DNA of 43,561 bases from Bacteroidota bacterium (GTDB taxonomy: Bacteria > Bacteroidota > Bacteroidia > Bacteroidales > UBA12481). The stretch's first letter is position 1, and each line of letters begins with the position of its first letter. This document shows, one piece after another, positions 1-43,561 of the stretch. The translations under genes and the position numbers were made by a program. The notes beneath the pieces are model-generated. The model did no database searches. It had not been told where the DNA came from and saw only the letters and a program-made list of their open reading frames with translations. The stretch covers positions 1 to 43,561 of the forward strand of contig JABHCC010000029.1 in assembly GCA_018669475.1 (NCBI GenBank), written 5' to 3'.

Positions 1-82
1 CAGCATTAGGCATAGAAAACGCCCATAATGAAAGACCGAAAATAAAGAATGTTGGTGTATACAAATAAATGAGCCGTATCAT
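1..82 (-). CDS. N-terminus of an exported protein, cut by the left edge
   Basis: Reading leftward from an ATG at 82-80 there are 27 open codons to the window edge, starting MIRLIYLYTPTFFIFG and continuing LSLWAFSMPNA. This is one basic residue, a long hydrophobic stretch and a small-residue region, which looks like a signal peptide. The start lies 49 bases after the stop of the CHAT gene on the same strand, so the two are probably co-transcribed. There is no recognisable Shine-Dalgarno, which is normal in Bacteroidota. The product cannot be named because only the leader is visible. It could also be a chance short ORF; the signal-like composition and operon position argue against that. Confidence 0.45.
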   Translation of the reverse strand, partial: MIRLIYLYTPTFFIFGLSLWAFSMPNA

Positions 83-131
83 TATGTGTATCTGCTTGTT
101 ATGGCGGTTTATCATTCGAGTCGTAATAAAC

Positions 132-3100
132 TCACGCTAGACTAATAATTAGAGGTAGAATTGCCAGAATGATAAACCATTCTGCATGTTTCTTCTGTAT
201 TCTTACTACTTCCATTTTGCCTACTGGAATATAGCATGCCCAGAGAGCTGGGTGGGCCAGATATCCTTTTGCTTCTGACAAATGTTTTAATTTGGCCTCG
301 CGCAGAGCATAATCGATCTCAGATCCTTCACTTAATTGGAGATAGAATTCACTCATAATATCAGCTGATACAGCATCGTGCGCCGGCCAAAGAGTTGACA
401 CCATACTCAAACAAGCTTTATAAGCAAAAGCTCGTGCCATACTGTAAACCCCCTCTCCAAGGTATGTTTTACCCAGACCACTTTGACATGAGCTTAGCAC
501 TACCAATCTGGCATTAAGATCCAGATTATATAACTCGTAAGGCAGTAATTTCCCATCCTTCAAATCAGACTCTGACTGTCTGAAAACAAGCATGGTCGAA
601 CTATCATTTTCTATATCAGCCTCCCCATGGAGAGCAAGGTGGACAACTCCGTAATCAGAAACATTCTTTTTGAAATTTGCTTCGGTTGCCTTACTCTCTC
701 TAAAGAATTTTCCGCGGAATAGTTTGGAGATTGATTTTAACTCTTTGTCTGAACCGCTTAATGCACTGTACTTCAAATCAGCAATCCCATGGCTACCGTA
801 TGCAAAACCAAGCACTTTGGATTTAGCAGAAGGGGCCTGATTTGTCTCATTTAATAACGAACCAGCACTAAAGCTGTAACTAATCGAATAATTATCAATC
901 AAATAACTTTGTGCAGAAAAATCCAGTGAGCGGTCATTTGTCTGTTTCGTAATAAAAGACTCAAAACTAAGTTTTGTTAACTCTCCATCAGGAATAATAA
1001 TAAGCTTCTCAACACTAAATGGTTTATATTGTTCTAAAACCGCTTTCAATAAAACCTTATAAATATATACGGAGCTTTCTATGTACTCCATGCTTGCATC
1101 CGCTTGCGTCAGTTTATTGATATCTGGAGCAGTAGTCTGCCTGATCGTATTTTCAATAGCCTTGTCCAAATTGGAATCACGCTCAACTCTCGTAAAAGAT
1201 TGATTCTCTCCATCAGTTGATAAAATGTAAATGGACTCTGCTCCATAAAAGAACTCAATTATTACAGTATTCCTATTATGCAGTGAAGTCTTGATATCAA
1301 CCCAGTCTGTTTTGTTTGCACCGAATTTTATGTTAAAAAAATCAGGATACTTATTTTCAAGTTGTAGAATTAAATCCTCTTTGTTTTCAGTGAGCTTCAA
1401 TATTTCATTATTGAAATCTAAACTGTGATCAGCATCACCTAACTGCTCCTGCGTAAAATATTCTATCCCATATTCTATTTCCTTAATTGCTTTTACCAGT
1501 GAATCTGAAACCAAAGCCTCCTCATAGGCATATTCATTTGCCAGATTATCGAGCAGATATCTGTACCTGTTCTTATCAAAAAATTGAAAGACATCACCAA
1601 TATTAAACGAACTCCCGGATTGCATATTTATATCATAGGCAATACCAATAGCTTTCTCGTAAATTGGGTGCACTTTACTTCCCAACATAAGCTTTGATTC
1701 CTCTATCAACAATGAACTCCAGGTATGGTCAATCAATAAATCACAAAGTTGCAAACATTCAAACGCAAGAATATAATTATCCATACATTCCTCTGTTATT
1801 ATAGACTTGGCAGTCAATGCATTTGCCTTATTTTCAAGTATATTGATGATGTCTTTATTTGTCATGACCTGATCCAGGACGGGATTAAAACGGTAATCTT
1901 GTTTTGAGAATGAAATAGAACCCGAAACAAGAGCTTTCTGAAAATAAAGTAATGCTGAATCAATACTTCCATTTAATAAGTGACACGATCCAATAGTATT
2001 ATAAGTTGTTGCGATTTCTCTATGACCACCTCCCTCATCTAAAATTCTTGCTTTAAGGCTTTTATGATAGTACCCCAAGGCCTCCTGGCTTTTTCCCAGT
2101 CCCTCGAGAATACCCCCCTTGTATAAATACGTATCTGGCAATTCATGACTCAAGCGCGGTTTCCCTTCAAGAAAATCAAAGACTTGATCACATAACTTCT
2201 CTGCCGCTTCAAGTTGACCCAATTTAGTTAACACAACTATCTGATTATTATAAAAAGTAGCTAATTCTGTTTCTTTACCACTTATTCTCAAATTCAAGGA
2301 AACAGCAGAATCAATAAAGATCCTGGCTGATTCAAATTGTTCTGAATCAAAATAAATATTTCCCAGACATGAGAAGGCGAGGCTTTTGAAATCATCCCTG
2401 TTAACATTTGATGCCAGGTCAAGCAAACCTTTACCATAAATCACGGCTTTAGCATAATCTCCCTTATCTCTGTTATTACAAGTTAAACAGTACAAATTCT
2501 GAAGTTGAGCTACAGGATTATCCCTTGGTTTAGCAGAGGTAATCTTCTGGGATTGGATATAATGATCTTCAGCAACAAGGTAGTTCCTATGTAATACACG
2601 ATATACTTCCCCGAGATAATGATGAATTTGGGATAAAGTTTTGTCAGTTTCTTCAAGATTCTCCTGATAATACACCAAGGACTGATTTAAATGATGCACT
2701 GCTGAATCAGCGTAGTAATAAGCTGGGTACTCTAGGCTCTCCACGGGGAAATTGCCTATGTACAGATAACATTGACCAAGTAAAAGATTTGTTTGTGCGA
2801 AGAGTATCTGACAATGGGTTGAATCATGAAGGGAAGTAGCATGAAGTGCCTGTTTTAGGAAATCTACAGCCATCATTTCTTCATCAATCATGTAATAACA
2901 ATAGGCAATTCTATTTTGAACATAATGACGTTGATGAGGAATTCCAATTTCCTCAATGGTCGACAAGTAAAACTTTATAGCTTGCTGAAAATCTGATTCT
3001 GTATTTTCCAGGGAATCACCAATTGCAAAACTTTCAATATTCATTAGTGTGCTTTTAAGCTGTTCAATACAGGATAATGACTCACTTACAGTAACATTCT

Positions 3101-3197
3101 GACTCTCTTCTGTCTCAGCATCTTCATGTGAACTAGAGCAATGAAACAAGACAAAACTTAGAACGAAAAGAACTACTATTTTTGATCCGCTTTTCAT
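132..3197 (-). CDS. TPR-repeat CHAT-domain lipoprotein (caspase-like peptidase)
   Basis: This 1021-residue protein begins with a hydrophobic leader ending LFHCSSS, probably a lipoprotein signal although His before the Cys is unusual. Residues about 70-480 are helical tetratricopeptide-like repeats. The C-terminal third (about 690-1000) is a CHAT domain, a clan CD cysteine peptidase fold related to caspases and separases. The catalytic pair is visible: His857 in HLALHG and Cys904 in LSSCQSG. A last hydrophobic segment (WFIILAILPLIISLA) closes the protein, so it may be held in a membrane at both ends. CHAT proteins with TPRs usually cleave a specific partner, but the substrate cannot be told here. 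The next gene downstream is an exported protein cut by the window edge. Divergent from the outer-membrane protein gene at 3369. Confidence 0.85.
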   Translation of the reverse strand: MKSGSKIVVLFVLSFVLFHCSSSHEDAETEESQNVTVSESLSCIEQLKSTLMNIESFAIGDSLENTESDFQQAIKFYLSTIEEIGIPHQRHYVQNRIAYCYYMIDEEMMAVDFLKQALHATSLHDSTHCQILFAQTNLLLGQCYLYIGNFPVESLEYPAYYYADSAVHHLNQSLVYYQENLEETDKTLSQIHHYLGEVYRVLHRNYLVAEDHYIQSQKITSAKPRDNPVAQLQNLYCLTCNNRDKGDYAKAVIYGKGLLDLASNVNRDDFKSLAFSCLGNIYFDSEQFESARIFIDSAVSLNLRISGKETELATFYNNQIVVLTKLGQLEAAEKLCDQVFDFLEGKPRLSHELPDTYLYKGGILEGLGKSQEALGYYHKSLKARILDEGGGHREIATTYNTIGSCHLLNGSIDSALLYFQKALVSGSISFSKQDYRFNPVLDQVMTNKDIINILENKANALTAKSIITEECMDNYILAFECLQLCDLLIDHTWSSLLIEESKLMLGSKVHPIYEKAIGIAYDINMQSGSSFNIGDVFQFFDKNRYRYLLDNLANEYAYEEALVSDSLVKAIKEIEYGIEYFTQEQLGDADHSLDFNNEILKLTENKEDLILQLENKYPDFFNIKFGANKTDWVDIKTSLHNRNTVIIEFFYGAESIYILSTDGENQSFTRVERDSNLDKAIENTIRQTTAPDINKLTQADASMEYIESSVYIYKVLLKAVLEQYKPFSVEKLIIIPDGELTKLSFESFITKQTNDRSLDFSAQSYLIDNYSISYSFSAGSLLNETNQAPSAKSKVLGFAYGSHGIADLKYSALSGSDKELKSISKLFRGKFFRESKATEANFKKNVSDYGVVHLALHGEADIENDSSTMLVFRQSESDLKDGKLLPYELYNLDLNARLVVLSSCQSGLGKTYLGEGVYSMARAFAYKACLSMVSTLWPAHDAVSADIMSEFYLQLSEGSEIDYALREAKLKHLSEAKGYLAHPALWACYIPVGKMEVVRIQKKHAEWFIILAILPLIISLA

Positions 3198-3253
3198 TCT
3201 AATAAGTTACTGTTTATTGACTTCACGTCCAATTTTATTATCGAACATCATGT

Positions 3254-3271
3254 TTCTCAATGAGAATCATT
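3254..3271. promoter_or_regulatory. Palindrome with Fur-box-like core between divergent genes
   Basis: TTCTCA and TGAGAA form perfect 6-bp arms around one base at 3254-3266. The overlapping stretch AATGAGAATCATT (3259-3271) matches the central part of the classical Fur box at 12 of 13 positions, but the outer bases do not match. It lies between the CHAT gene and the outer-membrane protein gene, where a regulator could act on both. The assignment to Fur is inference. Confidence 0.25.
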
Positions 3272-3368
3272 TGGTATATAGTCTTGACAAGCCAAAGTTG
3301 AATAGCAATGATCCTGTTTAAACGATTTTGGATCGATTTTTGTGCGTTATTATAACAACCCGAGCGCT

Positions 3369-4013
3369 ATGAAAAAAATATCTTTATTTCTTATTGCCAT
3401 ATTATTTATGGCATCCGGGCTTAATGCCCAAACTCTTATCAAGATAGGAGAAGAAACAAAATCAATCACCACTGGCAAGAGAATGAAATCGGGTTTTGAT
3501 GGTTATTTTAATATCACAGATATGGGCCTGATGATCGGTTCAACTGACAATTCCAGAGTGGCGCCCTTTTCATTCATCACCACGAATGGTTTGCATTTAA
3601 CTGAGCAATTCTCAGCAGGCTTAGGAGTGGGTGTGGAATTCCCAGCAGGGTCATATATGCCAATAGTTATTGATTTAAGATATTACATCCGAAACACTGC
3701 TTTTTCACCTTTCCTTTCAATATATGGTGGCTATGCACTCCCTCTGGATGATGATAATGGATACTATGGCGGATCCACAGCCTGGGATACTGATGGTCTG
3801 GATAGCTATTATGAATACACCCCTTATGAAGCGCAAGGTGGCTTTATCCTCAATCCCGGATTTGGAATCCGGAGTCTGGTTGGAGATGACTTTGGAGTCA
3901 TCTTTTCAGTTGGATATAGATTTCAACGACTTTACTACAAGGCAGATAAAGATCGGCAAATGATTGCTGACTACAACCGTCTTACACTAAAAGTTGGTAT
4001 TACATTCAGATAG
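3369..4013 (+). CDS. Outer-membrane beta-barrel protein (hypothetical porin-like)
   Basis: A 214-residue protein with a clear signal peptide (MKKISLFLIAILF, cleavage likely after ASGLNAQ). The start at 3369 is preferred over an in-frame codon at 3342 because the upstream nine residues would sit in front of the signal peptide. The mature part is rich in Gly, Tyr and alternating hydrophobics and ends LKVGITFR, the pattern of a small beta-barrel of about eight strands. It has phrases such as LGVGVEFP, GGYALPL and VGYRFQR typical of barrel strands. No enzymatic motif is seen. The next gene follows after 19 bases and probably shares the transcript. Confidence 0.7.
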   Translation: MKKISLFLIAILFMASGLNAQTLIKIGEETKSITTGKRMKSGFDGYFNITDMGLMIGSTDNSRVAPFSFITTNGLHLTEQFSAGLGVGVEFPAGSYMPIVIDLRYYIRNTAFSPFLSIYGGYALPLDDDNGYYGGSTAWDTDGLDSYYEYTPYEAQGGFILNPGFGIRSLVGDDFGVIFSVGYRFQRLYYKADKDRQMIADYNRLTLKVGITFR

Positions 4014-4032
4014 AAAAGCAAAAACTAGTATC

Positions 4033-5304
4033 ATGAAAAAATATATAATCTATCCGACCATTCTGGTAATTGCACTCATTTCCTCCTGTGAAGACCGTGT
4101 CACAGAGATCTTTACCGGCAACAGCCCAATTTACATGAGCTATGAAGATCTCAGACAATCAATTAAACAAGTTGAAGCCCGTGATTTAGACGATCCGGGA
4201 AAATTATACTTTAAGGATAATTACATCTTTATTGTTGAAGAGATGCAGGGCCTTCATATAATTGACAATGCTGAGCCCCGGAATCCTGTCAATATTTCAT
4301 TCATTGAGATTCCTGGTATAGCAGATCTGGCTGTCAAAGGGAATATTCTGTATACCGATAGTTATATTGATTTGGTAGCTCTGGACATTTCAGATCTCTC
4401 TAACATTCATGAGCTTAGCAGAGTTGAAAATATTCTCCCCTATACTATTCCACGATTTAATGAACAATACCCCGTAGCTATGGTCGATGAAGATAAAGGT
4501 GTGGTAGCGGAATGGGAGATCAAAAAGGTAAAACAAAAGATTGAAAACAGCTATTATCCTGTTTACCGAGGCGGCTGGAACGTTATGGCAGAAGATTCAG
4601 GTGGAAAAGTTTCTGGTGGAGGCGGTGTGAGTGCCAATGGAATTGGAGTTGGAGGCTCAATGGCACGCTTCGGAATATCTGAAAATACTTTATTTGCTAT
4701 TGACAACACCACTCTGCATATCTTTTCGATATCAGATGGAGAGAATCCTGAATTTCGAAATGATTTCTCTGTGGGTTGGGGTATAGAAACCTTATTTATT
4801 CTTGGCAAGAACATGTTTCTTGGAAGTCAGAACGGAATGCGAATTTATGATATCTCAGTGCCTAATTCTCCAATGTACATTAGTGACTTCTGGCATGCCA
4901 CAGGTTGCGATCCGGTAGTGGTTCAGGATGATCTTGCTTATATCACGCTACGAGGTGGTAATACCTGTGGAAATGAAGTTAATCAGCTGATCGTGGTTTC
5001 AATAAAAGAGATTGCTGAACCTGAAGAACTTAAGGCTTACCCGATGGAAGGCCCTTATGGCTTAGGTATTGATGGATCAACACTTTTCATTTGCGACGGC
5101 GATGCTGGCCTGAAAGTATTTGATGTAACTGATCCTCTTGCAATTACCGACCATCAGCTGGCCATATTTCCTGATATCTTCGGATATGATGTAATCCCTG
5201 TCAAAGATGTCCTGCTGATGATCGGTGATGATGGTCTGTATCAATATGACTATTCAGATGTAACAGACATAAAACTGTTAAGTAAAATAGAAGTCAGAAA
5301 TTAG
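4033..5304 (+). CDS. LVIVD-repeat beta-propeller lipoprotein
   Basis: A 423-residue protein with a lipoprotein signal (ILVIALISSC, lipidated Cys at residue 19 or so). The start at 4033 gives the signal peptide directly; the in-frame codon at 3994 overlaps the upstream gene and would add a charged stretch. The body repeats a motif of the form 'xxLYxxDNxGLHIIDIxDPxNP', for example GLHIIDNAEPRNP, LVALDISDL, GMRIYDISVPNSP and GLKVFDVTDP. These are LVIVD repeats that fold as a beta-propeller on the cell surface. Such proteins accompany outer-membrane proteins in Bacteroidota and their role is unknown. Convergent with the slipin gene, with only 4 bases between stops. Confidence 0.75.
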   Translation: MKKYIIYPTILVIALISSCEDRVTEIFTGNSPIYMSYEDLRQSIKQVEARDLDDPGKLYFKDNYIFIVEEMQGLHIIDNAEPRNPVNISFIEIPGIADLAVKGNILYTDSYIDLVALDISDLSNIHELSRVENILPYTIPRFNEQYPVAMVDEDKGVVAEWEIKKVKQKIENSYYPVYRGGWNVMAEDSGGKVSGGGGVSANGIGVGGSMARFGISENTLFAIDNTTLHIFSISDGENPEFRNDFSVGWGIETLFILGKNMFLGSQNGMRIYDISVPNSPMYISDFWHATGCDPVVVQDDLAYITLRGGNTCGNEVNQLIVVSIKEIAEPEELKAYPMEGPYGLGIDGSTLFICDGDAGLKVFDVTDPLAITDHQLAIFPDIFGYDVIPVKDVLLMIGDDGLYQYDYSDVTDIKLLSKIEVRN

Positions 5305-5308
5305 TTTC

Positions 5309-6190
5309 TTACTGGCTCTCTTTCTCCTGACCCTGGTTAGCAAGTGCTGCTAGTCCGCCAATTGCACCCAGATTCATAGTGTCAAGTGCAGAACTGGGGA
5401 CGATAACCATTGATCCTTTTTCTTTTAATCCTTCAAAAAGCATGTTCATGCCCCTAAGATGCAGTGCCACAGGATTATCCCTGTATTGCTGACTGGCTAT
5501 TGAGAATTTTTCTGCGATTTCGGTTTCTGCCGTTCCAAGAATTACTCTGGCTTGTCTCTCTCTTTCAGCCTGAGCCTGCTTACTCATGGCATCAGCCAGG
5601 GATTTAGGAATAATAATATCCTTAATACCAACAGTTTGACAAGTTATCCCCCAGGGATTTGTATGTTCATCAAGTGCCTTTTGTAATTCTAAGGCAATCG
5701 CTTCACGATCCTGTAGAAGATCAGCTAACTCGTGTTTTCCAATAATATCCCTGAGTCCTGTTTGCGCAATGTAAAAAATGGCTTTCTTATACTCCTGAAC
5801 CTCCAAAGCTGCTTTTTCAACATCCCATACTGTCCAGTAAACAACAGCATCAACATTTACCGGAACTGTATCCTTGGTTAATGTCTCCTCTGCAGTAAAA
5901 TCAGTTACTCGTACACGCTGGTCAATGAAATTGTCAACGCGATCAAGTATCGGAATAATCATAAATAGTCCTGGCCCCCTCAATCCCACAAATCTACCCA
6001 TACGCAGAACAACTGCCTTCTCCCATTGATCAGCAATGTGAATAGCTGAGGACACTAACAACGACAGGATAATCCCACCGATCATAAATACAAGTGAGAT
6101 AATCTCAAAATAAAATGCTGCGACTAAAATACCAACCATAACAACTAAGATGGTTGCTGATACCGGGTTCCAAAAATTTTTCGTTTTCAT
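5309..6190 (-). CDS. Slipin/stomatin-like SPFH (Band 7) membrane protein
   Basis: A 293-residue protein with an N-terminal pair of hydrophobic segments (residues about 10-50), followed by an SPFH/Band 7 domain. Family signatures are RMGRFVGLRGPGLF, IIPILDRVDNFIDQR and the Ala/Glu/Gln-rich coiled segment AMSKQAQAERERQARVILG. The length fits bacterial slipins. Members oligomerise in the membrane and organise membrane microdomains or control proteases; many are partnered with an NfeD protein, but no nfeD gene is next to it. It is translated from the same transcript as the GntR regulator, 4 bases downstream of its stop, which suggests the regulator controls membrane-stress expression of slipin. 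Confidence 0.9.
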   Translation of the reverse strand: MKTKNFWNPVSATILVVMVGILVAAFYFEIISLVFMIGGIILSLLVSSAIHIADQWEKAVVLRMGRFVGLRGPGLFMIIPILDRVDNFIDQRVRVTDFTAEETLTKDTVPVNVDAVVYWTVWDVEKAALEVQEYKKAIFYIAQTGLRDIIGKHELADLLQDREAIALELQKALDEHTNPWGITCQTVGIKDIIIPKSLADAMSKQAQAERERQARVILGTAETEIAEKFSIASQQYRDNPVALHLRGMNMLFEGLKEKGSMVIVPSSALDTMNLGAIGGLAALANQGQEKESQ

Positions 6191-6194
6191 GGTT

Positions 6195-6557
6195 CTAATT
6201 TTTCAATTCGTTGATTAGGTCTTCCTTAGTGAATCCATAGCTGAATGCAATAGTCGTAAACTCCTGGGTAATTGCCTGGAGTTTTTGTTTTCGCTCCTTA
6301 TCGGATAACTCAATAACCGTTCTGTTAATAAAAGTCCCAGTGCCCTGCTGAGTCTCCAGCACCTGCTGAATCTCCAACTCTTTGTAAGCTTTTGACACTG
6401 TATTCAAATTCACCTTGAGATCAACGGCCAAACCTCGTACAGTGGGTAGCTGCTCACCTACCTTTAGACGGCCTGAGGCGATCCCAAACTTGATTTGATC
6501 AATGATCTGCCGGTAATAAGGAATTCCGGCTTTGGGGTCTAACACAAACTTAATCAT
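6195..6557 (-). CDS. GntR-family transcriptional regulator, YtrA subfamily
   Basis: A 120-residue protein with the winged-helix GntR domain in residues about 5-75. Typical phrases are GIASGRLKVGEQLPTVRGLA, VNLNTVSKAYKELE and QQGTGTFI. Only about 45 residues follow, far too few for a FadR, HutC or MocR effector domain, which places it in the short YtrA type that dimerises through two helices. These usually sit first in an operon encoding a transporter or membrane protein and repress it. Here the downstream gene is slipin instead of an ABC transporter. A tandem 16-bp repeat lies directly in front of the start codon. Confidence 0.9.
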   Translation of the reverse strand: MIKFVLDPKAGIPYYRQIIDQIKFGIASGRLKVGEQLPTVRGLAVDLKVNLNTVSKAYKELEIQQVLETQQGTGTFINRTVIELSDKERKQKLQAITQEFTTIAFSYGFTKEDLINELKN

Positions 6558-6560
6558 AAT

Positions 6561-6592
6561 GTATTAGTGTTTTAGTGTATTAGTATTCTAGT
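6561..6592. promoter_or_regulatory. Tandem 16-bp repeat, candidate GntR/YtrA operator
   Basis: GTATTAGTGTTTTAGT (6561-6576) is followed at once by GTATTAGTATTCTAGT (6577-6592); 14 of 16 bases agree. It starts 4 bases upstream of the regulator's ATG and covers the expected transcription start of the promoter at 6594-6625. That position suits autorepression. Binding is inferred, not shown. Confidence 0.6.
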
Positions 6593-6593
6593 A

Positions 6594-6625
6594 CAATATT
6601 ACAATAAAACATTAAGACAGCCAAA
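6594..6625 (-). promoter_or_regulatory. Bacteroidota-type promoter for the GntR-slipin operon
   Basis: On the minus strand TTTG (6622-6625) is separated by 20 bases from TAATATTG (6594-6601). This matches the Bacteroidota sigma-ABfr pattern, TTTG then TAnnTTTG, with one mismatch in the -7 box. The predicted start falls at about 6587, inside the tandem repeat. Confidence 0.55.
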
Positions 6626-6715
6626 TTTCATGTTAGAATATTCATGCATATATTTATGACATGATCCTCTAAAGCATAATTATCAAACTTTATATTCAAT
6701 AAAAGATGATCCATT

Positions 6716-6749
6716 AAGCTTGAGAGAAACAAAAGTGAGCAAGCTTTTT
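6716..6749. other. Intergenic hairpin and AT palindrome between slipin operon and cytochrome operon
   Basis: The gene-free stretch 6558-6907 holds the operator and promoter of the GntR operon and the cytochrome promoter. In between, AAGCTTG (6716-6722) and CAAGCTT (6740-6746) form a 7-bp stem with a 17-base loop followed by TTT, and AAATAAAT/ATTTATTT arms (6813-6829) form a perfect AT palindrome. The hairpin is weak as a terminator and no plus-strand gene precedes it. Nothing else is seen there. Confidence 0.3.
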
Positions 6750-6869
6750 GTTAAATAATTCACAAAAATGATAGTACACTCTTCCAGTATCCCCTAAACG
6801 AGTAGCCTTAACAAATAAATAATTTATTTAAAATCATTCCAAGTTACTGAGTGTCGGATCGTTGGCAAT

Positions 6870-6887
6870 TATTCATATATTTGAATA
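6870..6887 (+). promoter_or_regulatory. Palindrome overlapping the -7 box of the cytochrome operon
   Basis: TATTCA (6870-6875) and TGAATA (6882-6887) are perfect inverted arms around TATATT. The stretch TATATTTG (6876-6883) is a perfect TAnnTTTG -7 box, 24 bases before the cytochrome ATG, though no good -33 TTTG is found at the usual distance. An operator overlapping the promoter is plausible; the regulator is unknown. Confidence 0.4.
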
Positions 6888-6907
6888 TATAGTTAAACAT
6901 ATAAGGT

Positions 6908-7351
6908 ATGCCGAAACACATCAGAAGATTACTCCTCCTTTTTGCTGTTCTGATTACCTTGTTTATTATTGTCCGACAAGTACTGATTCCTGACTCATTC
7001 GGGCAATTCGGACACTACAGGGGATTAGCTCTGGAGGAAAACAAAGCGCATGTAGCAAGATATGTAGGCACAGATATCTGTGCTGAATGTCATTGGGAAA
7101 CGATGGAACTCAAAACTGCAGATATGCATGCTGAAATTTCATGTGAGACTTGTCACGGGCCGGGTTGGAAACATATTGAAGAACCTGAACAAGGACAACT
7201 TACAATACCCGAAGGCAGAGAGTTCTGTGGCACCTGTCATTCTCGTAACCCTGCCAGGTCTGCCAGCTTAATTGCTCAGGTTAATCTGTCAGACCATAAT
7301 ATTGAAACAAATTGTTCAGAATGTCATAATCCCCATGCGCCATGGAATTAA
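6908..7351 (+). CDS. Membrane-anchored tetraheme cytochrome c
   Basis: A 147-residue protein with an N-terminal hydrophobic anchor (residues 8-28) and four CXXCH heme c sites: C58-C61-H62, C79-C82-H83, C107-C110-H111 and C136-C139-H140. Eight His in total are available, enough for mostly bis-His ligation. It would sit on the periplasmic face of the inner membrane. It resembles the small multiheme cytochromes that carry electrons between an NrfD-type quinol module and a terminal partner. The Fe-S subunit begins inside its 3' end with a 10-base overlap, so translation is coupled. No cytochrome maturation gene is in the window. Confidence 0.88.
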   Translation: MPKHIRRLLLLFAVLITLFIIVRQVLIPDSFGQFGHYRGLALEENKAHVARYVGTDICAECHWETMELKTADMHAEISCETCHGPGWKHIEEPEQGQLTIPEGREFCGTCHSRNPARSASLIAQVNLSDHNIETNCSECHNPHAPWN

Positions 7352-8106
7352 AAAACAAGAAGAACAGAAGAGATTTTCTCAAAAATGGAGCCCTCCTCAC
7401 GGGAGGAATGCTAATTGCGAGCGGGATGAAACCATTCTCTGCCTTGGTTTATGCTACAAATCATAATGAAGACGCAGAGCACTGGTACGGCATGGCCATT
7501 GACATTGAGAAATGCATTGGCTGCGGCAATTGCGCTAAAGCTTGCAAAATAGAAAATGACGTGCCAGAAGAACCTTTCTTCTTCCGGACATGGGTCGAGC
7601 AATACACAATTCTTAATGATGGAAGTAAAATCATAACTTCTGAAAACGGAGGACTAAATGGAGCTAGCCAGGATTACACTCCAGATGAAATCTTTAAATC
7701 CTTTTTTGTTCCGAAAATGTGTAACCATTGCACAAACTCACCATGCACTCAGGTGTGCCCCGTAGGTGCAACTTTTGAAAGTCCTGAAGGTGTTGCTTTG
7801 GTCGATTCTACATATTGTATTGGCTGCAGATATTGTGTTCAGGCCTGCCCGTACGGTTGCAGATACATTCACCCAAAAACAAAAATTGCGGATAAATGCA
7901 CTCTTTGTTACCATCGCATAACTAATGGGCAAGTACCTGCTTGCCAAGAAGTTTGTCCAACGAATGCCAAAATATTTGGTGATCTGAATGACAGAAGCTC
8001 TGAATTAGTTCAATTCATAAAGAAGCATGATTGGCAAATTCTTAAGCCTCATATGAATACTAAACCAAAAGTAGTTTATAACGCTTTATCAGGGGAGGTT
8101 AACTGA
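7342..8106 (+). CDS. Tat-exported four-cluster ferredoxin subunit (NrfC/PsrB-like)
   Basis: A 254-residue protein starting with a Tat signal (NRRDFLKNG, then a hydrophobic stretch). Four Cys groups typical of NrfC/PsrB/DmsB subunits follow: CIGCGNCAKAC, CNHCTNSPCTQVC, CIGCRYCVQAC and CTLCYHRITNGQVPACQEVC, each ending in a PxxA-like turn. They should bind four [4Fe-4S] clusters and pass electrons from the NrfD quinol site to the cytochrome. The Tat signal implies the folded subunit works outside the inner membrane. It overlaps the cytochrome gene by 10 bases and ends one base before the nrfD-like gene. These subunits normally pair with a molybdopterin enzyme, which is absent here. Confidence 0.92.
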   Translation: MELKNKKNRRDFLKNGALLTGGMLIASGMKPFSALVYATNHNEDAEHWYGMAIDIEKCIGCGNCAKACKIENDVPEEPFFFRTWVEQYTILNDGSKIITSENGGLNGASQDYTPDEIFKSFFVPKMCNHCTNSPCTQVCPVGATFESPEGVALVDSTYCIGCRYCVQACPYGCRYIHPKTKIADKCTLCYHRITNGQVPACQEVCPTNAKIFGDLNDRSSELVQFIKKHDWQILKPHMNTKPKVVYNALSGEVN

Positions 8107-8107
8107 T

Positions 8108-9307
8108 ATGGAAGAACACACACAACATTTATTCGAAATGCTTTCGCAGGTAGATGGTTACATCTATCCGAATGAACTTGACCTGCAGTGGGGAATACTT
8201 ATTGTTCTATATCCCTACATAACCGGTTTAGTTGCAGGAGCCTTTATCCTGGCCTCCCTGGAGCGGGTATTCAAAGTCAAAGTTTTAAAACCAACATACC
8301 ATATTGCACTGTTAACCGCATTGTCATTCTTACTTGTTGCAACCCTGCCCCTTGTTAGTCACCTCGGAAAACCATTACGTGCAATCGAAATTATGATTAC
8401 ACCTAATGGCACATCCGCAATGGCAATATTCGGATTTATATATTTATGGTATTTGATGGTGGTTCTTCTCTTGGAGTTATGGTTTGATTATCGTCGTGAC
8501 ATGGTGATCTGGGCTCAGCAAATGAAAGGATTCAAAAGATTCGTCTATCGAATTTTCACTCTGGGTGTGAATGATCTGTCGCCAAAAGCACTCCGCTGGG
8601 ATGAGAAACTTGGCTATTTCATAACCATTATTGGTATACCATCTGCATTTCTACTTCATGGATATGTTGGTTTCATTTTCGGTTCAGTGAAAGCTAATCC
8701 ATGGTGGTCTACCGTATTGATGCCTGTAATCTTCTTGTTTTCAGCAATGGTTTCAGGAATTGCACTTGTAATGGTGGTTTATTTGATCATCAGCTATATC
8801 AGGAAAATGAAAGTAGACATGAAATGTCTTGATATGATTGGCCGCTATTTACTTATTGCCTTAATACTGGATTTTTCACTTGAATCCCTGGATCAGATTC
8901 ATAGGATTTACGAGGCAGAAGAATCCTTTGAAATAATCTCATTGCTGATGTCTGGTCAACTCACGTATACTCTATTGGTCTTCCAGGTACTCCTGGGAAC
9001 GATCATACCATTGATAGTCCTGACTATTCTTCAATTCTACAAGAAAAACATCAGGCTCAGGCAAACTCTCTATATGGTGGTTGGATTTATAGTGCTTATA
9101 GGAATCTTCTTTATGCGTTGGAATATTGTTATCGGCGGGCAGCTTTTCTCAAAGAGTTTTCACGGATTCACCTCGTTCAAGCTTCAATTGATAGGCTCAG
9201 AAGGTATTCTCATGGCAGGACTTTGGTTGATAATTCCAATATTTATCCTCGCATTTCTTCTATGGTTGTTTCCTCCATGGAAGAAGACTGAGGAAACTGC
9301 ATATTGA
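8108..9307 (+). CDS. NrfD/PsrC-family integral membrane quinol subunit
   Basis: A 399-residue polytopic protein with eight to ten predicted transmembrane helices, for example LIVLYPYITGLVAGAFILA and FIVLIGIFFMRWNIVIGG. The start of the protein matches the NrfD pattern of a first helix followed by a short loop with HLGKP (residues about 79-83), the conserved quinone-site region. The C-terminal end, WLFPPWKK, is cytoplasmic. It would oxidise menaquinol or reduce menaquinone and hand electrons to or from the ferredoxin subunit. It is the last gene of the three-gene unit. The substrate of the complex cannot be told from these genes. Confidence 0.88.
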   Translation: MEEHTQHLFEMLSQVDGYIYPNELDLQWGILIVLYPYITGLVAGAFILASLERVFKVKVLKPTYHIALLTALSFLLVATLPLVSHLGKPLRAIEIMITPNGTSAMAIFGFIYLWYLMVVLLLELWFDYRRDMVIWAQQMKGFKRFVYRIFTLGVNDLSPKALRWDEKLGYFITIIGIPSAFLLHGYVGFIFGSVKANPWWSTVLMPVIFLFSAMVSGIALVMVVYLIISYIRKMKVDMKCLDMIGRYLLIALILDFSLESLDQIHRIYEAEESFEIISLLMSGQLTYTLLVFQVLLGTIIPLIVLTILQFYKKNIRLRQTLYMVVGFIVLIGIFFMRWNIVIGGQLFSKSFHGFTSFKLQLIGSEGILMAGLWLIIPIFILAFLLWLFPPWKKTEETAY

Positions 9308-9585
9308 ATCACTAATTCAGAGTTGTAATCACGCATTTAAAAATGTAAACATCTGGTTTTACATGGCCAATTAGTGTGAAATATTTTGAAATAATTTAGA
9401 TATTTCCATATCATTATTCACAGTATGACATAATTATTCCAAACATGTCCTACTCTCCTCAAAACTAATCTTATTAATTCATTATCTGTAGTTTATAGAA
9501 ATATAATTAAGGTAGTATCGAATATGTTATATCAGATACTTGTACTCTATTGAATATTTATTTAAATTTAGTACGAATACAAATT

Positions 9586-10431
9586 ATGATACCATTACCA
9601 CAGGACTACAGTGATATAACAACACCCAGTATCCAAATACAACAACTGAATGAGAAGGATATCAATGCTCCTTTTCACTTTCATCATGAGTTTGAATTGA
9701 GTTTAATATATGGGAAAGGAAAGAGATTAATTGGAAATCATGTAGAATCTATACATGGTATTGATTTGGTTCTATGCGGTAAAAACATACCGCATTGTTG
9801 GTTTGATTGTAAAAGAACCCATGCCATAACAATACATTTTTCACCTCAATCCGGAGGAAATAATAATTGTTCAATTCCAGAAATGTCCGGTATTAAACAT
9901 TTACTGAAGCAGTCAGAGAAAGGTCTTCATTTCAGAGGCACAACTTCCAGATCAGGAGCTCATGGACTTAAAGTTTATGCGAGATATATTGAGCGAATGC
10001 TTCATCACGATGAATTCGAGAGATTAATTACCCTAAGCAGAATACTCAAGCTTATGGCAGAGGATCCAGGCCGGAAGGAAATATCAGGAATTGGGTTTAG
10101 TACTCTGTCAAACTCTCACCATGTAAAACTCAATCATGCACTGAACTACATATTCGAGAATTTCACACTTGATATCTCAATTCAAGAATTATCAGATCAA
10201 ATGAAAATGAGTGTTCCGGCATTTTGCCACTTTTTTAAAAAACATACCCAAAAGCGTTTCAGTGATTATGTAAATGAAGTAAGAGTGGGATACGCCACCA
10301 GGCTTCTGGTTGAAACTAAAAGGCAAATTGCAGAAATAGCATTTCAGACCGGATATAATAGTTTATCAAATTTCAACAAGCGCTTCAAAGAGATTAACGG
10401 AGCTCCACCCTCAGCTTTTAAGAGCATTTAA
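9586..10431 (+). CDS. AraC-family transcriptional regulator with cupin sensor domain
   Basis: A 281-residue protein with an N-terminal cupin-like domain (FHFHHEFELSLIYG and NIPHCWFDC, His-rich as in sugar or small-ligand sensors) and a C-terminal AraC helix-turn-helix pair (about 185-281; DISIQELSDQMKMSVPAFCH and QIAEIAFQTGYNSLSNFNKR). The ATG at 9586 is preferred over the TTG at 9550, which would add 12 residues. The gene stands alone, 278 bases after nrfD and 118 bases before the carotenoid genes on the same strand. It could regulate them, or an unlinked sugar pathway. The 9308-9585 gap is AT-rich and shows no clear terminator. Confidence 0.88.
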   Translation: MIPLPQDYSDITTPSIQIQQLNEKDINAPFHFHHEFELSLIYGKGKRLIGNHVESIHGIDLVLCGKNIPHCWFDCKRTHAITIHFSPQSGGNNNCSIPEMSGIKHLLKQSEKGLHFRGTTSRSGAHGLKVYARYIERMLHHDEFERLITLSRILKLMAEDPGRKEISGIGFSTLSNSHHVKLNHALNYIFENFTLDISIQELSDQMKMSVPAFCHFFKKHTQKRFSDYVNEVRVGYATRLLVETKRQIAEIAFQTGYNSLSNFNKRFKEINGAPPSAFKSI

Positions 10432-10485
10432 CAAAACTTTCATAGAATGCTGCTATAAATCATACTTAGCCTGTCGTTTGTGGCA

Positions 10486-10493
10486 TAATTTTG
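10486..10493 (+). promoter_or_regulatory. Candidate -7 box upstream of crtI
   Basis: TAATTTTG fits the Bacteroidota TAnnTTTG -7 consensus exactly and lies 57 bases before the crtI ATG. The -33 partner is poor (TTAG at 10466-10469, 16 bases away). It suggests that the carotenoid pair has its own promoter separate from the AraC gene. Confidence 0.35.
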
Positions 10494-10549
10494 GTTTTCT
10501 GTAATTATTAACCGAGAATGTCAATAAAACCAATGTGACACACCCAGGA

Positions 10550-12043
10550 ATGAAACAAAACCAAACAGTTGCTATAATTGGTTCGGGAATTGGAGGCTTA
10601 TCGGCAGCCATATTTCTGTCCAAACAGGGATATAAGGTAGAAGTTTTTGAGAAGAATGATAAACCAGGTGGGAGATGTGGTCAGACAATCAGGAAAGGTC
10701 ATAGATTTGATCTGGGTGCAACAATTTATTTTTTACCCAGCATCTATGAACAGGTGTTCTCTAAAATGGGCCTGGATGTTGAAGATTGCTTCGAATTTCT
10801 TCCGATGGAAACCCTGTACAAGTTGTATTTTGATGATGATAGCCAACTGATTTTCTCACACGATCCCAAAGTACTGGAGGAACAACTTGAAAAACGAGAA
10901 CATGGTAGCTATAAGCGGGCCTTACGATATGTAAAGAAAGGATACAAGTTTCTTGAAATAGGACTTTGTAAATTACTGGATCGAAATTTTTATCACCCGT
11001 TCCAGTTTATTACTCTCAATAATTTAATCCAGATTATCAGGATTAAAGGCCATCTGAAGCATTCATTTTACATCAAAAGGTTCTTCAAACATCCGCATCT
11101 TCAGATGGCATTCACTTTTCAGAATATCTATGTAGGCCAAAGTCCCTTCAACTCATCAGCTCTTTTTTCAATGCTTCCGGCAGCAGAAATTCAAGAGGGT
11201 TCAATGTTTCCAAAAGGGGGTATGCATAATATCGTGGAGAAAATGATTGATATTGCAAAAAGTCATGGTGCAATATTTCATTACAGCATGCCGGTAAGCC
11301 AAATTGTTACAGAAGACAGACAAGCAAAGAAAATTATTTTTCAAGATGGCTCAGAACATGTGTCTGACCTTATAGTAGCAAATGCAGACCTACCCTACGT
11401 TTATAAAGAACTTCTACCTCCTTGTCGACAGGCTAAAAGAATAAATAAGCATCAATTCACAAGTTCTGCTATAGTATTTCATTGGGGCCTTGACAAAACA
11501 TATCCTCAACTATCTCAACACAATGTATTTTTAGTAGATGACTACAAAAATGCTCTGGATTCAATTTTCAAAAAACACAGCCTATCCGATAGGCCTTGTT
11601 TTTATGTCCATGCACCTTGTCGTACCGACTCAACAGCAGCTCCTGAGGGTGAGGACACTATCTCAGTTGTTATACCGGTACCTCATCTTGATAAAAAAAA
11701 TGATTTGGATTGGCAGCATCTCAAAAAAATAGCACGTCAGGCAGTCCTGGACAGACTCAAAAGAATCGGAATAAATGATTTAAACGAACATATAAAATTC
11801 GAGATTTCTCACCTGCCGGAGGACTGGGAATCCTATGTAAATGTAACCAGGGGCGCAACATTCGGCAGCATTAACCACCGAATATTTCAAATGGGATATT
11901 TTAGACCACATAATCGTCATCGCAAATATCGCAATTTGTACTTTGCGGGTGGAAGTACACATCCTGGTAATGGAATACCACTTGTCTTGCTGTCAGGGAA
12001 ACTTACAGCAGAACGAATTTTGAATGATCATCCAAATCAATAA
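10550..12043 (+). CDS. crtI: Phytoene desaturase family FAD oxidoreductase (CrtI-like)
   Basis: A 497-residue flavoprotein. Residues 6-45 are a Rossmann FAD motif (IIGSGIGGLSAA, then VFEKNDKPGGRCG). The C-terminus carries the CrtI signature FAGGSTHPGNGIPLVLLSGK, where THPG-GIP is characteristic of carotenoid desaturases. It should insert double bonds into phytoene, giving the coloured backbone. The length is normal for bacterial CrtI. ATG 10550 is chosen over the GTG at 10535 because it directly precedes the FAD motif. It is followed by the synthase gene, and no cyclase or hydroxylase is nearby. Alternatives are the related CrtN or HpnE activities on C30 substrates, which sequence reading cannot exclude. 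Confidence 0.88.
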   Translation: MKQNQTVAIIGSGIGGLSAAIFLSKQGYKVEVFEKNDKPGGRCGQTIRKGHRFDLGATIYFLPSIYEQVFSKMGLDVEDCFEFLPMETLYKLYFDDDSQLIFSHDPKVLEEQLEKREHGSYKRALRYVKKGYKFLEIGLCKLLDRNFYHPFQFITLNNLIQIIRIKGHLKHSFYIKRFFKHPHLQMAFTFQNIYVGQSPFNSSALFSMLPAAEIQEGSMFPKGGMHNIVEKMIDIAKSHGAIFHYSMPVSQIVTEDRQAKKIIFQDGSEHVSDLIVANADLPYVYKELLPPCRQAKRINKHQFTSSAIVFHWGLDKTYPQLSQHNVFLVDDYKNALDSIFKKHSLSDRPCFYVHAPCRTDSTAAPEGEDTISVVIPVPHLDKKNDLDWQHLKKIARQAVLDRLKRIGINDLNEHIKFEISHLPEDWESYVNVTRGATFGSINHRIFQMGYFRPHNRHRKYRNLYFAGGSTHPGNGIPLVLLSGKLTAERILNDHPNQ

Positions 12044-12056
12044 CTTTACCCAGATT

Positions 12057-13016
12057 ATGACGACTTCACATAATTTAGAACGCTTCCATCAAATTGATTT
12101 CAATAAGATCATCGATCATCCGAATATCCTGATTGCAGCTAATTTTTGGGATACCGACCGATTCCAGGCAGCCAGGATCTGTTATAAATTCATGCGAGCC
12201 ATTGATGACATGATAGATAATTACAAAGCAGAAAATAAGGAAATATCCGTATCTGAAAGAAAGTGGTTTGAAAACCAGGTTAAGGAATGGCTGCAAGCTG
12301 TAAAAACAGGTAATCATGATGACGATCCGCTAAAAAAAGATCTCATCACTACTATTGACACCTTCAGAATTCCTCATTGGACGCTTGAGGACTTTGCCAA
12401 AGCTATGCTATACGACATTGATCATGATGGTTTTGAGACTATTGACACCTTTATTAACTATTCTCAAGGTGCCTCTGTTGCACCATCTTCAATTTTCGTT
12501 CACCTCTGTGGTATTAGTAGGTCCAACGGCACATATAATGATCCTGTTTTCGATGTCAGAGAAGCCGCCAAACCATGTGCGCTATTTAGTTATCTGGTAC
12601 ATATTATTCGCGACTTTCAAAAAGATCAGTTCGATAATCTGAGCTATTTTGCTGATAGTACGATTATCAAATATGGTTTGACGCGAGAATTACTGAGCGA
12701 TTTTGCACATGGTACACCGATCCCACAAGCTTTTAGAGACATGATAAGAGAGTACGTAGCCCTGGCTGAAAAATACCGTATTCAAACACTTGAAGTAATC
12801 GACAAAATCAGCCCTTTTCTCGAAGCAAAGTATCAACTTAGTTTGAACATTATTTACAATTTGTATGACATGGTTTATAAGCGCATCGATGTGGATCATG
12901 GGCAATTTACCTCGAAAGAGCTCAATCCTGATGCAGAAGAGGTGAAAGAAAGGGTATTACAAACAATATTGGATTTTGAAAATGCTCAAAAAAACAATAT
13001 CTCTATCCCAATATGA
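12057..13016 (+). CDS. crtB: Phytoene/squalene synthase family protein (CrtB-like)
   Basis: A 319-residue prenyl synthase. The first Asp-rich motif is D50-DMID54 in FMRAIDDMIDNYK, and the second is R185-DFQKD190 in VHIIRDFQKDQFD; both bind diphosphate through Mg. The reaction is head-to-head condensation of two C20 (or C15) diphosphates. ATG 12057 avoids the 20-base overlap of the alternative ATG at 12024 with crtI; either start is possible. It is paired with the desaturase in the usual order for a carotenoid operon, which is why phytoene synthase is favoured over squalene synthase. Confidence 0.85.
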   Translation: MTTSHNLERFHQIDFNKIIDHPNILIAANFWDTDRFQAARICYKFMRAIDDMIDNYKAENKEISVSERKWFENQVKEWLQAVKTGNHDDDPLKKDLITTIDTFRIPHWTLEDFAKAMLYDIDHDGFETIDTFINYSQGASVAPSSIFVHLCGISRSNGTYNDPVFDVREAAKPCALFSYLVHIIRDFQKDQFDNLSYFADSTIIKYGLTRELLSDFAHGTPIPQAFRDMIREYVALAEKYRIQTLEVIDKISPFLEAKYQLSLNIIYNLYDMVYKRIDVDHGQFTSKELNPDAEEVKERVLQTILDFENAQKNNISIPI

Positions 13017-13034
13017 TAATAAGACTATCCCGGC

Positions 13035-14153
13035 TTAATTATTTATCACGATTTTTTGGATTCGGACACTACTGGAGCTTCTGGCTTCAACAATGTATAT
13101 GCCCGGACTCATACTCCTGAGTTGAAGAGCTGTAAACTGTTTACCTGCATCTTTCTTCCAGCTTCTTTGGTATACAATCTGGGACTGTAGATTTCTCACG
13201 ATAAGATTTAAATCCTCATTATGAGATGTTTCAAGAACCAGGTTAAAGAAACCATTACCTGGATTAGGATAAACCTTAAACACCTCGTCATTCCGAAAAC
13301 TATCAGATGAGCTTGACAAAAGTGGAACGCTAGCTGCATTAAGCACTTCTGAATCATGAGCCCCCCCGTACCTGAGCACATAAGCAACCAGGTGAATATC
13401 TTCGGGTTTATAGCCTGGATCAAGACTTGTTGTAAAAGTGTGAAAATACTGTTGACCGGCAGCAACAGTATCAGGAATACCAATATCCCCTCCGGGATTA
13501 TAGCCATACGGACCAGCAAGCATTTCTCTCAGAACATTGTTATGAACATATCCTACTATTGGGTTACCCAGACCCTGCAATTCAGGGAAATCAGGATCCG
13601 TATTAAGGTAATTAACCTGGTCATATTCATCGTCGCCTGTTATATTATCCTCCAAAACATAAACATTATACCTGAAGTCTCCTGTATCAGCACTTGTAAA
13701 TTCTATCCTGACAGTAACAGCAAGTTTATTGCTTGACTCCTGATAATACTTTTCCAGACTCACTACGGCAGTTGGAACCTGCCTGGAACGAATAGCAATT
13801 CTCTCTGCCCATAAATCATCTCCCATCTGAATGTAAAAATCATCCTCAAACTTATTACGGTCAATTGTTGCACTTGGATACCACACATAAAGATCTTCAA
13901 CCAGTTCATCACCATACTCAGTACGCATTGGTTCACGTCTGGAGCCCCCGTGAATTCCCACAGGAATAATATTGGGATATTCCTCCAATAAAGCCTTCAA
14001 TTCTAAGTTGCCACGCGGACACCAACCACACCATGTTCCTGTGAATTCCTCAAATAGAATGTATCTTTTATTGCTTTGTCCGAACACATCAGACAGGCTG
14101 ACAAAACTGATACAAATGACTATCAAAATGACTCTGTAAATTCTTCTCACCAT
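13035..14153 (-). CDS. Omp28-related secreted protein with thioredoxin-like motif and T9SS sorting domain
   Basis: A 372-residue exported protein: signal peptide to about residue 25 (FVSLSDVFGQ), then an Omp28-like thioredoxin-fold domain with the redox motif C42-GWC45 in FTGTWCGWCPRG. The C-terminal 80 residues (VYPNPGNGFFNLVLE through SPGIYIVEA) form a type A T9SS sorting domain, so it is sent to the cell surface or released. The CxxC motif suggests disulfide or thiol chemistry outside the cell. It lies 24 bases downstream of the triple-rhodanese gene, probably in one transcript. Convergent with crtB (18-base gap). Confidence 0.85.
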   Translation of the reverse strand: MVRRIYRVILIVICISFVSLSDVFGQSNKRYILFEEFTGTWCGWCPRGNLELKALLEEYPNIIPVGIHGGSRREPMRTEYGDELVEDLYVWYPSATIDRNKFEDDFYIQMGDDLWAERIAIRSRQVPTAVVSLEKYYQESSNKLAVTVRIEFTSADTGDFRYNVYVLEDNITGDDEYDQVNYLNTDPDFPELQGLGNPIVGYVHNNVLREMLAGPYGYNPGGDIGIPDTVAAGQQYFHTFTTSLDPGYKPEDIHLVAYVLRYGGAHDSEVLNAASVPLLSSSSDSFRNDEVFKVYPNPGNGFFNLVLETSHNEDLNLIVRNLQSQIVYQRSWKKDAGKQFTALQLRSMSPGIYIVEARSSSSVRIQKIVINN

Positions 14154-14177
14154 AATTTTATTCTACTTACCACCGCA

Positions 14178-15464
14178 TTAATCGGGCTCTCCTGTTTCAA
14201 CCTGATTCTCAGGATCATTACTCCACTCAAACCAACCACCATCGAAAACTGAGACCCTGGGCCATCCAATCAACCATGCATTAAAGAAAGCCTCACTTCC
14301 CCGCCAACCTGTCCCACAATAAAATGCATTATGATTGCCAGGCAATATATTTACTTCCTCCCATTGTTTCAAAATATCGTGATACTCAAGAGTAGTATGA
14401 TCCAGATTTCTGTAATTCTCCATATGGTATGCATCTGACCCACAATTACCAAATACAGCACCAGGAATTCGTCCGGTTTTTTCGATGTAATTATACCCGC
14501 TTACCTTCCCGATATATTCATCCCAACTTCTCACACAAACTAGATCAGCAGTATCTGATACTAACATCTCTTTAGCTTGTGGCAAATCCACAGCCAACTC
14601 AGGACATTGTGGTATTACTACACCAAACTCATTAATTGGTTCAGGAAGTTTGCCATATTCAGTAATCTTAAAGCCATCGTCAGTCCATGATTGTAATCCT
14701 CCGTTAAGTACCTTCACATCCTTCACACCGGCATACATCATGATAAAAGCACAGCGTATCGCTCCCAAATGTCCGGCACTGCTTCCCGGGAAAGGATCAT
14801 TATTATCAGGAAATGAAAACCGGCCATAGACAACTACCGTTGTTTCAGAACAAATCCCATGCTTCTCAAGTGCATTTTTTAATTCCTCCGGTGATCGTCT
14901 GTTCCAGGTCTCCGAAGATTCAAGCTGCAGAGTATCCAAAGCAATAGCGCCAGAAATATGACCCTTGTCATAGTCGTTCGGATTTCTATAGTGACAATGA
15001 CATAATACCAGATTCTTTCCTTCCATGTGCTGAGGCTTGTCACCCGACAGAGCCATATTCAGCCATTTTGGGCTCACTAAATGTTTATATCTACTTAAGA
15101 TCTCAATTGGCATGTCCTTGTTATTCAACCATTCTCCTGCAAATTCATAATATCTAAAAACTCTGGGATAAGCGGTTTTGATAAATAGCTGAGCCACATT
15201 TTCAATATCCTCTCTATCATCACCATAAATAACAATCTCCTGCTCAGGAAGTATTTCCTTTTTCATGAGGATTTCAATCCAATCGATATACTGACTCCAT
15301 TTAACTGGCAGACTCCTGGCCCCGGGAATATGACCGCCCCTCAAATCTTCATCTTGCATCCAGCCGTTATAGGCATCTATAGCACGTACATCAATAATTT
15401 GGCAATTTGGTTTTATAAGGCTGTCTAGTACAAATTCAGTACTTACAGTAGGGATGTCAGACAT
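14178..15464 (-). CDS. Triple-rhodanese sulfurtransferase (YnjE/EanB type)
   Basis: A 428-residue protein of three rhodanese folds (about 1-118, 130-265, 290-420). Only the last keeps the catalytic loop: C383 in FYCGTGWRGS. In the first and second domains the loop positions read YGDDRED and YGRFSFP without Cys. The architecture and position match E. coli YnjE (active Cys385 as I recall) and Chlorobium EanB, the anaerobic ergothioneine synthase (Cys412 as I recall). SGYNYIEKTGRIPGA upstream also matches this family. There is no signal peptide, so it should act in the cytoplasm, unlike E. coli YnjE and like EanB. It should carry a persulfide for transfer to an acceptor. egtB/egtD are 15 kb away, so a role in ergothioneine is possible but unproved. 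Confidence 0.88.
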   Translation of the reverse strand: MSDIPTVSTEFVLDSLIKPNCQIIDVRAIDAYNGWMQDEDLRGGHIPGARSLPVKWSQYIDWIEILMKKEILPEQEIVIYGDDREDIENVAQLFIKTAYPRVFRYYEFAGEWLNNKDMPIEILSRYKHLVSPKWLNMALSGDKPQHMEGKNLVLCHCHYRNPNDYDKGHISGAIALDTLQLESSETWNRRSPEELKNALEKHGICSETTVVVYGRFSFPDNNDPFPGSSAGHLGAIRCAFIMMYAGVKDVKVLNGGLQSWTDDGFKITEYGKLPEPINEFGVVIPQCPELAVDLPQAKEMLVSDTADLVCVRSWDEYIGKVSGYNYIEKTGRIPGAVFGNCGSDAYHMENYRNLDHTTLEYHDILKQWEEVNILPGNHNAFYCGTGWRGSEAFFNAWLIGWPRVSVFDGGWFEWSNDPENQVETGEPD

Positions 15465-15603
15465 AAAGCAATATTGTTGCGAGTTATTAATTACTGTTAG
15501 TTAATTGGATGAAAAAACAAAAATATACCATCAGATTCTCGAGCATTATGGAAAACTTATTACAAAAAACTCAACAATATTGGGAATCAATACACCCATC
15601 AAT

Positions 15604-15636
15604 AGCTCCGTGTTCGCACACGGACAGCTTTTTTTT
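15604..15636 (+). terminator. Hairpin plus T8 tract upstream of sulfatase (attenuator-like)
   Basis: CCGTGT (15608-15613) and ACACGG (15618-15623) form a perfect 6-bp stem with a TCGC loop; flanking AGCT (15604-15607 and 15626-15629) can add a second stem across a 2-base bulge. Eight T follow (15629-15636). This is the shape of a plus-strand intrinsic terminator, yet no plus-strand gene lies upstream; the neighbour is divergent. It precedes the sulfatase ATG by 29 bases. Confidence 0.5.
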
Positions 15637-15664
15637 GTATCTTAGTTTCCTAATCATTTTTATA

Positions 15665-17056
15665 ATGAAACGACTAATTCCCCTGCTTACGCTTACACTT
15701 CTTTATGCTTGTGCAAGCAATACCCCTCCCAATATAATCGTGATTCTGGCAGACGATGCAGGATATGCTGATTTTGGCTTCATGGGCAGTATGGATTTGG
15801 AAACTCCTAACCTGGATTCCCTCGCATCAGATGGCATAGTTTTTTCGGATGCTCACGTAAGTGCAACAGTATGTGCACCATCACGGGCCGGATTAATCAC
15901 AGGACGATATCAGCAAAGTTTCGGTTTTGAATGCAATATTCCACCTTTTGGTGAAGGAATTGATCCGGATCTGCCTACTATTGGCAATCTGTTGCAATCA
16001 GCAGGATATAAAACTATTGCTATTGGCAAATGGCACCTTGGCGAATCAGATGAGTACCATCCAAATAACAGAGGTTTTGATGAGTTCTTTGGATTTCTGG
16101 GCGGATCAAGAAGCTACTTTTTAAATGAAAAAGAAGATCGCCCAAATCACCCGCATGCCATATTGAAGAACCATGAACAAGTTAATTTTGAATCTTACCT
16201 CACGGATGTTTTTGGTGATGTAGCAGTCAATTACATAGAGCAATACAAAAATCAACAATTCTTTATCTACCTGTCATTTAACGCAGTACATACACCCATG
16301 CAGGCAAGAAAGGATCATCTGGATAAGTACAAGGATCACTTTCGTCAAAAGCTGGCTGCAATGACCTGGTCTATGGATGAAAACGTGGGAAAAGTGATTC
16401 GCAAACTCAAGGAAGAGGGACTATACGAAAATACCCTTACATTTTTTCTTAGTGATAATGGAGGAGCCACCAATAACCAGTCCAGCGTTTATCCTTTGAA
16501 AGGATGGAAGGGGAATAAATATGAAGGTGGACACAGGATTCCATTCACCTGTACATGGCCAAAAGGATTCAAATCAGCTCCTAAATTCAATGGATTGACA
16601 TCCGCATTCGATATTTTTGCCACTTGTCTTGAAGTTGCGAAAGTTGAGAATATTGAAGACTTTCCTACTGATGGAATAAGCCTAATGCCCTTCCTTAAAG
16701 GAAAGAAAACTACAGATCCACATGAGAGTCTTTTTTGGAGGAAAGATGAAATGGCAGGGATGCGTTTGGAAGGCTACAAACTAATAAGGCTTGATGGATA
16801 TGGATATCGTTTATATGACCTGAGAAAGGATATAGGAGAAATGGAAGATTTATCAGCAACAGAAGATTCTGTATTAAATCTGATGACAGAACAACTCGAA
16901 GCCTGGGAATCCGGAATGCAGGATCCTGACTGGATCGAATCAGAAGGATGGAGAGCAGTAACTTATGAAATTCACCAGGCGCTAATGGAAAACAGATTAC
17001 CCAAGTATATGAGTCCCGGAGAAATGAGGAAATATTTTGACAACATACAAAACTAA
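15665..17056 (+). CDS. Lipoprotein sulfatase, formylglycine type (family S1)
   Basis: A 463-residue sulfatase with a lipoprotein signal (LTLLYAC, Cys16) and the formylglycine site C80-APSR84 in CAPSRAGLITGRY. Other signatures are ILADDAGYADFGF for metal ligands, GKWHLGE, and FFLSDNGGATNN. It hydrolyses sulfate esters of a carbohydrate, likely at the cell envelope, and needs a maturation enzyme (anSME) not in this window. The start at 15665 is chosen because it begins the signal peptide; an in-frame ATG at 15509 would extend the protein through the hairpin region and bury the signal. The next gene begins 4 bases after the stop. Confidence 0.92.
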   Translation: MKRLIPLLTLTLLYACASNTPPNIIVILADDAGYADFGFMGSMDLETPNLDSLASDGIVFSDAHVSATVCAPSRAGLITGRYQQSFGFECNIPPFGEGIDPDLPTIGNLLQSAGYKTIAIGKWHLGESDEYHPNNRGFDEFFGFLGGSRSYFLNEKEDRPNHPHAILKNHEQVNFESYLTDVFGDVAVNYIEQYKNQQFFIYLSFNAVHTPMQARKDHLDKYKDHFRQKLAAMTWSMDENVGKVIRKLKEEGLYENTLTFFLSDNGGATNNQSSVYPLKGWKGNKYEGGHRIPFTCTWPKGFKSAPKFNGLTSAFDIFATCLEVAKVENIEDFPTDGISLMPFLKGKKTTDPHESLFWRKDEMAGMRLEGYKLIRLDGYGYRLYDLRKDIGEMEDLSATEDSVLNLMTEQLEAWESGMQDPDWIESEGWRAVTYEIHQALMENRLPKYMSPGEMRKYFDNIQN

Positions 17057-17060
17057 TACT

Positions 17061-18437
17061 ATGACTAACAGAAGAGATTTTATCAGGAAATCAGCAATTG
17101 GAACTGCTGGTATTGCTGTTGGAGCCCACGCTTTCTCAGCAAAATCATATGGTCGGATTATAGGTGCAAATGACCGCGTAACTCTAGGTGTCGTTGGCCT
17201 CAGAGGCAGAGGTGGTGGATTGATGAACAGTTTTGCCGACATGTATGACGATGGTGTTATTATCAAGACACTTTGTGACGTAGATACCCAGTTCTTTGAT
17301 AAACGTATACAGGAAGCAGCAGAAAAACAAAATGGGAATAAACCAGGTACAGTTAATGATATGCGCAAGATGTATGATGATCCAGACATTGATGCTGTTA
17401 TTGTTGCTACCCCTAACCATTGGCATGCTCTGGCTACAATTTGGGCTTGTCAGGCTGGTAAACATGTATACTCTGAAAAACCTGCTTGTCACAATATTTG
17501 GGAAGGTCGAAAAATGGTTGAAGCAGCACGCAAATACAAGCGGGTAGTTCAGGTGGGATTCCAGAATCGCTCGATAAGTAATGTGATGCAAGCCATGAAT
17601 TTCTTGCATGGCGGAGGTATTGGAGAAGTATATGAAGCCAGGGGATTATGTTTCAAACCACGCGATTCTTTCGGTATAGCTGAAGACAGCATGCCTCCCG
17701 ACAATCTGAATTACGACATGTGGCTCGGGCCGGCACAGTATCGACCATATAATGAAAAGAGGGTTCATTACAACTGGCACTGGCACTGGGATACAGGTAA
17801 TGGTGATACAGGTAATCAGGGTCCTCATCAGTTTGATATCGCACGTTGGGGACTAGACCAAAAACAACATCCTGTAAAAATTCAATCCATGGGAGGATAT
17901 TTTGGAATTGATCCAAAGGAATGTTCACAAGAAACACCAAATACCCAAACATCCGTATTTGAATATGCTGATGGCAAGATTCTTGAGTTTGAAACACGTG
18001 GACGCTACACAAATAGCGAAGCCAATACAAATGTAAAAATCGGGAATATGTTTTATGGTTCAGAAGGCTGGATGGAAATTAACGGAAGCAACTGGAAAGC
18101 TTATAAAGGTAGAAGTAATGAACCATTTGCCGGATCAGGAATGGAAATGAGTGCCGCTATTGATGGAGACACAAGCTTTTTAACTGCTCCAGACAGCAAG
18201 GGACATTTTGGTAATTTCATTGATGGTGTTCGATCAGGAAACCGCTTTGACCTTAACTGTGATATTGAGAAAGGTTTTATGTCATCAGCCTTACCTATTC
18301 TGGCAAATATTGCTCTCAAAACAGGTACAACTTTACGCTTTGATGATGAGTTTGAACGCTTCATAGGTAACGAGGAAGCAAATATGCAGCTCACAAGAAA
18401 TTACCGGGCTCCATATGTAATCCCTCATCACGTCTAG
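17061..18437 (+). CDS. Tat-exported Gfo/Idh/MocA family oxidoreductase
   Basis: A 458-residue NAD(P)-dependent enzyme of the Gfo/Idh/MocA family. R4-R5 in MTNRRDFIRKS with a hydrophobic stretch is a Tat signal, so the folded enzyme with cofactor is exported. The nucleotide-binding part includes GVVGLRGRGGG and the catalytic Lys is K140 in YSEKPACHN. Later phrases NWHWHWDTGNGDTGNQG belong to the secreted Bacteroidota and Planctomycetota subgroup of unknown substrate. It follows the sulfatase by 4 bases, so a sugar released from a sulfated glycan is a likely substrate. Start at ATG 17061, not the TTG at 17037. No GH109-type assignment is claimed. Confidence 0.9.
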   Translation: MTNRRDFIRKSAIGTAGIAVGAHAFSAKSYGRIIGANDRVTLGVVGLRGRGGGLMNSFADMYDDGVIIKTLCDVDTQFFDKRIQEAAEKQNGNKPGTVNDMRKMYDDPDIDAVIVATPNHWHALATIWACQAGKHVYSEKPACHNIWEGRKMVEAARKYKRVVQVGFQNRSISNVMQAMNFLHGGGIGEVYEARGLCFKPRDSFGIAEDSMPPDNLNYDMWLGPAQYRPYNEKRVHYNWHWHWDTGNGDTGNQGPHQFDIARWGLDQKQHPVKIQSMGGYFGIDPKECSQETPNTQTSVFEYADGKILEFETRGRYTNSEANTNVKIGNMFYGSEGWMEINGSNWKAYKGRSNEPFAGSGMEMSAAIDGDTSFLTAPDSKGHFGNFIDGVRSGNRFDLNCDIEKGFMSSALPILANIALKTGTTLRFDDEFERFIGNEEANMQLTRNYRAPYVIPHHV

Positions 18438-18488
18438 TTTATTCCTTTCTAACTTCCATAGGATAAGATCAAATTGATCTAACACCTG

Positions 18489-18538
18489 ATTTTACTGACT
18501 GTGGCCCAAAAAAACTTTTAGGCCACAGTCAGTAAAAT
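18489..18538. repeat. Perfect 18-bp inverted repeat
   Basis: Bases 18489-18506 and 18521-18538 are exact reverse complements with a 14-base loop (18507-18520). The left arm begins ATTTTACTGACTG, the right ends AGTCAGTAAAAT. A bidirectional terminator would have A-rich left and T-rich right arms; here it is the reverse and no U-tract follows. It sits 51 bases after the Gfo/Idh stop and 66 before the ABC permease ATG. It may protect the 3' mRNA end or bind a protein. Confidence 0.7.
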
Positions 18539-18603
18539 AATGCCAGTACTATCTGTAACAGCTCTTCTTTTTTTACGTCTTCCAATAAATCAAGCCTGTT
18601 ACT

Positions 18604-20967
18604 ATGATTAAGCACTTCCTTACCTCCGGAGTACGAAATCTGTATAAATACAGATTCTTTAGCGTTTTAAATATCACCGGACTAGCAATTGGCATGGCTG
18701 CATCTATTATGATTCTGAGCTGGACTGGTTTTCACATGAGTTTTGATCGCAATTATGAGAATCATGAGAATATTTATCGCGTCGTCCAGCATATAAAATT
18801 TGAACAGGACGTTACCTGGGCAATAACTCAGGGCCCCCTTGGGGAAGCTATAACAAATGAAACTCCCGGAGTTAAGAATTTCTGCAGAATGAGAGGGGCA
18901 AATTTAGCTTTTAAAACAGATGATAATAATGAATTCCGTGAAAGCACCCTCATTGCAGATCCCTCATTTATCGACATCTTCACAATAAATTGCACCTTAA
19001 AAAACAAAGACAATCCACTGAGTAGTCCTGACGATATAGTTATATCAGAAAGTTTGGCGACAAAACTCTTTGGAGAAGAAAACCCAATTGGGAAACAGAT
19101 AGAAATTCCACGACTAAAGTCACTAACTGTAAGTGGCGTTTTTCCTGACATCCCTAAGAACTCTCATATTCAATATGACGTTTTAGTACATTTTAAGCTT
19201 CTTGAAGAATTTGGCGCCGAGGTGGAAATATGGAATAATAGTGGATACTACACCTACCTACTACTTGACGAATCAGCTAATCCTAAGGATGTACGTCAAC
19301 AAATTGAGAATTTCTTAGATGATAAACCAACCCTCGAAGAGGGAACAGTCCTCGACATCCAAAAATTAACTGATATTCACAGAACCACTGATCTGGACTT
19401 TGAAAATGCTAGCGTTGTGAGCAATACTTATATTAAATTATTCCTGATCATCGGTGTTTTCATACTATTACTAGCCTGCATAAATTATATCAACCTCGAT
19501 ACTGCCAAAGCAAGCAAACGCTCTAAAGAAATTGGAATCAAAAAAATTACAGGTGCAAAATCAGGATTATTAAGAAGTCAATTTCTTGGTGAAGCATGGA
19601 TACTTTCTTTTATAGCAATCTTTATAGCTATTATTCTTATCGGCCTGTGCAAACCCCTTTTTCAACAACTAACAGGAATTGATATCCAATTCGACCTGAA
19701 AAAGTTCTCAACTTACATTTACTTAATTGCACTCTGGGCAATCACCGGATTGCTAGCTGGAGGGTATCCAGCACTGTATTTAGCAAAGATTAAGCCGATT
19801 TCGATCATGAATGGACGAGGATTATCAGCCAAATCAGGATCATCACTTCGCACTTTACTGGTAATATTTCAATTCTGTCTGGCCATTCTGTTTATTATTG
19901 GAACCTTAACAATTTATAGACAGATTAGCCACATGAAAACAGCAGATCTTGGCTATGACAGGGAGAATATCGTGTTTTTTTACGCATCTCAGGATTTGCA
20001 AAGCTCTTATGAAAGCCTGGAGGAGAAACTAATGAATAATCCAAATATTGAATCAGTTTGTCTGAGCTCGGCTCCACTTGACAACATGTACAACTTCAGC
20101 AATAGTCTGTGGCACTGGCCCGGGCAAGATCCTGATAAACAAACTCTGTTCAGGTGTGTGAACATCGGATTCAATTTTTTCGAAACCCATGGCATGGAAA
20201 TAGTTGAAGGCCGAGCACCATCAGAAGATATGCAAACAGATTCTGCTTTCAGTATAGTTATTAACGAAGCTGCTGCTAAGATGATGAATCTTGAGAATAC
20301 TGTCGATACCAGAATAAGATACGGCAATAGCAACACTGCAGTTAACATTATCGGAGTAGTTAAAGACTTTCACTTCAGATCATTACACCAGGAAATTGAG
20401 CCACAGATACTGATAATTCGTCCCTCAGCGTGTAATATTGTAACATGCAGATTAAACGGATTCAACATTGCACAAACAAAAGAACAAATTGCAGAAATAG
20501 CAAATGATATCGTGGCTGGCGATCCGATACGTATGCTCCACCTAAATGATATTCTGGAGAATGCCTACCAGGACGATAAAACTACCGGGCGCTTGCTTAT
20601 CCTTTTTACTTCACTATCGATATTAGTCTCGATACTCGGGCTTATCGGACTCATGGCTTTTGTTTCTGAACAAAGAATACCTGAAATAGGCATTCGAAAA
20701 ACTCTCGGGGCGTCAAATCGAAGTATACTGAAACTTTTTACCTGGCAATATATGCGACTAATTCTGCTATCTATAGTGATTTCATGGCCAGTAGCATATT
20801 TCGGAATTCAGATCTTCCTGCAACACTATCCAAATCGAATAAACATGCCCTATCTGGATTTTGCTCTTGCAGGTGCAATTGCAATTGTATTTGTCCAGAT
20901 TACTCTGACTATTGTATCACTCAAAACATCCAGAAAAGCAGCAGTTACCTGTCTGAGACATTATTAA
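18604..20967 (+). CDS. ABC transporter permease, FtsX/MacB-like, without ATPase
   Basis: A 787-residue membrane protein of the Bacteroidota FtsX/MacB permease type. A first helix lies near residues 21-41 (FSVLNITGLAIGMAASIMIL), then a long extracytoplasmic domain, three or four helices about 280-450, a second periplasmic domain, and further helices about 660-780. The repeat of the core permease is seen as SKRSKEIGIKKITGAKSGLL and SEQRIPEIGIRKTLGASN. No ABC ATPase gene is beside it, so it must share an ATPase encoded elsewhere or be part of a scattered set. It probably moves lipoproteins, peptides or transduces signals across the envelope. Convergent with the AOR gene. Confidence 0.88.
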   Translation: MIKHFLTSGVRNLYKYRFFSVLNITGLAIGMAASIMILSWTGFHMSFDRNYENHENIYRVVQHIKFEQDVTWAITQGPLGEAITNETPGVKNFCRMRGANLAFKTDDNNEFRESTLIADPSFIDIFTINCTLKNKDNPLSSPDDIVISESLATKLFGEENPIGKQIEIPRLKSLTVSGVFPDIPKNSHIQYDVLVHFKLLEEFGAEVEIWNNSGYYTYLLLDESANPKDVRQQIENFLDDKPTLEEGTVLDIQKLTDIHRTTDLDFENASVVSNTYIKLFLIIGVFILLLACINYINLDTAKASKRSKEIGIKKITGAKSGLLRSQFLGEAWILSFIAIFIAIILIGLCKPLFQQLTGIDIQFDLKKFSTYIYLIALWAITGLLAGGYPALYLAKIKPISIMNGRGLSAKSGSSLRTLLVIFQFCLAILFIIGTLTIYRQISHMKTADLGYDRENIVFFYASQDLQSSYESLEEKLMNNPNIESVCLSSAPLDNMYNFSNSLWHWPGQDPDKQTLFRCVNIGFNFFETHGMEIVEGRAPSEDMQTDSAFSIVINEAAAKMMNLENTVDTRIRYGNSNTAVNIIGVVKDFHFRSLHQEIEPQILIIRPSACNIVTCRLNGFNIAQTKEQIAEIANDIVAGDPIRMLHLNDILENAYQDDKTTGRLLILFTSLSILVSILGLIGLMAFVSEQRIPEIGIRKTLGASNRSILKLFTWQYMRLILLSIVISWPVAYFGIQIFLQHYPNRINMPYLDFALAGAIAIVFVQITLTIVSLKTSRKAAVTCLRHY

Positions 20968-20986
20968 TTCAATGTCTGGTTAAGGA

Positions 20987-22861
20987 TTACAAATCAACAT
21001 CCAACCGACGTAAGTCTGACTCGCTAACTTCTCCGATTGCAGAGTATCTTCTTAATAGATAATATTCCTCTAATAGTTTGTCTAATGGAACTACAGTATT
21101 TTTACCTTGGAACTTGGTTTCCTTTTCGTTTAAAAATCTGCCAGGCAATTCATCAAGCATACCTGCCGGATTCATCCTGAAATCCATCCACCTTTCAAGC
21201 TTGTTAATTCTCTCACCGGCCCGAAGAATTCCTTTTTGACTCATCTTTATTCCCGTAAGACCAGTATACAATTGACTCAAACCAGCCCAATTCATTAAGA
21301 GCTGACTAAGACGAGGAAAGAAAGCAACGACCGGACGTAATAAAACAGGAGGAATATACTTTGGAACCGGGTACTCAGCTAATATTCCATATCCGGTAAA
21401 CTGACAAATTTGCAAAGAATTCATAGCAGCGAACAAATCTTCATAAAAAATAGCCCATTCAGCCTTGCCTTTTAGGGATAAAGGCTTCATATATGGAAAC
21501 AAAATCTCCATCCCCACCAGATATGAACCAAGATGACAACCTCCCCGGTTAGCAACTGCATATGATAATCCCTGCCCCCAGGCAGCTCTGGGATCATAGG
21601 CAGCTACCTCTAAGCCTTTCACCTGTATAGCAAAGTCACTGCCACCATACTTTTCACTCAACCATCGTGAGCCCATCGCCAATTCCCTGCCCTCCCCTCT
21701 CAAATAAGCTATATCATTGATAATCTGGCTAATATTATCAAATTTCCCAAACTCTAATTCCGACTTTCTGATACCTTTCTCAGCAGCCTCCATTGCCCAT
21801 GCCAGAGTCCCCCCAACAGAAATTGTATCCATCCCCAGGCTATTCATCAAATCATTCCACTCAATAATCAGATCTGTATCATAATTTTCAATATTACTCC
21901 CGAACATTCCATTGGTCTCATATTCTGGAATTTGATGCAGCTTTCCATCTTTATAATGCCCTTTATGTCCACAATTTATTGAACAATGCCGGCATGATGA
22001 AGACCTGGTCGTATAACGCTCAGCCATGGCTTCTCCAGATGTTTGCTCAACTGCCGGATGATAACGATCACGGAAATTTCTTACCGGTGAGTATCCTGAT
22101 TTAATACCAAAACGTACACCTGCATTAGTGCCATATAATCTATAGCTTTTCAGAAACTCACTTCTGTGAATATACTTCTTCAACTTCTTAGTTGCCTTCT
22201 TAAAACCTGCCGGATGAACGGGCTCCATTTTATGAGAAAAGCCCCGGGCAACAATAGCTTTCACTTTCTTCGAACCCATAACTGCACCTAATCCTCCTCT
22301 TCCGGCAAAGCGATGACCAGACTTAATACTAGCCATTAAAACACCTGCCTCTCCTGCCGGTCCAATAACTGCAGAAGCCTCCCTGGCACTCATTGACAAG
22401 GCCTTATCAAGCTCCTCAGTATTCATCCCCCATAATTCACCAGCCTCAACAAATTCCACAGAATCATGATTAAACTTTAATACAACAGGATCGGGAGACT
22501 TCCCTGTCAGTATTACTCCGTCCCAACCAGCAGTTTTACATGCTTCACCAAAAGGTCCTCCACAGGATGAGCCAAATAACAAGCCCGTAAGAGGAGACTT
22601 TGCATAAACCTCAAAACGAGCAGAACAAGGTGCTCCAGTTGATAAAATAGTACCCATGGCAAAAATCAGAATATTCTCCTCACCCAGTGGGTCAATATCC
22701 GACAGGCCTTCTTTCAAATGATCGTAATAAATCTTCAGGGCAAGTCCTTTCCCTCCCAAATATTTTTCCCTATCCTTATCAGATATCTGGTAAACCGACC
22801 AACTATGATCATTCAGGTTTATTTTCAGATACTTATTGTTAGTTCCATTAACTTTCTTCAT
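20987..22861 (-). CDS. aor: Tungsten-containing aldehyde ferredoxin oxidoreductase
   Basis: A 624-residue member of the AOR family, which oxidises aldehydes (or reduces acids) using a tungsto-bis-pterin cofactor and one [4Fe-4S] cluster. Cluster ligands are C290-RHC293-SINC297 and probably C486 in SLQICQF, the same arrangement as in Pyrococcus AOR. Active-site region motifs include IPEYETNG (Glu313), YDPRAAWGQGLSYAVANRGG and CH452LGS. The N-terminal part with GTILSTGAPCSARFEVYAKS is typical. It overlaps the ferredoxin gene by four bases (ATGA), so the two are co-translated. The substrate is unknown. Cofactor synthesis genes are not present here. Confidence 0.92.
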   Translation of the reverse strand: MKKVNGTNNKYLKINLNDHSWSVYQISDKDREKYLGGKGLALKIYYDHLKEGLSDIDPLGEENILIFAMGTILSTGAPCSARFEVYAKSPLTGLLFGSSCGGPFGEACKTAGWDGVILTGKSPDPVVLKFNHDSVEFVEAGELWGMNTEELDKALSMSAREASAVIGPAGEAGVLMASIKSGHRFAGRGGLGAVMGSKKVKAIVARGFSHKMEPVHPAGFKKATKKLKKYIHRSEFLKSYRLYGTNAGVRFGIKSGYSPVRNFRDRYHPAVEQTSGEAMAERYTTRSSSCRHCSINCGHKGHYKDGKLHQIPEYETNGMFGSNIENYDTDLIIEWNDLMNSLGMDTISVGGTLAWAMEAAEKGIRKSELEFGKFDNISQIINDIAYLRGEGRELAMGSRWLSEKYGGSDFAIQVKGLEVAAYDPRAAWGQGLSYAVANRGGCHLGSYLVGMEILFPYMKPLSLKGKAEWAIFYEDLFAAMNSLQICQFTGYGILAEYPVPKYIPPVLLRPVVAFFPRLSQLLMNWAGLSQLYTGLTGIKMSQKGILRAGERINKLERWMDFRMNPAGMLDELPGRFLNEKETKFQGKNTVVPLDKLLEEYYLLRRYSAIGEVSESDLRRLDVDL

Positions 22862-23274
22862 AACTGTACCTCCATCCTGATAGCATCATATTGGCAATTA
22901 TCCAAACACCAGTTGCAACTAATACAATCTTTCGCGGAAGATAAAACAGCATAATTTTCTGTTAGTGGCAGATCCTCCGAAAACATTGTCAATGAAGGAG
23001 TCGGACAAACCTCAACGCAACTTTCACAGGCCACACATTTTTCTCTCACAATTGTCGGACGCAACCATGCAGATTTCTTGAGCCTTTGAATAAGCATACC
23101 ATCCTCAGTTTGAATTGCCAATGCCGGACAAACACGTCCACAAGCCTCACAATCAATACATAGTTCAGCATCGATCACATGTAATTCATCGCGATTACCT
23201 GTGATTGCATCCACGGGGCACACCTTAACACAAGCTGTACAACCCGTACATAAATCAGTAATGAAGCAGCTCAT
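22858..23274 (-). CDS. Polyferredoxin with four [4Fe-4S] motifs, AOR partner
   Basis: A 138-residue soluble protein with four CxxCxxCxxxC motifs: C9-TGCTACVKVC19, C39-IDCEACGRVC49, C80-VACESCVEVC90 and C117-ISCNWCLDNC127. This should hold four clusters, forming an electron wire. Gene order and size match AorA of the aromatic-acid-degrading bacteria, where AorA stacks with the tungsten subunit AorB. No AorC (FAD/NADH subunit) follows, so electrons probably go to ferredoxin or another partner. Translation of the AOR starts at its stop codon. Confidence 0.9.
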   Translation of the reverse strand: MSCFITDLCTGCTACVKVCPVDAITGNRDELHVIDAELCIDCEACGRVCPALAIQTEDGMLIQRLKKSAWLRPTIVREKCVACESCVEVCPTPSLTMFSEDLPLTENYAVLSSAKDCISCNWCLDNCQYDAIRMEVQL

Positions 23275-23293
23275 AAGTTTAATCTAGTTTTCT

Positions 23294-23322
23294 CAAATAT
23301 AATGAATAAAGCAGATGTCTGC
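23294..23322 (-). promoter_or_regulatory. Candidate promoter and 12-bp palindrome upstream of the AOR operon
   Basis: On the minus strand TATATTTG (23294-23301) is a perfect TAnnTTTG -7 box about 20 bases before the ferredoxin ATG. Just upstream, GCAGA-TG-TCTGC (23311-23322) is an inverted repeat that could be an operator covering the -33 region. No TTTG is found at the usual distance. Confidence 0.35.
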
Positions 23323-23350
23323 ATATTTGATAAGCGCAAGTGTTATCTTC

Positions 23351-23534
23351 GCATGAGGCGGGAGGCGGGAGTTGGGATGGGAAAAAGGGACGTGGGGACA
23401 GGGGGACAGGGGATAAAAAAATAAGTCAGAAGTTTGAAGTTCTTTTGGAACATCTCAATGTTGAAAAAATTGGCCGTTCTAAAAGGGGTTTAAACTGGAG
23501 ACGAAGGGAAGGTGGGAGTCGGAGAAAAAAATAA
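23351..23534. repeat. G-rich, low-complexity intergenic repeat
   Basis: The 305-base gap 23275-23579 is unlike other gaps: many GGG runs on the plus strand (for example GGGAGGCGGGAGTTGGGATG and GTGGGGACAGGGGGACAGGG) could fold as G-quadruplexes. A second block near 23500-23535 contains GGGAGTCGGAG (23514-23524), an 11-mer found twice again at 30150-30174. The open frame running through it is low complexity and not a gene. Confidence 0.7.
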
Positions 23535-23579
23535 AGACTAAAGAATAAAAAAATTACTCTGAACTAATATACTCAAACT

Positions 23580-24998
23580 ATGACCTTTCGAACTCTGACA
23601 TTAGCTATTTTCTTACTCGTTTTTATGAGTTGTTCAAAGGATTCCAGCTTACCCAACATTGTTTTCATCTTCGCAGATGACATGGGCTACGGTGATCCCG
23701 GCTGTTACAATCCTGATTCAAAAATATTAACCCCGAATATTGACCGGCTGGCTGAGAACGGAATGCGATTTACCAACGCTCATGCACCAGCAGCATGGTG
23801 CACACCTTCACGCTACGGATTGCTAACAGGGAAATATCCTATGCGAATTGATATCCGGCAGGCTGGAAAAAATTGTCTCATCGAAGCTGAACAACTGAAC
23901 CTGGCTTCCTTGCTCAAGTCAAAAGGCTACTATACTGCTTGTATAGGCAAATGGCATCTGGGCTTTGATTCAGTGAATTACAATGAGGGTATAGTAGGCG
24001 GACCTGTCGATCGTGGCTTTGACTATTTCTTTGGTATTCCGGTATCACTTGATATCCAGCCCTATTATTACATCGAGAATGACCGTTGTGTTGAAGCCCC
24101 TCCCCTGCCAATAGAAGCCAGCAATACTGATGGTGTTTCAATCGTACAGGGGGCCTTCTGGCGTAAAGGCCTTGTCGCTCCGGGATTTAAACATGAAGAT
24201 GTCCTGCCGGATTTAACCCGCAAAGCTGTTCAGGTAATCAATGAACATCATCAAGAAAATAAAAACCAACCCTTCTTCTTGTATTTCCCCCTTCCAGGTC
24301 CACATACTCCCTGGCTACCGATAGATGATTTTAAAGGCAAAAGCCAGGCCGGAATGTATGGAGATTTCGTAATGCAAGTGGATTATACAGTTGGAGAGAT
24401 TCTTAATACACTGGATAAGCTGAAGCTAACTGAAAACACTATTGTATTTTTCTCAAGCGATAATGGCCCGGTATGGTTCGATGAAGATATTGATAAATAC
24501 GACCACCAATCAGTCTATTTCCTAAAAGGTATCAAATCTGATATGTGGGAAGGTGGACATCGCATGCCCTTCATTGTACAATGGCCAGGTAATACCCCTG
24601 AACAAAGCACATCCAAAGAACTCATTTGCTTCACAGATATGCTTGCCACATTTGCTGACATTACTGACACAGAGATAGATCTGTCAGCATATGATAGTCA
24701 TAGTATTCTGCCGGTCATAACTGGCAACAACGGTTCGGGTCCCATCCGGAAGGAAGTAATAATTGATAATAAAGCCATAATAACAGATGAATGGAAGCTT
24801 ATTATTGGTCATGGAGGAGATAATTTCAACCGTGCATATTCTCTCTCAAAAGAACGATTCATGAACCTCCCGAGAAATGAAGGAGAATTGTACAAAATTG
24901 CAATAGACTCAACTGAATCAAATAACCTCTACACCTCTGAACCTGAAGTAGTCAAAGAATTGAAAGAAAGATTTGAAGAGATAAAAAGACAGAGATAG
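23580..24998 (+). CDS. Lipoprotein sulfatase, formylglycine type, GALNS-like
   Basis: A 472-residue sulfatase with a lipoprotein signal (LLVFMSCSKD, Cys18) and the formylglycine site C74-TPSR78 in CTPSRYGLLTGKYP. Metal-binding and substrate phrases IFADDMGYGDPGC, GKWHLGF, PGPHTPW and FFSSDNGPVWFD are intact. It resembles the arylsulfatase A/N-acetylgalactosamine-6-sulfatase branch more than the first sulfatase does. It probably removes sulfate from glycan fragments at the cell surface. The gene starts 46 bases after the G-rich repeat and ends 26 bases before a small tandem repeat, so it appears to be a single-gene unit flanked by repeats. Confidence 0.92.
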   Translation: MTFRTLTLAIFLLVFMSCSKDSSLPNIVFIFADDMGYGDPGCYNPDSKILTPNIDRLAENGMRFTNAHAPAAWCTPSRYGLLTGKYPMRIDIRQAGKNCLIEAEQLNLASLLKSKGYYTACIGKWHLGFDSVNYNEGIVGGPVDRGFDYFFGIPVSLDIQPYYYIENDRCVEAPPLPIEASNTDGVSIVQGAFWRKGLVAPGFKHEDVLPDLTRKAVQVINEHHQENKNQPFFLYFPLPGPHTPWLPIDDFKGKSQAGMYGDFVMQVDYTVGEILNTLDKLKLTENTIVFFSSDNGPVWFDEDIDKYDHQSVYFLKGIKSDMWEGGHRMPFIVQWPGNTPEQSTSKELICFTDMLATFADITDTEIDLSAYDSHSILPVITGNNGSGPIRKEVIIDNKAIITDEWKLIIGHGGDNFNRAYSLSKERFMNLPRNEGELYKIAIDSTESNNLYTSEPEVVKELKERFEEIKRQR

Positions 24999-25024
24999 AA
25001 CCAAAGGCGAGGGCTTAAGTAAAC

Positions 25025-25052
25025 AGAGTAACAGAGTAACAGAGTAACAGAG
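25025..25052. repeat. 8-bp tandem repeat AGAGTAAC, 3.5 copies
   Basis: AGAGTAAC is repeated at 25025, 25033 and 25041 with a partial fourth copy. On the other strand it reads TGTTACTC, the same 8-bp unit (GGTTACTC) that repeats at 30178-30217. The adjoining GGCTTAAGTAAA (25012-25023) is related to sequence near 30253. It forms part of a composite interspersed repeat. Confidence 0.75.
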
Positions 25053-25065
25053 GAGCCGAGTTTTA

Positions 25066-25097
25066 TTTGGTTTGTATTACTAACTTGTTTAACTTTG
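25066..25097 (+). promoter_or_regulatory. Bacteroidota-type promoter for the membrane-protein/regulator/SecD-head operon
   Basis: TTTG (25066-25069), a 20-base spacer and TAACTTTG (25090-25097) match TTTG / TAnnTTTG exactly. Transcription should begin near 25104, giving a leader of about 20 bases before the ATG at 25125. This is the best promoter match in the window. Confidence 0.65.
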
Positions 25098-25124
25098 CTG
25101 ACATGTTTGTAAATAATCAACATC

Positions 25125-25736
25125 ATGAATTCAAATATTGCACAAGACAATTTACTCGATGAAAATGAATCTTTGAAAGTGATCAGAGAAATGATCCAGG
25201 TTTCCAGACGAAAACTTGAAAACAATGGAATTCTATTCATTGTTTGGGGTTGGATAATGTTTATCACTAACCTTAAGGAATTTCTAATTGACAAGCTGAT
25301 AATGACATATCCTATTCATCAGACAATAAGATATCTCATACCAACGCTATTGATTCTGGGAATCATTTTCAGCATTTATACTGCTTTCTTCAAGAAAAAA
25401 CAAACAAGCAGCTATGTTGGAGTATCACTAAAGTACATGTGGTTCTCCGTAATAGCTGGCCTCTTTCTGGTGAATCTGATTCTTTTTAACCAACTTCAAG
25501 AACCTGATTTCACACTCCAAAATCCTATTTTTATGGTGTTGATTGCAATTGCAGTAGTTGTTTCAGGGGGGATACTGCGATATAAACTTCTCATTGCAGG
25601 AGGAATTATTTTCGCCCTGTCAGCTTTAGTCTGCTCCTATATGCCACTACAGAGCCAATTTCTTGTCGAGGCTATAGCCTGGCTTATTGCATTCATTATT
25701 CCCGGACATATGCTGTATAAAAAACGAGATAAATAG
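25125..25736 (+). CDS. Six-helix membrane protein of unknown function
   Basis: A 203-residue protein with a short charged N-terminus (ENESLKVIREMIQVSRRKL) and six hydrophobic segments near residues 35-55, 66-88, 105-122, 133-150, 153-173 and 180-198. I do not recognise a catalytic or transport motif. Proteins of this kind are often paired in Bacteroidota with a small winged-helix regulator, and one follows here after 6 bases; the two probably form a sensor or stress pair. The gene is first in a unit that also includes a SecD-head-like protein. Confidence 0.75.
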   Translation: MNSNIAQDNLLDENESLKVIREMIQVSRRKLENNGILFIVWGWIMFITNLKEFLIDKLIMTYPIHQTIRYLIPTLLILGIIFSIYTAFFKKKQTSSYVGVSLKYMWFSVIAGLFLVNLILFNQLQEPDFTLQNPIFMVLIAIAVVVSGGILRYKLLIAGGIIFALSALVCSYMPLQSQFLVEAIAWLIAFIIPGHMLYKKRDK

Positions 25737-25742
25737 GATCAT

Positions 25743-26045
25743 ATGTTTAAAGATCTGGATCCAATATTGCACTCACAGGTAAGACTGGCTATAATGTCAA
25801 TTCTGATCGGTTTAGAATCAGCTGAATTCAGCTTCCTGCTTGAAAACACCAATACTACAAAAGGGAATCTGAGCTTTCAGCTAAGCAGACTAAAAGAGGC
25901 AGGATACATACGAATTAAAAAGTCGTTCCGGGGCAACTATCCCTTAACTACTTGTAAAATATCACCTAAAGGAATCACCGCCTACGAGAAATACGTACAG
26001 GCCATATCTGAATATTTTCAAAACCAAACTCATTTTAATAAATAA
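25743..26045 (+). CDS. Winged-helix transcriptional regulator (HTH_34/ArsR-like)
   Basis: A 100-residue protein consisting only of a winged helix. It begins LDPILHSQVRLAIMSIL, and the recognition region reads TTKGNLSFQLSRLKEAGYIR followed by a basic wing (IKKSFRGNYPLTTCKIS). There are no metal-binding Cys and no effector domain. This matches the small PF13601-type regulators that sit next to a membrane protein and probably autorepress the pair. Six bases separate it from the membrane protein and five from the next gene. Confidence 0.82.
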   Translation: MFKDLDPILHSQVRLAIMSILIGLESAEFSFLLENTNTTKGNLSFQLSRLKEAGYIRIKKSFRGNYPLTTCKISPKGITAYEKYVQAISEYFQNQTHFNK

Positions 26046-26050
26046 TCATC

Positions 26051-26650
26051 ATGAACGTTTTTGCAAAATCCATCTTAACAATTCTTATTATCATACTAAT
26101 TTCAGAAACTGCTTTCAGCCAGGAAAGCGGCATCTATTTTGGAATTCATGAGACATGCAAACTAAAAGATCTTCCTGAGTCATTTGCAGTAAAAGCAAAA
26201 GAGGTGCTATCTGAAACAGAAAATCCAAAAAACCCGGCAATTATTGGATATATCAATGCAGATGCCGTTGATATTCTTGATGACTTGCAAAAAGATCTGG
26301 TTTCTGAAGAGATTGTCCTCAGAACAACTCACTTACTGCAAATTGACAAGTCCAGCTTACTACCGGTAGTTGCAGTAAAACAACGCCCTGCCATCATTAT
26401 ATCTGATATAAAGAAAACTGTACCGCATGAGACTGCTGTTGAGATCCGGTTTACTATGAAAGGGGCAAAGAAATTTGCAGCAATGACTAAAAATAATGTA
26501 GGGAAATTTGCCGCCTTCATTATAGGGGATGAAATTATATCTTTACCTCTGATCAATGCTGAAATAAAACATGGAGTTGCGCTTATTGCTGGATTAGCAG
26601 ATATTGAAACTGCCAAAGAGATATCCGAAAGTTTAAACGCTACTCTGTAA
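26051..26650 (+). CDS. Exported free-standing SecD P1-head-like protein
   Basis: A 199-residue protein with a signal peptide (ILTILIIILISETAFSQ). The C-terminal half (about 105-199) resembles the P1 head subdomain of SecD: VEIRFTMKGAKKFAAMTKNN, GKFAAFIIGDEIISLPLIN and ALIAGLADIETAKEISESL follow the SecD order (deGa-kFa-lT, g-r-AiilDg-visaP, i-G-f-eeA--la). The membrane domains of SecD/SecF are missing entirely. It therefore cannot be a translocase motor; it may be a periplasmic binding or folding aid. The N-terminal half (ESGIYFGIHETCKLKDLPES) is not recognised. It is third in the unit with a membrane protein and its regulator. Confidence 0.7.
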   Translation: MNVFAKSILTILIIILISETAFSQESGIYFGIHETCKLKDLPESFAVKAKEVLSETENPKNPAIIGYINADAVDILDDLQKDLVSEEIVLRTTHLLQIDKSSLLPVVAVKQRPAIIISDIKKTVPHETAVEIRFTMKGAKKFAAMTKNNVGKFAAFIIGDEIISLPLINAEIKHGVALIAGLADIETAKEISESLNATL

Positions 26651-26699
26651 CCTGAAACCATACATTCTGTCGGCAGCCCACGTTTGAAAAAGAACTACT

Positions 26700-29528
26700 A
26701 TGACGATTATTAAAAGTAATGCCCCGTTTGTCCTTATTCTTTTTGCAATATTAAGCTCTTGCCAGCCAAAAAGTATTGAACTGGCTGGTAGCTGGAAATT
26801 TCAAACTGATCCCGGTGATGTGGGCGTCAGCGAGCAGTGGTTCTCTTTGCCTCTGAGTGGAGAAATCACTTTGCCAGGATCAATGGTAAGTAATGGTCTT
26901 GGTGATGATATTACAATGGAAACCAAATGGATAGGAGGAATAAGAAATCCTAATTGGTCAAAGCACCCAAACTATGCTCCATATCATGACCCTCAAAATA
27001 TCCGCTTTCCGTACTGGCTGCAACCTGACAAAAAATATTATGGGGCTGCCTGGTACCAAAAAACAATTAGAATACCAGCGACCTGGACAGGAAATCCGCT
27101 GACTATTTCTCTGGAACGTCCGCACTGGGAAACAACCATGTGGATAGACAACGAAAAAATTGGAACACGTAATAGTCTGGCCACTCCTCATGAATATATC
27201 CTGCCGGATGGGATTCAGGGTAGAAACCATATCCTTACGATCAGGGTTGATAACCGGGTTAAAGAGGTGGATGTTGGTCAAAACTCTCATAGCATATCAG
27301 ATCATACCCAATCAAATTGGAATGGAATGGTAGGAGAATTAAAAATTGCTTGTCTGACTACCGCGACAATACAATCAGTTAGAATATTTCCGGATTCAGA
27401 CAATAAGAAAATCTTTGTTGAAGGAACAATCTTTTATACAGGAACTGATGGACGAAAGGCCAGAATTAAGACCAAAGTTACAGGATCAGGAAGTAAAGTA
27501 AAGGGAGATGATATATCCTTAACACTAACGAGTGGGCTCAATCCATTTACTTTCGAAATTAAGCTGGGAGAGAATGCCCTGTTATGGGATGAATTTTCTC
27601 CGAATTTGTACGATTTGAAGATGGAGCTGATTTCGGGCAGAGACAATCACATCAAACATGAACAATTTGGTTTACGTAAAATCAAGGCAGGGTCAACAGG
27701 TTTGACTCTGAACAATCATCCACTATTTCTACGGGGTACTCTTGAATGTGCAATCTTTCCACTTACCGGGTATCCTTCATGCAATATCGAGGACTGGAAA
27801 AGGATTTTTAGCGTAATTAAATCGCATGGACTCAATCATATGCGCTTCCACTCCTGGTGTCCACCTGAAGCTGCTTTTTTTGCAGCTGATGAAATGGGTG
27901 TTTATCTTCAGGCAGAATGTTCATCCTGGGCCAACCAAACAACAAGCCTGGGTGATGGTCTTCCGATAGATAAATTCATCTGGGAAGAGAGTAGAAGTAT
28001 TATGGAAGCCTATGGTAATCACCCCTCTTTCATCATGCTTGCATACGGAAATGAGCCTGGAGGTCGTGATCAGAATGCCTTCCTGACCGAATTCGTAAAA
28101 TACTGGAAGGAGAATGACTCCAGAAGATTATACACTAGTGCTGCAGGATGGCCACAATTGCCAGTTAATGATTATCACAATGTACCTCAACCCCGCATTC
28201 AGGGATGGGGAGAAGGCTTACATAGTGTCATCAATGCACAGGCGCCAAAATCTGATTACGATTGGACTTCAAAATTGCCAGCCGACGGCATAACTGTTGT
28301 AAGTCATGAGATTGGCCAATGGTGCGTTTATCCAAATTTCAAGGAAATAGATAAATACACTGGTGTTCTGAAAGCAAAGAATTTCGAATTATTTCAGGAG
28401 AGTCTTGAAGCAAACAAAATGGGGCATTTAGCAGACTCTTTCCTTTTGGCATCTGGAAAATTGCAAGCCCTGTGCTACAAGGCTGATATCGAAGCTGCTC
28501 TGAGAACTCCCAGGTTTGGAGGATTCCAGCTGCTTGATTTACATGACTTCCCAGGCCAGGGCACTGCTCTGGTAGGGGTTCTTGATCCATTCTGGGAAGA
28601 AAAAGGATATATCAGTCCGGAAGAATTCAGCAATTTCTGTAATTCTACCGTTCCTCTGGCAAGACTGTCAAAACGTGTCTTTATTGAGGGAGAGAAGGTT
28701 GAAATACCAGTTCAGGTAGCCAAATATGAAAAGGAAGAAGGCACGAAGCAAAAGGCAATTTGGACATTAACGGACAAAGATAACCAGCTTGTTTCAAAGG
28801 GGGAGTTTGCTGAACAGCTTATCCCATTGGGAAATGATCATTATCTGGGTACAATTGAACATACTTTCGAAATAATTGACTCTCCGAGAAAACTACGTCT
28901 GGAAGTAAGCATCGATGATTTTTCTAATTCATGGGATATCTGGGTTTATCCCAAGATAAATGATCAGCCAGAATCGCAAGTGGAGCTTATCACTCAACTC
29001 AGTCCTAAGGTAATATCAAAGATTCAACAGGGAGGTAATTATTTATTAAGCCTTGGCAAGGGAAGAGTATCACCTGATTTTGGCGGAGATGTAGGTGTGG
29101 GATTCTCAAGTATTTTCTGGAATACTGCGTGGACAGGAGGTCAGAAGCCTCACACTTTAGGTATTCTCTGTGATCCTCAACACCCAGCCCTGTCAGCATT
29201 CCCAAGCGAATACCATTCTAACTGGCAATGGTGGGATGCCATGTCGCATGCTGATGCGATCAAACTAAATGAGCTGCCGCTTGAGCTGAAACCAATAGTC
29301 AGGATCATTGATGACTGGGTATCGAACAGAAGGCTGGCGCTGATCTTTGAAGTACAACTTGGAAAAGGCAAAATTCTCATCAGTGGGGTTGATCTTCATA
29401 ATAATCTGGAAAATCGACCTGAGGCCCGACAATTACTTCACAGTCTGACAAAGTATATTTCAGGCAGCGCTTTTCATCCGGCGGTTACAATTGACAGTAA
29501 AGAATTAATACGGATTGTAAAACAATAA
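26700..29528 (+). CDS. Glycoside hydrolase family 2 lipoprotein
   Basis: A 942-residue exported enzyme with lipoprotein signal LILFAILSSC. Order of domains: a jelly-roll sugar-binding domain (about 25-220; GSWKFQTDPGD, AAWYQKTIRIP, ERPHWETTMWID), an immunoglobulin-like domain (220-330), and the TIM barrel (about 335-620). Catalytic residues are the acid/base Glu452 in AYGNEPGG and the nucleophile Glu537 in VVSHEIGQW; the spacing fits beta-galactosidase/glucuronidase relatives. The C-terminal region (640-942) holds accessory beta domains. The substrate cannot be fixed from sequence. Together with two nearby sulfatases it suggests use of a sulfated polysaccharide. The gene follows the SecD-head gene by 49 bases with no terminator visible. 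Confidence 0.88.
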   Translation: MTIIKSNAPFVLILFAILSSCQPKSIELAGSWKFQTDPGDVGVSEQWFSLPLSGEITLPGSMVSNGLGDDITMETKWIGGIRNPNWSKHPNYAPYHDPQNIRFPYWLQPDKKYYGAAWYQKTIRIPATWTGNPLTISLERPHWETTMWIDNEKIGTRNSLATPHEYILPDGIQGRNHILTIRVDNRVKEVDVGQNSHSISDHTQSNWNGMVGELKIACLTTATIQSVRIFPDSDNKKIFVEGTIFYTGTDGRKARIKTKVTGSGSKVKGDDISLTLTSGLNPFTFEIKLGENALLWDEFSPNLYDLKMELISGRDNHIKHEQFGLRKIKAGSTGLTLNNHPLFLRGTLECAIFPLTGYPSCNIEDWKRIFSVIKSHGLNHMRFHSWCPPEAAFFAADEMGVYLQAECSSWANQTTSLGDGLPIDKFIWEESRSIMEAYGNHPSFIMLAYGNEPGGRDQNAFLTEFVKYWKENDSRRLYTSAAGWPQLPVNDYHNVPQPRIQGWGEGLHSVINAQAPKSDYDWTSKLPADGITVVSHEIGQWCVYPNFKEIDKYTGVLKAKNFELFQESLEANKMGHLADSFLLASGKLQALCYKADIEAALRTPRFGGFQLLDLHDFPGQGTALVGVLDPFWEEKGYISPEEFSNFCNSTVPLARLSKRVFIEGEKVEIPVQVAKYEKEEGTKQKAIWTLTDKDNQLVSKGEFAEQLIPLGNDHYLGTIEHTFEIIDSPRKLRLEVSIDDFSNSWDIWVYPKINDQPESQVELITQLSPKVISKIQQGGNYLLSLGKGRVSPDFGGDVGVGFSSIFWNTAWTGGQKPHTLGILCDPQHPALSAFPSEYHSNWQWWDAMSHADAIKLNELPLELKPIVRIIDDWVSNRRLALIFEVQLGKGKILISGVDLHNNLENRPEARQLLHSLTKYISGSAFHPAVTIDSKELIRIVKQ

Positions 29529-29686
29529 GGAATAATAATCAATCGTAATTCCATTATCTTACAGGTTCATCCATATCATCAAATTGTGTTTTAATATTTC
29601 AATCATGTCAATTTTACCGCTTTCCTATCTGGCATTATTTTTGTCATACTCATCTCTTTATATTTATATATGTTAATTTATACATT

Positions 29687-30124
29687 ATGTCAACAGGATT
29701 AATAATTGCCTTATCTATCACAGTTGTATTTATCGGAATGATAATTATTAACTATCGGAAAATGAAGAACATGCCAGATGTTAAGAGTAGTGCTAAGATT
29801 AAAAACCTTAACGCGAAGAATTTTAAAACTCAGACAAAATCGGGATTAGTTCTGGTTGATTTCTGGGCTCCATGGTGTGGTCCATGCAAGATGATGAATC
29901 CTGTACTAAATGATTTGGCCGAAAGTGTTGATGATGATGTAACGGTTGCTAAACTTAATGTAGATCAAAATCAGCCTGTCGCTAAGAAAAGCAAAGTTAA
30001 AAGCATCCCAACAATGATCCTTTTCAAAGATGGTCAGGAGATAAAAAGATACGTCGGGGCAAAAACCAAGAAATTTCTAATGAACGAGATTCAGAAGGCG
30101 GGGCAGGCGGGAATACCCGATTAA
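29687..30124 (+). CDS. Membrane-anchored thioredoxin
   Basis: A 145-residue protein with an N-terminal transmembrane anchor (residues 4-22) and a complete thioredoxin domain: active site W63-CGPC67 in FWAPWCGPCKMM and the cis-Pro loop KSIPTMILF. It reduces disulfides, probably on the cytoplasmic or periplasmic face depending on anchor topology. After the domain ends, the last residues (QAGIPD) are encoded by G-rich DNA that merges with the intergenic repeat. The stop codon lies in a perfect 16-bp palindrome (30116-30131). The 158-base gap upstream has a possible promoter (TTTG at 29640, TATATTTA at 29659). Confidence 0.9.
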   Translation: MSTGLIIALSITVVFIGMIIINYRKMKNMPDVKSSAKIKNLNAKNFKTQTKSGLVLVDFWAPWCGPCKMMNPVLNDLAESVDDDVTVAKLNVDQNQPVAKKSKVKSIPTMILFKDGQEIKRYVGAKTKKFLMNEIQKAGQAGIPD

Positions 30125-30176
30125 AATCGGGATTCGGGAATCGGGAGACGGGAGTCGGAGGACGGGAGTCGGAGGA
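30116..30176. repeat. G-rich tandem repeat after the thioredoxin gene
   Basis: A palindrome CCCGATT-AA-AATCGGG (30116-30131) leads into GGGATTCGGGAATCGGG and then a 14-bp unit CGGGAGTCGGAGGA that occurs twice exactly (30149-30162, 30163-30176). The same 11-mer GGGAGTCGGAG occurs at 23514. The repeat runs into the thioredoxin coding end. Confidence 0.8.
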
Positions 30177-30177
30177 C

Positions 30178-30217
30178 GGTCCCTCGGTTACTCCGTTATT
30201 CGGTTACTCGGTGCTAT
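30178..30217. repeat. 8-bp GGTTACTC tandem repeat
   Basis: Five consecutive 8-bp units: GGTCCCTC, GGTTACTC, CGTTATTC, GGTTACTC, GGTGCTAT. The unit is the reverse complement form of AGAGTAAC repeated at 25025-25052, in opposite orientation. It follows the G-rich repeat directly. Confidence 0.75.
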
Positions 30218-30252
30218 CTCCTTGATAATCATCCCTTTTCCATTTTACTTAT

Positions 30253-30304
30253 ACTTAAGCCTTACGCCCTAAGCCCTAAGCCCTATTTTCTAAGCCCTAT
30301 TTTC
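30253..30304. repeat. CCCTAAG-type repeat forming the 3' end of egtD
   Basis: ACTTAAGCC (30253-30261) precedes heptamers of the type CCCTAAG, then TAAGCCCTATTTTC occurs twice in tandem (30277-30290 and 30291-30304). The second copy codes the last residues of EgtD (reverse strand), and its stop codon TAG lies in the first copy. The DNA is telomere-like only by chance composition. Confidence 0.8.
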
Positions 30305-31245
30305 TTGAATAGAGAATCTGAGAAATAGATTTTTCTGTCAGTAAAATGTCTGGGCTGGTCGAAACCTGTCATATTAGCAAAATGAGCAATATCGTCGAAA
30401 TCATATTTCCTTGACATCTCAACATAAACAGATTCTCCCTGAGTAAATTGAAATTCCTGATCAATTTCTTTAAACCGTACAAGCTGATCACAGTTGCTGA
30501 TAATATAACTTTTCGCACTACCCTCTATCGGATCATAATTCTCATAATGATCAAATTTCTCATCATTGAAGTCAGCACCCAGTTCGCGATTCATTCTTTG
30601 CAATAAATTAAGATTAAATCTTTTGGTTACCTTTTGGCTATCATTATATGCAGCCAAAATAACCCTTGGATCCTTTTTCAGGTCAAAGCCCACTAACAGA
30701 GCATCCTGAATGTGGCATCTTGATGACAGTTCCTTAAGAAAAAGAATACTTCCAGCATCTGAATAATTTCCAATATTTGATCCAAGAAAGAGGATCAGTT
30801 TTGGCATCTCATCCTCACTGTTTTCCAATTGATCCAATGCCTGATAGTAGTCGGCACAAACGGCATCTATCTCCAATTCTGGAAACTCATCTTTCATATT
30901 TTCCCGAACAACTCTGATAGCTTCAGCTGATATATCAATGGGTGTATAAACTGGTTCAATTCCCAATTTATAACACGCCTCTATCAATAATTTAGTTTTA
31001 ATTCCGTCTCCCGCTCCGAGGTCTATAATTCTTATTCTGGGGGCACCGTTTACGAAAGCTCTGATAATATCCAGGCCCTGATGCTCAAAAATCTCATTCT
31101 CGCATTGGCTCAGGTAATACTCCGGCAGGTTCATAATCTCTTGAAAGATACGTGAGCCTTCTTCGTCATAAAAATACTTTGATGGCAGACTCTTTGGCAG
31201 GCCTGACAGCCCTTTAATCACATCTGATTTAAAATTCTCTGTCAC
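30283..31245 (-). CDS. egtD: L-histidine N-alpha-methyltransferase EgtD
   Basis: A 320-residue SAM-dependent methyltransferase that trimethylates the alpha-amine of histidine to hercynine. It has the family start (LPKSLPSKYFYDEEGSRIF, then LPEYYLSQCENEIFE), the SAM loop IIDLGAGDGIKTKLLIEAC, and the later FLGSNIGNYS and LLVGFDLKKDP motifs. Length fits EgtD. It lies 10 bases downstream of egtB in the same operon. The last residues, KIGLRK, are coded inside a tandem DNA repeat. Cysteine ligase EgtA, amidase EgtC and lyase EgtE are not in the window. Confidence 0.93.
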   Translation of the reverse strand: MTENFKSDVIKGLSGLPKSLPSKYFYDEEGSRIFQEIMNLPEYYLSQCENEIFEHQGLDIIRAFVNGAPRIRIIDLGAGDGIKTKLLIEACYKLGIEPVYTPIDISAEAIRVVRENMKDEFPELEIDAVCADYYQALDQLENSEDEMPKLILFLGSNIGNYSDAGSILFLKELSSRCHIQDALLVGFDLKKDPRVILAAYNDSQKVTKRFNLNLLQRMNRELGADFNDEKFDHYENYDPIEGSAKSYIISNCDQLVRFKEIDQEFQFTQGESVYVEMSRKYDFDDIAHFANMTGFDQPRHFTDRKIYFSDSLFKKIGLRK

Positions 31246-31255
31246 AATAAAATTA

Positions 31256-32398
31256 TTATTTAGCTAAACGTATACCAGTATATTGCCAGCGTTCATGAGG
31301 ATGGAAGAAATTACGATAGCTCGACCTGCTGTGTCCTGCAGGTGTAGCAACCGATCCCCCGCGTAAAACCTTTTGGTTAACCATAAACTTCCCATTGTAC
31401 TCACCCACTGCCCCTTCACTTTTTCTGTATCCGGGATAAGGAGCATAAGCACTCTCGGTCCATTCCCATCTGGATCCCCAGTCAAACAGATGCTGGGATG
31501 CTTCCCATTCAAACTCAGTAGGTAAACGAAGTCCTTTCCATTGCGAAAATGCACAGGCCTCAAAGAAACTTATATGACAAAGGGCCTCATTCACACGAAC
31601 CATTTGCAATCCTGACATTGTGTATCTGTAGAAATCCCCATCTCTATCGAGCCAGTAAAGAGGCTTATCAATTCCCTTTTCATTTATCCATTGCCATGCT
31701 TCACTATGCCAGATATCATGACGTTTATACGCTCCGTCGCGAATAAAGTCAATATACTCACCATTTGTCACGAGTCGATCAGCAATTTCAAAACCTTCAA
31801 TATATACCTTATGGGCTTTTAACTCATTATCAAAGCAGAAGTCCTTACCCTGATATCCAATTGTATGAAGGCCTTCATCGACAGACAAAAAGTTCAATTC
31901 GCCCCCCAGCTCTTCACCCTCTGAAAAAGTCTCGGAATAGATTGGGTACAAAGGATTATGTCCAAGAATATATTTTATATCAGTAAGCAGCAATTCCTGA
32001 TGTTGCTGTTCATGATTCAATCCCAAACGAATTAAGTCTTTAATCCCCTGAGGAATCTCTCCTGCCATATATTTTATCATTGAATCGTCAACATACTTGC
32101 GGTAAGTATAAACTTCTTCAACTGTTGGCCGACTCATATCCCCCCTGCTGTGGCGCACCACCCGGTCTCCCGCATAATTATAATAACTATTAAAAAAATA
32201 ACTGTATAGTGGATTATATTCCTTATGAGTTTTACAATTAGGAATCAGAATAAAATACTCAAAAAACCAGCTCGTATGAGCCAATTGCCATTTCGGAGGG
32301 CTTACCAGTTCAATTGGTTGAGGTACATAATCCTCTGTTTTAAGAGGCCTGCAAATTGCTTCAGAATGCGACCGTATGGCACGGTAAGTATCAATCAT
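31256..32398 (-). CDS. egtB: Ergothioneine sulfoxide synthase EgtB
   Basis: A 380-residue non-heme iron enzyme with an N-terminal DinB-like domain and C-terminal formylglycine-enzyme (FGE-sulfatase) fold. The three-His iron site is visible: H41 in LAHTSWFFEYF, then H129 and H133 in LNHEQQHQELL. Later motifs are LRLPTEFEWE, WEWTESAYAPYPGY and GRSSYRNF-like SRSSYRNFFHP. It joins sulfur from cysteine or gamma-glutamyl-cysteine to hercynine using O2. It is somewhat shorter than mycobacterial EgtB (about 430). Which thiol donor it uses cannot be decided by eye. Divergent from the BNR gene at 32577. Confidence 0.92.
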   Translation of the reverse strand: MIDTYRAIRSHSEAICRPLKTEDYVPQPIELVSPPKWQLAHTSWFFEYFILIPNCKTHKEYNPLYSYFFNSYYNYAGDRVVRHSRGDMSRPTVEEVYTYRKYVDDSMIKYMAGEIPQGIKDLIRLGLNHEQQHQELLLTDIKYILGHNPLYPIYSETFSEGEELGGELNFLSVDEGLHTIGYQGKDFCFDNELKAHKVYIEGFEIADRLVTNGEYIDFIRDGAYKRHDIWHSEAWQWINEKGIDKPLYWLDRDGDFYRYTMSGLQMVRVNEALCHISFFEACAFSQWKGLRLPTEFEWEASQHLFDWGSRWEWTESAYAPYPGYRKSEGAVGEYNGKFMVNQKVLRGGSVATPAGHSRSSYRNFFHPHERWQYTGIRLAK

Positions 32399-32485
32399 AG
32401 ATTAAGTTTATGAGTTTAATACATTTCCAAGCTCATTTTGTTGGAAGAAATCGAATATCAGTCAACATTTTTCATACCTAAAAAA

Positions 32486-32493
32486 CAAACATA
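32486..32493 (-). promoter_or_regulatory. Candidate -7 box of the egtB-egtD operon
   Basis: On the minus strand TATGTTTG fits TAnnTTTG exactly. The -33 position has only TTTA 19 bases away. The leader to the egtB ATG would be about 80 bases. Confidence 0.35.
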
Positions 32494-32576
32494 CATATTA
32501 TATAGCATTCCTTAAATTAATAATAATCACTAAGTTTGACTACAAATAATTTTAATGTTTCGAAAATCAAACACTT

Positions 32577-35114
32577 ATGAAAAGAGTAATTGGATTGCTA
32601 TCCCTAATGATTGTAGTTATTGCTGTTGCTGTTCTATGGACAAAACCATTTAATCAAACTAATGATGGTGATCAACTGGCCAGACTGAAGCCAAATGACT
32701 GGATGCTCATGCAAAGGATGTACCCGCATAATGCGATTAATCCTGAAGCCTATGAACAATCAAGAAAACAAGCTATTCAGACCAGAATTGAGGCAGCCAG
32801 GTTTAAAAGTGACCAGCAAGACTGGGAACTTGTAGGACCACATAATGTTGGAGGCCGTGTAAATGATATTGAGATGCATTCCACAGATCCTGAAATCATT
32901 TATGCCGTCGCTGCATCAGGAGGGATATTTAAATCTCCGGATAAAGGTATTACATGGAATCAAATATTTGAAAATGAGTATACCCAGTCAATGGGTGATA
33001 TGGCCATTGCTGAAACTGATAAAAATACCCTGTATATCGGAACCGGTGAACCTAACGGAGGTCAGGGTTCGGTCACTTATGATGGTTACGGAGTTTTTAA
33101 ATCTACCGACGGTGGCAGTACCTGGCTTCAATCAGGTTTAATAAACGCAGGTGGTATAGGTCGTGTCGAAGTAGATCCCACAAACGCTGATCGTGTTTTT
33201 GTGGCAGCCATGGGGAATCTATTTTCCACTAATCCGCAAAGAGGTGTTTATCGCACAAACGACGGAGGCCTGAGCTGGGAAAACGTATTGTTTATCAACG
33301 ACTCAACAGGTGCCATTGACCTCTGCATCAATCCAACAAACCCAAATATCATATATGCAGCAATGTGGGAACGTGTTCGCGGGCCCTATCACAGAACCTA
33401 TGGCGGCCCGTCTTCAGGCCTGTTCCGTAGTTCAGATGGTGGAGATACCTGGGAACAGCTTAGCAACGGTTTACCATCCGGAAGTTTAGGCAGATTTGCA
33501 GTGGATATCTCAAAATCAAATCCAGACATTCTGTATGTGAGCATTGCCAAAACAAACGGATTCTTCGAAGATGTGTATAGAACCTCAGATGGTGGCGATA
33601 CCTGGACCGATTTGAATTCAGGTATCAGCGGATCATCATATACCTGGTGGTTCAGTAAAATTCAGGTTCATCCAAACCTGCCGGATGTAGTATGGGTTGA
33701 AGATTTTCAAATGCACCGATCAACTGACGGTGGTCAGAACTGGGCTACCGTTAGCGGATTGCACGTTGATCAGCATGCTCTTTATGCTCACCCCATGGAA
33801 TCAAATTTTGTTGTAATCGGAAACGATGGAGGAGTATACTTATCAGAAGACGGAACTCTAAGCAACAAATTTGTGACAGTCATCCCAATGACCCAATTCT
33901 ATACATGTGAAGTTAATTATCAGGATCCATCCCAACGATTCGGAGGAACACAGGATAATGGAACCGTAAGAACTCTAACCGGGGAAAATTATGATTGGGA
34001 CAGAATATATGGAGGTGATGGTTTTATCGTCAGAGTTGATCCTACTGACAGCCGATATATGTATGCTGCCTCACAACGAGGAGGATTTGGCCGATCAACT
34101 AACGGGGGTCAGAATTTCAGCGGAGCCAGGCCTGCAAGTGGCGAACGCTATAATTGGAAAACACCCTATATCCTTGATCCAAACGATCCGAAGATCATGT
34201 ATCTCGGATCACACAGGGTATATAAATCAACCAACAGGGCCGCAAGCTGGACTCGCATCAGCGATGACCTTACCAATGGGGATCCCGGATCATGGAATTA
34301 TGCAACCATTACAACACTTGCTGCTTCACCCGTCAATGGTAATAATATATATGCAGGAACAGATGATGGAAATGTGTGGGTAAATACTGATGCAGGTGCA
34401 AGCAAAGACTGGACAAAGATATCTGATAATCTGCCGGTTCGATGGGTAAGCTCTCTTGCAGCCGATCCATTTGATGCCAATACTGCCTATGTAGGATTCT
34501 CAGGACTCCGCTATTTTGATTACGAGCCACATCTATTCAGAACAACTGACTTAGGTGCTACCTGGGAAGATATTTCTGCCAACCTGCCGGATGTACCGCT
34601 GAACAATATTACAATCGACCCCGATAATCAGGGCACTTATTATGTAGCATCAGATAATGGAGTTTTTGTTAGCTATGATGCCGGTATAAGCTGGGAAATA
34701 CTGGGTAACGGATTACCCTCTGTTCCTGTATTAGACCTGAACCTCCATGCACCAACACGAACTTTACTGGCTGCTACATTCGGACGGTCTCAATATTTGA
34801 TTAATCTTAAAGCTGCTGCAGGCACCGGAGGAATAGAGCAAGCAGTTAACGAACTTAAAACTTATCCAAATCCTGCGATAAGTGAGGTAACTATTTCATT
34901 CAGTTTATCCAGTGCCCAGAATGGCAAACTATTGATGTATGACATGAGTGGAAAAGTAGTGAAAACAATATACGAAGGTGAATTCACTCAGGGTGATCAC
35001 CAATACTCATGGAATGGTTTATCCTACGGAAACACACGTGCAGCAGGCACATACATTTGTCGTCTGGTTACTGATAAAACCATTATTGCTAAAAGAGTAC
35101 AAATAATCGATTAA
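32577..35114 (+). CDS. Asp-box (BNR) beta-propeller protein with T9SS sorting domain
   Basis: An 845-residue exported protein. After a signal-like N-terminal segment (VIGLLSLMIVVIAVAVL) comes a VPS10/sortilin-type propeller with at least nine Asp-box motifs: SPDKGITW, STDGGSTW, TNDGGLSW, SSDGGDTW, TSDGGDTW, STDGGQNW, TTDLGATW, SYDAGISW and others. The region starts VGPHNVGGRVNDIEMH, the conserved opening of this family. The last 75 residues (TYPNPAISEVTISFSLS through GTYICRLV) form a type A T9SS sorting domain. The ligand and function are unknown; such propellers often bind glycans or proteins. First gene of a four-gene packed unit. Confidence 0.85.
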   Translation: MKRVIGLLSLMIVVIAVAVLWTKPFNQTNDGDQLARLKPNDWMLMQRMYPHNAINPEAYEQSRKQAIQTRIEAARFKSDQQDWELVGPHNVGGRVNDIEMHSTDPEIIYAVAASGGIFKSPDKGITWNQIFENEYTQSMGDMAIAETDKNTLYIGTGEPNGGQGSVTYDGYGVFKSTDGGSTWLQSGLINAGGIGRVEVDPTNADRVFVAAMGNLFSTNPQRGVYRTNDGGLSWENVLFINDSTGAIDLCINPTNPNIIYAAMWERVRGPYHRTYGGPSSGLFRSSDGGDTWEQLSNGLPSGSLGRFAVDISKSNPDILYVSIAKTNGFFEDVYRTSDGGDTWTDLNSGISGSSYTWWFSKIQVHPNLPDVVWVEDFQMHRSTDGGQNWATVSGLHVDQHALYAHPMESNFVVIGNDGGVYLSEDGTLSNKFVTVIPMTQFYTCEVNYQDPSQRFGGTQDNGTVRTLTGENYDWDRIYGGDGFIVRVDPTDSRYMYAASQRGGFGRSTNGGQNFSGARPASGERYNWKTPYILDPNDPKIMYLGSHRVYKSTNRAASWTRISDDLTNGDPGSWNYATITTLAASPVNGNNIYAGTDDGNVWVNTDAGASKDWTKISDNLPVRWVSSLAADPFDANTAYVGFSGLRYFDYEPHLFRTTDLGATWEDISANLPDVPLNNITIDPDNQGTYYVASDNGVFVSYDAGISWEILGNGLPSVPVLDLNLHAPTRTLLAATFGRSQYLINLKAAAGTGGIEQAVNELKTYPNPAISEVTISFSLSSAQNGKLLMYDMSGKVVKTIYEGEFTQGDHQYSWNGLSYGNTRAAGTYICRLVTDKTIIAKRVQIID

Positions 35115-35152
35115 GTTTAATTTTCTTTAACCCTAACCTTATCCTGATTACA

Positions 35153-38100
35153 ATGAAAACCCGTCATCTTTCCAAGCCAATCCTGGTAATTGCATTGCTA
35201 TTAGGCGCATTTACCGTCTCTGCCCAGGAAATGATACCTGAACTGTTTTCTCAATTAAGCTACAGACACATTGGCCCTCCGGGTAATCGCACATCAGCTG
35301 TTGTGGGGGTACCGGGCAACAACCAGGTCTCCTATATTGGTGCAGCCTCCGGAGGAATCTGGAAAACTGTTGACGGAGGAATCAGTTGGGACCCAATCTT
35401 CGATGATCAGCCCTCACAATCAATTGGTGCGATAGCTATTGCTCCATCCGACCCAAATATTGTTTGGGCCGGTACGGGTGAAGCTTTCATCAGAAGTAAT
35501 GTATCAATCGGTGATGGAGTGTACAAATCAACAGATGCTGGTAAAACATGGACTCATATGGGTCTGTGCAAAACAGGCAGAGTCGGGCGTGTAGTAATAC
35601 ATCCTTCAAACCCTGATATTGTTATGGTGGCAGCTTTAGGCCACTGCTACGGTCCGCAGAAAGAAAGAGGTATTTTCAGAACTGAAAATGGGGGGCAAAC
35701 ATGGGAACATGTTCTTTTTGCTGATGAAAATACTGGGTGCTTCGAAATTGCAATGAATCCTGAAAATCCAAGAATTCTCTTTGCCGGAATGTGGCCTCTT
35801 GAGATAAAAACTTATACTCGCGAAAGTGGTGTGTCAGAAGGAGGTATGTATTCATCAAAAGATGGAGGAAAAACATGGCATAAACTGAGTGGCAATGGAT
35901 TGCCCGATGGGCCGATAGGCAAAGTAGGTATTGCCATTGCTCAGAGCAATCCCAAAGTTGTATACGCAATGATGGAAACTGGAACTCCCAATAAAGGAGT
36001 GTTGTGGAGGTCAAATGACGGAGGAAACAGATGGAGACTGGTTAGCAAAGACAGAATTCTGAACGAGCGTCCGCATTATGCATCCAGAATAATGGTTAAT
36101 CCGGCTGATGAAAACCTAGTCTATTTCGCAGCTAACAGTCACAGCATCTCCTTCGATGGAGGACAAACAAGCGAACGTAGCGGATGGAGTGGTGATACTC
36201 ATGATATGTGGGCCGATCCACTGAACCCTGATCGCATGATGATAAGTGATGATGGTGGAGTGATAATGACCTTAGACCGTGGCAAATCATGGCAACAGGT
36301 TACCCTCCCAATCGCTCAGATGTATCATGTTGCAGTAGATAATCAAATACCATATTATGTATACGGTGGTAAGCAGGATGGTCCTGGTTATAAAGGGCCA
36401 AGCGTAGGTGGCCGACGAGCTTATAATCCCTCAGCCTGGGAATCAACAGCGGGTGGTGAATGTGGTTTTATCCTCCCGGATCCAGTCAATGCCAATATAG
36501 TCTGGGGTGGTAGCTATGTAGGCCAGTTTACCAGAGTAGACTACAATACAGGTCATAACAAAACTGTAATGATATGGCCAGAGTCAAGTTATGGTGCCGC
36601 ACCTAAAGATGTGAAATTACGCTTTAACTGGACCTTCCCAATTCATATTTCTCCTCATGATCATAATACAATATACGCTGGGAGCCAGTTCGTTCATAAA
36701 ACAAGGGACGAAGGACAAAGCTGGGAGATCATCTCTCCCGACCTCAGCACAAATGACCTGAGCAAAATGCAGCCATCAGGAGGACTGACAAAAGATAATA
36801 TCGGAGTGGAATTTGCATGTCTGGTATTTGCAATAGCAGAATCACCTCTTGAAGCCGGTTGTATTTGGGCAGGAACAAATGATGGATTAGTTCATGTTAC
36901 CAGAGATGGAGGCAAAAATTGGACGGATGTAACTAAAAACATACCCGATCTGCCAATTTGGGGAACTGTAAGTAATCTTGAGCCCTCACGATATGATGCA
37001 GGCACATGTTATCTTACAGTTGATTTCCACCAAATGAACAACCGCGATCCATTCGTATATAAAACAACAAATTACGGAAAGAGCTGGACATACATAGGAG
37101 AAGACATACCAAAATCTGTGTTCTCATATTGTCACTGGATACATGAAGATCCGGTTAAGCAGGGACTTTTGTATCTGGGAACCGAAAATGCAATCTATTT
37201 TTCCTTTAATGACGGAAAAAACTGGCTCCCGATTCAAAACAACATGCCACATGCGCCAGTTCACCATATGGTTGTTCAGGAGCATTTCAACGATCTTGTT
37301 GTAGGAACATACGGAAGAGGTTTCTGGATTATGGACGATATCACCCCTTTGCAACAGTTTGATAAAAAAGTACTGAAATCAGAAATTCATTTGTTCAAAC
37401 CAAGAAATGCCTACCGCTTCCATCGCAAAACAGGTAGCCCATCCGGTAGTGCTACAGCCTTGATAAATTATTATCTGAAAGACAAAACAGACAGTGGCGT
37501 TACAGTTCGAATTAAAGATTCAGAAGGTAATATCATTAGTACACGCAGGGGATCCAATCAGCAGGGAATCAATCGTGTTAGCTGGAATATGCGATATCCG
37601 GGAGCTACATCTATTAAACTCAGAATCAAACCTGAAGATAATCCTACAGTTGTTGAAGAGAAACGATACCGTACTACCTGGATAAAAGAAGGTTGGTATC
37701 CATTCCAAAGCTGGGGCACTTCAGGAGGCTTAAGCGGCTATATGGTAGCACCCGGAACTTATACAATTGAACTGGAAGCAGATGGCAAAACATTTACCGA
37801 AGTATTGAAAGTATTAAAAGATCCATCATCTGAAGGGAGTCAAAGCGAAATTCAGGCAAACCTGGAGCTACAGCATAAGCTGCAAAAAGATATTAATCTG
37901 GCTACCAAAATGATAAATGAAGTTGAATGGATCAGAAAAAAACTGGTCGACCTTAATGATTATCCATCTGAGAAGGGCGATAAATTCCACTTATCTGACA
38001 AGATAAAAGCTTTTGACTCTCAGCTTGCTAAAGTTGAAGATCAACTACTACAGCCCATTTCCAGAGAGGGAGATTCAAAATCATTCAGGTATCCGAATAG

Positions 38101-38311
38101 AATATATTCGAAATTATCTGTTCTTGCAGGCGATGTATCAAAAAACTTTGATTTTGCGCCAAACAAACAGCAAGTTGAGGTTTATAAGAATTTACATAAT
38201 CGATTGATTGACATTGAGAAACAGCTGAAACAGGTTCTTTTGGTGGATCTGGCAGAATTCAATAACTTGCTTCAAAAGAACGAAATCAGTTCTATTAACT
38301 CAAACTGGTAA
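35153..38311 (+). CDS. Large Asp-box propeller protein (VPS10/BNR-like), paralogue of the preceding gene
   Basis: A 1052-residue exported protein with signal peptide (PILVIALLLGAFTVSAQE). It shares the family opening YRHIGPPGNRTSAVVGVPGN and carries about ten Asp-box motifs (TVDGGISW, STDAGKTW, TENGGQTW, SKDGGKTW, SNDGGNRW, TLDRGKSW, TRDEGQSW, TRDGGKNW). Unlike its neighbour there is no T9SS sorting domain; instead about 300 extra residues follow, including a beta-rich part and a coiled, Lys/Leu-rich end (KLQKDINLATKMINEVEWI). It may stay in the periplasm. Only 3 bases separate it from the acylase gene. Confidence 0.85.
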   Translation: MKTRHLSKPILVIALLLGAFTVSAQEMIPELFSQLSYRHIGPPGNRTSAVVGVPGNNQVSYIGAASGGIWKTVDGGISWDPIFDDQPSQSIGAIAIAPSDPNIVWAGTGEAFIRSNVSIGDGVYKSTDAGKTWTHMGLCKTGRVGRVVIHPSNPDIVMVAALGHCYGPQKERGIFRTENGGQTWEHVLFADENTGCFEIAMNPENPRILFAGMWPLEIKTYTRESGVSEGGMYSSKDGGKTWHKLSGNGLPDGPIGKVGIAIAQSNPKVVYAMMETGTPNKGVLWRSNDGGNRWRLVSKDRILNERPHYASRIMVNPADENLVYFAANSHSISFDGGQTSERSGWSGDTHDMWADPLNPDRMMISDDGGVIMTLDRGKSWQQVTLPIAQMYHVAVDNQIPYYVYGGKQDGPGYKGPSVGGRRAYNPSAWESTAGGECGFILPDPVNANIVWGGSYVGQFTRVDYNTGHNKTVMIWPESSYGAAPKDVKLRFNWTFPIHISPHDHNTIYAGSQFVHKTRDEGQSWEIISPDLSTNDLSKMQPSGGLTKDNIGVEFACLVFAIAESPLEAGCIWAGTNDGLVHVTRDGGKNWTDVTKNIPDLPIWGTVSNLEPSRYDAGTCYLTVDFHQMNNRDPFVYKTTNYGKSWTYIGEDIPKSVFSYCHWIHEDPVKQGLLYLGTENAIYFSFNDGKNWLPIQNNMPHAPVHHMVVQEHFNDLVVGTYGRGFWIMDDITPLQQFDKKVLKSEIHLFKPRNAYRFHRKTGSPSGSATALINYYLKDKTDSGVTVRIKDSEGNIISTRRGSNQQGINRVSWNMRYPGATSIKLRIKPEDNPTVVEEKRYRTTWIKEGWYPFQSWGTSGGLSGYMVAPGTYTIELEADGKTFTEVLKVLKDPSSEGSQSEIQANLELQHKLQKDINLATKMINEVEWIRKKLVDLNDYPSEKGDKFHLSDKIKAFDSQLAKVEDQLLQPISREGDSKSFRYPNRIYSKLSVLAGDVSKNFDFAPNKQQVEVYKNLHNRLIDIEKQLKQVLLVDLAEFNNLLQKNEISSINSNW

Positions 38312-38314
38312 AAT

Positions 38315-40714
38315 ATGAAAACAAAAAAAATCCTTTGGGCTGTGCTTTTCCTGTTACTTTTTGTATTAATAGCTGCAGGATTATTTATCAATCGCTTATC
38401 AAATAATCCCATCCCTGATTATAATGAAAGTATAAAGCTGGAAAGACTCACTGAAGAAGTTCAGGTTTACCGCGATTCATTTGCGATTCCTCATGTCTAT
38501 GCGCAAAACGAGCACGATCTCTATCTTGCTGTGGGCTACCTGATGGCCCAGGACCGACTCTGGCAAATGGATTTATTGCGACGTGTAACTCAGGGGCGTC
38601 TGTCTGAAGTTCTTAGCAACGATCTGGTGGAAGTGGATCAATTGATGCGTTCATTACAGATGACAAAGAAATCGTCTGCGATATTCGATTCGGCAAATAA
38701 GCCTTTACGTGAATGTGTTCTGGCTTTCTGTGACGGAGTAAATCAATTCATTAATAATAATCAGAATAAGCTGCCTTTTGAGTTTAAACTTCTGGGTTAT
38801 CAACCTGAAGAATGGTTACCTGTTCACTCCATCAATCTCATTGGATATATGGCCTGGGATCTTTCGACCGGATGGCCTAATGAGCTTACTTTAATGAAGC
38901 TTAAAAACAAGCTGAACGAGGAGAAGTTCAATATGCTCCTGCCGGATATTCCCGGACAGTCAAGCAGTATATATTCTGAATTCAGTCTCGACCAGTCAGA
39001 AGCAGAAGTACTGACTGCACTTCAGAAAGTAACAATGAAGCTTGATGACCTTGGACTGGATGTTTTTCGAGGCAGCAACAACTGGGTCATAGACGGAACA
39101 AAGTCAAAAACTGGCAAACCATTACTGGCTAATGACATGCATCTGGGATTAAATATCCCGGGGGTATGGTATCAAATGCACCAGGTAATTCCCGGACAAT
39201 TAAATGTTACAGGTGTGGTTTTGCCTGGACAACCCATGATTATTGCCGGTCATAACGACAACATAGCCTGGGGATTCACAAATGTAATGACAGATGGCCT
39301 TGATTTCTATGAAGAAACCGTAAATCCTGAGAATCCTGATGAGTATCTACTCGATGGAGAATGGAAAGCTTTCACAATGAAAGAAGAGATTATTCTGAAT
39401 AAATCAGGCGATACGATCAGGATGGTAAATAAATTTACCCACAGAGGGCCGGTCGTAACAAGCATTAAAGCTATTCCTGGTAAAACTATCTCAATGAGCT
39501 GGATAGGAATTATGCCAAGTAATGAGTTATTGACTGTTTATAGATTAAACCGGGCAGCTAACTGGGATGAATTCAAAGATGCCATCCGAACTTTTGTCAG
39601 CGTGAATCAAAATGTAGTATATGCTGATATTGAAGGCAATATCGGTCTCCATTCAACTATTGGCTTACCTATTCGTGAAGCCACAGGTGTTGGAGTTTAT
39701 CCAGGCGAAACAAGCAAGTATGACTGGAAAGGATTGGTGCCTTTTGAGGAATTACCGTTTACATTTAATCCTGATTGTGGTTTCATTTCATCTGCAAATA
39801 ATAAAACGGTGAAAGATGACTACCCTTATTACATAAGTAGCTGGTTCGATCTGCCTTACCGCCAGGATAGGATTCAGGAATTATTAAAAGAAAAAGATCA
39901 GTTATCAATTAAGGATTATATTCGGTTTCATGCTGACCAGCGTTCTAAAATGGCTGAAAAAATGCTTCCTGTATTTCTTCATGAATTAAATCAGATAGAG
40001 TCTGTCAAAGATTCTTACCCTGAGATCCTCGAACAGCTTAAAGCATGGGATTATAATCTCTCCCGTGAATCAGTGGATGCCACAATATTTGAATTCCTGT
40101 ATTTTAGCATTTTCGAAAATCTGGTAGCTGACGAAATTGGAGCTGATCTGTTCGAAGAAGTATCTGGCAAGAAAATCATGATTAAAAATTTCATGGAGAA
40201 TTTCTTGAAGAACACTGATAGTCCTTGGTGCGACAATATCTCTTCAAATGACAAAAAGGAGACCTTTGCCGATGTAATGGAGATATCTTTCAGTGAAGCT
40301 TTAAACAGAATTGAAGAGCAGATGGGGCCGGATTATAATGATTGGATGTGGGGCGACATACATACTTTAACACTTCAACATCCTTTGGCTTCAGCAAAAA
40401 TTATAGCGAAAGTATTCGGGCTGAACCGCGGACCATACTCCGTGGGAGGTAGTCATCATACTGTTTGTCCCTATTCATATAATTATATGGATCCATCATC
40501 TGTTAATCATGGTGCATCTCACCGGCACATTTTTGACTTGTCAAACTGGGACAATTCATTAACAGTTATTCCAACAGGTAATTCAGGTCTTCCTGCAAGT
40601 GATCATTATTGTGATCAAACGGAGTTATATGTGAATAATCAATATCACTCCGACTATGTATCAAAGGACAAAATAATTGCAAATGCCAAATATTCTATGT
40701 CGTTCATTAAGTAA
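38315..40714 (+). CDS. Penicillin acylase family Ntn-hydrolase, membrane-anchored
   Basis: A 799-residue member of the penicillin amidase (S45) family. An N-terminal transmembrane anchor (residues 7-25) exports it. The family start RDSFAIPHVYAQNEHDLYLA and AQDRLWQMDLLRR are intact, and the autocatalytic nucleophile Ser254 is seen in FRGSNNWVIDG, where Gly253-Ser254 is cut to give alpha and beta chains. It hydrolyses an amide of a hydrophobic acyl group: beta-lactam side chains, acyl-homoserine lactones or acylated peptides are known substrates of relatives. The surrounding propeller and carboxypeptidase genes favour a peptide-like natural substrate, but this is inference. Confidence 0.9.
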   Translation: MKTKKILWAVLFLLLFVLIAAGLFINRLSNNPIPDYNESIKLERLTEEVQVYRDSFAIPHVYAQNEHDLYLAVGYLMAQDRLWQMDLLRRVTQGRLSEVLSNDLVEVDQLMRSLQMTKKSSAIFDSANKPLRECVLAFCDGVNQFINNNQNKLPFEFKLLGYQPEEWLPVHSINLIGYMAWDLSTGWPNELTLMKLKNKLNEEKFNMLLPDIPGQSSSIYSEFSLDQSEAEVLTALQKVTMKLDDLGLDVFRGSNNWVIDGTKSKTGKPLLANDMHLGLNIPGVWYQMHQVIPGQLNVTGVVLPGQPMIIAGHNDNIAWGFTNVMTDGLDFYEETVNPENPDEYLLDGEWKAFTMKEEIILNKSGDTIRMVNKFTHRGPVVTSIKAIPGKTISMSWIGIMPSNELLTVYRLNRAANWDEFKDAIRTFVSVNQNVVYADIEGNIGLHSTIGLPIREATGVGVYPGETSKYDWKGLVPFEELPFTFNPDCGFISSANNKTVKDDYPYYISSWFDLPYRQDRIQELLKEKDQLSIKDYIRFHADQRSKMAEKMLPVFLHELNQIESVKDSYPEILEQLKAWDYNLSRESVDATIFEFLYFSIFENLVADEIGADLFEEVSGKKIMIKNFMENFLKNTDSPWCDNISSNDKKETFADVMEISFSEALNRIEEQMGPDYNDWMWGDIHTLTLQHPLASAKIIAKVFGLNRGPYSVGGSHHTVCPYSYNYMDPSSVNHGASHRHIFDLSNWDNSLTVIPTGNSGLPASDHYCDQTELYVNNQYHSDYVSKDKIIANAKYSMSFIK

Positions 40715-40726
40715 GTAAGTAAGTAA
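40708..40726. repeat. TAAG tetranucleotide repeat spanning the acylase stop codon
   Basis: TAAG is repeated nearly five times (40708-40726) across the stop codon at 40712-40714 and into the gap before the carboxypeptidase gene. It supplies TAA stops in more than one frame, so slippage would scarcely change the protein end. Confidence 0.8.
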
Positions 40727-40729
40727 TCT

Positions 40730-42271
40730 ATGTATAAAGTATTCTTCCTCCTGGGTTTGTTTATTGCCTCCGGCCTGTTCGCGCAAAACAATCCTGACAA
40801 TTTCTATGAACTTTATCACAGCAAGAATGAGGTATATGAGATGGTTTATGAATTTGCTGAAACACATCCTGAATTTGTCTTTTTAGATACAATCGGATAC
40901 AGTGAAGTAAAGAAATATCCGATTATAGCCCTGAAGATTAGTGATAATCCGCGAGTTGAGGAGGATGAACCATGCGTAATGTACGATGGCTTGCACCATG
41001 CCAGAGAACCCATAAGTATGGAAGTATGCTTAAAGCTGATTGAGAAATTATTGGTTGGATATGGTACTGACGAACAGATTACTGAATGGATAGATGAAAC
41101 CGAGATCTGGATAATCCCAATGATAAATCCGGAGGGATGGGAATATGTTGTGGAAGAAAACCTCAGCTATCCTTATTGGCGTAAGAATTTCAGAGACAAC
41201 AATGGGAATGGGATTTTTGATCCTCAAACTGATGGAGTTGATATAAACCGAAATTATGATTTCAATTGGGTTCTGGGTGGATCGGGAGACATAGGGTCCT
41301 GGACTTACCGTGGGCCGGAGCCATTTTCTGAAGGAGAAGCCCGGGCCAAAAGAGATCTTGCCCTGGCACAGAAACCTTCCATCTCACTCTCTTACCATAC
41401 CCATGGTGAGATCATCATTTATTCTTGGAGTGATCGGCCTGAAGCACCCGACCAGCAATTAATTTTGTCAATTGCTACAGGGATAGCTCAGAGAATACCA
41501 TCAGTAACCGGATCAGGGACATATCAGCCAACTGTTTCAAATTGCCAGAATGGCTTTAGCCGCTGCTGGATGTATACAGTTGCTGGCAGCCTGGAATATA
41601 CTGTTGAATGTGCCAAAGAGTTTATCCCGGCAGGAGAACCTGCATTACAGATTGCTGACCAGCATATGGATGCAGCCTTATACGTTCTTGAGCGTGTGCA
41701 TGATGCAGGTGTTACTCTACATATAACTGATGCAATCACTGGTGATCCTCTGGCAGCCCAGGTTCAGATTCCTGAAATATATGATCCTATTCTGACTCCC
41801 CGTACAAGTGATTCCCTGCACGGACGATTCGACAGAATTGTTTTACCTGGTGTTTATAATTTTCAGATAACAAAAGATGGCTATCAAACAGAAATCATCA
41901 CCAACATTGAAGTTGTTGATGGTCGCCCTACTCCGGTCGATGTGCAATTATTTCCTAAGGCAGTGTCAACTCAGGATATCTTATTAGCACGACAGGGAGG
42001 CAATCTTTTAATTAATAACTTGTATCCAAATCCCTTCTCCAGCGAATTCACAATAGAATATACTTTGTATGAGGATAGTCCGGTAAGAATCCGTTTAAGC
42101 AATCTTATTGGCCAGACCCTAATGCTGCTTGATCAGAATGATCAGAGAAGCGGAACCCATAAGGTACTAATAAAAACCCGGGAGGCAGAAGTAAATCTGC
42201 AACCCGGGTTGTATTTTCTGGTCATTGAAACCAGTAATCTTCGTATAACTAAAAGGCTGATAAAGGGATAG
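40730..42271 (+). CDS. M14 zinc carboxypeptidase with T9SS sorting domain
   Basis: A 513-residue secreted metallocarboxypeptidase. Signal peptide FLLGLFIASGLFAQ. Zinc ligands are H90 and E93 (LHHAREPIS) and H223 (SYHTHGEIII); substrate-binding N173-R174 (DINRNYDFNW) and catalytic E293 (EYTVECA) are present, so the active site is complete. A carboxypeptidase regulatory-like beta domain (about 330-405; VTLHITDAITGDPLAAQVQI) and a T9SS type A sorting domain (430-513; LYPNPFSSEFTIEYTL) follow. It removes C-terminal residues from peptides outside the cell. Last of the packed unit with two propellers and the acylase. A long hairpin lies in its coding end (42175-42210). Confidence 0.92.
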   Translation: MYKVFFLLGLFIASGLFAQNNPDNFYELYHSKNEVYEMVYEFAETHPEFVFLDTIGYSEVKKYPIIALKISDNPRVEEDEPCVMYDGLHHAREPISMEVCLKLIEKLLVGYGTDEQITEWIDETEIWIIPMINPEGWEYVVEENLSYPYWRKNFRDNNGNGIFDPQTDGVDINRNYDFNWVLGGSGDIGSWTYRGPEPFSEGEARAKRDLALAQKPSISLSYHTHGEIIIYSWSDRPEAPDQQLILSIATGIAQRIPSVTGSGTYQPTVSNCQNGFSRCWMYTVAGSLEYTVECAKEFIPAGEPALQIADQHMDAALYVLERVHDAGVTLHITDAITGDPLAAQVQIPEIYDPILTPRTSDSLHGRFDRIVLPGVYNFQITKDGYQTEIITNIEVVDGRPTPVDVQLFPKAVSTQDILLARQGGNLLINNLYPNPFSSEFTIEYTLYEDSPVRIRLSNLIGQTLMLLDQNDQRSGTHKVLIKTREAEVNLQPGLYFLVIETSNLRITKRLIKG

Positions 42272-42284
42272 CCTTCGTAGTCAA

Positions 42285-43561
42285 TTAATTATTCTCTTTA
42301 GCCTTCCTGATTTTCTCAAGAACCTCTTCCTGAACAGCTTTTGGCAGAGGCATATACTGATGGAATTCCATTGAATAGTTTGCCCTTCCGCTTGAAAGGT
42401 TCCTCAATGTTGTTGAATAACCAAACATTTCAGACAAGGGTACAAAGCCTGAAAGTTTTTGGGATCCCTTTCTGTACCGTCGCATCGATTCGATCTTTCC
42501 ACGACGACGGTTTAGATTTCCTACTATGTCACCTATGTGGTCATCAGGTGTGTTAACCTCTATTTTCATAACTGGTTCAAGTAAAATCGGACCAGCTTTT
42601 AAAAAACCTTTCTTGAAGCAAATTGATCCACAGATCTGGAAAGCCATATCCGATGAGTCAACAGCATGAAATTTTCCATCTAGTAATGTTACCCTGACAT
42701 TTTCAATCGGGAAACCCGCAATAATTCCCTTAGCTAGTGTTTTTTTAATCCCCTTATTTACTGAGGGAATAAAATCTGCAGGTATAGCCCCACCCCTAAT
42801 TTTATCAATAAACTCATAACCACCATCTTCCTTTGGTTCAATACGCATCAGAGTTTGAGCAAATTGACCTTTACCACCCGATTGCTTGGAATGACGATAT
42901 TCAATCTCAATTTCAGATGTTATGGCTTCGCGATAAGCAACTGATGGTTCGCCAATTTCAACAGGCACCTTGAACTCCTCTTTCAGGCGATCAACAAGTA
43001 TCTCGAGGTGAAGCTCACCCATTCCTGCCATTATTGTTTCATTGGTCTCATCATCATAACGTGCTATGAAAGAAGGATCTTCGCTGGAAAGTTTTGCAAG
43101 TGCTTCTCCCATTTTGCCCTGCTCCTTCTTCGATGCAGCATTTACTTTCAGCTCAATTACAGTAGGAGGAATTGTAATTGACTCAAGAAACAATGGATTT
43201 GCAGGATCACACAAAGTATCTCCGGTTTTGGTTATTTTCATACCAATTAAGGCAACAATATCACCCGGACCTGCTGATCTCACTTCCTCGCGGTCTTTAG
43301 CATGAATCCTTAATATCCTACCGATCCGCTCTTGCTTGCCTTTTGTTGTATTTCGAATGGCCATGCCGCTCTCAAGCTTTCCTGAATAAATTCGGATAAA
43401 GGTTTGCTGACCTACATAAGGATCATGTATTAGTTTAAAAGCTAAAGCAGAAAATGGAGCTTTTTCAGATGGGCAACGACTGTGTGTCTTTTCCTCATCA
43501 TCAATATCCATTCCAATTGTGACACCTACATCAAGAGGAGAAGGAAGAAAATCAATAACTG
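42285..43561 (-). CDS. Elongation factor G, C-terminal part, cut by the right edge
   Basis: The C-terminal about 60% of an EF-G; the frame runs open to the window edge, so the first Met seen (43511) is internal. Upstream residues at the edge (VIDFLPSPLDVGVTIGMD) are the end of the G' domain. Then come domain II (FKLIHDPYVGQQTFIRIYSG), domain III (SSEDPSFIARYDDETNETIM, GMGELHLEILVDRLK), domain IV (YRHSKQSGGKGQFAQTLM, VDSSDMAFQICGS) and domain V (MKIEVNTPDDHIGDIVGNLN, FGYSTTLRNLSSGRANYSMEF). It drives ribosomal translocation. It is not next to rpsL, rpsG or tuf, so it may be the second EF-G paralogue common in Bacteroidota. Convergent with the carboxypeptidase gene. Confidence 0.92.
   Translation of the reverse strand, partial: VIDFLPSPLDVGVTIGMDIDDEEKTHSRCPSEKAPFSALAFKLIHDPYVGQQTFIRIYSGKLESGMAIRNTTKGKQERIGRILRIHAKDREEVRSAGPGDIVALIGMKITKTGDTLCDPANPLFLESITIPPTVIELKVNAASKKEQGKMGEALAKLSSEDPSFIARYDDETNETIMAGMGELHLEILVDRLKEEFKVPVEIGEPSVAYREAITSEIEIEYRHSKQSGGKGQFAQTLMRIEPKEDGGYEFIDKIRGGAIPADFIPSVNKGIKKTLAKGIIAGFPIENVRVTLLDGKFHAVDSSDMAFQICGSICFKKGFLKAGPILLEPVMKIEVNTPDDHIGDIVGNLNRRRGKIESMRRYRKGSQKLSGFVPLSEMFGYSTTLRNLSSGRANYSMEFHQYMPLPKAVQEEVLEKIRKAKENN

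Follow-up and report, generated by a model that had tools for sequence, protein, structure and literature searches.

Genes for EanB and for the oxygen-dependent EgtB-EgtD pair, two predicted routes to ergothioneine, on one contig of a Bacteroidota bacterium

A 43,561-nucleotide stretch of DNA from a Bacteroidota bacterium, here referred to as the window, carries genes for both arms of ergothioneine synthesis: an EanB-type ergothioneine synthase and, 14.8 kb away, the oxygen-dependent sulfoxide synthase EgtB with the histidine methyltransferase EgtD. This is a dual pathway at the gene level, with both arms' genes on one contig and one methyltransferase found in the genome. We consider it likely that the protein is a true EanB and that it and EgtB are two arms acting on a single hercynine pool fed by EgtD. 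The first of the two arms is encoded as follows.

14178..15464, minus strand: eanB, triple-rhodanese ergothioneine synthase of 428 amino acids (Pfam, structure match, alignment, tree, and model)
14316..14318, minus strand: codon of the catalytic Cys383 (EanB Cys412), the persulfide carrier (sequence and alignment; role from passages of PMC10903977 and PMC9103826)
14493..14495, minus strand: codon of Tyr324 (EanB Tyr353), the imidazole proton donor/acceptor (alignment; role from passages of the same two papers)

Family assignment of the triple-rhodanese protein

The eanB product contains three Rhodanese stretches by Pfam, and its sole loop cysteine is C383 in the third domain (YCGTGWR). The equivalent loop positions of domains 1 and 2, inspected by eye, are YGDD and YGRF, without cysteine, which bears out the original prediction of three rhodanese domains with a single live loop. 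EanB Cys412, Thr414, and Arg417 align with C383, T385, and R388 of the window protein, and Y324, which is 59 residues ahead of C383, aligns with EanB Tyr353. The N terminus (MSDIPTVSTEFV...) has no YnjE-like hydrophobic stretch: its best 11-residue Kyte-Doolittle mean is 1.27 versus 2.22 for YnjE, a heuristic comparison rather than a signal-peptide prediction, and one that agrees with the earlier claim that this protein, unlike Escherichia coli YnjE, lacks a signal peptide. The G+C contents of eanB (0.413), egtB (0.413), and egtD (0.379) are ordinary for the window (0.40).

The spacing between Y324 and C383 had been offered as a sign of EanB. The distance of 59 residues is correct, but it is not diagnostic, since equivalents of Tyr353, Cys412, and Arg417 are present in all 6 outgroup (YnjE-like) sequences and that of Thr414 in 4 of the 6. 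E. coli YnjE carries all four, as the original prediction had itself cautioned. We therefore rejected the spacing as proof of EanB, and the assignment rests on other evidence. The same observation counts in favor of a rival reading, in which the protein is a YnjE-type or general thiosulfate/persulfide sulfurtransferase (serving, for example, molybdopterin sulfur) that has an EanB-like loop and no activity on hercynine, since the active-site core is not exclusive to EanB.

Sequence comparisons separate the two families. The solved structures closest in sequence are those of Chlorobium limicola EanB (best match, 564 bits, E value of 1.7e-168), a match far beyond chance, followed by YnjE at 269 bits and two-domain rhodaneses at 58 bits or less. 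The window protein is 57.7% identical to C. limicola EanB and 37.4% identical to E. coli YnjE. It matches 14 of 14 EanB-specific columns, including Y346 (EanB 375) and G389 (EanB 418), where such a column is defined as being at least 97% conserved in 106 EanB-like rows, the window protein among them, and found in 0 of 6 outgroup rows. At five sites with conservation of at least 95% among EanBs it has a different residue, and none of these sites belongs to the Tyr/Cys/Thr/Arg catalytic set.

The tree gives the same division. From 133 sequences, 112 rows remained after identical cores were merged (L159 and L162 were dropped as too short), and a quick search without bootstrap, with six outgroup sequences, some of them on long branches, placed the window protein and C. 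limicola EanB together in the 106-row group (99*; branch length, 1.71), across the branch from the whole outgroup. The alignment and tree that had been proposed as a check thus put the protein inside the EanB group and away from YnjE, and neither of the outcomes named beforehand as counting against EanB, grouping with YnjE or lack of EanB-specific residues, was what we found. The window branch is long (0.8 versus a median of 0.28); since the branches of the window's EgtD (0.93) and EgtB (0.89) are equally long in their own trees, sparse sampling is the likelier cause.

An AlphaFold2 model of the eanB product, built with 28 sequences, has a pLDDT of 92.2 and a pTM of 0.92. It superimposes on EanB crystal chains with Z scores of 57.1 to 58.0 at 1.1 to 1.3 Å over 423 to 427 residues and on YnjE with Z scores of 47.6 to 48.5 at 2.2 to 2.3 Å, and the Foldseek results are concordant.

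The resemblance to C. limicola EanB (Clim_1149; PDB 6ktv and 6h98) therefore extends from the three rhodanese domains and the one live third-domain cysteine to the catalytic Tyr/Cys/Thr/Arg equivalents, the EanB-specific columns, and the fold; the difference lies in the 57.7% identity. E. coli YnjE (PDB 2wlr and 3ipo) is also a triple rhodanese with one live loop and the same four residues. It differs in its lower identity, in its position on the other side of the 99* branch, in its N-terminal hydrophobic, signal-like stretch, and in having none of the 14 EanB-specific residues, for which absence from the outgroup was part of the selection. One published case blurs this boundary to the benefit of the sulfurtransferase reading: passages of PMC11767532 describe an Anaerobacillus sulfurtransferase, 38.4% identical to EanB and so about as distant as YnjE, that yields ergothioneine in Bacillus licheniformis together with a Bacteroidales methyltransferase. 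By that result, a protein of low identity to EanB may still have ergothioneine-forming activity.

Methyltransferase partners and the eanB neighborhood

Co-occurrence with a histidine methyltransferase also bears on the assignment. Among 395 genomes of the window's phylum, EanB (E value of ≤1e-30) is found in 18, EgtB (over its curated cut-off) in 113, and a PF10017 methyltransferase in 128. These 128 genomes divide exactly into 110 with EgtB only, 15 with EanB only, and 3 with both (the window's genome, G000, plus G196 and G225); none of the 395 has the methyltransferase alone, and none has EanB or EgtB without it. Every hit to the EanB query exceeds 500 bits, with none between 1e-30 and 1e-152, so this threshold brought up no YnjE-like protein in these genomes. 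With G000 left out, the counts for EanB versus methyltransferase are 17/0/110/267 (Fisher p of 2e-9), a value that is overstated because genomes of the same genus are not independent (EanB occurs in 7 of 171 genera). The EanB genomes show no enrichment for EgtB (2/17 versus 110/377; p of 0.17). According to the available portion of PMC9516567, most members of the methyltransferase family co-occur with EgtB-like or EanB-like enzymes, and the exact partition seen here sharpens that statement for one phylum. In a separate set, PF10017 is present in 55 of the 58 eanB genome handles searched (53 of 56 distinct genomes). The three misses (G064, G066, and G073; 3 of 56 distinct genomes) may reflect incomplete assemblies or another source of hercynine.

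In C. limicola, eanB adjoins the methyltransferase gene eanA, and no EgtB is named there in the passages of PMC9103826 and PMC7278568 that describe it. In the window, by comparison, eanB stands alone, with the nearest methyltransferase gene, that beside egtB, 14.8 kb off, and this solitary position is a further point for a general sulfurtransferase. Adjacency is common: 53 of 80 eanB loci have a methyltransferase gene on the same strand no more than 1.6 kb away, 47 of them with the methyltransferase downstream, at a median gap of 144 nt. However, 11 of the 80 loci lack a methyltransferase despite flanks of at least 2.5 kb to either side (16 more are cut short), and we therefore do not require adjacency to eanA of an EanB. 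At the other extreme, EanB and the methyltransferase share a single open frame in L009 (749 residues), L041 (744 residues), and L087 (at least 671 residues), the first of which has the sequence found in G001, a genome of the window's own genus. Each such joint frame is a possible two-step ergothioneine enzyme.

The direct neighbors of the window's eanB are genes for an Omp28-type protein and a sulfatase, and we know of no link between either of them and ergothioneine. The first of these is the following.

13035-14153, minus strand: Omp28-type protein with a T9SS sorting tail, starting 24 nt after eanB

A shared operon of eanB and this gene was considered and rejected, as no Omp28 homologue was detected in 80 other eanB loci (tblastn, E value of 1e-8; some flanks are short). 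Rfam gave nothing above gathering scores, and positions 12900-15700 contain 11 promoter-like sites versus 8.4 in shuffled sequences and 4 terminator-like sites versus 1.8, which is nothing usable. In another genome, G260, eanB has a partial PF10017 match some 70 nt away (C23:95143-95559; 156 bits over positions 163-303), and the full methyltransferase is on a different contig; the fragment could be what is left of an eanA that was replaced.

Based on the tree, the identity values, the group-specific columns, the model, and the co-occurrence data, we conclude with high confidence that the protein is EanB and not YnjE, as the original prediction had proposed. A YnjE-type or general sulfurtransferase is highly improbable in light of the same comparisons, the presence of a histidine methyltransferase in 18 of 18 EanB genomes versus 110 of 377 others, and the existence of EanB-methyltransferase joint open frames.

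The egtB-egtD pair and genomes with both routes

The second arm is encoded by two adjacent genes.

31256..32398, minus strand: egtB, O2-dependent sulfoxide synthase of 380 amino acids (NCBIfam, 499.9 bits; nearest structures those of the Chloracidobacterium enzyme, CthEgtB; motifs LAHTSWFFE and NHEQQHQE)
30283..31245, minus strand: egtD, encoding a histidine N-alpha-methyltransferase (sole PF10017 member found in the genome), with its start 10 nt beyond egtB

The prediction that EgtD is encoded about 15 kb from eanB, together with EgtB, holds on all counts: the distance is 14.8 kb on one contig, the gap between egtB and egtD is 10 nt, and NCBIfam recognizes both products. EgtB scores 499.9 bits against an equivalog cut-off of 360, and EgtD is barely over its own (291.2 versus 290.9), with 318 bits for PF10017. 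The EgtB motifs LAHTSWFFE (at residue 39) and NHEQQHQE (at residue 128) are His rich and presumably hold the iron ligands. In a 70-row tree, the window's EgtB groups with the shorter EgtBs (25 rows, 98*).

EgtB has a relative, SenA, so its product might be something other than ergothioneine, such as selenoneine, in which case EgtB and EanB would not be alternative routes to one product. The SenA family model does score 325 bits here, and no member of EgtE was found above its cut-off in the window's genome. However, 325 bits is below the SenA cut-off of 420, whereas the EgtB score is well above its own; among solved structures, the protein is closest to EgtB entries of the CthEgtB kind (391 bits, versus 106 bits for SenA); and egtD follows directly. 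In addition, passages of PMC7278568 treat EgtB and EgtD as the key enzymes of the route and the others as replaceable. We regard a product other than ergothioneine as very unlikely. The window's EgtB is thus best read as an ergothioneine enzyme like the oxygen-dependent EgtB-EgtD route of the CthEgtB kind (PDB 6qki and 6o6l), which it resembles in the 391-bit match and in the adjacency of egtB and egtD, and from which the window differs in that the only methyltransferase found is shared with an EanB.

The window's genome (5.56 Mb, 95.4% complete) has one EanB, one EgtB over the cut-off, and one PF10017 methyltransferase found. At the gene level, the suggestion of both routes in a single genome is therefore right, on one 43.6-kb contig with a single methyltransferase found. 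Such dual genomes are a minority but not unique. An EgtB over the cut-off is present in 11 of 74 distinct eanB genomes, or 12 if the 338-bit EgtB fragment of G085, cut by a contig end, is included; the 11 are G000, 7 of 50 other eanB genomes, and G025, G196, and G225. The 74 genomes, whose distinctness was judged by EanB sequence, consist of these 50 (50 of the 80 eanB loci, L002-L051, were used for the EgtB and PF10017 searches), G000, G023, G024, G025, G027, G042, and G050, and 17 more.

With G085 counted, exactly one methyltransferase was found in 11 of the 12 dual genomes and none in G073. The sole methyltransferase gene lies by egtB in seven (G000, G025, G062, G085, G091, G196, and G225) and by eanB in four (G069, G072, G078, and G093), and in either position EgtB and EanB would both depend on its product. 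Binning error is excluded as the cause of the dual state in G000, in G196 (eanB and egtB about 25 kb apart on a 162.8-kb contig), and in G093 (about 336 kb apart on a 1.45-Mb contig), each of which carries eanB and egtB together on a single contig. G085 and the other eight full cases have the two genes on separate contigs, and binning error could account for the dual state in those genomes.

The METHYLTRANSFERASE history suggests how such genomes may have arisen. In a tree of 141 methyltransferases (quick search; rows of fewer than 220 residues dropped), a single clade of eanB-linked members is rejected (AU test p of 4.6e-78). One group holds 36 of them, and the methyltransferases of the three genomes whose EanBs most resemble that of C. 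limicola are in it. Another 20 form a subclade (98*) inside an otherwise mostly egtB-linked group (58 rows, 98*), which also includes the window's EgtD. The L051 methyltransferase pairs with an egtB-linked one (99*), and those of eight genomes with distant EanBs, which are not adjacent to eanB, nest in an egtB-linked clade in two places. From this scatter, eanB has probably changed its methyltransferase partner more than once, and partner changes suggest passage through dual genomes. An earlier idea, that all egtB-linked members of the window's methyltransferase clade come from dual genomes, failed after methyltransferases of genomes with short-type EgtBs were added; the first methyltransferase tree had left out L070 and L182 as short.

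These data also bear on the reading that both genes are real and only one arm is used, in a genome passing between the aerobic and the anaerobic route, with one of the two genes (eanB or egtB) newly acquired or left over. Dual genomes are only 11 of 74, and the polyphyly of the eanB-linked methyltransferases, in suggesting passage through dual genomes, also fits a transitional state. On the other hand, eanB and egtB are both unbroken in the window. The EgtBs of G069, G072, G078, and G093, which are distant from the only methyltransferase of their genomes, form one clade (99*) in the 70-row tree, and those of G025 and G062 form another (100*). Synteny around egtB is common to G072 and G093 and to G025 and G062. 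The EgtB clades and the shared synteny indicate that the dual state persists in some lineages and can last long spans, and we consider it unlikely that a single arm is used.

We return to the reading of two working arms. It is an evenly balanced proposition that hercynine is a deliberate branch point, with one EgtD supplying two unrelated C-S-forming enzymes and ergothioneine made through EgtB when O2 is present and through EanB when it is absent, and that dual genomes both last and have let eanB acquire EgtD-type enzymes from the aerobic operon time and again. The EanB family itself is already known. In the partly covered literature on EanB and ergothioneine, we found no report of EgtB and EanB with a single methyltransferase in one genome, and priority is not established.

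A shared hercynine pool and the place of oxygen

For the window organism, membership in the EanB family (by sequence and model), intact catalytic residues, a single methyltransferase found, and both arms on one contig are established, and the chemistry of each arm would be that published for relatives. In the available portions of PMC10903977 and PMC9103826, Cys412 of EanB carries the persulfide, with polysulfide as the direct donor; Tyr353 adds a proton to the imidazole and removes one from it, aided by Arg417 and Thr414; and a carbene intermediate is one proposal. By analogy, sulfane sulfur from a polysulfide or persulfide donor would be loaded onto Cys383 of the third domain, Tyr324 would protonate and deprotonate the ring with assistance from Arg388 and Thr385, and EanB would place the Cys383 sulfur on the imidazole C2 of hercynine to give ergothioneine in one step, without O2. 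The hercynine would come from the only EgtD found, which is encoded beside egtB. With O2 present, EgtB would couple cysteine, the preferred sulfur donor of CthEgtB according to the same portion of PMC10903977, to the same hercynine, and a putative C-S lyase would complete the product. One hercynine pool would then supply two sulfur-inserting arms, the O2-dependent EgtB and the polysulfide-using EanB. We infer that the organism uses both arms and that the choice is set by O2 or by the supply of sulfur; judging from the genes, function of both arms in vivo is likely. An O2-independent sulfuration of hercynine is also described, in passages of PMC9516567, for MES, the metallopterin-dependent ergothioneine synthase of Caldithrix abyssi, a protein unrelated to EanB.

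The genome has a hit of 489 bits to the COX1 (heme-copper oxidase) family, which suggests an O2-reducing capacity and likely use of O2 at times. No class III ribonucleotide reductase was found in it at the threshold used, so strictly anaerobic growth of the organism is not established. More broadly, a COX1-family protein is present in 63 of 73 distinct eanB genomes (55 of 73 with an E value of ≤1e-100; G067 equals G001 and G080 equals G018, each counted once), and a class III ribonucleotide reductase is present in 6 of the 73. At 1e-30, the dual genome G091 gave no match to the COX1 family. Judging from the 73 genomes, EanB seems to extend beyond strict anaerobes. The COX1 count sits badly with the statement, in the available portion of PMC9516567, that most EanB homologues are in anaerobes, although our sample is mostly of one phylum and COX1 hits are no proof of aerobic life. 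The COX1 family includes NO reductases. Moreover, COX1 scores of about 1e-102 are also seen in three genomes with EanBs sharing 69 to 92% identity with the C. limicola protein. Passages of PMC11993508 describe C. limicola as a strict anaerobe, and COX1 is therefore a weak sign of aerobic life.

Other features of the window touch on respiration and anaerobic metabolism. Positions 6908-9307 (plus strand) encode in a row a four-CXXCH cytochrome c, a TtrB/DsrO-like Fe-S protein, and an NrfD-type membrane protein, with no molybdenum subunit seen beside them. Positions 20987-23274 (minus strand) encode an aldehyde ferredoxin oxidoreductase and a polyferredoxin, a pair known from anaerobic metabolism, in a genome that also has COX1-family oxidases. 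At 42285-43511 (minus strand) is an EF-G that lacks the GTPase domain, for which the end of the contig at 43561 is the most likely cause.

As judged from its gene content, the bacterium could probably make ergothioneine with or without air. The role of ergothioneine in cells living without oxygen is described as an open question in passages of PMC9103826 and PMC9516567. A dual-route bacterium with a shared precursor enzyme is a natural test bed for comparing aerobic and anaerobic ergothioneine in the same cell.
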